DNA from: Akkermansia muciniphila
GTDB taxonomy: Bacteria > Verrucomicrobiota > Verrucomicrobiia > Verrucomicrobiales > Akkermansiaceae
NCBI GenBank assembly: GCA_945901795.1
Contig: CAMDLP010000024.1
Span: 1-43,129, forward strand
Reading direction: 5' to 3'
DNA: 43,129 bases
Positions 1 to 43,129 of this stretch are shown here, in pieces (positions within the stretch are counted from its first letter, which is position 1; each line of letters opens with the position of its first letter). The notes under the pieces were generated by a model. That model ran no database searches. It was not told where the DNA came from and saw nothing but the letters and a program-made list of their open reading frames with translations. The position numbers were made by a program, and so were the translations under genes.

Positions 1-2
1 AC

Positions 3-413
3 TTCGATGCGGACCTCGGTCCAGAAGACCCCGGCGAGACATTCGACCTGGCCGGAATCAAGAGCATCCCCCGCGATGCGCTTCGGACTCTGCTCAGGTT
101 CTTGGTTCCTAACAATTCAGTCAGCGCGAAAAAGAGGTGGCGGATGGCCCAGCTCCGGGTGGCGCTCACGGCACACATGCTCAACATCGACGGCATCGGC
201 TCGAAATCGTTTGAAGAGCTGGGGCAAGAACTTGGATGCACGCGGGCTTTGCTCAGCCTCTACAGCCTGCGGATGATCGACGGGCTTGCTATCGACAAAA
301 CCCGAAACGGCAAGTGTCGGCGATCACGAGAGGTATATCGGCAGAGCGCCACCGAAGTGCACCGTCGCCAAGGCCACAGGATGAAGCAGGATGTCGCTGC
401 CGAGGTTTTGTGA
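3..413 (+). CDS. Phage-associated hypothetical protein, HTH-like (5' end outside window)
   Basis: The frame is open from the window edge, so the true start lies upstream; 136 residues are visible. The middle (about residues 65-95, around SFEELGQELGCTRALLSLYS) reads like a helix-turn-helix: a helix, a Gly-Cys turn and a second helix rich in Ser and Leu. The C-terminus is basic (RRSREVYRQ, HRRQGHRMK). It sits directly upstream of a small-terminase-like gene on the same strand, which suggests a late regulator or packaging accessory of a prophage. I do not recognise the family. That it is a gene rests on sensible composition and context; the function is inference. Confidence 0.55.
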   Translation, partial: FDADLGPEDPGETFDLAGIKSIPRDALRTLLRFLVPNNSVSAKKRWRMAQLRVALTAHMLNIDGIGSKSFEELGQELGCTRALLSLYSLRMIDGLAIDKTRNGKCRRSREVYRQSATEVHRRQGHRMKQDVAAEVL

Positions 414-586
414 TGATGGACAGCGGCGAGGGACTCAAAGCCCTTCACGGGGCATCCTCGGGCAGCACGGGCTATGTCAGACTGCCCTATTACCCACCTC
501 CCGATTGAGGGGCTTGCCCGCAGTTCCGCCTCATCGGGAGATGTCCGAGAGCAAGGCATCGATTTTTGACTACCCGCCACCAGTGG

Positions 587-1111
587 ATGCCAGCCAAGAA
601 AAAAGCCCTGAAGCCAGTGAACCTCTCGGCCATCGCCAAGGAGCACGGATTGACCCGGGAAACCGTCCGCAAGTGGCGCGACGAGGGACTCGACATCGCC
701 TCCCCGAAGGCCATCAAGGCGCGGATGGAAAACATGCGCCGTCAATCACCGGCCCTCGAAGGGGAATCGCTGTCCGAGGCACGCCGGAGAAAAATGGTCG
801 CCGACGCAAACCGCTCCGAACTACTCACGCGGAAAGAGCGCGGCGAGTTTGTCCAGGCATCTACCGCCGCCGCCGCGATTGAACTTTTAACTCGCCACGT
901 TGAGATTGTTTGGAAACAGCTGCCGCGAGAACTTCCAGGCAGGCTCGAAGGTCTTTCGCCTGCGGACATGATGAAGGTTATCACGCACCACGTAGACCGC
1001 GAATTGATCCCGCGCCTGAACCTCCTGATCCGCGCGGCAGAAAAAGACATGCAGCTGCCCCCGCAAGATCTTGAAGCATATCTCCAACACGCCGCCCAAT
1101 ACGACAAATGA
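587..1111 (+). CDS. Phage terminase small subunit-like protein (Nu1-type HTH)
   Basis: Likely the DNA-recognition (small) subunit of a phage packaging terminase. Near the N-terminus LSAIAKEHGLTRETVRKWRD is a clear helix-turn-helix, as in Nu1-type small terminases. It is followed by a charged helix (SEARRRKMVADANRSELLTRKERGE) of the kind seen after the winged helix in these proteins, and a helical C-terminal half. The length (174 aa) is normal for the family. I chose ATG 587; an in-frame TTG at 566 would add seven residues. The stop overlaps the next start (ATGA at 1108-1111), the arrangement expected for small followed by large terminase genes. No experiment or search supports the name; the HTH is visible and the role is inferred. 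Confidence 0.6.
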   Translation: MPAKKKALKPVNLSAIAKEHGLTRETVRKWRDEGLDIASPKAIKARMENMRRQSPALEGESLSEARRRKMVADANRSELLTRKERGEFVQASTAAAAIELLTRHVEIVWKQLPRELPGRLEGLSPADMMKVITHHVDRELIPRLNLLIRAAEKDMQLPPQDLEAYLQHAAQYDK

Positions 1112-1305
1112 CTGCCACCGCCACCCGCCGCCATCGCCAAGTCAACCGGCTACTCGCTGTTTTCCGCGAAGCATTCAAGCCACCTTACGCCGATTCAATC
1201 GCGGTTCCTGCGGCACCCAGCGCAGCACGTCATGGGTCCGGCCAGCCTGATACATCGCGCGCGGATCGCGGACCACCATTCCCTCGCCGCCAGCGGCAAC
1301 GATAG
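1108..1305 (+). pseudogene. Terminase large subunit (GpA-like), N-terminal stub
   Basis: The first 26 codons (MTATATRRHRQVNRLLAVF then REAFKPP) resemble the N-terminus of lambda gpA-type large terminases, and they start with an ATGA overlap to the small subunit. From about 1186 the translation loses all resemblance and becomes Pro/Arg/Ser-rich, because it reads antisense through the ligase gene on the other strand. A full large terminase has over 550 residues with Walker A and nuclease domains; none is present. I conclude the gene was cut by a deletion or rearrangement at about 1186. The stub is visible; the terminase identity rests on a short segment plus gene order. Confidence 0.5.
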
Positions 1306-1708
1306 CGTCGGCAGCATCGAGCAGGTGCTTTGTATCGCGGCACCGCTCCTGGCGCACCAGCGAGGCGTGAGCGGGCAAATTGACGTATTGGAGGAATTTG
1401 TAACGGGCCTTGAACGGCGCGACCATTTCCGGCGCGTCGAACACCTGGAACGTCAGCCCGCGCCAGCCTGCCGAGATCCGGGCTTGGATCGTGTTGAACT
1501 CGCCCCGGCCGGCGAACAGCTCGCCGTCGAGCGCGACCGCGGGCATCCCTTTTTTGAACCACTCGGGAGCGGCGAAGACATTGCCCTCGCGGGAGATGAA
1601 TTCCGATCCCGTCCACATCATCCGCCAGCCGTCCAATTTCTCCGACATCAGGAACCCCTCGCAGGCGGAGCCGCCATAGTCTCGGAGCAAGGTGAAATCC
1701 ATGTTCAA
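1175..1708 (-). CDS. ATP-dependent DNA ligase, adenylation domain only (short or truncated)
   Basis: The nucleotidyltransferase core of an ATP-dependent DNA ligase is plain: motif I SEKLDGWRMMW with the lysine that becomes adenylated (about residue 23), motif III ALDGELFAGRGEF (about residues 59-71) and motif IV GGEGMVVRDP (about residues 139-148). The protein ends shortly after, at VLRWVPQEPRLNRRKVA, without a clear motif V lysine pair and without an OB-fold domain; usual minimal ligases have 250 or more residues. The last codons come from antisense of the terminase stub, so the gene was probably cut at about 1186. Alternatively this is a very small phage ligase with a natural basic end. Start ATG 1708; an ATG two codons downstream is possible. 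It is convergent to the terminase genes. Confidence 0.65.
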   Translation of the reverse strand: MNMDFTLLRDYGGSACEGFLMSEKLDGWRMMWTGSEFISREGNVFAAPEWFKKGMPAVALDGELFAGRGEFNTIQARISAGWRGLTFQVFDAPEMVAPFKARYKFLQYVNLPAHASLVRQERCRDTKHLLDAADAIVAAGGEGMVVRDPRAMYQAGRTHDVLRWVPQEPRLNRRKVA

Positions 1709-1768
1709 AAGCTACGATTTCCACCGTCGAAAACAAGGTCTATTTGACAGCGGCGGAAAGGTGTCCCC

Positions 1769-1990
1769 ATGGCCAACCACCGCAAAATCCCCGCTGACCT
1801 CGACCTCGCCGAACGCGCATCGTTCTACGGCGTTTGCGAGAGGACCGTTAGACGCTGGCATAATGCCGGGGCTTCCTTGGCCGATCCGTGCTCGGTCGCG
1901 CTGCACCTCGCCAGCCAAAAATCACCGGCCCCCGCAGCGGTCGCCGCCGTCCGAAAAATCCTTTCTGCCGAACTCCACACCCTCACCTAA
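1769..1990 (+). CDS. Small phage-type HTH protein
   Basis: This 73-aa protein has an N-terminal helix-turn-helix (LDLAERASFYGVCERTVRRWH, about residues 11-31), the arrangement used by small phage DNA-binding proteins to recognise a pac site or operator. The C-terminal half is Ala-rich and helical. A good Shine-Dalgarno-like GGAAAGG lies at 1755-1761, seven bases before ATG 1769, and supports the start. It is the first of four closely spaced plus-strand genes ending at the terminator at 3212, and is divergent from the ligase gene. The role is inferred only from the HTH and the phage context. Confidence 0.6.
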   Translation: MANHRKIPADLDLAERASFYGVCERTVRRWHNAGASLADPCSVALHLASQKSPAPAAVAAVRKILSAELHTLT

Positions 1991-1994
1991 CAGC

Positions 1995-2492
1995 ATGCCA
2001 CTACCATCACCCGACCAATTTCTCGCCAAGCTCGCATCGGACCCAGCCGCTGCAGCTGCCTTTGACCGCGCCACCCAGCGCGATACTCCAGGCAAATCCC
2101 GCAAGGATGCCGTCCATGCCTGCCACCGGCTCGCCACCACCACCCTCGCCGAGATCGCCGCCAACAAGGCCAAGCTCATCGCCGCCCGCCAGAAAATCGC
2201 CGCGCTCGAAGCCGCCAGGATCACGAACTCCCGCTTGCGATCATCGCTGGCAACCACCCGCGCCAAGCTCGCCGTGCTCGCCAAGGCATCGCCGCCCAAC
2301 CCCGCCTGCCGCTTCGCTGGCGCGTCCGATGCGCTCGTTAAACAAGCCGCCACACATCGAAGCTCACCCGCCGCCGACAGGATCGAAGCCCGCGCCGAGC
2401 TCGAAAAGCGCGGTTTCACCGTCACCGCCGAAGGCATCCTTTCGAGGTCAATCCGTGGCGGCCGCGCCTTCAAACAATCTCTCAAATCCTAA
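1995..2492 (+). CDS. Phage-region hypothetical protein, Ala-rich coiled coil
   Basis: This 165-aa protein starts at ATG 1995, four bases after the stop of the HTH gene. Residues about 45-100 (TLAEIAANKAKLIAARQKI and onward) form a long Ala/Leu/Lys helix with coiled-coil character. The C-terminal part (ARAELEKRGFTVTAEGILS) looks like a small folded end. I do not recognise the family. Tight packing with its neighbours and a coherent amino-acid composition, compared with the Pro/Ser-rich translation of the overlapping plus frame, support it as the coding frame. Function unknown; possibly an accessory protein of the element. Confidence 0.5.
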   Translation: MPLPSPDQFLAKLASDPAAAAAFDRATQRDTPGKSRKDAVHACHRLATTTLAEIAANKAKLIAARQKIAALEAARITNSRLRSSLATTRAKLAVLAKASPPNPACRFAGASDALVKQAATHRSSPAADRIEARAELEKRGFTVTAEGILSRSIRGGRAFKQSLKS

Positions 2493-2504
2493 CACATCAT
2501 CAAA

Positions 2505-3029
2505 ATGCACACATCGAAATTCATCTCATCCGCCAGGCCATCCGCCACCGCCAAAAAACAAATCGCCGAGGCCCAGGCTCGGATTGCAACCCTCCTGGGC
2601 ATCGTCACCGCCACCGAGCCCGACGCCGGGGGCCGGATTTCGGCGTTGCACCTTGCCGCCGACGCCGCCGAGCAAGTGTTTTATGCCTCCCCAACCACTG
2701 CAAACGCGGAGATTTTCCACGACGCGCTGGTCCGGTCCCGCGACGCCGAGGTTTCTTTCGAGCGCATCAATCGCGCGATTCACCGCCTTTTCCCAGCCTG
2801 CCACGAAGCGGCCCAGCCAGCCGCGCTTGAGATCCTCGACTCAGCCATCGCCGCGCTCAACGCCGAGGCCGCTACAGCCTCGGCAAACGTCGCTAAAAGC
2901 TCAACGGTGTTTTCCGACATCGGCAGCATCGAAGCCGCCCGCGCTGCAGCAGTCGCCGGACTTGAAAGCCATCGCGCCGAAATCAGCCGCGACGCGCTCG
3001 GATGGTTGGCGAGTTTCGGCCATGCCTGA
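2505..3029 (+). CDS. Phage-region hypothetical protein, Ala-rich helical
   Basis: This 174-aa protein starts 12 bases after the preceding stop. It is almost wholly helical by composition (Ala about one quarter), with repeated amphipathic stretches such as KKQIAEAQARIATLLG near the N-terminus and IEAARAAAVAGLESHRAEI near the C-terminus. There is no signal peptide, membrane segment or metal motif. The next gene overlaps its last codons. The family is not recognised; the style matches small structural or scaffold-like proteins of degraded prophages, but that is only context. Confidence 0.5.
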   Translation: MHTSKFISSARPSATAKKQIAEAQARIATLLGIVTATEPDAGGRISALHLAADAAEQVFYASPTTANAEIFHDALVRSRDAEVSFERINRAIHRLFPACHEAAQPAALEILDSAIAALNAEAATASANVAKSSTVFSDIGSIEAARAAAVAGLESHRAEISRDALGWLASFGHA

Positions 3030-3213
3030 AAACTCTGATCTGGCCGCCGGGTGGCGGCCAGCTCAACCGCCGTCGTCAGCAAAAAATGCTCATTCGTTTC
3101 CGCTGACGGCGGCACCCCCCTTCCGCAGGCCATCGGACCGCCAAGACCCGTTCACTCTGAAGCGGCAGCCGTCGCCAGCTCGCCCAGCCTTGACCGAGTG
3201 GTCAGGCACCTAA
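3022..3213 (+). CDS. Small hypothetical ORF at the end of the prophage cluster
   Basis: A 63-aa reading frame starts at ATG 3022 inside the end of the preceding gene (8-base overlap) and stops at 3213, at the foot of a strong terminator. It is rich in Pro, Ser and Ala (AQPPSSAKNAHSFPL) and has no recognisable domain. The overlap and its end exactly at the terminator are the only arguments that it is translated; it could also be a decayed end of a longer gene. Confidence 0.3.
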   Translation: MPENSDLAAGWRPAQPPSSAKNAHSFPLTAAPPFRRPSDRQDPFTLKRQPSPARPALTEWSGT

Positions 3214-3245
3214 GCCCGCCACCTTCACCGTGGCGGGCTTTTTTG
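3212..3245 (+). terminator. Rho-independent terminator of the prophage cluster
   Basis: A perfect 11-bp stem (AAGCCCGCCAC at 3212-3222 and GTGGCGGGCTT at 3230-3240) with the 7-base loop CTTCACC is followed by a run of T. It closes the plus-strand cluster 1769-3213 and is the clearest terminator in the window. Confidence 0.9.
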
Positions 3246-3386
3246 TGCCGGGGCTGCTCGCCCGCGCGCGCGAGGAGTAGGCGGTTTTTGGTTCGTCGTG
3301 ACACGCAAGTGTCCACAGTTGGTGTCCACAATGGGGAATTTTTCGTTAGGCTCTTCTCCGAAACCCTTGTGGGAGTAAGGCCAAAA

Positions 3387-3461
3387 TGGCTCCGGCGCGT
3401 GGGATCGAACCACGGACCTAGTGATTAACAGTCACCCGCTCTGCCGCTGAGCTACGCCGGA
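3387..3461 (-). tRNA. tRNA-Asn (GTT)
   Basis: On the minus strand the acceptor arms TCCGGCG and CGCCGGA pair perfectly around a cloverleaf with D-arm sequence TAGCTCAGCGGCAGAGC, anticodon loop CTGTTAA (anticodon GTT, Asn) and T-arm CGTGGTTCGATCCCACG. The discriminator is G and the 3' CCA is encoded (3387-3389). The 3' end points towards the prophage remnant at 1-3213, as expected if the element integrated into the 3' end of this tRNA gene. Confidence 0.95.
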
Positions 3462-3599
3462 CTTTGCTCCTCTCGGACGCGGGCGGACCTTGGGATTCAC
3501 GGACCTCTTGTGGCAAGGGAAAAATACTTAAGGTCTGTAAAAATCCCCCGCCCGGTCGATTTGCCGCCGATCCCGATGCGATGGAGCCGTCGCCGCGAG

Positions 3600-3800
3600 C
3601 TAGCCGCCCGCCGCCAAGGTGACGATCTCGACCCGTGCTCCGTTCTGGATCAGGACGCTTGGATAGTCGCGGGGAAAAACGGCCTGCTCGTTGAGCTCCA
3701 CGACGACGGGTTTGCCGCCGAAGCCGATGCTTTCGAGCAAGTCGTCCAGCGTCATCGCTGCTTCGAGTTCGTAGGGGTGACCGTTGAGTTGAATTTTCAT
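3600..3800 (-). CDS. thiS: Sulfur carrier protein ThiS
   Basis: This 66-aa protein has the ubiquitin-like beta-grasp pattern of ThiS: MKIQLNGHPYELE at the start, the helix TLDDLLESIG, the core GKPVVVELNEQAVFPRDY and the diagnostic C-terminal Gly-Gly (AAGG). The terminal glycine is adenylated and thiocarboxylated and gives its sulfur to the thiazole ring of thiamine through ThiG. Start ATG 3800 gives exactly the family length. It lies 11 bases after the DUF2851 gene and is the last gene of that minus-strand operon. ThiF/ThiG are not in the window, so the partner genes must be elsewhere. Confidence 0.88.
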   Translation of the reverse strand: MKIQLNGHPYELEAAMTLDDLLESIGFGGKPVVVELNEQAVFPRDYPSVLIQNGARVEIVTLAAGG

Positions 3801-3811
3801 GGTCAAAAAAA

Positions 3812-5185
3812 TCATCTCCACTGCGCGAGCTGTTCGGGAAAGGGGCAGTTCTGGCAGTCCGAGAAATCCTCGAGGCAAAAGTCCTGATAGACCTGGAGCA
3901 GCGCCTGGTGGTGGCACACCCGCCGCATCCACGGTTCGGAGCCCTTGGTTGAGCCGAACAGCCTGAGCCCGCAGCGCCTCACTTTGTCGTTAGCCGCGGA
4001 ATTCCGCAGTTTGTAGTAAGATTGGAAAGTCATGCCATCCTCGTGCATGGCCAGCGGAGCGAGATGGTTGGCGATCAATTCGAGCGCTTGGGCACGGCCG
4101 AACAAGGCGACCCGCTGCGCGGAGGCGACCGAGGTCAGGGTGTGGCGGTGCGTCCAAAATTCATGATCGAGGGTTTGCAGGAAATCGATCAGCGGCTTGG
4201 CGGCAAAAGGTCGGGCGAGCGCCAGTCGCCGGTATTGCGGCCAGACTTTCACCAGCGCGGCCAATGCTCCCACGCGGCGGTGGGGGTGGTTGGCAGGACG
4301 TTGGCCGTGGGTCTTCCAGGGAATTGCCCACTCGCCGGTCGCCTCGCAGCGGGCGCGGTTTTTCCACCAAGTGTCCCACAAACCGCGGAGATAATCCCGG
4401 GTGTCGGCGGGCGCCTGTTCGTGCAGGTCGGCTGATAGAAACCCGGCGGTTCCGAAAAGAATCGCCTCGGCGGCCTCGCCCTCCGCCTTGAGAAGTCCGA
4501 GCGGGGAGCGTTGTGCCAGCAAGCGCATGGCAAGCGAGTTTCCACGGTATCCCAGAGTCTCGGAGGTCGATTGAAACAAGGCGGCGTCCCGCCCGTGTGC
4601 GTCCGCCGTCCGCAACCAGCGGGCTGCCTTCATCCCGGCACGATAGACCGCAGCCTCTTCCAACAAGCTATCGACCGCGCCGACCGGCATGCCTTTCAAG
4701 GGAGCGACACAACGACCGGGATGGGCGATGGCCACCTCACGCTGCGGACGATTCAATGCATCGGAAAGCTGCAGCTCGCTGATGACCACCTGCGGGACCT
4801 CGCGATGGTCCCAAGTCCGGGTGAAAATCCGCCGCGCGTCCGATTGGAAAACCACGTGCAAGACCACTTCGCCGAACGCCGGGTTGGTGGCATGTCCGTG
4901 CGCCTCCCAGTCGCCAGCCACCGGATCCAGCTCCAAGGGGCCGGTTCGCAATTCACCGTCGATCTCAACCGCCGCCTGGATGAAATCCGGTCCCGCACCA
5001 CGGTTCCATTCGCCGAACTGCACGATTCTAACCTTTCCGCCGGTGGTCGTGCGGAAGTCCCTGCCCAAAGCACCCGCGAACCACAGCGCCTGCAGCTCCA
5101 GCTCAGGAGGCAGCACGCTTGCGGCGGTCTCCGCGAACGCCAGCGGCGGGTGCCATATCGATTCTAGCAAAAATCCGTAAGTCAT
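3812..5185 (-). CDS. DUF2851 family protein
   Basis: This 457-aa protein matches my recollection of the DUF2851 family, found in Bacteroidetes and Verrucomicrobia. The N-terminal half shows GKVRIVQFGEWNRGAGPDF, then TGPLELDPVAGDWEAHGH and GEVVLHVVF, the family pattern of a beta-rich domain with N, D, E and H that could form an active site. The C-terminus holds cysteines (CLEDFSDCQNC) that could bind metal. There is no signal peptide, so it is probably cytoplasmic. The start (ATG 5185) overlaps the stop of the upstream TIGR03790 gene (ATGA), and thiS follows after 11 bases. The biochemical function is unknown. Confidence 0.75.
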   Translation of the reverse strand: MTYGFLLESIWHPPLAFAETAASVLPPELELQALWFAGALGRDFRTTTGGKVRIVQFGEWNRGAGPDFIQAAVEIDGELRTGPLELDPVAGDWEAHGHATNPAFGEVVLHVVFQSDARRIFTRTWDHREVPQVVISELQLSDALNRPQREVAIAHPGRCVAPLKGMPVGAVDSLLEEAAVYRAGMKAARWLRTADAHGRDAALFQSTSETLGYRGNSLAMRLLAQRSPLGLLKAEGEAAEAILFGTAGFLSADLHEQAPADTRDYLRGLWDTWWKNRARCEATGEWAIPWKTHGQRPANHPHRRVGALAALVKVWPQYRRLALARPFAAKPLIDFLQTLDHEFWTHRHTLTSVASAQRVALFGRAQALELIANHLAPLAMHEDGMTFQSYYKLRNSAANDKVRRCGLRLFGSTKGSEPWMRRVCHHQALLQVYQDFCLEDFSDCQNCPFPEQLAQWR

Positions 5186-6804
5186 TTCAAATTTCCAGTG
5201 GCTTCAGGCTTGATCACGGCAGGTCCCTTGGACGGGTCCGCCGGCGGCGGCGGCGGCGGATCGAGTATATCGAGCCAGCCTTTCAAGGCATCCGCCTCCG
5301 GTATCGGCCCGTAGAACATTTGGGCGTCCCGCAGGCCGCGCACCGCCAGATCCTTGCGATTCGCCGTGCGATCGATAGAAATCAGATGGAAATCACCGCG
5401 AAGCTTGTCCTCGGTTTTCGCGTAATAGGTCTTCGCCGTGCGGAACCATTGGCTGGCTCCTCCAGGATCTCCCTGCTGGAGCAAATCAAGCCCGATGGTT
5501 TCTGCGAGAACTCCGCTTTTCATCCGCTCCGCCGCCTTCTCCAGCTGCTTTCCCCGCTCGCGCGGATCCGTCTTCCACTCGATGGCCGCCGCTCTCAGCG
5601 CGCGGAACTCGATGTCTCCATCCTGCTTCATTCCGCCACCATCAAAATGCCGGAACGGCCGGTATAACGGATCACCCAGCACCACGCCTTGCCACGAGGT
5701 CACCGGCATGGCCATCCAGCAGGCCTCGCCAAACGAGTAGCCGGCAAGCAGCCTTTGGTGAAGGATGCTGAAATCGTGGGTCAGGTGGAGATACGGCTCA
5801 TAGACGTTTCCGATAGTCACGGCAGCGCCTTTTTCCAACAGCGCTCCGCTCCAGTTTTTCGCTCTGTTTGAAAGCTGCTCCGCGCTGAACGAATGTAAAT
5901 GCATCGCCACGGCCCCCTTCCGGAATTGGAAGCGGTTGTTCAGAAATGGCCCGCTCACGTTCCAGTCATACCAGCCGTAATAAAGCGCCGCGTCCGTCAT
6001 CGGATAGTTCTTCGGCAGCGTGTCATTGTAGCGGTCCACCACCGTCGGAATGCCCGCCTGGAAATCGGTCTTCACGACCGATTCCAGCCACTGGTCTCCC
6101 TGCGGAAACTTGTTGGCGATGTCCACGTAGGCGCGCCCCCACAGGCCGGTTTTCTCCGCCTCGACCGCGTCGCGGATCATCCTCTCACAAGTCGCGTAGC
6201 TCGGGGCGTCGATCCGCGCCGTCAACACCAGAAACGGCAGGTTTACGTCAGCGATCGACTTTTCGCTTTGGTAAAATTTGTTCTGCAAAACCCCGTCCAC
6301 CGGCACGCCCTCCACCCCTAACATCGCCAACTCCGAATCCACCGATGCCTCGTCGCGCCCAGCCACCGGATTCTGCGGATTGGGAGGAACCGGCGGCGCT
6401 CCAGGCTTCGGCGCAGGCTTCGGCACTGGTTGGATCCGCAGCGGCACGCCGCGCACCGTGACCAGCACGCGGATCCGGTTGACGCTGGGCAACGTCACTC
6501 CCCCCGCGTCCTTCTGGCGCTTCCACCAGCGCCGGCTCTCGAATTCCCAGCGCAGCGGTTTCAAAATCCATTTCTCGAAATCCTCGCGCGAAATGTCAGC
6601 GGCGGCCGGCATGTCCAGCGCGATGAGGTTCTCCGCCGGGATGCCCCGCGCATCACGATACATTTCCGCCAGCTTCCGGGATTCAGGCACCGCGTGATTG
6701 TAAAGCACCGCCACGGATTCGGGCGATATCGCAGCGCTCGAATCCAACGGAAATCCCATCAGTAGAAGCAAAACCCGTGCGAAAATTCTCATCGCGCGAA
6801 GCAT
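5182..6804 (-). CDS. TIGR03790 family exported protein
   Basis: This 540-aa protein begins with a signal peptide (MRIFARVLLLLMGFPLDSSA) and then the TIGR03790 pattern: SVAVLYNHAVPESRKLAEMY, RGIPAENLIALDMP, and later RIRVLVTVRGVPLRI. The family occurs in Planctomycetes, Verrucomicrobia and Myxobacteria; its fold is probably peptidase-like and its function unknown. The C-terminal 150 residues look like TPR-like helices (GVLAETIGLDLLQQGDPGGA) and end in a proline run. Start ATG 6804; ATG 6792 (four codons in) fits the signal peptide equally well. It is the first gene of a coupled operon with DUF2851 and thiS. The location is the periplasm or outside. Confidence 0.78.
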   Translation of the reverse strand: MLRAMRIFARVLLLLMGFPLDSSAAISPESVAVLYNHAVPESRKLAEMYRDARGIPAENLIALDMPAAADISREDFEKWILKPLRWEFESRRWWKRQKDAGGVTLPSVNRIRVLVTVRGVPLRIQPVPKPAPKPGAPPVPPNPQNPVAGRDEASVDSELAMLGVEGVPVDGVLQNKFYQSEKSIADVNLPFLVLTARIDAPSYATCERMIRDAVEAEKTGLWGRAYVDIANKFPQGDQWLESVVKTDFQAGIPTVVDRYNDTLPKNYPMTDAALYYGWYDWNVSGPFLNNRFQFRKGAVAMHLHSFSAEQLSNRAKNWSGALLEKGAAVTIGNVYEPYLHLTHDFSILHQRLLAGYSFGEACWMAMPVTSWQGVVLGDPLYRPFRHFDGGGMKQDGDIEFRALRAAAIEWKTDPRERGKQLEKAAERMKSGVLAETIGLDLLQQGDPGGASQWFRTAKTYYAKTEDKLRGDFHLISIDRTANRKDLAVRGLRDAQMFYGPIPEADALKGWLDILDPPPPPPADPSKGPAVIKPEATGNLK

Positions 6805-6840
6805 GCCCGGATACCCGGATCATGCAAGACCCAGCGCAGT

Positions 6841-7626
6841 TTATAGCGAAATCCGCAGCCCGTCCCAAGCCATCCGCACCCCGGCGGGGAGTTCCCGGGA
6901 AATCGATGCGACGTCATACTCGTGGCTCAAATGCGTCAACCAAGTCTCCTTCGCCCCTACCTCCGCCGCCGCGTCCAAGGCCTCGGCCAGCGTGAAATGC
7001 GTCGGATGCTCCGCCGTCCGCAGCGCATCGACGATTAGAATATCGACCCCCCGCAGCATTCGCATCGTCTCCTCCGGAATCCGCTTCACGTCCGGCAAAT
7101 ACGCCGTTTTCCCCGATCCCGGCCACTCGAACTGATAACCGATCGTTTCCACCGCAGCGTGCTCGACGGGCAGCGGCGTCACCTTCAGGTCGCCATAAAA
7201 AAACGGCCCGTCGATGATCCGCACATCCGGCCTGACATAGCCGTCGGTCACGTTTTCAGGCGAAAAAGCCCAGCCGAACATGGTCTTCAACGCCTCCATG
7301 CAACCCTCCGTCGCATGCATCGGCAGGGGGCTCTTTTTCCGCCAGCAAAACGCCCGCAACTCGTCAAATCCCGCCACGTGATCGAGATGCGCATGGGTGT
7401 AAATCACCGCGTCGATCGCCCGCAACCCCTCCCGCAGCGCCTGCATCCGCAAATCCGGCCCCGAGTCCACCAGCAGGGTCTGATCCCCCGCCCGCACCAC
7501 CACCGACGACCTAAACCGCTTGTTTTTCGGGTCATCCGAGGTGCAAACCGGACAATCGCAACCAATCACCGGCACCCCCACCGAGGTTCCCGTACCAAGA
7601 AATGTTAAGGAAAATTCCGCCGCCAT
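6841..7626 (-). CDS. Metallo-beta-lactamase-fold hydrolase (PhnP/RNase Z-like)
   Basis: This 261-aa protein has the motif THAHLDHVAG that binds the two metal ions in MBL-fold phosphodiesterases, the N-terminal core SLTFLGTGTSVGVPVIGC followed by the CxCPVC cysteine pattern, and a late HLSHEYD histidine motif. The Cys-rich N-terminus (CDCPVCTSDDPKNKRFR) is typical of the PhnP-like branch, which cleaves cyclic phosphodiesters. The exact substrate cannot be read from sequence; there are no phn genes nearby. I chose ATG 7626 (MAAEFSL); ATG 7650 would add eight residues. The frame stays open far upstream, but that part is antisense to recN. It is divergent from recN with 48 bases between. Confidence 0.82.
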   Translation of the reverse strand: MAAEFSLTFLGTGTSVGVPVIGCDCPVCTSDDPKNKRFRSSVVVRAGDQTLLVDSGPDLRMQALREGLRAIDAVIYTHAHLDHVAGFDELRAFCWRKKSPLPMHATEGCMEALKTMFGWAFSPENVTDGYVRPDVRIIDGPFFYGDLKVTPLPVEHAAVETIGYQFEWPGSGKTAYLPDVKRIPEETMRMLRGVDILIVDALRTAEHPTHFTLAEALDAAAEVGAKETWLTHLSHEYDVASISRELPAGVRMAWDGLRISL

Positions 7627-7674
7627 TGCTTCCTGCGCCGACCCTTGCATACTGCCCGGCGTTCCGCAAAACGA

Positions 7675-9324
7675 ATGCTCACTCTTCTTAAAATCCGCAA
7701 TCTCGCCCTCGTCGATGAACTCGCATGGGAACTCGGCGCAGGCCTCATCAGCGTCACCGGAGAAACCGGAGCCGGCAAATCCGTCATCGTCGGCGCCCTC
7801 AAACTCGTCCTTGGCGAGCGCGCCGAAAAATCGCTCATCCGCACCGGTGAAGAAAACTGCTCGGTCGAGGCGGTTTTCGAACTCAAAGACCCGCTGGAAA
7901 TCAACGCCATCCTCGAAGACGGCGGACTCGCTCCCTGCGACGACACGCAGCTGATCATCCGCCGCGTGATTGGGCAGACGGCTAACCGCCAGTTCATCAA
8001 CGACTCGCCCGTCACGCTCGCCTTGCTGAAGCGGCTCGGCGAGCATCTCGTCGATCTCCATGGCCCGCACGACCACCAGTCACTTCTATCGACGGAGCGC
8101 CAGTTAGCGATGCTCGACGCATACGCCGGCGCGGATTCCGCCGTTTCCAGCTACCGTGAATCCTACCGCTCCTGGCGCACCAAATCCGCCGAGCTGGAGG
8201 AAATCCGCCATGCGGAAAACGCCAGCGAGCAGGAACTCGACCTGCTCCGCTATCAGCTTCAGGAAATCGACGGGGCCAATCTCAAGCCCGAGGACGAGCA
8301 GGATCTCGAAGACCGCTGGCGGCGCGCCTCCAACGCGAGCCGCTTGGTCGAAGCCGCCGCCGCCGCGACCGCCGCACTCAACGGCGATGACGGAATTCTC
8401 GAACGCCTCACCGAAGTCCAGCGCCTCGTCCGCGATCTCGAAAAACTCGATCCCTCGATCCGCGAACGCACCGCTTCGCTCGAAACCGCCTGCCTCGAAC
8501 TCCAAGACCTCGAAGGCAACCTCGCCAATTACGCCGACGAGCTCGACATCAACCCCGCTGAGGCCGCGACACTCGAAGAGCGCGTCAATCTGGTCGAATC
8601 GCTCAAGCGCAAATACGGCCCATCCCTCGCCGACGTGCTCACCCGCCGCGATGCTGCGGCAGCAAGACTCGACACCATCGAAAACCGCGGCGAGAAACTC
8701 GAAACGCTGGAACGCGAGCTCGCCGCCTGCCGCACGAAGTTAGACGCTGGCGGAAAATTCCTCGGCACTCTCCGCCGCAAGGCCGCACCGAAGCTCGCGA
8801 AGGAAATTTCCGGCCAGCTCAAGGATCTCGGTTTCAAACAATCCTCATTCGAAGCGCCGCTCAAAACGCTGCTAGAGCCCGGTCCGCAAGGACTGGAATC
8901 CATCGAATTCCAATTCGGCCCCAACCCCGGCGAGCCTCTGCTGCCGCTCCGCCAAATCGCGTCTTCCGGCGAAATCAGCCGCGTGATGCTCGCGGTGAAG
9001 TCCGCGCTCGCCGATCAGGACGCCACGCCACTGATGGTTTTCGACGAGATCGACGCCAACGTCGGCGGCGAGGTCGCCCGCGCGGTGGGCCGGAAAATGG
9101 CGGCGCTCGGCACCCGCCACCAAGTCGTGGCCATCACCCATTTCCCGCAGGTCGCGGCCATCGCTACCCACCATTTCGTGGTGGAGAAGGAAGTGTCGGG
9201 AGGCCGCACCCGCTCGCGGCTCTATCCGGTGTCGGGAGAAACCCGCATCCAAGAACTCGTCCGCATGTTAGGCGGCGGCGGCGAACAAGCGCGCGCCATG
9301 GCGGCATCGCTCCTCAATCCGTGA
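7675..9324 (+). CDS. recN: DNA repair protein RecN
   Basis: RecN is an SMC-like ATPase that acts early in double-strand break repair. This 549-aa protein has the full set: MLTLLKIRNLALVDE at the start, Walker A TGETGAGKSVIVGAL (about residues 31-45), a long coiled coil in the middle (about 150-370), the ABC signature ASSGEISRVMLAV and Walker B PLMVFDEIDANVGGEVA near residues 455-465. The family length is about 550. ATG 7675 is chosen because it gives the canonical N-terminus; an upstream ATG at 7645 would add ten non-conserved residues. The next gene begins inside its stop (GTGA), so the two are translationally coupled. Confidence 0.95.
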   Translation: MLTLLKIRNLALVDELAWELGAGLISVTGETGAGKSVIVGALKLVLGERAEKSLIRTGEENCSVEAVFELKDPLEINAILEDGGLAPCDDTQLIIRRVIGQTANRQFINDSPVTLALLKRLGEHLVDLHGPHDHQSLLSTERQLAMLDAYAGADSAVSSYRESYRSWRTKSAELEEIRHAENASEQELDLLRYQLQEIDGANLKPEDEQDLEDRWRRASNASRLVEAAAAATAALNGDDGILERLTEVQRLVRDLEKLDPSIRERTASLETACLELQDLEGNLANYADELDINPAEAATLEERVNLVESLKRKYGPSLADVLTRRDAAAARLDTIENRGEKLETLERELAACRTKLDAGGKFLGTLRRKAAPKLAKEISGQLKDLGFKQSSFEAPLKTLLEPGPQGLESIEFQFGPNPGEPLLPLRQIASSGEISRVMLAVKSALADQDATPLMVFDEIDANVGGEVARAVGRKMAALGTRHQVVAITHFPQVAAIATHHFVVEKEVSGGRTRSRLYPVSGETRIQELVRMLGGGGEQARAMAASLLNP

Positions 9325-9878
9325 AACCCATTTTCAAAGCCGTGCCGCTGCCCGTCGAGTCCACGTCCAAGGACCTCGCCGCCTCGCTCGGCTTGCCATG
9401 GCGCGGGACCGGCATGCCGCGGTTAGTCATCGGCCGCCGCGAATGGATCGCTCTGCCCGATCTCGGGATTTCTCCGATGAACGCGAAAACCGACAGCGGC
9501 GCCCGCAGTTCAAGCATCCACGCGGAAGACGTCAAACTATCAGCAGACGAAACGACCGTCCGTTTCACGACCACCAACCACTACGCCGAATTGATTTCCT
9601 GCGAAGCTCCCGTGGCTCGGCTCGCGCGGGTTCGCAGTTCTAGCGGAGCCGTGAAAAAGCGGATTTTCATCGAGACCACCGCCATACTGCCGGGCGGATT
9701 CCGCTGGAGTATTCTCCTGAGTCTGGCGGACCGCTCCGAGATGCGCTGCCCGATGCTGCTCGGCCGGCGCGCGCTTTCCGGCTATTTCCTGATCGACCCG
9801 CAAAGCTCTCACCTGCTAGGGTCACGGCGCTTGCTGGATGAATACCGGGTCATCCTGCCAGACGAGAATCAAAGCTGA
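9321..9878 (+). CDS. ATP-dependent zinc protease-like protein (RimB/DUF785 family)
   Basis: The core MNAKTDSGARSSSIHAEDV is the retropepsin-like active-site stretch (D-S/T-G-A) of Pfam family 05618, annotated as a putative ATP-dependent zinc protease and often encoded beside RimK. RKWR-type features and RCPMLLGRRALSGYFLIDP in the C-terminal half also match. Length 185 aa; starts at GTG 9321 in a GTGA overlap with the recN stop. In other bacteria this family trims or processes glutamate tails added by RimK; a rimK gene is present in this window at 21450 but not adjacent. The first 40 residues are an unusual extension compared with the shortest members. The 3' end overlaps a RES-toxin remnant on the other strand. 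Confidence 0.75.
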   Translation: MKPIFKAVPLPVESTSKDLAASLGLPWRGTGMPRLVIGRREWIALPDLGISPMNAKTDSGARSSSIHAEDVKLSADETTVRFTTTNHYAELISCEAPVARLARVRSSSGAVKKRIFIETTAILPGGFRWSILLSLADRSEMRCPMLLGRRALSGYFLIDPQSSHLLGSRRLLDEYRVILPDENQS

Positions 9879-9975
9879 ATACCTGCGCTTTACCGGGTTT
9901 CAAAACCCGCATGGCCGGAACCATTGGATTAACCAGAAGCGATTTCTCCTCGGGAATCACGGCGCTGGGGAGGCA
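9850..9975 (-). pseudogene. C-terminal remnant of a RES-domain toxin
   Basis: The 39 residues starting PSAVIPEEKSLLVNP and ending FSFDSRLAG match the C-terminus of the complete RES protein encoded at 10684-11145 at 28 of 39 positions by eye, with no gaps. The nucleotide sequence is also similar (both contain GAATCAAAGCTGAA and CCTCGGGAATCAC). Upstream of about 9975 the resemblance ends, so only the tail is left. It runs antisense into the end of the zinc protease gene. It is probably the leftover of a second RES/Xre module whose front was lost. Confidence 0.7.
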
Positions 9976-10004
9976 CCGCCCAGCGCGCGGCAGGTGTGAC
10001 CGCT

Positions 10005-10211
10005 TTAAAGTTCGTCGTCGGAGAGTGGAATGAGCTTCATGAGACTTGGCTGAAGGCCTGTCTTGAGGGTCTGTTGGCCGTGAACGGGAATCAACAGGCG
10101 CTCGATCCTGCCTTCCAGCGTGAAAATGTGATGGCTGCCGTTGATCCGCGCCAGCCGCCAGCCCTTGCTCTCGACCAACTTTGCAAGGCGTCTGCCAGAG
10201 ACGGCTTTCAT
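10005..10211 (-). CDS. hicA: HicA family toxin (mRNA interferase)
   Basis: This 68-aa protein has the dsRNA-binding-like fold pattern of HicA: MKAVSGRRLAKLVESKGW, then ARINGSHHIFTLEG with the catalytic histidine in GSHH, the strand LLIPVHGQQTLKTG and the closing helix. HicA cleaves mRNA and tmRNA and is blocked by HicB. The length is normal and nothing looks broken. It overlaps the end of hicB (ATGA at 10208-10211), so the order is hicB then hicA on the minus strand, the reverse of E. coli hicAB but common elsewhere. Confidence 0.85.
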   Translation of the reverse strand: MKAVSGRRLAKLVESKGWRLARINGSHHIFTLEGRIERLLIPVHGQQTLKTGLQPSLMKLIPLSDDEL

Positions 10212-10408
10212 ACCGCCACTTCCAGAATCCGTCCAAGAGGCTCACCGCCTTCCGGCTCGGCTGCGAATAACCAACCTTGGATCGCTTCGCGAAGATTTAC
10301 CTCCAGCTCTGAAAGCGTCTCTCCCTGAGTGAAACATCCAGGCAAGGCTGGCACCTCGGCCCAGAATCCGCCTTCCTCAGCGTCGTGAATAATGGCTTTG
10401 AGCGTGAT
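10208..10408 (-). CDS. hicB: HicB family antitoxin lacking a canonical start codon
   Basis: The frame encodes ITLKAIIHDAEEGGFWAEV followed by PALPGCFTQGETLSELEVNL, the unmistakable partial RNase H-like domain of HicB antitoxins, and ends LGRILEVAV overlapping hicA. Where homologues have Met (MTLKAIIH...) there is ATC (10406-10408). No in-frame ATG, GTG or TTG is found upstream before the TAA at about 10450; CTG is the only near-cognate codon there. Either the start was mutated (ATG to ATC) and the antitoxin is lost or weak, or translation starts at a near-cognate codon. Without the HTH domain some HicBs carry, 66 aa is a normal short form. The family call is firm; the expression is open. Confidence 0.65.
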   Translation of the reverse strand: MTLKAIIHDAEEGGFWAEVPALPGCFTQGETLSELEVNLREAIQGWLFAAEPEGGEPLGRILEVAV

Positions 10409-10579
10409 GAGAAGAGGATAGAGGTTGGCAGTGGAAGTGCAATGCAGACATACCGGATTTTAAAGAAAATTTTCGTCCGCCCGCGGTGGAAATAAGGAGG
10501 CACGACATCCCTGTCGCGCTGTCAATGGGGTGCGCAAGTCTTAAGAGCTTCGCGCAACTCGTGCTCTACTCATTGGCTT

Positions 10580-10599
10580 GGTGGACGGAAATGTCCACC
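10580..10599. repeat. Small inverted repeat (REP-like hairpin)
   Basis: GGTGGAC (10580-10586) and GTCCACC (10593-10599) form a perfect 7-bp stem with a 6-base loop. It lies in the 275-base gene-free stretch between hicB and the RES toxin. No T-run follows on either strand, so it is not a classical terminator; a REP-like element or mRNA end-protecting hairpin is possible. I see no gene in the rest of 10409-10683. Confidence 0.4.
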
Positions 10600-10683
10600 C
10601 TCCTTAAGCGCCGGATGTCGAGGGATTTCTCCATATTGACAAACCCCAAGACCGTCTCAAAAAAGGACCCTATAGATTGCCAG

Positions 10684-11145
10684 TCATCCCGCCAGCCGCG
10701 AATCAAAGCTGAACGGCAGCGGCTTCCCTGGGATCAGCCTGCGCATCAGCGGGTGGGATGGATTGATCAACAGTGAATTTTCCTCGGGAATCACCACGCT
10801 CGGAACTTGCAGCGCGAGATTCCTGCGAGACCGCAACCAGCTTGCGCCGAATGCCTGGGCTGCCCGCGACGATGGCTGCGCCCGCCAGTTTTCAGGCAGT
10901 GATGACGCAGGAATCCGATCGATCCGTGAATCGGGAATCTCCAACTCGATCACGATCCAATTCAACCGCAACGCCTCGCGCGGAGCGTGCACCAGGATTT
11001 CCAGCGCGGCGAGAGCCCTCGACTCCGCCAGATAGACCGCCGCCACTCCCGGCAGGTTCCAGCGTCCGCCGTAGCGCCGCGCGCCCTCGCCATCCAGCGC
11101 CGTGGCCGACCATTCCTCCTGCACGATCCGGTAGAACAGCGGCAT
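10684..11145 (-). CDS. RES-domain toxin (NAD+ phosphorylase family)
   Basis: This 153-aa protein is a RES-domain toxin: MPLFYRIVQEEWSATALDGE, then GARRYGGRWNLPGVAAVYLAE with the conserved Arg and Tyr, the Glu of ALAALEILVH, and the conserved Ser near the C-terminus (VPSVVIPEENSLLINP). Such toxins (e.g. MbcT, ParT) break down NAD+ by phosphorolysis or modify targets with ADP-ribose; this case cannot be told apart from sequence. The length is normal. The Xre-DUF2384-type antitoxin gene ends two bases before its start, the standard order. A partial copy of its C-terminus lies at 9850-9975. Confidence 0.88.
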   Translation of the reverse strand: MPLFYRIVQEEWSATALDGEGARRYGGRWNLPGVAAVYLAESRALAALEILVHAPREALRLNWIVIELEIPDSRIDRIPASSLPENWRAQPSSRAAQAFGASWLRSRRNLALQVPSVVIPEENSLLINPSHPLMRRLIPGKPLPFSFDSRLAG

Positions 11146-11147
11146 GA

Positions 11148-11591
11148 TCAGGAAAAAACGCCGTGCTCCAAACGCCCGAGCAAGGCGTCCACCTCACGGG
11201 CACCGATCTCGGTGTCCGCGTAATCCAACGGGCACTCCCCGTGAAAGGCGATGGCCGGGGCGGTCAACCAGGACCGCGCGCCCTCAATCCCACCGAGGGC
11301 GGCGCAGGCGTGCGCCATGAGCCGGGCATAGCGCACAAGACGGTCCGACGCAGCGCTGTCCAGAGTGCCTGCCTTTTTCCGGCGATGAAGCGTGGCCCGG
11401 GGCATTCCAAGCCATGCGCCCAAGCGCTCCTCCGTCACACCGAGCATTTCCTGCATGGCGTGAAACTCAGCGAAAGGAAGACCGACACGGACTTTCTCAA
11501 TCATGTAGGCGGCTTCCGGCTCCCTGAGAAAGGAAGATTCAGGCGGAATATGATCCCAATAACTGACCGACTTCTTGTCCATGTGGATCAT
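11148..11591 (-). CDS. Xre-type antitoxin with DUF2384 domain (RES partner)
   Basis: This 147-aa protein matches the antitoxins that pair with RES toxins. The middle (about residues 40-75) is an Xre-like HTH (AMQEMLGVTEERLGAWLGMP then RATLHRRKKAG), and the C-terminus is the MbcA/ParS DUF2384 domain (RLMAHACAALGGIEGARSWL, then GECPLDYADTEIGAREVDALL). The antitoxin usually blocks the toxin's NAD+ pocket with its C-terminus and represses its own promoter with the HTH. Start ATG 11591 (ATG 11582, MDKKSV, is an alternative). It is first in the operon; the RES gene follows after two bases. Confidence 0.88.
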   Translation of the reverse strand: MIHMDKKSVSYWDHIPPESSFLREPEAAYMIEKVRVGLPFAEFHAMQEMLGVTEERLGAWLGMPRATLHRRKKAGTLDSAASDRLVRYARLMAHACAALGGIEGARSWLTAPAIAFHGECPLDYADTEIGAREVDALLGRLEHGVFS

Positions 11592-11629
11592 TTAAATCCA
11601 CCTTATGAATCACTTCAAGCATTTTCTCA

Positions 11630-11664
11630 AAAAAACAGCCAGCCGTTTACACGGTTGGCTGTTT
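11630..11664 (-). terminator. Rho-independent terminator after ahcY
   Basis: Read on the minus strand, a 12-bp stem (ACGGTTGGCTGT pairing with ACAGCCAGCCGT on the same strand sense, one G-T wobble) with a 4-base loop is followed by a run of six T (A-run at 11630-11635 on plus). It lies 35 bases beyond the ahcY stop, as expected for the metK-ahcY operon end. Confidence 0.75.
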
Positions 11665-11699
11665 GAAGAACCCCCAGGAATGCCTGTGTCACGGGTGGA

Positions 11700-13112
11700 T
11701 CAATAGCGGTATTGCTCGCCCTTGAATGGGCCTTCGACCGGGACGTTGATGTAGTCGGCCTGCTCCTTCGTGAGGGTCGTGAGCTTGGCTCCGACTTTGG
11801 CAAGGTGGAGACGGGCGACTTCCTCGTCGAGATGCTTCGGCAGCACGGTGACTTGGCCGGGTTTGTTAGTCTCCCTGTTTTTCCAAAGGTCGATCTGCGC
11901 GAGCGTCTGGTTGGTGAAGCTGTTGGACATCACGAAGCTCGGGTGGCCCGTGCCGCAACCGAGGTTCACCAAGCGACCTTCGGCTAACATGTAAATGCTG
12001 TTGCCAGTCGGGAAGGTGTATTTGTCCACCTGTGGCTTGATGTTGGTGCGGATGACGCCGGGAGCTTCGTTGAGCTTGTCGATCTGGATTTCGTTGTCGA
12101 AGTGACCGATGTTACAAACGATGGCCTGGTCCTTCATTTTCGCCATGTGCTCAAGGCGAATGATGTCGAAGTTCCCGGTGGTGGTGACGTAAATGTCGCC
12201 CCAGCCGAGGGTGTCTTCGAGGGTGAGGACGCGGAAGCCTTCCATCGCGGCTTGCAGCGCACAGATCGGGTCAACTTCGGTGACGACGACTTGGGCACCT
12301 TGGCCGCGGAGGGCTTGGGCGCAGCCTTTACCCACGTCGCCGTAGCCGCAAACGACGCCGACTTTGCCGGAGATCATCACGTCGGTGGCGCGCTTGATGC
12401 CGTCCACGAGGGACTCGCGGCAGCCGTAGAGGTTGTCGAACTTCGACTTGGTGACCGAGTCGTTCACGTTGATGGCAGGAACTAGCAGCGTGCCAGCCTT
12501 GGCCATTTGATAGAGACGATGGACACCGGTGGTGGTTTCCTCGGAAACACCTTTCCAATCCTTCACGATCTTCGCGAAGATGCCGGGCTGTTTGGCATGG
12601 ACGTCCTTGAGGAGGTCTTTGATGACTTGTTCCTCGTGGTTGCCGGACGGGGTGTTGACCCAGTCGGAACCGTTCTCGAGTTCGTAGCCTTTGTGGATGA
12701 GGAGGGTCGCGTCACCGCCGTCATCGACAATGAGTTCGGGTCCTAGACCTGCTGGATTGACCAGGGCTTTCCAAGTGCACCACCAATACTCTTCGAGGGT
12801 TTCGCCCTTCCAGGCAAACACCGGAATCTCACGGGCAGCCATGGCGGCGGCCGCGTGGTCCTGAGTGGAGAAAATGTTGCAGGAAACCCAACGCACCTCG
12901 GCACCGAGATCAACGAGGGTCTCGATGAGAACCGCGGTCTGAATAGTCATGTGGAGCGAACCCATGATGCGGACGCCTTGGAGCGGCTTTTCCTTACCAT
13001 ACTTTTCGCGGGTGGCCATCAGGCCGGGCATTTCGTGCTCGGCGATTTCAATTTCCTTGCGCCCGAAATCGGCGAGGCCGAGGTCTCTTACTTTGTAGTC
13101 TGTGAAGCTCAT
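11700..13112 (-). CDS. ahcY: Adenosylhomocysteinase
   Basis: S-adenosylhomocysteine hydrolase splits SAH to adenosine and homocysteine and so removes the product inhibitor of methyltransferases. The 470-aa protein has the family signature [17 protein letters not shown] near the N-terminus, the NAD+-binding motif [20 protein letters not shown] (about residues 247-266) and the typical end FKGEQYRY, whose Lys and Tyr reach the NAD of a neighbouring subunit. Length and start ATG 13112 are normal, although no Shine-Dalgarno is visible. It lies 25 bases after metK, the operon partner. A terminator follows at 11630-11664. Confidence 0.97.
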
Positions 13113-13137
13113 TTTAGTATTTAGTTAGAATATTGAA

Positions 13138-14331
13138 TCAGCCGACTGCCTTTTTGAGAGCGGCCGCCTTGGCGGTGGATTCCCAGGTAAGGTCAGCGTC
13201 GTCCTTGCCGAAGTGACCGTAGTTGGTGGACTTCGAATAGATCGGGCGGAGCAGGTTGAGTTGCTTGACGATGTCGGCGGGCTTGAAGGAGAAAACCTTG
13301 AGGATGCCGCCAAGGATCTTCTCATCGCTTGCGGTGCCGGTGCCGAAGGTATCGACATGCACGCTAACAGGCAGTGGGTGGCCGATGGCGTAGGCGAACT
13401 GCACTTCGCAACGAGTGGCGAGTCCGGCAGCGACAACATTTTTCGCGACCCAGCGGCCCATGTAGGCGGCGGAGCGGTCAACCTTGGACGGGTCCTTGCC
13501 AGAGAAGGCACCACCACCGTGGCGACCGGTGCCGCCGTAGGTATCGACGATGATCTTACGGCCTGTTAGACCGCTGTCACCTTGTGGTCCGCCGACGACG
13601 AATTTGCCAGTCGGGTTGATGAGATACTCGGTGTCCTTGGTGAGCATGTTTTTCGGCAACACCTTCTTAATGATTTGCTCGATGCAGAATTTTTCGATCT
13701 CGGCGTGCTCCACATCGGCGGCGTGTTGGGTGGAAATGACGACGTTGACAATGCGCGTTGGCACGCCATCGACGTATTCGACGGAGACCTGCGACTTCGC
13801 GTCGGGGCGGAGCCATTTGACCTTGCCCAACTTGCGGACGCGGGTGAGTTCGCGGCCGAGTCGGTGGGCGAACATGATCGGCGCGGGCATCAGCTCGGGC
13901 GTCTCGTTGCAGGCGTAACCAAACATGATGCCTTGGTCGCCGGCACCTTGCTCGGCGTGCTTTTTGCCGTGCGCTTTTTTCGCGTCCACGCCTTGGGCGA
14001 TGTCCGGCGACTGAGTGGTGAGGTAGTTGTTGATGAAAAGTTGGTCCGCGTGGAAAACGTCGTCACCATTCACGTAGCCAATGCCACGGACCGCGTCGCG
14101 GATGACCTTCTCGATGTTGATCACGGACCCGATCGGCTTGTTGCCGATTTTCGGGATGGTGATTTCACCGCCGACCACCACAACGTTGCTCTTCACAAAC
14201 GTTTCACAAGCGACCCGGCTTTTCGGATCGATGGTGAGGCAGGCGTCGAGGATGGCGTCCGAGATCGTGTCGGCAACTTTGTCCGGGTGGCCTTCGCCAA
14301 CCGATTCTGAGGAAAAAATATAGGTGCTCAT
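13138..14331 (-). CDS. metK: S-adenosylmethionine synthetase
   Basis: MetK makes SAM from methionine and ATP. This 397-aa protein has [19 protein letters not shown] at the N-terminus (ATP/Mg site), the hexapeptide GAGDQG in the middle and the P-loop-like [19 protein letters not shown]. Start ATG 14331 ([11 protein letters not shown]) gives the family length; the frame is open 78 bases further upstream but that part is non-conserved and overlaps the divergent regulator. ahcY follows after 25 bases. Only 44 bases separate it from the divergent ArsR-methyltransferase gene, so the leader has no room for a SAM riboswitch. Confidence 0.97.
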
Positions 14332-14337
14332 ATGCTT

Positions 14338-14375
14338 TTTAATTTTCGTATCGTCAAATCGCGATGCGTTGATGT
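14338..14375. promoter_or_regulatory. Divergent metK / regulator control region with ATCGCGAT palindrome
   Basis: This short gap lies between the metK start (14331) and the regulator start (14376 or a little later). It contains the perfect 8-bp palindrome ATCGCGAT at 14358-14365, flanked by TCAA on the left and TTGA on the right at unequal distances (TCAA at 14354-14357, TTGA at 14369-14372). An ArsR-type repressor would bind such a palindrome. This is a candidate operator only; no consensus was compared. Confidence 0.35.
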
Positions 14376-15308
14376 ATGAACCCGTGCATGCCGTCAATGC
14401 TGAAATCACTGAAGCTCATTTCCGATCCCACCCGCCTGCGGATTTTAATGCTGGTGGAGCATGAAGCCCTTTTCGTGGCGGAGCTTCAGGAAATCCTCGG
14501 AATGGGCCAAAGCCGAATTTCGACCCAACTTTCCCTGCTCAAAACAGAAGGCTTGGTGAGCGACGAACGCAGCGGGAAAAACAACATTTACACCTGCGCC
14601 GCCGATTCCGACCTCATGGAAGTCGCCCGCCTGGCCGCCGCCGAAGTGCCCGAAGTCGCGGCCGATGAAACCGCGCTCCGGCATTTGCTGCGGAAGCGGA
14701 AGGATAGTTCGCGGGCGTATTTCGACGAGCTCGCCGGCCGTTTCGGCAAAGATTACGTTCCCGGTCGCTCGTGGAAGGCACTGGCCGAGGCGCTGATCAA
14801 GGTGCTCAACTACAAAGTTGTCGCGGATCTCGGAGCCGGCGAGGGCACGCTTGCCCAGCTGCTCGCCCAGCGCGCCGAGAAGGTCATCGCGGTGGATTTG
14901 TCCCCGAAAATGGTCGAGTTCGGCCAGAGCCTCGCCGTCCAGAACGGCCTCGCCAATTTGGAATACCGCATCGGCGACATCGAGGTGCCTCCCATCGAAA
15001 ACGACAGCCTCGACCTCGCGATTTTGAGCCAGGCGCTTCACCACGCCGAGCATCCGCAACGCGCGCTCGACGCCGCATTCCGCATCCTCAAACCCGGCGG
15101 CCGCCTGATCGTTCTCGATTTGCTTCTGCACACTTTCGAGGAAGCCCGCGAAATGTATGCCGACCGCTGGCTCGGATTTTCCGAAAGCGACCTCGCCACG
15201 ATGATGGAGAAATCCGGCTTCGTGCAGATCGAAACCGTGGTCGCCGACCGCGAAAGCGAGGCTCCAAAATTCCAGACGCTGCTCGGCATCGGCATCCGCC
15301 CTGTCTGA
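14376..15308 (+). CDS. ArsR-family regulator fused to a SAM-dependent methyltransferase domain (SahR-like)
   Basis: Residues about 8-80 are a winged-helix ArsR domain ([20 protein letters not shown]; then [19 protein letters not shown] as recognition helix). Residues about 140-290 are a class I methyltransferase fold with motif [18 protein letters not shown], the acidic [10 protein letters not shown], and the post-[19 protein letters not shown]. The gene is divergent from metK-ahcY with a 44-base gap. The SahR regulators known from Proteobacteria are ArsR-family proteins that control ahcY and metK in response to S-adenosylhomocysteine. I infer that this protein senses SAM or SAH in the same way. 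It could instead be a true methyltransferase. ATG 14388 or 14397 are alternative starts. Confidence 0.82.
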
Positions 15309-15320
15309 TTTTGCCAACAC

Positions 15321-15932
15321 ATGCGATTTGAACTCTTGCGCTATCTGATTTGCGGGCTGCTCGCGCTGCCCCTCACCAGCTGTTTTCAAGCGAAGCCCTT
15401 GCAGGAAACTATCCCGTTAGTCCAAGCCGCTGTGAACGCGGGATTTTTCACACCGGAAGGCGATCCGCTCGGGCTCGTCGTCGCGGCGGGGAAAATTTCC
15501 GGTTCATGGAACACCGCGTCGTCGCTCGGAAGCGGCGTCTGGTATCAAAACCGCTCGGGCAAAATCGCCATCGCCCGCCGCGGCACCCTCAATCGCGCCG
15601 AGGCATCCGCCATGCGCGAACTCATCCAAGCCGGCCCGCTGCTCGTCGAAAACAACCGCGCCGTCAGCGGACTCGACGCCACCAAGCCGAGTGTCCGCAT
15701 TGCCATCTTGTGGGACGGCGGCACGCGCTGGTGGATCGGCCGCGGCTCGCCCTGCACGCTCGCAGCTCTGGGCGAGGCACTCGCCGCTTGGCCCATCCGC
15801 CACGCACTCAATCTCGATGGCGGCCGTTCTTCCGATCTCTGGATTTCCGAAAGCGTCTCCGGCGGTCCCCTCCTCCGGCGCGCGCCATGGAATCGCCCGG
15901 TCCGGAATTTCCTGGTGCTCGTCGTCAAGTGA
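15321..15932 (+). CDS. Phosphodiester glycosidase (NAGPA)-like lipoprotein
   Basis: This 203-aa protein starts with a lipoprotein signal (LICGLLALPLTSC, lipobox LTSC at about residue 21), so the mature protein is probably lipid-anchored. The rest fits the NAGPA/DUF2233 family: AAVNAGFFTPEGDPLGLVV, then ELIQAGPLLVENN, SVRIAILWDGG and ALNLDGGRSSDLW with the Asp-Gly-Gly of the family active site. Relatives remove N-acetylglucosamine from phosphodiesters or act on peptidoglycan- or cell-wall-linked sugars; the bacterial substrate is not known. It follows the regulator gene by 12 bases. Start ATG 15321. Confidence 0.78.
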   Translation: MRFELLRYLICGLLALPLTSCFQAKPLQETIPLVQAAVNAGFFTPEGDPLGLVVAAGKISGSWNTASSLGSGVWYQNRSGKIAIARRGTLNRAEASAMRELIQAGPLLVENNRAVSGLDATKPSVRIAILWDGGTRWWIGRGSPCTLAALGEALAAWPIRHALNLDGGRSSDLWISESVSGGPLLRRAPWNRPVRNFLVLVVK

Positions 15933-16007
15933 CGATCTCGCCGCAAACGAATGATGGACAGCCTGATTCCGAGTGATATACATAAGCACAAGCCATCAGA
16001 CGAAATT

Positions 16008-16364
16008 ATGAACCCAGTGATCCATCTTTCCTCAGTTGCCGCCGCCCTCGGACTGGCCTCCTGCGCGACAGTCAGCAAAGTCGGCCAAGGGTCGATGGCC
16101 TTCGCCTCCGCCGCCACCGGCAAGGTTTCCCGGCTTTCGAAAATGGCCGCTAACACGATCAACCCGCCCGGAGTGAAAGTCGTCGAGGTGAGGGAAAAGG
16201 ATCTGAAAGAAATGCCCACCGGCCACGAAAAGGCGCTTGCGTTTGAAAACACTCGCAAGCGCGGCTTCTGGTTCTTCAACGGTCCGGTGGACTTCACCGA
16301 ACCCAGCTTGCCGCTGCCCGGTGGCGAGACGGACGGCAGCCTTTTACCGCCGAAAACCCCTTGA
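16008..16364 (+). CDS. Small putative lipoprotein
   Basis: This 118-aa protein has a lipoprotein signal peptide (MNPVIHLSSVAAALGLASC, lipobox GLASC). The mature part is short, with a polar segment (VKVVEVREKDLKEMPTGHEK) and an aromatic patch (RGFWFFNGPVDF). ATG 16008 is chosen because it puts the signal peptide at the N-terminus; an ATG at 15951 would place a non-hydrophobic 19-residue leader in front. I do not recognise the family. It precedes the D,D-carboxypeptidase gene closely, so an envelope role is likely. Confidence 0.6.
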   Translation: MNPVIHLSSVAAALGLASCATVSKVGQGSMAFASAATGKVSRLSKMAANTINPPGVKVVEVREKDLKEMPTGHEKALAFENTRKRGFWFFNGPVDFTEPSLPLPGGETDGSLLPPKTP

Positions 16365-16432
16365 TCCAAGGATTCGTGCGAACCCCACATTCCCGGCTTG
16401 AAGCCCGCGCGCTGATGAGAATGATCCCCCGC

Positions 16433-17332
16433 ATGTCACGGTTTCTTTGCGCCCGCCTTTTCGCACTCGCCTTCACCGGTGCGCTGATTACTTCCTGCGG
16501 TGGAAATCCTCCGCCTCGCCCCCCCAGAGCGATCCCCGCCGCCGGGGCCGGCCAACCGGTCCACGTCGCCGCCATTCCCAAAAACGCCCCGCCTCCGGTC
16601 GTCGCCCAAAGCGCCATCGTCATCGACGTCGTCAGCGGCCGCGTCCTCTACGCGAAAAACGCCGATGTCCCCCGCGCCGTCGCCAGCACCCAGAAAATCG
16701 TCACCGCACTCTGCGTCCTCGATGCCGGCAATCTCGACAAGCCCGTCACCATCCAGTCCATCGACGGTGCCTGTGAGCCGACCAATCTCAATCTCAAACC
16801 TGGCGACGTCTATCCCCGCCGCGAGTTGACCAAGGTGCTGATGGTGAAAAGCGCCAACGACGTCGCCCGCGCCCTCGCCCGCGATGTCGGCGGCAGCCAG
16901 GAATCCTTCGCCGTCCTCATGAACCAGAAGGCCGCCTCGCTCGGCATGAGAAACTCGAATTTCATCAACCCTAACGGCCTCCCGAACCCCGGCCAATATT
17001 CGACCGCGCGCGACATGGCCATCGCCGCCCGCGCCGCCTACCGCAGCCCGCTGATCCGCTCCTTCACTGCTACCAAATCCTTCACCTTCCGCTTCAACGA
17101 CGGCCGCACCCGCTTCATCGAGAACACCAACCGCCTGCTCAAAACCGTCCCCTACTGCGACGGCTTGAAAACCGGCACCACCAACGCCGCCGGTCGTTGC
17201 CTCGTCTGCAGCGGTTCGCTCAACGGCCGCTCCGTTATCGTCGTCGTCCTGAAATCCACCACGCCTAACGTCTGGAAAGACTCCAGCAAACTGCTCGCCT
17301 GGGCGCTCGAACGCCCCGCTTCCGGCTCCTAA
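16433..17332 (+). CDS. D-alanyl-D-alanine carboxypeptidase (PBP, peptidase S11)
   Basis: A low-molecular-weight penicillin-binding protein that trims the terminal D-Ala of peptidoglycan stem peptides. The three active-site motifs are visible: SxxK as STQK (in AVASTQKIVTAL), SxN as SAN (in MVKSANDVARAL) and KTG (in GLKTGTTNAAGR). The N-terminus has a signal with lipobox (FTGALITSCGG), followed by a Pro-rich linker, so it is probably a lipoprotein anchored to a membrane. There is no C-terminal amphipathic membrane anchor of the PBP5 type. Upstream ATG codons at 16415 and 16421 are alternative starts; 16433 gives the cleanest signal. bioF follows after 19 bases. Confidence 0.87.
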   Translation: MSRFLCARLFALAFTGALITSCGGNPPPRPPRAIPAAGAGQPVHVAAIPKNAPPPVVAQSAIVIDVVSGRVLYAKNADVPRAVASTQKIVTALCVLDAGNLDKPVTIQSIDGACEPTNLNLKPGDVYPRRELTKVLMVKSANDVARALARDVGGSQESFAVLMNQKAASLGMRNSNFINPNGLPNPGQYSTARDMAIAARAAYRSPLIRSFTATKSFTFRFNDGRTRFIENTNRLLKTVPYCDGLKTGTTNAAGRCLVCSGSLNGRSVIVVVLKSTTPNVWKDSSKLLAWALERPASGS

Positions 17333-17351
17333 CCGGCCTCCCCCGCCCCGC

Positions 17352-18482
17352 ATGCACAGCCCCGCCGAGTCCCTCCGCCAACTTGCGGCCGAGGGCTTGC
17401 TGCGTGGCCAGCGCCAGCTCGACTCACCCACCGGCCCGCAAGTCGTCCGCGAGGGCCGCACGCTCTGGAACTTCGCTTCCAACGACTACCTCGGCCTCGC
17501 CCGCCACCCGGAAATCGAGGCCGCGTTGATCGAAGGCGTGCAGCGCTACGGCGCCGGCGCCGCCGCCTCCCGCCTCGTCTGCGGAACCCTGCCGCCACAC
17601 CGACTGCTAGAAGAGGCGCTCGCCGCCGCGAAACAAGCCGAAGCCGCGCTCACCTTCTCCTCCGGCTTCGCCACCGCGCTCGGCGTCATCCCAGCCGTCG
17701 TCGGGAAAGCCGACTTCGTCATCCTCGACAAGCTTTCCCACGCCTGCCTCGTCGATGCCGCCCGCCTCTCCGGCGCCACGATCCGCGTCTTCCCCCACAA
17801 CGATCTCGGAAAGTTAGAACGCCTTCTAATTTCCTGCCGTGAGAAAGCCCCCGCCGCCCGCATCCTCGTCGCCACCGAATCCGTCTTTAGCATGGACGGC
17901 GACCTCTGCCCGCTCCGCGAAATCGTCAATCTGACAGAAGCCCACGACGCCCTGCTCCTGCTCGATGAAGCCCACGGCTTCGGCGTCCTCGGCGAGCACG
18001 GCATGGGCCTCGCCGAGCAGGAAAACCTCCAACACCGCCTCACCTTCCAGATGGGCACGCTCAGCAAAGCCGCCGGCCTGTCAGGCGGCTACCTCGCCGC
18101 CTCCCGCGACTGGATCGACCTCCTCACCAACCGCGCCCGCTCGTTCATTTACTCCACCGCGCCGCCACCCGCCCTAGCCCACGCCGCCATCGCCTCGCTC
18201 ACACTCATCCGCTCCGCCGAAGGCAAAGCACTCCGGGCGCAGCTCCAACAAAATGTCGCCCGCATTTCCACCGGAAGCACGCCCATCGTCCCCAAGCTGC
18301 TAGGCAGCAACGAAGCAGCCCTCGCCGCCGCCTCGGCACTGGAGCAAGCCGGTTTCCTCGTCCCCGCCATCCGCTATCCCACCGTTCCCCGCGGCACCGC
18401 GCGCCTGCGCATCAGCCTCTCGGCCACTCATCCGCCCGAAGCCGTCCACCTGTTGGCCCGAAACCTCACCCCCACCGAATAA
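17352..18482 (+). CDS. bioF: 8-amino-7-oxononanoate synthase
   Basis: BioF condenses pimeloyl-CoA or pimeloyl-ACP with L-alanine, the first committed step of biotin ring assembly. The 376-aa protein is a PLP enzyme of the alpha-oxoamine synthase family: NFASNDYLGLARHPE and YGAGAAASRLVCG at the N-terminus, DEAHGFGVLGEHG as PLP-facing strand and GTLSKAAGLSGGY with the Schiff-base lysine (about residue 239). Length is normal. No other bio gene is adjacent, so biotin synthesis is split over the genome. Alternatives in the same family (KBL, SPT) are less likely because of the ASRLVCGT and DEAHG context. Confidence 0.87.
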   Translation: MHSPAESLRQLAAEGLLRGQRQLDSPTGPQVVREGRTLWNFASNDYLGLARHPEIEAALIEGVQRYGAGAAASRLVCGTLPPHRLLEEALAAAKQAEAALTFSSGFATALGVIPAVVGKADFVILDKLSHACLVDAARLSGATIRVFPHNDLGKLERLLISCREKAPAARILVATESVFSMDGDLCPLREIVNLTEAHDALLLLDEAHGFGVLGEHGMGLAEQENLQHRLTFQMGTLSKAAGLSGGYLAASRDWIDLLTNRARSFIYSTAPPPALAHAAIASLTLIRSAEGKALRAQLQQNVARISTGSTPIVPKLLGSNEAALAAASALEQAGFLVPAIRYPTVPRGTARLRISLSATHPPEAVHLLARNLTPTE

Positions 18483-18680
18483 ACAAACCTGCGTTTGATG
18501 AAACTTGCTCAAACCTACCGTCCAGTCCCAAACCGCGGGATCCCAGCCAAGCCGATTCCCTCGATCTCCGCAAAGCCCACCGCCTTCCCATCTGGATTTA
18601 CCTTGCGACTCCTCCCCAGGAAGATTGGAATTATTCCGATGAACGTTCAACCCAGAATCACGCCCTTCCATGCCGCATTT

Positions 18681-18729
18681 GCCGTAATTATACGGCGTGA
18701 TGCATTTGCGAGACAAATACGGCGTGATG
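18681..18729. repeat. Palindrome and direct repeats in gene-free stretch
   Basis: In the 310-base gap between bioF and the HEAT remnant (18483-18792) there is a perfect hairpin GCCGTA-ATTA-TACGGC (18681-18696), a 13-base direct repeat ATACGGCGTGATG at 18690-18702 and 18717-18729 (27 bases apart), and between them an ATTTG/CAAAT inverted pair. It could be an operator for a regulator or a footprint of a mobile element. I see no convincing gene in the remainder. Confidence 0.45.
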
Positions 18730-18792
18730 TTCAATAACACTGTTGGCTCAAAAAGAAGAAAAAATCAGCCAGTGAGGGGCTAGAATACTGGG

Positions 18793-19163
18793 TTGATTCG
18801 GAAAAAATTTCCATGTATGATCAGGGCATGGTACTGGGCGGCACAGGGTTGCCTGATTCTCGGCCAAGCGGCAGCTCCTGCGACTGAATCGTTAGTAAAA
18901 CTCCTCACTGATCCCAACTCGGCCGTCCGGGTGGCCGCTGCCCATGCCTTGGCTTTACTCGGCCGTCGCGAGCAGGCGGTGGCGGCCATTATCGCCGAGC
19001 TCGACCGCACCACAGATGATTACGTCAGCTTGAACGCGGTCAACGCGCTCACTCATATCGACGCTCTATCCACCATTCCCGATGCCTGGGTGACCCGGAT
19101 TCTGGCCGAGGCAATAAATCCAGCGAATACCTGCGACGCACCGCCGAGCGCCTGGCCAAGTAA
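18793..19163 (+). pseudogene. HEAT-repeat C-terminus of a sulfatase-like protein, truncated and frameshifted
   Basis: The stretch reads MIRAWYWAAQGCLILGQAA, then LVKLLTDPNSAVRVAAAHAL and LNAVNALTHIDALSTIPDAW: HEAT-type repeats like those after the catalytic domain of Verrucomicrobia and Planctomycetes arylsulfatases. The catalytic N-terminus is missing. Near 19110 the frame is broken: in the main frame RILAEA runs into random sequence, whereas one shifted frame gives NKSSEYLRRTAERLAK and a stop at 19161-19163, a sensible natural C-terminus. So the gene was truncated at the 5' end and carries a one-base frameshift. The sulfatase origin is an inference from the HEAT pattern. Confidence 0.6.
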
Positions 19164-19176
19164 CCCGACCGTCATT

Positions 19177-19794
19177 CTAACGAACGGATGCAGCGAGCGG
19201 GCAAGGAATCGCGATAACCTGCATTCCCGCACTCTGCGCGGCAATGATCCCGGCGGGAGCGTCTTCGAGTGCTAGGCATTTTGAAGGCTCGACGCCGAGT
19301 AATTTAGCAGCTTTGAGAAAAATATCAGGCGCGGGTTTGCCATGCACCACGTCATCCGCGGTCACCACCTCGTCGAACCAATCGGAAATCCCGACGATCT
19401 TGAGCGTCTTCTCGATTACAAAGCGGCTACCACCCGTGGCGATCGCCATCGGCATCTTGCCGCGGAGGCTTTCGGCGAATTCGGCCACTTCCTCGATCAA
19501 TGTCACCCGGTCCAGTCGCTTCAGGAAAAACTCCCGCTTTGCCAATGCCACAGCGGCGGGATCAAGCCGCAGGTCGTATTCGTCATTGAGCTCCACCACG
19601 ATGTCCAACGTCGGCCGGCCGCCCATCGCGAAGAACACGTCTTCCTTGAAAATTCCCCCGGCACCGTAAAGCGCGAGCGCGTCGCACCAGGCTTCGAAGT
19701 GGGCCGGCATCGAGTCCACGAGCGTCCCGTCGCAGTCGAAAATCGCAGCATCAAAACCTTTGGAGGGGAACAGGAAAGGACCGATATTTGCCAT
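19177..19794 (-). CDS. HAD-superfamily hydrolase (beta-phosphoglucomutase-like)
   Basis: This 205-aa protein has the HAD motif I AAIFDCDGTLVDSMPAHF (nucleophile Asp about residue 17), motif II in AIATGGSRFVIEK, motif III lysine in VHGKPAPDIFL, and motif IV LALEDAPAGIIAA. The cap lies between motifs I and II, as in subclass I enzymes such as beta-phosphoglucomutase and phosphoglycolate phosphatase. The D-x-D-G-T/D-S pattern fits the sugar-phosphate branch, but the substrate cannot be read. Start ATG 19794 is chosen; upstream the frame continues without conservation. It is convergent with the HEAT remnant and lies after the UDP-glucose pyrophosphorylase gene by 108 bases, same strand, which hints at sugar-phosphate metabolism. 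Confidence 0.82.
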   Translation of the reverse strand: MANIGPFLFPSKGFDAAIFDCDGTLVDSMPAHFEAWCDALALYGAGGIFKEDVFFAMGGRPTLDIVVELNDEYDLRLDPAAVALAKREFFLKRLDRVTLIEEVAEFAESLRGKMPMAIATGGSRFVIEKTLKIVGISDWFDEVVTADDVVHGKPAPDIFLKAAKLLGVEPSKCLALEDAPAGIIAAQSAGMQVIAIPCPLAASVR

Positions 19795-19902
19795 GTGCGC
19801 GCACCGCTTAGATCCAGAATCCGGATGACGCAAGAGCGGTGATGAATAAAAAATCACGCGTTCTCAGGAGTGCCGATTTGATCACTCCGAGATGAATGGT
19901 AT

Positions 19903-21294
19903 TCATAAATTGACCACCTGATCCTTGTAAACGCCGGGTTGCACGGTCTTGGGTTCCGCCGAGGTGTTGGCAAACTCGACCTTGCCCTCGATCACCACGC
20001 CCGGAGCAAACCGGATTGGGCCGCTGACTTTCAATGTGTCGCAGCCGATCAACCCCGGCACGCCGAGTGCCTCGATTTGATCTACCAGCTTGTATTCGTC
20101 CGAAAGTAAAATCACCGGCGGCACCCCGTTCCGCGAGGCGGTGAGGCGGACCTGACCGTCGTCCAGCACTTCGTAAGCATCGGACCGCAGCGCCAGCAAG
20201 TCGCCCGTCGTCTTCACCGGCGCGAAACGACTGCGCGGCACGTCGATCGCCGCCGCGCCTTCGAAGCACTCGATCGCCGCGCCCATCGCACTTTCCAACT
20301 GCACCACCGCCGTCGATTTCTTGTCGCGCGGATCGACGGTCTTGTTGTTGCGGATCATCGGCAGCGGCAGCACGCCGGAGTCGGCGGCGAGCTGTTCCTT
20401 GAGCAGGTCGAGACGCAGCCACAGGCTGTTGGTGTTGAAATAGCGGTGGCGGTCGATGTCTTGGAACGCGTCCATATTGACCTGCGGGCATTGCGCCACT
20501 TCGCGCAATAGTAAGCGACCGTCCGCCTTCCTAACTGCAAGATGACCGCCCTTGCGATCCGCCGCCGTCCGCCGCGTGACCTCCATCAGGAACGGCGCGT
20601 TGGATTTAGCGAAATAATCCAGGATCGCTGGATCGAGGATCGCGCCGAGATTGTCAGAGTTAGAAACAAACGCGTATTTGACGCCCTCCGCCAGCAGGCG
20701 GTCCAGCCATCCGCTGCCGACCAGTGCCGGATAGAGATCGCCATGGCCCGGCGGGCACCATTCCTGATCCGGGTCCGCCGGCCACTCCACCGGGAGAAAC
20801 GTCGCAGCGTCGATCTTTGGTATCTGATTCTGCATCATCTCCACCTCCGACGCGTCCGCCAGCGCCTGCGCCCGGTATTTTTCCAGATGCGCCAGCGTGT
20901 CCTCGCTGGTGCTGAAACTGTTCATCAAGAGCAAGCGCACGTTCGCCCCGCTGGATTTGCGAAGGTCCACGATCTGCCGCACCATCAGGTCGAGGAAGTT
21001 CACTCCGTCCCGAACGGATAGAAGGCTCTTGGGCCCCCGCAAACCCATGCCAGTACCGAGGCCGCCGTTGAGTTTGATCACCACCGCCTGCGACAGCAGC
21101 GCCGCATCGGCCGCGCCGGTCGAGGCGATTTCCTCGGACGAAACCAGTCCTTCCGCCGGAGAAATCGTCTCCTCGGGAATCATCCCCGTCTCGTTGCGAA
21201 GCAGCGCCTCGTAGTTTCTGCGGAAGGCACGGATGACGGCATCGCCCATTCCTGATGCGATCATCTTGGTCTCGAAAGCGGCGAAGTTTCCCAT
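19903..21294 (-). CDS. UTP--glucose-1-phosphate uridylyltransferase (eukaryote-type UDPGP family)
   Basis: This enzyme makes UDP-glucose from UTP and glucose 1-phosphate for glycans and glycogen-like polymers. The 463-aa protein has the UDPGP signature KLNGGLGTGMGLRGPKSLL near residue 75, VSNSDNLGAILDPAI near the nucleotide site, and FNTNSLWLRLDLL; the C-terminus forms the left-handed beta-helix type end. It belongs to the eukaryote-like family rather than GalU, as often seen in Planctomycetes and Verrucomicrobia. UDP-N-acetylhexosamine or other sugars remain possible substrates in this superfamily. Start ATG 21294 with a weak Shine-Dalgarno. The HAD hydrolase gene follows. Confidence 0.88.
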   Translation of the reverse strand: MGNFAAFETKMIASGMGDAVIRAFRRNYEALLRNETGMIPEETISPAEGLVSSEEIASTGAADAALLSQAVVIKLNGGLGTGMGLRGPKSLLSVRDGVNFLDLMVRQIVDLRKSSGANVRLLLMNSFSTSEDTLAHLEKYRAQALADASEVEMMQNQIPKIDAATFLPVEWPADPDQEWCPPGHGDLYPALVGSGWLDRLLAEGVKYAFVSNSDNLGAILDPAILDYFAKSNAPFLMEVTRRTAADRKGGHLAVRKADGRLLLREVAQCPQVNMDAFQDIDRHRYFNTNSLWLRLDLLKEQLAADSGVLPLPMIRNNKTVDPRDKKSTAVVQLESAMGAAIECFEGAAAIDVPRSRFAPVKTTGDLLALRSDAYEVLDDGQVRLTASRNGVPPVILLSDEYKLVDQIEALGVPGLIGCDTLKVSGPIRFAPGVVIEGKVEFANTSAEPKTVQPGVYKDQVVNL

Positions 21295-21449
21295 AAGTCT
21301 TAAAAAGTTACGGCACGAACCTGAGTCGAGATGACTTCCCGGTCACGCTGAAAGTCACAAAACAGAAGTGCTTTTGGGGTTGACCGGCAGGCCGCATGAC
21401 TATTGGACGCGGGCGCGCATCTGCCTTATCCTCCGGTCAGTTTCCCCGT

Positions 21450-22346
21450 ATGAAAATTCTCATTCTCTCCCGCAACGCGCAGCTCTACAGCACCGCCGCC
21501 CTTGTCACCGCCGCCGAGGCCCGCGGCCACGAGGTGCGAGTCGTGGATTACCTCCGCTGCTACATGAACATCACCTCGCGCAAGCCGCGGATCTACGTCG
21601 ATGGCGAGGAACTGGTGGCGGACGCCGTCATTCCTCGGATCGCTGCGCGGCATACGTTTTATGGCAACGCCGTCGTCCGGCAGTTCGAGATGATGAATGT
21701 CTTTTCTCTCAATGACTCGGTGGCCATCGCCCGCTCGCGGGACAAGCTGCGCTCGCTCCAGATCCTGGCGAAACGCGGCGTGGGGCTGCCAGTGACCGGC
21801 TTCGCCCACCACACCGAAGCGTCCGGCGAGCTCATCAAAATGTGCGGTGGTGCACCGCTCGTGATAAAACTGCTAGAAGGCACCCAGGGCGTGGGCGTGG
21901 TGCTGGCGGAAACGACCAACGCTGCGGAATCCGTCATCGAGGCGTTCAAGGGGCTGAATGCTAACATCCTGGTCCAGGAATTCATCAAGGAGGCGGAGGG
22001 CGCCGACATCCGCTGCATCGTGGTGGGCGGGAAAGTGGTGGCGTCGATGAAACGCCAAGGCGCGCCCGGCGAGTTCCGCTCGAACCTGCATCGCGGCGGA
22101 ACCTCGGAGAAAGTCAAAATCACCGCCCAGGAACGCGCCGTGGCAATCAGCGCGGCCAAAGCGATGGGCCTGAACGTGGCGGGCGTGGACCTGCTGCGCT
22201 CGAATCACGGCCCGGTGGTGATGGAGGTGAATTCCTCCCCGGGCCTTGAAGGCATCGAGCAGTCGTCCAAAAAGGACGTCGCCGGAATGATCATCGAGTT
22301 CATCGAACGGACGGCGGTGAAGCCGTCCAAATCAACGGACAAGTGA
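21450..22346 (+). CDS. rimK: RimK family ATP-grasp ligase (S6--L-glutamate ligase-like)
   Basis: RimK adds glutamate residues to the C-terminus of ribosomal protein S6 in E. coli. The 298-aa protein has the RimK N-terminus [20 protein letters not shown], the ATP-grasp core [14 protein letters not shown] and [19 protein letters not shown], and the catalytic end [20 protein letters not shown]. Length is normal. ATG 21450 gives the canonical start. The gene converges with purC (four bases between the stops) and is divergent from the UDPGP gene. A DUF785/RimB-type zinc-protease-like gene, which usually accompanies rimK, is 11.5 kb away at 9321. Target specificity within the RimK family cannot be settled from sequence. 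Confidence 0.9.
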
Positions 22347-22350
22347 GGGA

Positions 22351-23061
22351 TCAGCCCTGGGCCTTGATGCGGCCGAGGACTTCCTGATAGGCCTCCATCA
22401 CCCCGCCGAGATCGCGGCGGAAGCGGTCCTTGTCCATTTTCTCGCCGGTCTTGAGATCCCATAGACGGCAGCCGTCGGGGCTGATTTCGTCGGCGAGAAC
22501 GATGACAGATGGATCGGAAAGCAGGCGGCCGAACTCGAGCTTGAAGTCGATGAGTTTGAGTCCGCACTTGGCGAAGAAATCGATGAGGATGCCATTCACC
22601 TGGAGGGCGGATTTCCGCAGATGGGCGAGGTCTTCCGGAGTGGCGAGGCCCATTTCGCGGATGTAGTCCTCGTTGATGAGCGGGTCGCCGAGCTCGTCGC
22701 TCTTGTAGGAATACTCGACGATCGGCTGGGAGAAGGCTCGGCCTTCCTCGATGCCGGTGCGCTTGCAGTAGCTGCCGGCGGAGAAGTTGCGGACGATGAC
22801 CTCGACCATGAGGATATCGACTTTTTTGACCTCGACGTTGGTGTCATCGATCTGGCGGACGAAGTGAGTCGGCACGCCGGCCTTTTCCAACATGCCGTAG
22901 ATGAGCGTGCTGATCTCGTTGTTGAGGTGGCCCTTGTTGTCGAAACTGGCCTTCTTTTCGCCGTTGAAGGCGGTGGCGTCGTTCTTGAACTCCATGCGCA
23001 GGGTGTATGGATTCTCGGTGGCCCAGAGACGCTTGGCTTTTCCTTCGTAAAGTGGGGTCAT
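22351..23061 (-). CDS. purC: Phosphoribosylaminoimidazole-succinocarboxamide synthase
   Basis: PurC (SAICAR synthetase) joins aspartate to CAIR in purine synthesis. The 236-aa protein has LYEGKAKRLWATENPYTLRM at the N-terminus, FVRQIDDTNVEVKKVDILMVE with the substrate-binding part, and the signature IDFKLEFGRLLSD followed by EISPDGCRLWDL near the C-terminus. Length and start ATG 23061 are normal. It is convergent with rimK and divergent from the membrane zinc-ribbon gene, with a 135-base gap. No other pur gene is near. Confidence 0.95.
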   Translation of the reverse strand: MTPLYEGKAKRLWATENPYTLRMEFKNDATAFNGEKKASFDNKGHLNNEISTLIYGMLEKAGVPTHFVRQIDDTNVEVKKVDILMVEVIVRNFSAGSYCKRTGIEEGRAFSQPIVEYSYKSDELGDPLINEDYIREMGLATPEDLAHLRKSALQVNGILIDFFAKCGLKLIDFKLEFGRLLSDPSVIVLADEISPDGCRLWDLKTGEKMDKDRFRRDLGGVMEAYQEVLGRIKAQG

Positions 23062-23141
23062 GCGGAAGTCCTAAAACCCCTCCCCGCTCCGGTCAAGAGC
23101 GCTGAATCCGAATGATGAAATGATTGTGAAAATATCGGAAC

Positions 23142-23170
23142 TTGAGAATTGGGGTATTGCATGCTATTCT
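23142..23170 (+). promoter_or_regulatory. Sigma-70-like promoter for the zinc-ribbon membrane protein
   Basis: TTGAGA (23142-23147) and TATTCT (23165-23170) are separated by exactly 17 bases and lie 27 bases upstream of ATG 23197. Each box agrees with the sigma-70 consensus at four or five of six positions. It is the best housekeeping-type promoter I can see in the window; it is a prediction only. Confidence 0.5.
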
Positions 23171-23196
23171 GGATTTCTAGAACCTGCCGCAGCGAA

Positions 23197-23676
23197 ATGA
23201 ACCTTGAAGAACCCTCAGCCAGACACTCCCTGCCGCCTCCCAAGGCGAGGTTTTTGCACGCCCGTTCGCTGCCATCAAAACGGCCGTTCAACGTCGCCGT
23301 GTTCTTCTCGGCGCTGCATTTTTTGGGGCTGATCATGACGGTCACCGCGCTCGTGTTGTTTGTCGCCGAGCCGAGTCCGCTTGCGAGAAATTTCATTCTC
23401 GGCGGGATCGGATTCAGCGTGGTGACCTGGCTGATCGCGTTTTTCAAACGGCGCGCGGGATATTGCCCGCTTTGTAAAGGCACCCCGCTGATCAACTCGG
23501 GAGCCCGCCCCCACTCGCGGGCGAAGCGCATTTTCCCCTTCAGCCACGGAGTGAGCGCCACGCTTTCGATCATCGCCACGCAGACGTTCCGCTGCATGTA
23601 TTGCGGCTCGGATTTCGACTTGCTCAAGACGCCCTCGCATCTTCGCGGGGCCAGGACGGACGCGACCCGCGAGTGA
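23197..23676 (+). CDS. Membrane protein with C-terminal zinc-ribbon
   Basis: This 159-aa protein has two hydrophobic helices (about residues 37-60, ALHFLGLIMTVTALVLFV, and 68-85, FILGGIGFSVVTWLIAFF), then two CxxC knuckles 50 residues apart (CPLC and CMYC), which together probably bind one zinc ion. ATG 23197 is supported by the promoter at 23142-23170. It is a conserved-looking small protein but I do not recognise the family. The end is ten bases from the convergent gene at 23686. Possible roles are a metal- or redox-dependent membrane adaptor, but this is guesswork. Confidence 0.65.
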   Translation: MNLEEPSARHSLPPPKARFLHARSLPSKRPFNVAVFFSALHFLGLIMTVTALVLFVAEPSPLARNFILGGIGFSVVTWLIAFFKRRAGYCPLCKGTPLINSGARPHSRAKRIFPFSHGVSATLSIIATQTFRCMYCGSDFDLLKTPSHLRGARTDATRE

Positions 23677-23685
23677 GCCCGCGCC

Positions 23686-25077
23686 TCAGGACCCGGTGAG
23701 CCGGGCGTGGCGCTCCGCCATCGGCCATGCCACTTCGGGGACCAATTCGTGCCAGAGCGCGTCATCGGAATGGATCATCCGGCAAACGTCGCGGCCGGTG
23801 TAATCGAGCAACTGGTCGTCGTCACAGGAAATGCCTTGGATCCGCTTGTTCGTTAGGAAGTGCTGATAAAGATGCACGCTGTCCTCCGGAGCGAGGAAGG
23901 TTTCCGCAGTGACGAGTTCGCCCGTGCGGCGGTTTTTCCAAGGAAAGACGTAGAGCGTGACGCCCTTCTTGAACAAGCGTCCGAAGGATTCCAACAAGCC
24001 TCCCGCGAGGCTTTCCGACCACTTCGGTTTGAACAACTCGTTGAGCAAACCGATGCTGAGAAGGATGCCGATGGGCTTGCTGGTATAGCGGTGGAGAAAC
24101 GCCGCGATCCGGTGGAACTCGGCGCAGCGCGAGAGTATTACGGTTTTCCCAAGCGACTGGAGCGCGTCCGCTCGGTCCAGGAAATCCACCGGATCCATCC
24201 CGCAGTCTCGCAGCAGGTTGTGCATCGAGATCTCACACAGTTCGATGGCCGAATCGCAATCCGCCGCACTCACCGAGCGGCCGAAACTCTCTCGCGCGTT
24301 CTCCAGCATTTGAAGATGGACGTTCATCACCGGATCGAAACTGCCGCGCAGCAGCAGCACCGGGCGACCGTAAAGCGCCTCGGCGGGCTGGACGACTTCA
24401 CCGTTAGGAAGGAACATCGTCGCGTCGGTCAGCCCGCTTTCGACCAGTTGCAGGGCGCAGAGACGGTTGTCGAAAAAGCCGTAGCCGTGGCCGGTGAATT
24501 TCAACAAATCCACCTCCACCCGCCCGGGGGCGAGATTGTCCAACAGGGACTCGACGAACCTCTTCAAATGCCCGCGGTGGTGGAATGCCGAGTGAATCAA
24601 GTTCACGCCGATGATGCCGAGCGCCTCCATCTGGCCGATCGAGCCGGTGTCCAACAACCGAACGTGCAGCGTGATGTCGGACGGAGGATCGCCCGGCTTC
24701 ATCTGGAAGCGCAACCCGAGCCAGCCGTGGCATTCGCCGCTATCCTGCCAGCCACGGGCGCGCACGGTGTTGCAGAACGAGAAAAAAGTCGTCTCCTTGC
24801 CGCGCTTGGGGGCGAGGCGTTCGAGCAGGATCGAGTACTCGTGATCCAGCATCGCGCCGAGCCGGCTTGCCGACACGTAGCGGTCGGCACTGCCGTAAAT
24901 GGCGTCGCTCATGGTCATGTCATAGGCGGAAATCGTCTTCGCCACGAGACCCGCGCTGCCGGACGCGCGGAAAAACCAGTTAGCCGTTTCCTGGCCGGCG
25001 CCGATCTCGGCGAAGGTGCCGTAAACCATCGGGTCCAGATTCAGCTCCAGCGCCTTGTCGTAAGCGGTCGGGATCAT
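23686..25077 (-). CDS. Conserved protein of unknown function (often misnamed TonB receptor/NMN adenylyltransferase)
   Basis: This 463-aa protein has a strongly conserved-looking N-terminus (LDPMVYGTFAEIGAGQETAN, then TISAYDMTMSDAIYG) that I recall in a family found in Cyanobacteria, Proteobacteria and Verrucomicrobia, sometimes labelled TonB-dependent receptor or NMN adenylyltransferase without good reason. There is no signal peptide and no beta-barrel pattern, so an outer-membrane receptor is very unlikely. Other dense blocks are FSFCNTVRARGWQDSGECHG and GIIGVNLIHSAFHHRGHL. Its start overlaps the stop of the upstream zinc-ribbon/TM gene (ATGA at 25074-25077), so both are probably made together. 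Function unknown. Confidence 0.7.
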   Translation of the reverse strand: MIPTAYDKALELNLDPMVYGTFAEIGAGQETANWFFRASGSAGLVAKTISAYDMTMSDAIYGSADRYVSASRLGAMLDHEYSILLERLAPKRGKETTFFSFCNTVRARGWQDSGECHGWLGLRFQMKPGDPPSDITLHVRLLDTGSIGQMEALGIIGVNLIHSAFHHRGHLKRFVESLLDNLAPGRVEVDLLKFTGHGYGFFDNRLCALQLVESGLTDATMFLPNGEVVQPAEALYGRPVLLLRGSFDPVMNVHLQMLENARESFGRSVSAADCDSAIELCEISMHNLLRDCGMDPVDFLDRADALQSLGKTVILSRCAEFHRIAAFLHRYTSKPIGILLSIGLLNELFKPKWSESLAGGLLESFGRLFKKGVTLYVFPWKNRRTGELVTAETFLAPEDSVHLYQHFLTNKRIQGISCDDDQLLDYTGRDVCRMIHSDDALWHELVPEVAWPMAERHARLTGS

Positions 25078-26195
25078 GGGAAATCGCCCTCCTCCACCCA
25101 GCCCTCGGCCACGTAGCGCTCGATCTCCACCTGGTGGCCCGACGTGGCGCCGGCGGGGAACTTCAGCGACAACATCAGGTTGATGCGTTTAGTGTCCTTG
25201 TCCGTGAGAATATTCCCGTTCAAGGCCGTGCCCTTCTCCGCATAACCATAAAGCGCGTGTTCATGGTCGGGCGACTCCAGACGGTAGGACTGCCATTTCT
25301 GATCGTCGGTGAATTCGAAGTTATAATAATCCACCGGAGCTAAAATGACGCGGAAAACGTGGCTACTGGTCGGCTTGGTTGCCATGAACTCCTTCCAGGA
25401 AATTTCCGACCAACCGGCCCAGCTTTCCCAGTCGATTTTCAGTCCTTGCGGGGTGTCGATGAACGCGAGCGATTTCTCCTCGAAATCGCGGGTTCTGACA
25501 GCGAGCGAAACGAGTTTGTCCCTGACAGAAAGAGCCTCGCCCGGGCCGAGTGCCTGCATGCCGGGAGCTTCGATTTCCCCTTCCGGATAGAATTCCCGTA
25601 TGCGGGCTTCCGCCACCGCGGGATTGCGGACAAGCGGCAGGAGCTCCTCCACCGTCGTCGCTTCGAGGAATTTCCGCGCCATTGACTCGGCCTCGGCCAG
25701 CAGGGCGGCCTCGCTGCGTTGATCCGCGGGCGGAATGGCTGCCTCATCGGGATTTTTCACGGCGGCGGGCGGCGTCAGCATCTGGCCAATAGGATGAACA
25801 ATCGGCTTGATCCCCCCGCTCATCGCGAGAAACATGCCGGACGCGATCAGCACTAACAACGCAACCCCGCAGTTCACCAACAGGCCTGTTTGTTCATTGC
25901 CCTTGTCGCGCTGACGGGATGATCTCGGTTCCTGATCCCATGCGAGATCCTTCTGGCTGCCGGCCTTCTTGCGACGGCGGTTTTTCGAACCGCGTGATCT
26001 CCCCTCTTTGGCGGGTTCATCCGCCATCGGTCTCGGCGCGATCAATGGCGGCGGCGTGTCAAGCGAGGTCGGAATTCTCATCATCCGCCGGCAACTCGGA
26101 CACAGGATCCCCTTCCCATCGTGATCCCTCGGCACGCGGAAAACGAACCGGCAATCCGGGCATACATAAGCACTCCATCTGCGGGCGTTTTCCAT
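25074..26195 (-). CDS. Zinc-ribbon and single-TM protein of Verrucomicrobia type
   Basis: This 373-aa protein has an N-terminal zinc-ribbon (YVCPDCRFVFRVP and ILCPSCRRMMRIP, two CxxC pairs), a basic linker (GSKNRRRKKAGSQKD), one membrane helix (about residues 112-130, LLVNCGVALLVLIASGMFL), and a large C-terminal domain with VFRVILAPVDYYNFEFTDD. Topology: zinc-ribbon inside, large domain outside in the periplasm, if the positive-inside rule holds. ATG 26195 is chosen because it directly precedes the zinc-ribbon. The next gene overlaps its stop. The family is one I have seen only in Verrucomicrobia; function unknown. Confidence 0.65.
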   Translation of the reverse strand: MENARRWSAYVCPDCRFVFRVPRDHDGKGILCPSCRRMMRIPTSLDTPPPLIAPRPMADEPAKEGRSRGSKNRRRKKAGSQKDLAWDQEPRSSRQRDKGNEQTGLLVNCGVALLVLIASGMFLAMSGGIKPIVHPIGQMLTPPAAVKNPDEAAIPPADQRSEAALLAEAESMARKFLEATTVEELLPLVRNPAVAEARIREFYPEGEIEAPGMQALGPGEALSVRDKLVSLAVRTRDFEEKSLAFIDTPQGLKIDWESWAGWSEISWKEFMATKPTSSHVFRVILAPVDYYNFEFTDDQKWQSYRLESPDHEHALYGYAEKGTALNGNILTDKDTKRINLMLSLKFPAGATSGHQVEIERYVAEGWVEEGDFP

Positions 26196-26282
26196 ATTGT
26201 CTGTCACGCCGCCACCCTGAGCTATCAGGATGGCAGACTGCAAGCTTGCTGTCAGGCGCGGGGCGGAAATTCCCGACTCGTC

Positions 26283-27245
26283 TTAAATTTCTTGGACCGG
26301 CAGGTTCGAAACCTCTTCCCGGACCTTCTCGGCGAGCGCGGTCGAGAGATACCGCTCGGTGGACGAGCAGCCGATCGTGACGATGCGTTTGCCCTTGAAT
26401 TCAGGGCGTTTGGCGACCTGTATCGCGGCCCAGACGTTGGCGCCGGTGGAGATGCCCGCTGGCAAACCTTCGAGCTGCGCCAAGGCCTGCGCGGTGGCGA
26501 TGGCATCCTCGTTGGAAACCAGGATGGTCTCGTCGATGATCGAAACGTTGAGGTTTTTCGGAATGAATCCGGCACCGATCCCCTGGATCATGTGAGGACC
26601 CGGAGCGCCGCCGGAAATCACCGGGCTGGCGGCTGGCTCGACCGCAAAAATTCTAGCAGTGCCGCGCGATTTCAAAACCTCGCCGACTCCGGTGAGCGTT
26701 CCACCCGTGCCGACTCCGGCGACGAACCCGTCCACCTGGCCGTCGGTGTCGCGCCAGATTTCCTCGGCGGTCGTCTCGCGGTGCACCTGCGGGTTGGCCG
26801 GATTATCGAACTGGCCGGGGCCGAACGAACCTTCGCCGTGCTCTTCCAACAGCTTCTTCGCCATCGCGATGGCACCGTTCATGCCGCGGGCGCGCGGGGT
26901 GAGGACGATTTCCGCACCGAGCAAGCGAAGCAGCACGCGACGTTCGATCGACATGCTTTCCGGCATGGTCAGGATGCAGCGGTAGCCTTTCGAGCGGGCG
27001 ATGAATGCGAGCGCGATGCCGGTGTTGCCAGAGGTCGGCTCAATGATCAGTCCGCCGGGCTTGAGCGATCCGTCCTTCTCGGCGGCTTCAATCATCGCCT
27101 TGCCGATGCGATCCTTGACGCTAAAGAGCGGGTTGAAAAACTCAGCCTTCACGCAGATCTCGGCGTCGAGTCCGGCGGTGATGTGGTTGAGACGGATCAG
27201 CGGGGTGTTGCCAACGGTGGCAACCATGTTTTCGGCGATGTTCAT
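26283..27245 (-). CDS. cysK: Cysteine synthase A (O-acetylserine sulfhydrylase)
   Basis: CysK makes L-cysteine from O-acetylserine and sulfide with PLP. The 320-aa protein has [11 protein letters not shown] at the N-terminus, [19 protein letters not shown] with the PLP lysine (about residue 43), the substrate loop [13 protein letters not shown] and the phosphate-binding [15 protein letters not shown]. Length and start (ATG 27245) fit. It lies last in the cysJ-cysI-cysH-cysK minus-strand run, 58 bases after cysH, so it fixes the sulfide produced by the upstream genes. Confidence 0.94.
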
Positions 27246-27303
27246 GATGGTGGAGTCTTGGGGCTAAATGTGTTGCGGCTGTCTCAGCCGGCTTCTGACA
27301 GGG

Positions 27304-28050
27304 TCAAATCTGAAAATCCGGCGTGCCGGAGTCAAGATGAAGTCCGCATTCGTATTTCTCGCCGTTGAAGCGCGTGGATTCCCAATCGCCGTCCTCCGCA
27401 GGACGCGTGCTGTGCCAGTCACCCATCGTGACGTAGCCTTTCTCGGCGAGCGGATGGCGCGGCAGGCCATTCTGATGGAAATAGAGATCCACCTGCGCGT
27501 CCGCCCAGTCGAGGATCGGATAGGCCTTCACGGTCCTCTTCTGCTGTTCGACGAAGGGCCGGTCCACCCGCGTCTGCGACTGCGAACGGCGAAGGCCGCT
27601 GAGCCAGACGTCGGCCCCGGTTTCCCGCAGCGCGCGGTTCATCGGCTCGATCTTGGTGATCAGCCCGTAACGGTCGGCGCCGTCCTTGCCGTTCTCCCAG
27701 AGCTTCCCCCACAGCGCCTGCATCCGCGCGGCGGACACCGTCGGCTGATAGGTCCGCAGGTCGAGGTCGAACATCGAGGTGAGCGTCTCTGCGTATTGAT
27801 AGGTCTCGGGAAACAGGAAACCGGTGTCGATGAACACGACCGGGATCTTCGGCGCGTGTTCGTGAATCAGCCGCAGCATCACCGCCGCCTGAAGGCCGAA
27901 GCTGGTGGATGCGACGAGTCGGTCGCCGAGTTGTTCGTAGAGCAAGCGCAGCCGCTCCCCGGCGCGCAACGGCGCGAGCGCGGCGGAAAGCTCCGCGGCG
28001 TCGATGTCCGTAAAGGCCACCGCGGGCGGTTGGAATTTTAAGACAGCCAT
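27304..28050 (-). CDS. cysH: Phosphoadenosine phosphosulfate (PAPS) reductase
   Basis: This 248-aa protein reduces PAPS to sulfite using thioredoxin or glutaredoxin. It matches E. coli CysH closely in style: PVVFIDTGFLFPETYQYAE, KIEPMNRALRETGADVWLSG, LRRSQSQTR, and the catalytic C-terminal ECGLH. The CC...CxxC cysteine pairs of the iron-sulfur APS reductases are absent (YGLITKIEPMNRAL where those have CC), so a PAPS-type enzyme is indicated, which needs an APS kinase not in this window. ATG 28050 chosen; a TTG at 28068 would overlap the cysI stop. It is coupled to cysI upstream. Confidence 0.92.
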   Translation of the reverse strand: MAVLKFQPPAVAFTDIDAAELSAALAPLRAGERLRLLYEQLGDRLVASTSFGLQAAVMLRLIHEHAPKIPVVFIDTGFLFPETYQYAETLTSMFDLDLRTYQPTVSAARMQALWGKLWENGKDGADRYGLITKIEPMNRALRETGADVWLSGLRRSQSQTRVDRPFVEQQKRTVKAYPILDWADAQVDLYFHQNGLPRHPLAEKGYVTMGDWHSTRPAEDGDWESTRFNGEKYECGLHLDSGTPDFQI

Positions 28051-28064
28051 GATGCGGGGTTCTA

Positions 28065-29786
28065 TCAAGCCTTGGCGAGCGCCTCGGGCTTCAGATTCTT
28101 GTGGAAATCCGGACCTTGGATGGTCTCGGCCACATAGCCGTTGCGGATGCAGAAATCACCGAAGCGTTCACCTTCGTTCCGCTCCTTGGCGTAGCTTTTG
28201 AAAATCGGCGCGAGCAGTGGCTTGATTTTTTCAGCCGGAACATTTTCCCGATAAAGCTTCGACAAGCGCTGGCCCGCGAAGCCGCCGCCCAGATAGACGT
28301 TGTAAGCGGACGGTCCGCGGCCGACGAAGCCGATCTCGGCGATGAACGGACGGGCGCAACCGTTCGGGCAGCCGGTCATGCGGATGGTGATGGCGTCGTG
28401 GCGCAAGCCGTTTTCCTCGAGGGATTGCTCAAGCTCCGTGAGCAAGTCCGGCAGATAACGCTCGGCTTCGGCGAGCGCGAGCCCGCAGGTCGGCAAGGCG
28501 ACGCAGGCCAGCGAGTTCAGGCGGAGCGCGCTCTGCACGTGGCTGTCCTTAATGCCGTATTCCGCAAGCAGCTTCTCGATTTCCGGGCGCTTGACCGGTG
28601 AAACATTCGCGATGATGAGGTTCTGGTTCGCCGTGAGGCGGAAGTCGCCGTCGTGGATCTTCGCAATCTCGCGGAGCCCGCTGCGCATCGGATAGCCCGC
28701 CGTGTCGAGCACGCGACCGCCGGCGATGAAGAGCGTGAGATGTGAATTTTCGTTAGCATCCTCAACCCAGCCGTAGCGGTCGCCGTTATCCTCGAATTTG
28801 AAATCACGGACAGGTCCGAGTTCGTAGCCGAGGTATTCGTTGAGCTTGGCGAGAATCCAGGCCGGGCCGTAGTCGTCCACGGTGTATTTGAAGCGCGAAT
28901 GCTTGCGGTCCGTGCGGTCGCCGAAATCGCGCTGCACCAGCACGACTTTTTCCGCGACGTCCACGACTTGCTCCGGTGTGCAGAAGCCGATCACGTCCGC
29001 GATCCGCGGATAGGTGGCCTCGTTGCCGTGCGTGGAACCCATGCCGCCGCCGACGGCGACGTTGTAGCCGACGAGTTCGCCGTCCTCGACGATGGCGATG
29101 AAGGAAAGGCAGTTGGCGTAGATATCGACGTCGTTAGATGGTGGTACGGCGATGGTGATCTTGAACTTCCGCGGCAGATAGGTCTTGCCGTAGATCGGCT
29201 CGAAATCCTCCTCGGTGGATTCGATCTTCTCACCATCCAGCCAGATCTCGTGATAGGCGCGCGTCTGTGGCGTGAGATGCGCGGAAATTTCCTCCGCCGC
29301 CTTCAAGGCTTGGGCGTGGATGCTGGAAAGATGCGGGTTCGGATTGCACATCACGTTGCGGTTCACATCGCCGCATGCGGCGATGGTGTCCATGGCGGTC
29401 TGGTTGATCTCGGCGATGGTGCGCTTGAGATTGCTCTTGATGATGCCGTGGAACTGGAACGCCTGGCGCGTGGTGAGCTTGATCGTGCCGTTCGCGAACT
29501 GCGTGGCGAGACGGTCTGTTTCCAACCACTGGTGCGCAGTGGCGACACCGCCCGGCACGCGGATGCGGATCATGAAGGAATACGCCTTCTCCAACTTGTG
29601 CTTGCGGCGGCCTGCGCGGATGTCGCGGTCGTCCTGCTGATAGGTGCCGTGGAACTTCAGCAGTTGCTGGTCGTCCTCGCACATCGAGCCGGTGGAAAGG
29701 TCGGCAAGCCCCTCGGCAATCGTGCCGCGGAGGTAGTTGCTGTCGATCTTGATGTATTCGTTCGCGGAGAGTTTCTTGTCACTCAT
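28065..29786 (-). CDS. cysI: Sulfite reductase (NADPH) hemoprotein beta-component
   Basis: This 573-aa protein reduces sulfite to sulfide at a siroheme coupled to a 4Fe-4S cluster. The cluster cysteines are plain: CVALPTC (C-x5-C) and [10 protein letters not shown] (C-x3-C). The N-terminal half has the siroheme-binding pattern [20 protein letters not shown] and [12 protein letters not shown], and [15 protein letters not shown]. Size is right for CysI. It follows cysJ by 20 bases and cysH starts 14 bases after its stop. Ferredoxin-type enzymes (Sir) are similar, but the adjacent cysJ argues for the NADPH-dependent complex. Confidence 0.95.
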
Positions 29787-29806
29787 GATAGTGGAAATTT
29801 TGAAGT

Positions 29807-31573
29807 TTAATAAACGTCGCGTTGATAGCGTTTGGTTTTCTTGAGGTTCTCGACGTAAGCCTCGGCGGCCTCGCGGGAAATTCCGGCCTGGCTTTCCACG
29901 ATCGAGATTAACGCCTCATGGACGTCGTGGGCCATGCGGGCGGCCTCGCCGCAGACGTAGAAGTGGGCGCCCTCCTCAAGCCATTGATAGAGATCCTTCG
30001 CCTGCTGGAGCATCCGGTGCTGGACATAGACTTTCTCCGGCTGGTCGCGGGAGAACGCGAGGTCGAGCCGGGTGAGCGCGCCCTCCTTGAGATGCTCCTG
30101 CCACTCCAGTTGATAGAGGAAGTCGTAGGTGTAATGCTGGTCGCCGAAGAACAGCCAGTTTTTTCCGGGGCTGCCGAGCGCCGCACGATGCTCGACGAAG
30201 GCGCGGAACGGGGCGATGCCGGTGCCGGGTCCGACCATGATGATCGGGGTGGAACCGTCGGCGGGAAGCCGGAAATGCTTGTTCGGCTGGACGAAGACCT
30301 GGACGGGATCGCTCGTTTTCACGAGGTCGGCGAGATAGGTCGAGCAGACACCGTTCCGCTTGCGGCCGTGGCTTTCATAACGGACGGCGGACACCGTGAG
30401 ATGGACTTCGTCGGCATGCGCCAGCGGGCTGGAAGCGATCGAGTAAAGCCGCGGTGGCAGCTTGCGGAAGATTCCCGTGAGCACATCGGCGGAAAGTCCG
30501 TTAGGAGCGAACGCCACAATGGCGTCGATGATCTCGCGGCCGGTGCTGAATTCCTTCAAGCGCTCTTTCGCATCCTCGGCGAGCAACTCGCGCAGCGCGG
30601 CGGACTTGCTGGCTTCGGCGAGTTTCGTCAAAACTGCGCGGGAGAGAGCGGTGATGTCGTAGTCTTCGCGGAGCGCGTCGGCGAGCAGTTTGCGGCCGAC
30701 GTTTTTCACTTCGACCTCCTCGTTTCCCGTCAGTTTGGCGGCCTGGATGATGTCCCTGACCATTTCCGGGGCGTTCACCGGAATGACCGCCAGCGCGTCG
30801 CCGGGTTCGTAGGAAAGCCCGGAAGTGGCGAGCGAAAACTCGAAGTGCAGGGTTTCCTTGGACGAGCCCTCGCCATTCAGGACGACCTTATCAGTCGTCT
30901 CCGCGGGGAACGGGTTCTTTTTTCCATATTCGACCGACGAGGCAAACGCCGGGACATCGGCGACATGCGCAGCAACGGCGGATGCCGGGGCCAGCACCGA
31001 AAGCGCGCTTTCCAACCAGCTCGCGTAGGCGTCCTCATAGTCCACATCGCAATCCTGACGGGCGAAAACACGCGTCGCGCCGAGGCGTTCCAAGCGGGCG
31101 TCCACATCCTTGCCGATCTGGCAGAATTTCTCGTATGCCGTGTCACCAAGCCCGCAAACCGAGAAGCGGAGGTCGGACAAGGAAAGATCCGAGTTCATGA
31201 ATTCCTTGTAAAAGGAAACCGCGGTTTCGGGAGGTTCGCCGTCACCCCAAGTCGAAACGATGACGAGAAGTTTTGTGGATTTCGCCAGCTCGGCCAGGGA
31301 AATTTCCGACATGTTTTTCATGACGGCCTGGAAGCCGCGCTTCTTCGCAGCCTTCACGGCACGATCCGCGAGAACCTCGGAATTTCCCGACTCGGTGCCG
31401 TAAAGAACCGTGAGCTTCCCGGCGGAAACCGGCACGGGCGCCGCAGCCGCCGCAGTTCCCGAAGCGGCGAGGAAGCCGCTGAGCCAGCCGCGCTGGACAG
31501 GATTGAAGCCGGTAAGAAGCGAATCCAGCGCATGGCGCTGGTCAGAAGTGAATGGGGCGTGCTCTGGAAGCAT
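29807..31573 (-). CDS. cysJ: Sulfite reductase (NADPH) flavoprotein alpha-component
   Basis: CysJ passes electrons from NADPH through FAD and FMN to CysI. The 588-aa protein shows a flavodoxin domain ([20 protein letters not shown], about residues 52-71; [10 protein letters not shown]), the FAD-binding [18 protein letters not shown], the NADP-binding [18 protein letters not shown] and the typical C-terminal RYQRDVY. A TAAGGA Shine-Dalgarno lies a few bases before ATG 31573. It is the first gene of the cys operon and is divergent from recF with about 150 bases between. A palindromic TTAATTAA-type stretch lies just upstream of the start. Confidence 0.95.
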
Positions 31574-31721
31574 AATCCTTAGTTAATTACCTTGTTTTAT
31601 GAGGTTTCGGCCAAAAAGTGACTGCAAACGACGCGATACGCAACCATTTTTTCACGATGCTTTCTCTCCGCCGCACCAATCGTCACTTCCCAGCGCCCGG
31701 ATTTCCCCCTACTCCTTCGAC

Positions 31722-32780
31722 GTGCTTCGCTCCCTGCGCTTGATGGATTTCCGATGCTTTGCCTCGCTGGACTTTGAAGTCCCGGCGGAGGGTGCGATTT
31801 TGACCGGCGACAACGCTCAGGGAAAAACCTCGATTCTCGAGGCCTTGTGCGTGCTCGTCCGGCTGCACTCGCCGCGCACCCACCGGATGACCGCGCTCGG
31901 GCGATTCGGCAGCAAGGGCTTCGGCATTGCCGGCGATCCGTGGGGCAGCGAGCGGCAGGTGCGGTATTCCCGCGAGGGCTTGGTGCTCAAGGTGAATGAG
32001 GAAATCCGTCCCAGCCAGACGCGCTATCTTGAAGATGGCGGACTGGTGGTGTGGATGGGAAATGAGGACTTGGAACTCGTGCGCGGCCCCGGCGAGGGAC
32101 GCCGCCGCTATTTGGATTTCCTCGGCGCGCAGCTCGATCCCGCTTACCGCCGTTCGTGGTCGCGCTACCGCCGGGCCTTGCGGGCGAAGAATCTGCTACT
32201 CAAGGAAAGCCGTCCCCGCGACGCGGAAATTTTGTCCTACGAAGAAATCCTGGTGGAGCATGGCAGCGTGCTGATGGCAGCGCGTGCGAAATTAATCGAA
32301 GAACTCGCCCCGCTTGCCGCCGAAGCGCAGCGGGCGGTTAGCGGCAAGGACGAGCCACTGACGCTAAACTACCTCCCCGCCAGCGGCCCGGATTTACGGG
32401 AGTCGATGTTGCAAGCCCGCGAACGCGAAACCCGCTTGCGCCAGGCAGTCGTCGGCCCGCACCGCGACGAGCTGGATCTGCGAATCCACGGCATGCCCGC
32501 CGCCGACTTCGCCAGCGAGGGCCAGCAACGCACGCTCGCGCTCGCCCTCAAACTCGCGCAGGGGAAATTGCTCGAACGCCGCGGCGGGAAACTGCCGATC
32601 TACCTGATGGATGACATTTTCGGCGAGCTCGATCCCGGCCGCCGCAACGCGCTGATGAACCACCTCCCGCCGCTCGCGCAGAAATGGATCACCACCACGC
32701 ACCTCGACTGGATGCGGGAAACGCCCCAGCTCGGCGGACTCGGCCGCTTCCGCGTGAGCGACAGCAAGGTGAGCGGCTGA
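31722..32780 (+). CDS. recF: DNA replication and repair protein RecF
   Basis: RecF binds gapped DNA and loads RecA with RecO and RecR. The 352-aa protein has the RecF N-terminus LRSLRLMDFRCFASLDFEVP, Walker A TGDNAQGKTSILEAL (about residues 30-44), the ABC signature FASEGQQRTLALALKLAQ and Walker B PIYLMDDIFGELDPGRR. GTG 31722 gives the canonical start; ATG 31743 is possible but would delete conserved residues. It is isolated from dnaA, dnaN and gyrB, which is common in this phylum. It is divergent from cysJ. Confidence 0.93.
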   Translation: MLRSLRLMDFRCFASLDFEVPAEGAILTGDNAQGKTSILEALCVLVRLHSPRTHRMTALGRFGSKGFGIAGDPWGSERQVRYSREGLVLKVNEEIRPSQTRYLEDGGLVVWMGNEDLELVRGPGEGRRRYLDFLGAQLDPAYRRSWSRYRRALRAKNLLLKESRPRDAEILSYEEILVEHGSVLMAARAKLIEELAPLAAEAQRAVSGKDEPLTLNYLPASGPDLRESMLQARERETRLRQAVVGPHRDELDLRIHGMPAADFASEGQQRTLALALKLAQGKLLERRGGKLPIYLMDDIFGELDPGRRNALMNHLPPLAQKWITTTHLDWMRETPQLGGLGRFRVSDSKVSG

Positions 32781-33030
32781 CCAAGGATTCGTCCGCAAAC
32801 TTCATTTTCAGCTTCGCCTCACCGTCGAAGGCATCGCCGTGATCATCGACCTCAATTACTCCGGAGACTCGATGACCCAGATCGCCGTTTCCAAACGCTG
32901 GGTGGAATTCACCAACCTGCTAGAAAGGATCGGAGATGTGCCATCCCCTTTGGCACTCGGTGCTTTTCCCAGCGTCTGAAACCGTTAGGCGCGAAGCCAT
33001 GATACGGACGAATAAACGACCGTTGGCCGG
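32781..33030 (+). other. Gene-free stretch with a decayed plus-strand fragment
   Basis: After the recF stop there is no complete gene up to 33272. One frame reads HFQLRLTVEGIAVIIDLNYS, then SKRWVEFTNLLERIGDV, ending at a TGA near 32980; it has no start and looks like a leftover of a longer protein rather than a working gene. I cannot name the family. The second half of the gap (33031-33178) holds a different minus-strand fragment listed separately. Confidence 0.3.
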
Positions 33031-33178
33031 TCAGGCGGCGAGTTTGACCGCTACGGTCTGGACACCGTTTGCGTCTGGCATGCCGGGTGTCTGCACCGCT
33101 CCGGTGTCCTTGGTGCCAGGAACACCGAAAACGCGACCTTTCGAGAACAAGCGGGATGTGATCTGCTCCTCCCTGGGA
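33031..33178 (-). pseudogene. C-terminal remnant of a secreted protein (copy 1)
   Basis: On the minus strand the frame reads LFSKGRVFGVPGTKDTG, then PGMPDANGVQTVAVKLAA and a stop at 33031-33033. An in-frame stop at about 33180 cuts it off upstream, so only about 45 residues are left. The part GMPDANGVQTVAV resembles GTADPSGVQIVAV of the remnant at 35722-35982, and the DNA is alike too. The DUF6288-type gene lies between the two. The parent was probably a large secreted or surface protein; the family is not identified. Confidence 0.45.
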
Positions 33179-33272
33179 TGTCAAAAAGGAATCTTCTTAC
33201 GGCCTATTCCAACAGGCCACCGTGATGGCTGCAAGCGGTGAGATTTTTTCATGGTTCGCTCAGGCGTGCTGC

Positions 33273-35672
33273 CTATTGAATCCGGATGAGCTCGGGCGTT
33301 TCGGTGGCGGCCTCGATCTTGCGGATCGCCTCGCGGATGACCTCGGCTTTCTGGAGGCTCAAGTTTTCCGGGAAATCCTTTTCACCTTTGGAGATTGCAT
33401 CGGCAAAGCGTTGGAGTTGAGGAATCATCGGTTTGGCGCGGGTGCCGTAGCTGCAAAGAATATCCATCAGAACCACGATGCGCTTCTGGCTGCCCCAGAG
33501 GTTCTGGGTGCGCGCGTAGTCCACGCAGGCTTGAATTCCTTCCTCGATGCGATGCCGGGTCAATACTTGCAGGCCCTCGATGCGCACTCCGTCGGCGAAC
33601 ATTTCACCGCTCGGAGCCGGCTCGACCACCGCCTGATAGATACTGGGAAGCAGCGGCTCGATCTCCTGATAGGAAAGCTTCCGATAGACCGAGGAAATGA
33701 CGCCGCGGGCGCGACCGTCGTCGTTTTTTAGGCCGGCGCGCACCGCTTGATAGAGCAATTCGCGATCCACTCCATCGAGCGAATTCTTGAGCATCTGTCC
33801 GAAGATGGCGGAGCTGATGAAGCGTTGTTCCATGCCGCGGGGATCTTCCGGAGTCGGGCCCTCGGTGATTTTTTCGAGAAGCTCGGGCAGGGCGGGCATC
33901 GCCGTCCTACCGATGGCGGCCAGTGCCTCGGTGGCGCTGATTCGCAGCCAGTAATCCTTGTCCTGAAGAGCGGCCCGGAGCGCGGTTACCGCAGGCGAGG
34001 ATTTGCCCTTGAGAAGTGCGATGGCCCGGCAGGCACCGAGGCGGGTGTGGAGATCCTTCGATTCCAACAGCTTCACCAAGGCATCCACCGACGCGTCCTT
34101 GCGCCGGGTGATCGCGATCCCGGCACGCTCCCTCACCACCGGCGACCAATGGGAAAGCCGCTCGAAAAGTTCATCTCCGCTCAGTTTGTCATAAGCGCTG
34201 TTGCGGTCCTTGTTCGACCACCCCCGGCCGTCGAGGACGATCTGTTTCGCCTCCGCGGCATCGAGTTGAGGGACCTTGCCGTCCCGCTTGCCCGTCAGCG
34301 AGATTTGTTTGAGCGGCATGGCATAGGCGAGGAGATAGGCGCCGGTGGCATCCCAGTTAGGAGTGCTGTCACCTTTCATCTCGGGAGGTCCTTGATGGCG
34401 GAAACTTCCATCCCAGCCACGTGCGAGGTCGAAGTACCACGCGCCGAACTCATGCATCCAAGCGCCGGTCGCCTGCGGCCCGGCTTGCGCCACGCCGGGC
34501 ATCGCCCAGGTCATGTTCCAGAAATTTCCCGTATGGCCGCAATCACGCTCCGCGCCATGGGAAGCAAGGCTCATGCGCGCGAAGTATCCGGCGGCTTTGG
34601 GTTCATCGAGCAGGTTGAACAAGACGGCTGCCATGCCGTTTTTGCCATTGTCATCATGACTTTCAATCCACGGGGCATGGTCGCCGTAAGGGATCGATCC
34701 TTTGCCCTCATAAAACCGCAGCAGCTTCGCGCTGCGTTCGACGGCGAGATCAATGGCCGGATCCTTGACCCCTGCGGTGCTTGCCAGCACGAGGGAAATC
34801 GTCAATGGCACCCCCGGCGCGTTCATCATTCCGTAGCCGGGAAGTCGTCCGTCGGGCAGGGCGAACTTATGGCCCCAGGAACCGACGTTGCTCTGACCCT
34901 TGGCAGCCTCCATCGCGAGCCTGCGCAAACCCGGCATCACCGACTCATCGCCGGTAGCCGATTTATATTCCGCCAGCAGCGCGATGACGTAGCCGTAATA
35001 CCAAGTCTGCATGGCTCCGGCCGAGAAATCCGCCGCCCACTGAGTTTCCTTTTTCACCAACGGCAGATACTTGGAATTCCCACTGGCCAACAACGCCAGC
35101 GCGTTGAGTGAGCGTGTGATCGGATTCTGGCTCTTGGGGTAGTCCGCGGTCTCCATCCGATTTGCCAGGGCCTCGCAGCCCGACTCGAGAATACGCTTTG
35201 ACTTCGGGCAATCATACGGCGCGGTGGCGCTGTAGTCACCGAGCACCGGGAGTTTCACCACTACATCCTTGGTCTTGCCAGCGCGCCAGCGGGTGATCTT
35301 CAAGTCCCCTGCCCCGGCATCCGATTCTGCTAGAGTCAGGGCTTTGCCAAACTCCGTGCGCGGGTCGCAGGAAAACGGCTTTCCAGCGACTCCGAGAATC
35401 ACGTCGCCTTTTTGCAGGATGCCATCGGCTGGCGAGCCTTTGGCGGCTTCGGTGACGGCGATCTGCCGGGCGTCGATGGTGGTGAGTTTATCACTGAACA
35501 TCCACCCGCGGGCACCGGTGGTGCCAAGAGTCCAGGTATGATTCGCTCCCTCCGGAACGGACTCGCCCTTCGTGAGGTCGGGATTTTTGAATTCGATCTT
35601 CGGCTTGGCGGCGGAGGCGGGACCCGTGAAGATGATGGCGGCCAGAACGGCGGAGAAATGGGAATATCGCAT
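33273..35672 (-). CDS. DUF6288-type exported protein with PDZ and HEAT-like repeats
   Basis: This 799-aa protein starts with a signal peptide (MRYSHFSAVLAAIIFTGPASA). Residues about 40-140 form a PDZ-like domain (ARQIAVTEAAKGSPADGILQ then KGDVILGVAGKPFS). The central part (about 150-480) is an alpha/alpha-barrel-like domain of the DUF6288 kind with NVGSWGHKFALPDGRLPGYG, SHGAERDCGHTGNFWNMTWA and WDGSFRHQGPPEMKGDST. The last 250 residues are HEAT-like repeats (VVRERAGIAITRRKDASVDA; DKDYWLRISATEALAAIG). It is probably periplasmic or secreted. The family is common in Verrucomicrobia and Planctomycetes, with no known function; a carbohydrate-active role is often supposed. It stands alone between decayed gene fragments. 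Confidence 0.75.
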   Translation of the reverse strand: MRYSHFSAVLAAIIFTGPASAAKPKIEFKNPDLTKGESVPEGANHTWTLGTTGARGWMFSDKLTTIDARQIAVTEAAKGSPADGILQKGDVILGVAGKPFSCDPRTEFGKALTLAESDAGAGDLKITRWRAGKTKDVVVKLPVLGDYSATAPYDCPKSKRILESGCEALANRMETADYPKSQNPITRSLNALALLASGNSKYLPLVKKETQWAADFSAGAMQTWYYGYVIALLAEYKSATGDESVMPGLRRLAMEAAKGQSNVGSWGHKFALPDGRLPGYGMMNAPGVPLTISLVLASTAGVKDPAIDLAVERSAKLLRFYEGKGSIPYGDHAPWIESHDDNGKNGMAAVLFNLLDEPKAAGYFARMSLASHGAERDCGHTGNFWNMTWAMPGVAQAGPQATGAWMHEFGAWYFDLARGWDGSFRHQGPPEMKGDSTPNWDATGAYLLAYAMPLKQISLTGKRDGKVPQLDAAEAKQIVLDGRGWSNKDRNSAYDKLSGDELFERLSHWSPVVRERAGIAITRRKDASVDALVKLLESKDLHTRLGACRAIALLKGKSSPAVTALRAALQDKDYWLRISATEALAAIGRTAMPALPELLEKITEGPTPEDPRGMEQRFISSAIFGQMLKNSLDGVDRELLYQAVRAGLKNDDGRARGVISSVYRKLSYQEIEPLLPSIYQAVVEPAPSGEMFADGVRIEGLQVLTRHRIEEGIQACVDYARTQNLWGSQKRIVVLMDILCSYGTRAKPMIPQLQRFADAISKGEKDFPENLSLQKAEVIREAIRKIEAATETPELIRIQ

Positions 35673-35721
35673 GGATGGGATGGCGTGAAGTCAGTATAAC
35701 GAGATTTACAGGGGAATCTTA

Positions 35722-35982
35722 CTACAATCCGCTCGCGACGCGCACCTGCACGAACCGCTTCGGCGTGGTGAGCAGGCTCGGACTATGGGTGACCGCCACG
35801 ATCTGGACACCGCTCGGGTCTGCGGTGCCGGTGGTGTTTTAGAAGCAAAGGTTCGCCCCGGCGGCTATCGAGAAGTTTCCGGCGTAGGTGCCGCTGCTGT
35901 TGCCCGTGATGACATAGCCTGCGGCCAGACTGCATGCGTAGGCGACAAACAAAGGGGAACGGAACGAGTGGATTGTGGACAT
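35722..35982 (-). pseudogene. Secreted protein remnant, N- and C-terminal ends joined (copy 2)
   Basis: From ATG 35982 the frame gives MSTIHSFRSPLFVAYACSLA followed by GTYAGNFSIAAGANLCF and a stop at 35840-35842. The next stretch in the same frame reads NTTGTADPSGVQIVAV and ends RFVQVRVASGL with the stop at 35722-35724. So a signal-like N-terminus and a C-terminal tail remain, with the body of the gene missing. The tail is similar to the remnant at 33031-33178. It lies just upstream of the DUF6288-type gene on the same strand. Confidence 0.45.
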
Positions 35983-36011
35983 GATTTAATGCCGAGCATC
36001 AAAGCCATCTA

Positions 36012-36344
36012 TCACGGCAACTCCCGAATCCGCAGTCTGCGGAAATGGATGGGCGAGCCTTCGCTTTCCAGGCAGATGTAGCCGTCGGCGGGGTCGCAGG
36101 CGGTGCCTCCGGAGACTTCCTCGCCATTCACCCAGAGACGCACTTCGCCGTTGATCGCGCGGATATAGTAGTGGTTCCACTCGCCATGTCCTTTGGTGAG
36201 AAGTTTGCGGGGGAAGCTGCGCTCGCCATTCGGCGATAGCGTGCCGGCCATGATGCCACTGGGCAGGATCAAAATCCCGGCACCGGTGAGCGATGACTGC
36301 TTGAGAAAGGAACGTCGGTTGAGTGGGTTCGGATGGTTTTCCAT
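36012..36344 (-). pseudogene. DUF1080 (3-keto-disaccharide hydrolase-like) remnant with Tat signal
   Basis: The 110-aa frame begins with a twin-arginine signal (NRRSFLKQSSLTGAGIL) and then goes directly into the C-terminal third of a DUF1080 domain (GEWNHYYIRAINGEVRLWVN, then DPADGYICLESEGSPI and FRRLRIRELP). Complete DUF1080 domains have about 180-200 residues of LamG-like beta-sandwich; the first two thirds are missing. Either an internal deletion joined the signal to the end of the same gene, or the gene was truncated and fused to a foreign signal peptide. It may still be translated, since the frame is intact, but it would not fold as a full domain. Confidence 0.6.
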
Positions 36345-36464
36345 GGCTTGAGGAGCTACTGACACAGGGACGCACCCGGCGTTATCAGAAAAATTCAGAG
36401 GAAAAGGATCCACCGAATCGCCGCTTGAGTTTTGACGGGCGGGCAGACAGCTTTTCCCCGCTCC

Positions 36465-37232
36465 ATGAAATTCCACGCCCCGCTCGTCGCATTTTCCCTC
36501 GTCGCCAGTCTCTCCGCCGCCGAGGTGCCCAAGGTCTTCGCCGGGCTTTTCGAACAGGACGTCCCAGTGAAAGGCCAGATCGGCGTGGTCATGCCGCCTC
36601 CGGAAATCGAAAAATACGTCGCCAAGGTCGAGGCCTCCGCGCGTAAGGACCCAAAGTGGTTCCGGGAGTTTTCCGGCCAGGCCAAATCCGGCGCGCCGCT
36701 CCCCTACGACGAGCGGCTCGGCCTCACCAAGGCGGAATACGACGAGTATCTCGCCCTCTGGGAGAAGCGCGAATTCAGGCCGATGGAGCAAGTCATGCTC
36801 CTGCTCCGCCAGAGCTCCGGCGACACCTGGTGCATCACCTCTACCGGCGCGGCCAGCGTGTTTTCCACGCTGCGCTACACTGCGAAGACCGATCTGTTCC
36901 GCTCCCCGAACGGCGAGATGAAGCGGCTCGATGACATCAAGGCGGACTCGTCGAGCATCCTCGGCGCATGGAGCGGCTTCGAATGGAAATTCGAGGAGGA
37001 AACCGGTCTCGGCAAGATCAAGGAAAACTTCGCGCTCGGCCGTCTCGCAGATCAAAAATACGGCCTCATCGTCTATCGCGCCCAGGAACTCTCCACCGAG
37101 GGCACTCGCCTGCTCGACAAGAGCCTGATCGTCCGCTTCTCCCTCGGCAAAGCCAGCCAGGCCAAGGAAACCGCACCCGGGGCCAAACCGCCAGCGGCCA
37201 AGCCCGCCACAAAGGCGAAATCCAAAAAGTAA
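36465..37232 (+). CDS. Exported hypothetical protein
   Basis: This 255-aa protein has an N-terminal signal peptide (MKFHAPLVAFSLVASLSAA) with cleavage after SAA. The mature part starts EVPKVFAGLFEQDVPVKGQI and is soluble, ending in a Lys/Ala/Pro-rich tail (KPPAAKPATKAKSKK). ATG 36465 gives the signal peptide directly. The family is not recognised; it resembles hypothetical proteins of Luteolibacter-like genomes in tone. It stands two bases before the AsmA-like gene, so the two are probably co-transcribed and both serve the envelope. Confidence 0.6.
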   Translation: MKFHAPLVAFSLVASLSAAEVPKVFAGLFEQDVPVKGQIGVVMPPPEIEKYVAKVEASARKDPKWFREFSGQAKSGAPLPYDERLGLTKAEYDEYLALWEKREFRPMEQVMLLLRQSSGDTWCITSTGAASVFSTLRYTAKTDLFRSPNGEMKRLDDIKADSSSILGAWSGFEWKFEEETGLGKIKENFALGRLADQKYGLIVYRAQELSTEGTRLLDKSLIVRFSLGKASQAKETAPGAKPPAAKPATKAKSKK

Positions 37233-37235
37233 GCG

Positions 37236-38612
37236 ATGGATCCCGATGCCCCGATAGGCGCGAAACGCCGGGGCTTCCGCCGCTGGCGCTGGCTAATTTC
37301 ATGTCTGTTGGGATTACCCGTCGGCATCGTTCTGCTAGGAAATCTTGCAGTTTCCACCCCATGGGCCTGCCGCTGGATCGCCTCGAAAATCGAGCGCCGC
37401 ACCGGCATGGAAACCCGCGTCGGAGGCGCTTCGTGGTCGCCTTGGAATGGCGCGGCCATCGATGCCGTGGAACTGCTCCAGCCCGCTCCGCTGCGCGCCG
37501 CGCTCAAGGAACCGCTTGTCCGGATCGACTCGCTGCGGGTCACCCCGGTGTGGAAAGCCTGGTTGCGAGGGCGGCTCGAAGTCCGCTCGATCGAGCTTGA
37601 TCACCCGCGTTTCGTGCTGCCCTTGGAACTGGTTTCACACATCACACGCACAGCGCCACCCGCCCAGCAACCACCCGCACCACCCGCACCACCTGTCCCG
37701 ACCGCCACCCCGCCACCCGCGCCGGTCCAGCCAGGCCCGCCCGCGCCGACTCCGCCGCCTGCGGTTTCCCCGCCAACACTACCGACTCCACCGTCACAAC
37801 CGACGGGCTGGCTGCGCTTGAAAAACGCTTCCTTCGCCGTGATCCATGCCGGCACGCAACGCACCTTGATAGAGATTTCGGAAATCACCGGCTCCATCCC
37901 GATCGCCGGAGATCCCGCCCAAGCCGACCTGAAAATCGACACGGTTTCCGCCTTCGGCAAGGAGCTCGCCACCCACCTCACCGCGTCGCTGGATTGGAAA
38001 TATCCCCTGCTCGCCATGAAGCCTCTCGAAACCGAGATCGGTGGCTACAAATGCGTGCTAGCAGGCAGAATCGCCGGCTTCAGCGGCCTGCCGATCCAGA
38101 TCGAAGCCCAGCTCCCGCGACAGGCGCTCGCCGCGTTCCCCCTACCCTTCAATGGCCAAGCCAGCGCCGAGGCCATCGCCGCCAACGCCCGCTTCCGCGG
38201 ACTTCTGCTAGCACCCGGCACCTGGCAGGGCGACCTCGTCGCCGAGTCCGTCGCCCCTTCTATCCGCGTCGCCGCCCGTCAGACCAAGTTCGACCGCGGC
38301 AGCGCCGTCACCGTCCTCCGCGGCGGCGTGATTTCCTGCGTCGATGCGCGCTTGATCAGCGACGAGCTATCCCTGCTAGGAAACGCCACGCTCCTCGCCG
38401 ACGGACGCGCCGCCGGAGCTACCCGCCTCGTCGCCGCCCCGGAATCCGCCGCAGCCATCGCCAGCGGGATCTTCCCCATCCTAACCGCCCCATCGCTCAC
38501 GCCGCTCTCCACCCCGCAGCGCGCGGCCTTTGATCTGGAAGCCTTCGGCAACATCAGCCAGCTTTTCATCCGTCTGGGCAAGGACGGCCCGATCGTGAAC
38601 CTGAAAAATTAA
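37236..38612 (+). CDS. AsmA-like envelope protein with Pro-rich linker
   Basis: This 458-aa protein has a basic N-terminus followed by a single membrane helix (about residues 20-40, WLISCLLGLPVGIVLLGNLAV), the AsmA/TamB-like start of an anchored periplasmic protein, then IASKIERRTGMETRVGGASW typical of AsmA domains. Residues about 142-188 are a Pro/Ala-rich low-complexity linker. The C-terminal half is repeated beta-strands (e.g. RIDSLRVTPVWKAWLRGRL). AsmA-like proteins are lipid-transport bridges or outer-membrane assembly factors, and this role is inferred here only from fold pattern. The start is three bases after the stop of the preceding gene; rsmD follows after 12 bases. Confidence 0.6.
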   Translation: MDPDAPIGAKRRGFRRWRWLISCLLGLPVGIVLLGNLAVSTPWACRWIASKIERRTGMETRVGGASWSPWNGAAIDAVELLQPAPLRAALKEPLVRIDSLRVTPVWKAWLRGRLEVRSIELDHPRFVLPLELVSHITRTAPPAQQPPAPPAPPVPTATPPPAPVQPGPPAPTPPPAVSPPTLPTPPSQPTGWLRLKNASFAVIHAGTQRTLIEISEITGSIPIAGDPAQADLKIDTVSAFGKELATHLTASLDWKYPLLAMKPLETEIGGYKCVLAGRIAGFSGLPIQIEAQLPRQALAAFPLPFNGQASAEAIAANARFRGLLLAPGTWQGDLVAESVAPSIRVAARQTKFDRGSAVTVLRGGVISCVDARLISDELSLLGNATLLADGRAAGATRLVAAPESAAAIASGIFPILTAPSLTPLSTPQRAAFDLEAFGNISQLFIRLGKDGPIVNLKN

Positions 38613-38624
38613 GCCACGCCACTC

Positions 38625-39212
38625 ATGAGAATCATCGCCGGAAAAGCCGGGCGCATCGCCATCAAAGTCCCCTCCGCCGTCGCCCGGCCCACCACCGACT
38701 TCGTCCGCCAGGCGCTGTTCTCCATCCTCGGCGAGCGGGTGGAAAACGCCCGCGTGCTCGACCTCTTCGCCGGCTCCGGCGCGCTCGGACTCGAAGCCCT
38801 CAGCCGCGGTGCCACCGCCTGCACCTTCGTCGATGAACACCGCCAAGCCGTGAACGTCATCCAGGAAAATCTAGCAAAAGCCCGCCTCGATGGCGGCCAC
38901 GCCGTAAAATCCGAGGTCGCCGCCTTCCTCAAGCGCGACGCCGCCACCTACGATCTCATCTTCGCCGATCCACCGTATTGGAAATACCACGGCGACAAGG
39001 ACCACGTCACCGACCTCCTCAAAAGCCGCCTGCTCACGCCCCGCCTCGCCCCCGGCGGCTGGCTGATCGCAGAAATTTCCTCCAACCAGAAATCGCCGGA
39101 AGCGGATGATTTCACCCTCGTCGAACGCCGCGAATACGGCAGTAGCGCGATCCTTCTCTATCAAAGTAGTCCAGGACTTCAGTCCGATCTTCAATCCGGA
39201 AGAACAGACTGA
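38625..39212 (+). CDS. rsmD: 16S rRNA (guanine(966)-N(2))-methyltransferase RsmD
   Basis: RsmD methylates G966 of 16S rRNA with SAM. The 195-aa protein has MRIIAGKAGR at the start, RPTTDFVRQALFSILG, motif I VLDLFAGSGALGLEALSRGA and the catalytic motif IV as DPPYW (D/N-P-P-Y). The family usually ends shortly after the strand seen here as AILLYQ. The last fifteen residues (SSPGLQSDLQSGRTD) are encoded by a long inverted repeat at 39166-39225 and the stop lies in its right arm, so the tail is a REP-derived extension. waaA begins 33 bases downstream. Confidence 0.88.
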   Translation: MRIIAGKAGRIAIKVPSAVARPTTDFVRQALFSILGERVENARVLDLFAGSGALGLEALSRGATACTFVDEHRQAVNVIQENLAKARLDGGHAVKSEVAAFLKRDAATYDLIFADPPYWKYHGDKDHVTDLLKSRLLTPRLAPGGWLIAEISSNQKSPEADDFTLVERREYGSSAILLYQSSPGLQSDLQSGRTD

Positions 39213-39225
39213 AGTCCTAGACTAC
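39166..39225. repeat. REP-like inverted repeat (hairpin) over the rsmD 3' end
   Basis: The arms GTAGTCCAGGACTTCAGTC (39166-39184) and GACTGAAGTCCTAGACTAC (39207-39225) are inverted repeats matching at 18 of 19 positions. The 22-base loop contains a further TCTTC/GAAGA pair (39188-39192 and 39200-39204), so a long hairpin can form. The form resembles REP elements moved by RAYT transposases. It overlaps rsmD and contains its stop codon (39210-39212). It could also serve as a terminator or mRNA-protecting structure, but there is no T-run after it. Confidence 0.75.
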
Positions 39226-39245
39226 GCTCTCAAAGCCACACCGCG

Positions 39246-40520
39246 ATGCGATTCCTAACCGCCCTCACCCTCTACCGGCTGCTCCTGCCGCTGCTCTTCA
39301 TCGCGGCGTTTCCCGGCTGGCTGGTGAAAATGCTGCGGCGCGGCGGCTTCGGCACCCGGCTTGGCGAACGCGCGGCGATTTACTCCACGCCGCTGGAACA
39401 CGAGCCCTGCGGCGCGGTCCACTTCCATGCCGTCAGTGTCGGCGAGTCGATGCTCGCGCTCAAGCTCATCCGCGAGTGGCTCCTCCGCGAACCTAGCCGC
39501 CGCTTCGTACTCGCCACCGGCACCGCCACCGGTCACGCGGTCGCCACCGCCGCTAACATTCCCGGCCTGCGCGTCACCTATTCGCCGCTGGATTTCCCAT
39601 CGATGGTCCGCCGCTATCTGAATCGCTTCGAGCCCTCCCAGATCGTCCTGATCGAAGCCGAGATCTGGCCACACCTGTTGCTAACATGCAAACGCCGGAA
39701 CATCCCCGTCCGCCTCGTCAACGCCCGCATGTCGCCGCGCTCGGCACGCCGCGTCCAGCGCTTCGCCGCCTGGCTGGGACCGCCCTATCAAATGCTCGAC
39801 ACCGTCGCCATCCAGGAAGCCGAGGACGCCGCGATCTGGGAAGCGCTCGGCGTCGCCCGGGAGAAAATCCACCACACCGGCAGTCTTAAATTCGACCCCG
39901 CCAGCGGCGCGCGTCCGAAGCGGCGCACGGAATTCCAGGCGATGCTCGATGCCTTCGGGAAAGGCCGTCCCGTCGTGCTGGCGGCCAGCACGCATGCCGG
40001 TGAGGACGCGTTCATCGCCGCCGCCATCCGTGAGGCGAATCCGGAGGCACTCGCCGTGATCGTCCCCCGCCATGCCGAGCGGAGATCTGAGGTGACGGCG
40101 GATTTGGAGAGGGCGGGATTCCTGGTGAAACTCAGATCTTCAGAACTCACGGCGACCGGTGATCGCCGCCACGTTTTCGTCATCGACTCCACCGGCGAGC
40201 TCGGCGACTGGACCGCGCATGCCGACGTGGTCATCATCGGAAAAAGTTTTCTGTCCACCGGCGGACAGAATCCCTGCGAGGCCATCCTCGCGGAAAAACC
40301 GGTCATCTTCGGGCCGCACATGGAAAACTTCCAACCGCTCGCCCGCCGCCTCATCGCCAGCGACGGCTGCATTTCCGCCAGTGATCCGGACGAACTCGCA
40401 CGCGCCATCGCCGCCGCGCTCGATCCGCAAAAAGCACGCGTGATGACGCACAACGCGTCCGCCTTGCTAGCCCCTCACGAGGGTGCCACGCAGCGGATTC
40501 TGGCGCTTTTGATTACCTGA
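39246..40520 (+). CDS. waaA: 3-deoxy-D-manno-octulosonic acid (Kdo) transferase
   Basis: WaaA adds Kdo to lipid IVA in lipid A/LPS synthesis at the inner face of the cytoplasmic membrane, so the organism is probably an LPS-bearing diderm. The 424-aa GT-B enzyme has an N-terminal membrane anchor (ALTLYRLLLPLLFIAAFPGW), the family patterns AVHFHAVSVGESMLALKLI and FEPSQIVLIEAEIWPHLLL, then TGSLKFDPASG and, near the C-terminus, KSFLSTGGQNPCEAILAEKP. Length and start ATG 39246 are normal. The start is 33 bases after the rsmD stop and within 21 bases of the REP-like hairpin. Confidence 0.94.
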   Translation: MRFLTALTLYRLLLPLLFIAAFPGWLVKMLRRGGFGTRLGERAAIYSTPLEHEPCGAVHFHAVSVGESMLALKLIREWLLREPSRRFVLATGTATGHAVATAANIPGLRVTYSPLDFPSMVRRYLNRFEPSQIVLIEAEIWPHLLLTCKRRNIPVRLVNARMSPRSARRVQRFAAWLGPPYQMLDTVAIQEAEDAAIWEALGVAREKIHHTGSLKFDPASGARPKRRTEFQAMLDAFGKGRPVVLAASTHAGEDAFIAAAIREANPEALAVIVPRHAERRSEVTADLERAGFLVKLRSSELTATGDRRHVFVIDSTGELGDWTAHADVVIIGKSFLSTGGQNPCEAILAEKPVIFGPHMENFQPLARRLIASDGCISASDPDELARAIAAALDPQKARVMTHNASALLAPHEGATQRILALLIT

Positions 40521-40523
40521 AAC

Positions 40524-40555
40524 ACCCCGATATTTTGATGCAAGCGGGGTTTGTC
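40524..40555 (+). terminator. Possible weak terminator after waaA
   Basis: ACCCCG (40524-40529) and CGGGGT (40545-40550) can form a 6-bp stem with a 15-base loop followed by TTTG. The stem is short and the T-run poor, so this is a tentative call. The next gene starts at 40586, so waaA and it may also be co-transcribed. Confidence 0.3.
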
Positions 40556-40585
40556 ATTTGAAAATTCCTCCCTAGACTCCGCGCC

Positions 40586-42193
40586 GTGAGCGATTCTGAA
40601 AACGACCCATTGAACAGCCTTCTATCGAGTTTTGCCCTCGGACCCGCGTGGGCGCGTGCTGCCGGCGACAGCAAGCCCGAGCGCAAACCCAAGACATTTT
40701 CCGAAGACCGTCCGCCGCGTCGCGATGACCGCGGACCACGCAGCGGTGGCTCGCGCGATGGCGGCGAACGCCGACCATTTCAAGGCCGTGACCAAGGAGA
40801 CCGCCGCGACGCACCTCCCCGGATTGAGGAAGCACGCCCGGAAGAAGGAATACGCGTGACCATCGCGCCCGATCCGCAAGCCGTGCACCTCATCGGCAAG
40901 GAAGTCCATCAGGTCGCCCGCGTCTATCCGCTCTTTGATGTCGCAAAAATTCTGCTCGCGGAAAAAAACCGCTGCCGGGCGGTTTTCGAAGCCCCCGAAC
41001 CCCACGCCCCGCTCGTCCGCGGCAAGCTGGAGGAATCCGTTTTCCTCAACCGCGAGGAAGCGAGCCGCCACCTTTGGAACTCCGAGTTCCGGAACGAACT
41101 GATCGAGGAGGAAACCATCGAGGTCGAGCCTCCGACCGGAAATTTCCAGGCCATCGCCCGCTGCGGCATCTCCGGCGAATGGTTGGGCCCGGTCAATTTC
41201 CACTCCTATCAGACGAACCTGCGCCGTCTGCACCGCGAGCGGTTCGCCCGGATGCCGTTCGAGGTTTACGCGTCCAAGGTCCGCACCGAGCGCGGCGAGG
41301 AAGCCGTCAACGCGTGGCTGGAAACGATGAAGCAAAAGACTCGCTGGCGGATCAAGGGCGAGGGCGACGAAGCCTGGATCGACGACCGCGCCGAAGCCGA
41401 GCGCGCCTTGGGTGCCCGCTGTTTCGACAAGGCCTTCGAGGAAGTCCGCACCGCCGACGTCTCCGGAGCCATCCTAGCCAAGAACCTCTCCCCTTCGCTA
41501 CTGATGTCGCTGAAAATCGCGGGCACCCACGCCCGCAACCATCCCGCGATTTTGATTCCGGCGGTGTGCAGCGCCATCGAGACCGAGCACCTTCCCGTTT
41601 TCAAACGCCAGGGCAAACTCCACACCGGTCCCGCCCGTCCGCACCCGCTGCCGCTCAACCAGCTCCTCGCCGAGCGCCCCGCCCAGATGGTCGCTTGGAT
41701 CCGCGAGAACAAGCCCGCGAAACTCGAAGGGCTCTGGAAATCCGTCTTACCCGAAGGCAGCACCGCCCCGCCCGCCGAATACGCGGCCGACCTTTTCTGG
41801 CTGCTCCATCAGGGCCACATTCTGCTCTACACCGACGACACGCTCGCCGTCCAAGAAGCCCGCGAAGCAACTGCCACCGAAACCGGTGACGAACCGAAAA
41901 AAGCCAAGAAGAAGAAAAAAAAGTCCAAGACAGCGAAACCAGCCGGTGAAGCCACCGCAGCGGAGGAATCTCCCGAAACCGAATCCGCTGTCGCAAGCCC
42001 GGAAATCGCCGTGGAAGCGCCGACGGAAAATCTAGCAGAATCTTCCGAGCCTGCCGTCGCTGAAATCCCCGATGTCGAGGCGGTCCCAGTCGCGGAACCC
42101 GCACCCGAGCAGGAATTCCCGGTCGCAGCCGCCGCCGAAGAACCGGTTTCTGCGGAGGCAGAAGAGGAGCACCCCTACCCTTTCATCGATTAA
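40586..42193 (+). CDS. Conserved Verrucomicrobia-type protein with disordered RG-rich and acidic tails
   Basis: This 535-aa protein has three parts. Residues about 30-80 are low-complexity, rich in Arg, Gly and Asp (DDRGPRSGGSRDGGERR). The middle (about 90-440) is a folded, conserved-looking domain with VHLIGKEVHQVARVYPLF, FHSYQTNLRRLHRERFARMP and, near the C-terminal end, ADLFWLLHQGHILLYTDD. The tail (about 445-535) has a Lys run (KKAKKKKKKSK) and then an acidic Ala/Glu/Pro region. Such basic and acidic tails suggest binding to RNA or DNA or ribosomes, but this is an inference. The start is GTG 40586. I do not recognise a named family. Confidence 0.65.
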   Translation: MSDSENDPLNSLLSSFALGPAWARAAGDSKPERKPKTFSEDRPPRRDDRGPRSGGSRDGGERRPFQGRDQGDRRDAPPRIEEARPEEGIRVTIAPDPQAVHLIGKEVHQVARVYPLFDVAKILLAEKNRCRAVFEAPEPHAPLVRGKLEESVFLNREEASRHLWNSEFRNELIEEETIEVEPPTGNFQAIARCGISGEWLGPVNFHSYQTNLRRLHRERFARMPFEVYASKVRTERGEEAVNAWLETMKQKTRWRIKGEGDEAWIDDRAEAERALGARCFDKAFEEVRTADVSGAILAKNLSPSLLMSLKIAGTHARNHPAILIPAVCSAIETEHLPVFKRQGKLHTGPARPHPLPLNQLLAERPAQMVAWIRENKPAKLEGLWKSVLPEGSTAPPAEYAADLFWLLHQGHILLYTDDTLAVQEAREATATETGDEPKKAKKKKKKSKTAKPAGEATAAEESPETESAVASPEIAVEAPTENLAESSEPAVAEIPDVEAVPVAEPAPEQEFPVAAAAEEPVSAEAEEEHPYPFID

Positions 42194-42237
42194 ATTCGGC
42201 GAATTCAAATTTCATCGAGGTTTCTACCTTCCAAGGG

Positions 42238-42266
42238 TTGACGTCGTCCTTCCCCTATGGTTCAAA
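42238..42266 (+). promoter_or_regulatory. Possible promoter of tRNA-Ser
   Basis: TTGACG (42238-42243) is a good -35 match upstream of the tRNA. At a 17-base spacing the -10 position is TTCAAA, a poor match; TATGGT lies closer but at a wrong spacing. Tentative. Confidence 0.3.
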
Positions 42267-42284
42267 CCTCCCGACCTGCTTCAC

Positions 42285-42374
42285 GGAACGGTGGCTGAGT
42301 GGTCGAAAGCACTCCCTTGCTAAGGGAACGTACGGGTAACCGTACCGAGGGTTCAAATCCCTCCCGTTCCGCCA
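42285..42374 (+). tRNA. tRNA-Ser (GCT)
   Basis: The acceptor arms GGAACGG and CCGTTCC pair perfectly. The D-arm reads TGGCTGAGTGGTCGAAAGCA, the anticodon loop TTGCTAA has anticodon GCT (Ser, AGC/AGU codons), a long variable arm (ACGTACGGGTAACCGTACC) gives the type II form expected for serine, and the T-arm is GAGGGTTCAAATCCCTC. Discriminator G and CCA (42372-42374) are encoded. The region beyond its 3' end has a changed base composition. Confidence 0.95.
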
Positions 42375-42694
42375 TCTTGTTGACCGTGAGTAGGTTGTGC
42401 GTTTTTCGTTGATTTCATGGGCGTTCTTGCGTTTGTGTTTTTTCCCGTCCTCGCACTGTTTCGTGCCATTCGCGGGCTGTTTGTGTGGAATCCGTGTGGA
42501 ATTTCGAGAAATTCTGTCGCGAATCCCAGTTGGATTTGAACCCCGACAGAATCATGGCATTACCCGGAATCCGGGAGTCGGCATGTCTGATCAGGCTCTC
42601 GTCCATACGTCACATATCTGCCAGATCGGCGGGGCGGATCAAGGGCGAATTGCCTCGCCGGTCATATCCGTCCAGACTGCCATGGCGTGGACCG
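42375..42694. other. Gene-free stretch downstream of tRNA-Ser
   Basis: No convincing gene is visible here. The sequence holds GTGTGGAATCC and GTGTGGAATTT as a near-repeat at about 42483-42502, and an inverted 12-base copy of part of the tRNA-Ser T-arm (GGATTTGAACCC at 42532-42543). Such patterns occur at attachment sites of integrated elements, but no integrase gene is seen in the window. Confidence 0.35.
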
Positions 42695-43129
42695 TCACTT
42701 CTTATTTCCATCCAGTTCACGAGCTAGCTTAGTCCCGTCGTCAAACCATCGTTCTAAATACCTGTAAATTAAAAGAGTCTGATTCTGGATTGCTTCCCTG
42801 AACACAATCTCCGATTTAGTTCTGCAATACAATAATGGATGGGCCGACCATCCCCTTCCGCCAAAGTTGTCAATTTTGAGATGCTCAACGACATCTTCGC
42901 TGACCTCGTCAACGCAATAAACAATAATTAGTATGAAGCGACACAAAATACGCGGGAATTTCTTAGACCGATTATTTTTCAAAAGGCTCAACAATTCTCT
43001 AATGTCATTAGAAATTTGTTTTGAATTGAGCGATTTTCCATCAAGAATAAATGTTCCTGCGTATGTATAAGACAACGCCTTCCACCCTTCTTCGTATTTG
43101 GCGCTATGCAGCAGTGGAGAAAGATCAAC
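42695..43129 (-). CDS. Unknown AT-rich island protein (5' end outside window)
   Basis: The frame is open from the window end (VDLSPLLHSAKYEEGWKAL) to a stop at 42695, giving 144 visible residues; its start lies outside. A TTG at 43075 could be read as a start but the frame and its sense continue upstream. It has blocks such as SYTYAGTFILDGKSL and FPRILCRFILIIVYCVDEVS and ends in LIYRYLERWFDDGTKLAREL. Base composition is clearly AT-richer than the core genes. I do not recognise the family; the context (directly behind tRNA-Ser, foreign composition) suggests an island gene. Confidence 0.6.
   Translation of the reverse strand, partial: VDLSPLLHSAKYEEGWKALSYTYAGTFILDGKSLNSKQISNDIRELLSLLKNNRSKKFPRILCRFILIIVYCVDEVSEDVVEHLKIDNFGGRGWSAHPLLYCRTKSEIVFREAIQNQTLLIYRYLERWFDDGTKLARELDGNKK

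Follow-up and report, generated by a model that had tools for sequence, protein, structure and literature searches.

The 3′ end of rsmD in an Akkermansia muciniphila draft genome would be the work of a mobile hairpin: a GTAG-type REPIN that a REP-associated tyrosine transposase (RAYT) placed at the extreme end of the gene, leaving a protein tail that is tolerated with little visible constraint. We give this reading a probability of about 0.9. The DNA analysed (the window, 43,129 nt) is contig C24 of draft genome G000, which is 3.28 Mb long and 95.39% complete.

The insertion would most likely have occurred in the common ancestor of G000 and two relatives, G012 and G010. The frame coming from rsmD would then have passed the first REP unclosed, reading SSPGLQS..., and met a TGA in the second REP, which would explain why RsmD is 195 aa long here. 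Because the enzyme domain would already have been complete before the insert, the insertion could be tolerated and the tail could drift afterwards. We infer that a RAYT of the family found in relatives moved the element, that an older rsmD stop was displaced by it and that the tail is functionless.

Hairpin at the end of rsmD

The features concerned are as follows.

38625..39212, + strand: rsmD, 195 aa, family domain at residues 1-180 (ORF and Pfam)
39165..39209, + strand: REP-coded RsmD tail, residues 181-195, SSPGLQSDLQSGRTD (reading frame)
39166..39225, no strand: mirrored REP pair (REPIN) of GTAG type, 60 bp (inverted repeat and unit pattern)
39166..39185, + strand: first REP unit, GTAGTCCAGGACTTCAGTCC, GTAG foot outward (unit pattern)
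39206..39225, − strand: second REP unit, GTAGTCTAGGACTTCAGTCT, differing from the pattern at one position (unit pattern)
39210..39212, + strand: TGA stop of rsmD, within the second REP and the 3′ arm (sequence)
39246..40520, + strand: waaA (Kdo transferase), starting 20 nt past the element (ORF and Pfam)

An earlier reading of this DNA, made from the sequence only, had reported an inverted repeat over the last codons and the stop of rsmD. It is indeed there, with the TGA in the 3′ arm: two arms of 27 nt (39166-39192 and 39199-39225) are 89% complementary across a gap of 6 nt, and their outer 19 nt pair at 18 of 19 positions. The RNA fold of 39160-39232 is predicted at −36.7 kcal/mol (z = −8.45, with 0 of 200 shuffles equally good), and the DNA fold of the hairpin stretch gives z = −6.92. 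The Pfam match of RsmD to Cons_hypoth95, which we take to be the RsmD family, is confined to residues 1-180; the waaA product matches Glycos_transf_N. The gap between rsmD and waaA is 33 nt here, its first 13 nt being the end of the hairpin, and a waaA-like frame adjoins rsmD in several same-genus relatives, the two overlapping by 4 nt at one extreme and lying 63 nt apart at the other.

An RNA hairpin this strong could belong to an intrinsic terminator or attenuator that overlaps the gene end by chance. However, the + strand has no T run after the hairpin, the terminator scan found no terminator-like site there, and the element is repeated across the genome and has a GTAG foot. With the negative scan the terminator was rejected, and we consider its probability close to negligible. 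Since no terminator was found, control of waaA by the hairpin is speculation.

A known structured RNA was also rejected, as the four Rfam matches, on the minus strand, are all to microRNA families far below their gathering scores and were taken as hairpin noise. So was a phage origin, as no match to 39150-39240 was found in the phage collection at E values up to 0.01.

A dispersed repeat family concentrated in the genus

At up to three mismatches the 19-nt arm pattern matches the 3.28-Mb genome 25 times, against 2 for the reversed control, so that the element does have further copies; a BLAST search gives 24 matches. The unit is short and palindromic (GTAGTCNNGGACTTCAGTCC) with a GTAG foot, as in REPs, and is dispersed in many copies as REPs are, 25 arms being a low number for a REP family. 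Mobilisation by a RAYT via single-stranded DNA, likewise part of what defines REPs and REPINs, would apply here too. The name REP-like, given from the sequence alone, is borne out: the genome has further copies, relatives have a Y1 transposase that matches, and the rsmD tail is specific to one lineage.

Units were compared in 71 elements from 6 of 13 REP-bearing genomes (G000, G010, G012, G077, G041 and G083, the last two partial). The consensus is GTAGTC-NN-GGACTTCAGTCC. A residues usually stand before it: position −3 is an A in 99 of the 102 distinct unit rows of the six genomes. Doublets make up 28 of the 71 elements and single units 43. The window's own genome has 18 elements, namely 11 single units and 7 mirrored pairs of 57-65 nt. 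When these were compared with G010 and G012 loci, 12 of 18 matched at least one flank, 8 of these both, and 6 matched none of those compared. A sizeable share of the set is thus inherited.

At one mismatch, 13 of the 73 same-genus genomes have the unit, the window's own being one of them, and the reversed control matches 0 of the 73. In an order-wide draw of 288 genomes it was matched in 18, including 5 of the window's genus, and the control in 3; the 13 genomes outside the genus have 1-5 unit matches each, one of them exact (G194). The family is thus concentrated in the window's genus, and copies elsewhere are sparse or doubtful. Exact matches to GTAGTCCAGGACTTCAGTCC in named species genomes, among which the window's own may be absent, amount to 26 stretches in five assemblies, four titled by their depositors Akkermansiaceae or Akkermansia and one Prosthecobacter.

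Two other arrangements were seen. At contig ends of G005, REP units stand head to tail every 45 nt (L107, C423:31-185; L108, C24:7-116). A subtype with a AATGCCTTTAAGGATTC-like extension, 5 of the 102 rows, occurs at L282 (G083 C62), L201 (G012 C6:30581), L035 (G000 C84:10322), L217 (G041) and L216 (G077). In G012 it occupies the position of a mirrored pair of G000 and G010, with unmatched DNA downstream, as if elements marked rearrangement breakpoints.

Preference for gene ends

The elements prefer gene ends. An ORF 3′ end lies inside or within 20 nt of 41 of the 71 elements (six genomes), and an ORF 5′ end near 8 of the 71. Of 1420 spots drawn at random from these loci, 5.4% have an ORF 3′ end so placed; this control is loose, because the loci are mostly coding and the spots mostly inside genes. 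Among 42 contacts between an element and an ORF 3′ end, 28 are within 0-20 nt, 9 have the stop at the GTAG foot and 5 reach deeper, the stop being inside the element in 14/42. REPs had been said to sit usually between genes. They do, yet one located at the end of a gene is nothing unusual.

These ORF calls are crude, made on codon bias alone with score cut-offs of 0.12 for the element listing and 0.15 for the gene-end tally. Some rows of the element listing contradict each other: at G000 C23:41314 the element is spanned by a −477 aa frame, at rsmD the elements of both G010 and G012 are spanned by +471 aa frames, and on C16 of G010 a 230 aa frame stops within the element but was left uncounted as a tail.

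Of the five deep contacts, three are at rsmD (one in each of three species) and two at riboflavin synthase (one in each of two). The riboflavin synthase tail is REP-coded in the same frame, SSPGLHSVLQSPAD in G000 and SSLGLQSVLHSPAD in G010, and the G012 protein, 92% identical, stops at RGLA. Because riboflavin synthase of G000 also ends in a REP, rsmD is not unique.

A transposase between REP pairs in relatives

RAYTs were sought by PF01797 profile searches followed by reading of the loci. A Y1 protein of 211-237 aa sits between REP pairs in four relatives (G077, G010, G005 and G019), and those of the last three are 63-68% identical to the G077 query. All four carry the motifs N-H-x-H (HUH) and Y-I-A-x-N-P (Y). 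In G005 the RAYT's own C-terminus is a REP-coded tail, EWSSGLQSDLGEERTD; the G019 RAYT ends in NVVTDFSP.

The RAYT gene expected alongside such repeats was therefore found, REP-flanked, in these relatives but not in the window's own genome. A RAYT of matching type was found in neither G000 nor G012, the best G000 match (38%) lying inside carB; at 95.39% completeness, a RAYT of G000 may be missed. All 11 Y1_Tnp matches in G000 were read, and none has this REP nearby (up to 4 substitutions, about 1.5 kb on each side, some cut by contig ends). A cognate RAYT in the own genome was rejected, as the search gave just in-frame inserts and weak matches. As no matching gene was found there, the REP copies of G000 are probably immobile now.

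At the site of the G010 RAYT, G000 has 716 nt of other DNA (L231, C11:26911-27626) with genes for a Phd/YefM antitoxin and a PIN-like protein, the latter under the Pfam cut-off (20.4 vs 23.6 bits). G012 has just GTAGTCC fused to TGGACTAC there, a short stretch of joined REP ends that looks like a collapsed element.

The tail across relatives

We read 37 rsmD ends: 30 of 36 rsmD-length matches and those of 7 more genomes. Six rsmD-length matches from other families and one short G023 fragment were left out. The tail is missing from 33 of the 37 ends, in proteins of 182-206 aa; RsmD is 195 aa here, whereas 27 same-genus relatives that lack the element have 182-193 aa. The tail had been called foreign to the family, which agrees with these 33 ends and with a domain that stops at residue 180. 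It is lineage-specific, and no identical tail turned up in distant RsmD proteins among the ends read.

G012 and G010, whose RsmD is 96% and 92% identical, share element, site, frame and stop with G000. The fourth tail is in G083, a genome of the window's genus by genome search and more distant than G012 and G010, where a related REP starts at the same rsmD nucleotide, codon and frame (YQSGQGLQSNAFKDSE). This copy is of another subtype, with a AATGCCTTTAAGG-like extension seen at four other loci, and the DNA 3′ of it differs. The 37 include every one of the 13 REP-bearing same-genus genomes, of which 4 have the tail. G041, 89% identical, has no element at rsmD. An exact empty site was not found in any near relative examined.

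We favour, without certainty, separate insertions in two lineages at the same A-rich rsmD site. Alternatively, one old insertion before the G083 split could have been lost several times. That the G083 REP begins at the same codon and frame would fit a single event, and its differing downstream DNA could mean that the right half of an old pair was exchanged by rearrangement. On the other hand, in a tree of 20 of the 37 proteins (residues 1-180; 10 of 17 inner branches open) the tail needs three changes, at least two of them forced by well-supported branches. The other subtype of the G083 copy, with its extension recurring at four loci, and the element-free G041 also argue against an old insertion. 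We hold the single old insertion to be unlikely, though a serious competitor to separate insertions. The tree also places G041 beside G010, with weak support (82/76), which weakens our own reading: for one origin in the ancestor of G000, G012 and G010, either G041 has lost the element or the tree is wrong.

A tail that looks tolerated rather than domesticated

Across the three species sharing the element, the tail has 7 variable sites in 45 nt (4 non-synonymous, 3 synonymous) and the body 50 in 540 nt (16 non-synonymous, 34 synonymous), that is, densities of 0.156 and 0.093. The difference in kind is not significant (Fisher p = 0.23), and with just 7 sites from the tail weak selection may be missed. 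No stem pair has changed on both sides, and 3 of 24 are broken, in one species each. The sequence-only reading had the element domesticated as coding sequence; the constraint on the tail does not go beyond chance in this small test and no compensated pair change is seen, so that claim is not borne out. The tail looks tolerated rather than put to use, which the data fit without proving.

Could the tail or the hairpin nevertheless be kept for tuning rsmD or waaA translation or mRNA stability? The predicted hairpin energy is alike in the three species (−35.3 to −36.6 kcal/mol), which could hint at retained structure, 95.8% of paired cells are kept, and stop and frame are retained in 3/3. In addition, ribosomes in E. 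coli reportedly stall at REPs that lie no more than 15 nt from a stop, in the available part of that source (PMC12306157), so an effect of this hairpin on translation is possible by analogy. Against such co-option, no pair changed on both sides while some broke, the tail is more variable per site than the body, no terminator-like site was found at the hairpin, and the same element type ends unrelated genes. Co-option therefore appears very improbable to us, and tolerance of the tail stays the preferred reading.

RAYT-like elements inside housekeeping genes

Y1 transposase domains also lie in frame, with no stops, inside four G000 genes: carB, alaS, metH and ispG (L014 C2:94846; L015 C73:5061; L016 C3:60407; L018 C73:180). 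Inverted repeats of 33-56 nt (78-97%), 537-651 nt apart, surround each domain; the insert edges are approximate. In relatives, the 9 long frames scanned out of 15 show the same arrangement with Y1 domains (L157, L160, L166, L171, L172, L173, L175, L177 and L178), the Y1 part of L178 (ispG) being matched by RAYT similarity search and not by Pfam. Host genes in relatives are metH (4 genomes, at another site in G077), carB, ispG (2), leuS and an Eco57I-type methylase gene. Such recurrence of host genes suggests inheritance. A literature search on in-frame Y1 inserts in such genes found no paper.

Possibly the REP/RAYT systems of this clade are adapted to coding sequence, the repeat being shaped to yield a short harmless peptide and a stop. 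Pointing this way are the same rsmD nucleotide hit in two lineages, the one tail frame common to rsmD, riboflavin synthase and one RAYT, and the RAYT-like elements with inverted repeats that are read through in carB, alaS, metH and ispG of G000. We rate this idea as improbable.

Comparison with known systems

The rsmD end would show clearly how a mobile hairpin can rewrite the end of a protein, and it comes with a set for comparison: relatives that lack the element, the three species that carry it and another gene whose tail is of the same kind. It would help explain lineage-specific C-terminal tails that annotation would label conserved. By itself the rsmD case confirms prior knowledge; the in-frame RAYT-like elements in housekeeping genes may matter more.

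The kind is already known, as REPs at gene ends (PMC3733652) and REPINs (PMC3116915) have both been described, in the available portions of these papers. The repeat at rsmD is a new instance as far as the literature consulted shows. According to the portion available of Di Nocera, De Gregorio and Rocco 2013 (PMC3733652), GTAG REPs supply gene ends and stops, O. terrae (Verrucomicrobia) is the richest in intragenic GTAG repeats, and REP-coded tails at protein ends may leave function unaffected. The present element resembles those repeats in lying at or inside gene ends and differs in host; we liken it to them without assigning it to one of their 24 GTAG families.

The same text describes Rickettsia palindromic elements as palindromic repeats read in frame in protein genes, a likeness to the present case. 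They are described as ending in CGTC, whereas the rsmD element has GTAG feet and lies at the gene end.

REPINs were defined in Pseudomonas fluorescens in 2011 (PMC3116915, available part). In common with them, the rsmD element has two inverted REPs forming one hairpin and a link to a RAYT. Unlike them, single units prevail here (43/71 elements), no RAYT of the type was found in the host genome, and 25 arms (up to three mismatches) compare with 1,053 REPs given for strain SBW25 in that part of the paper.
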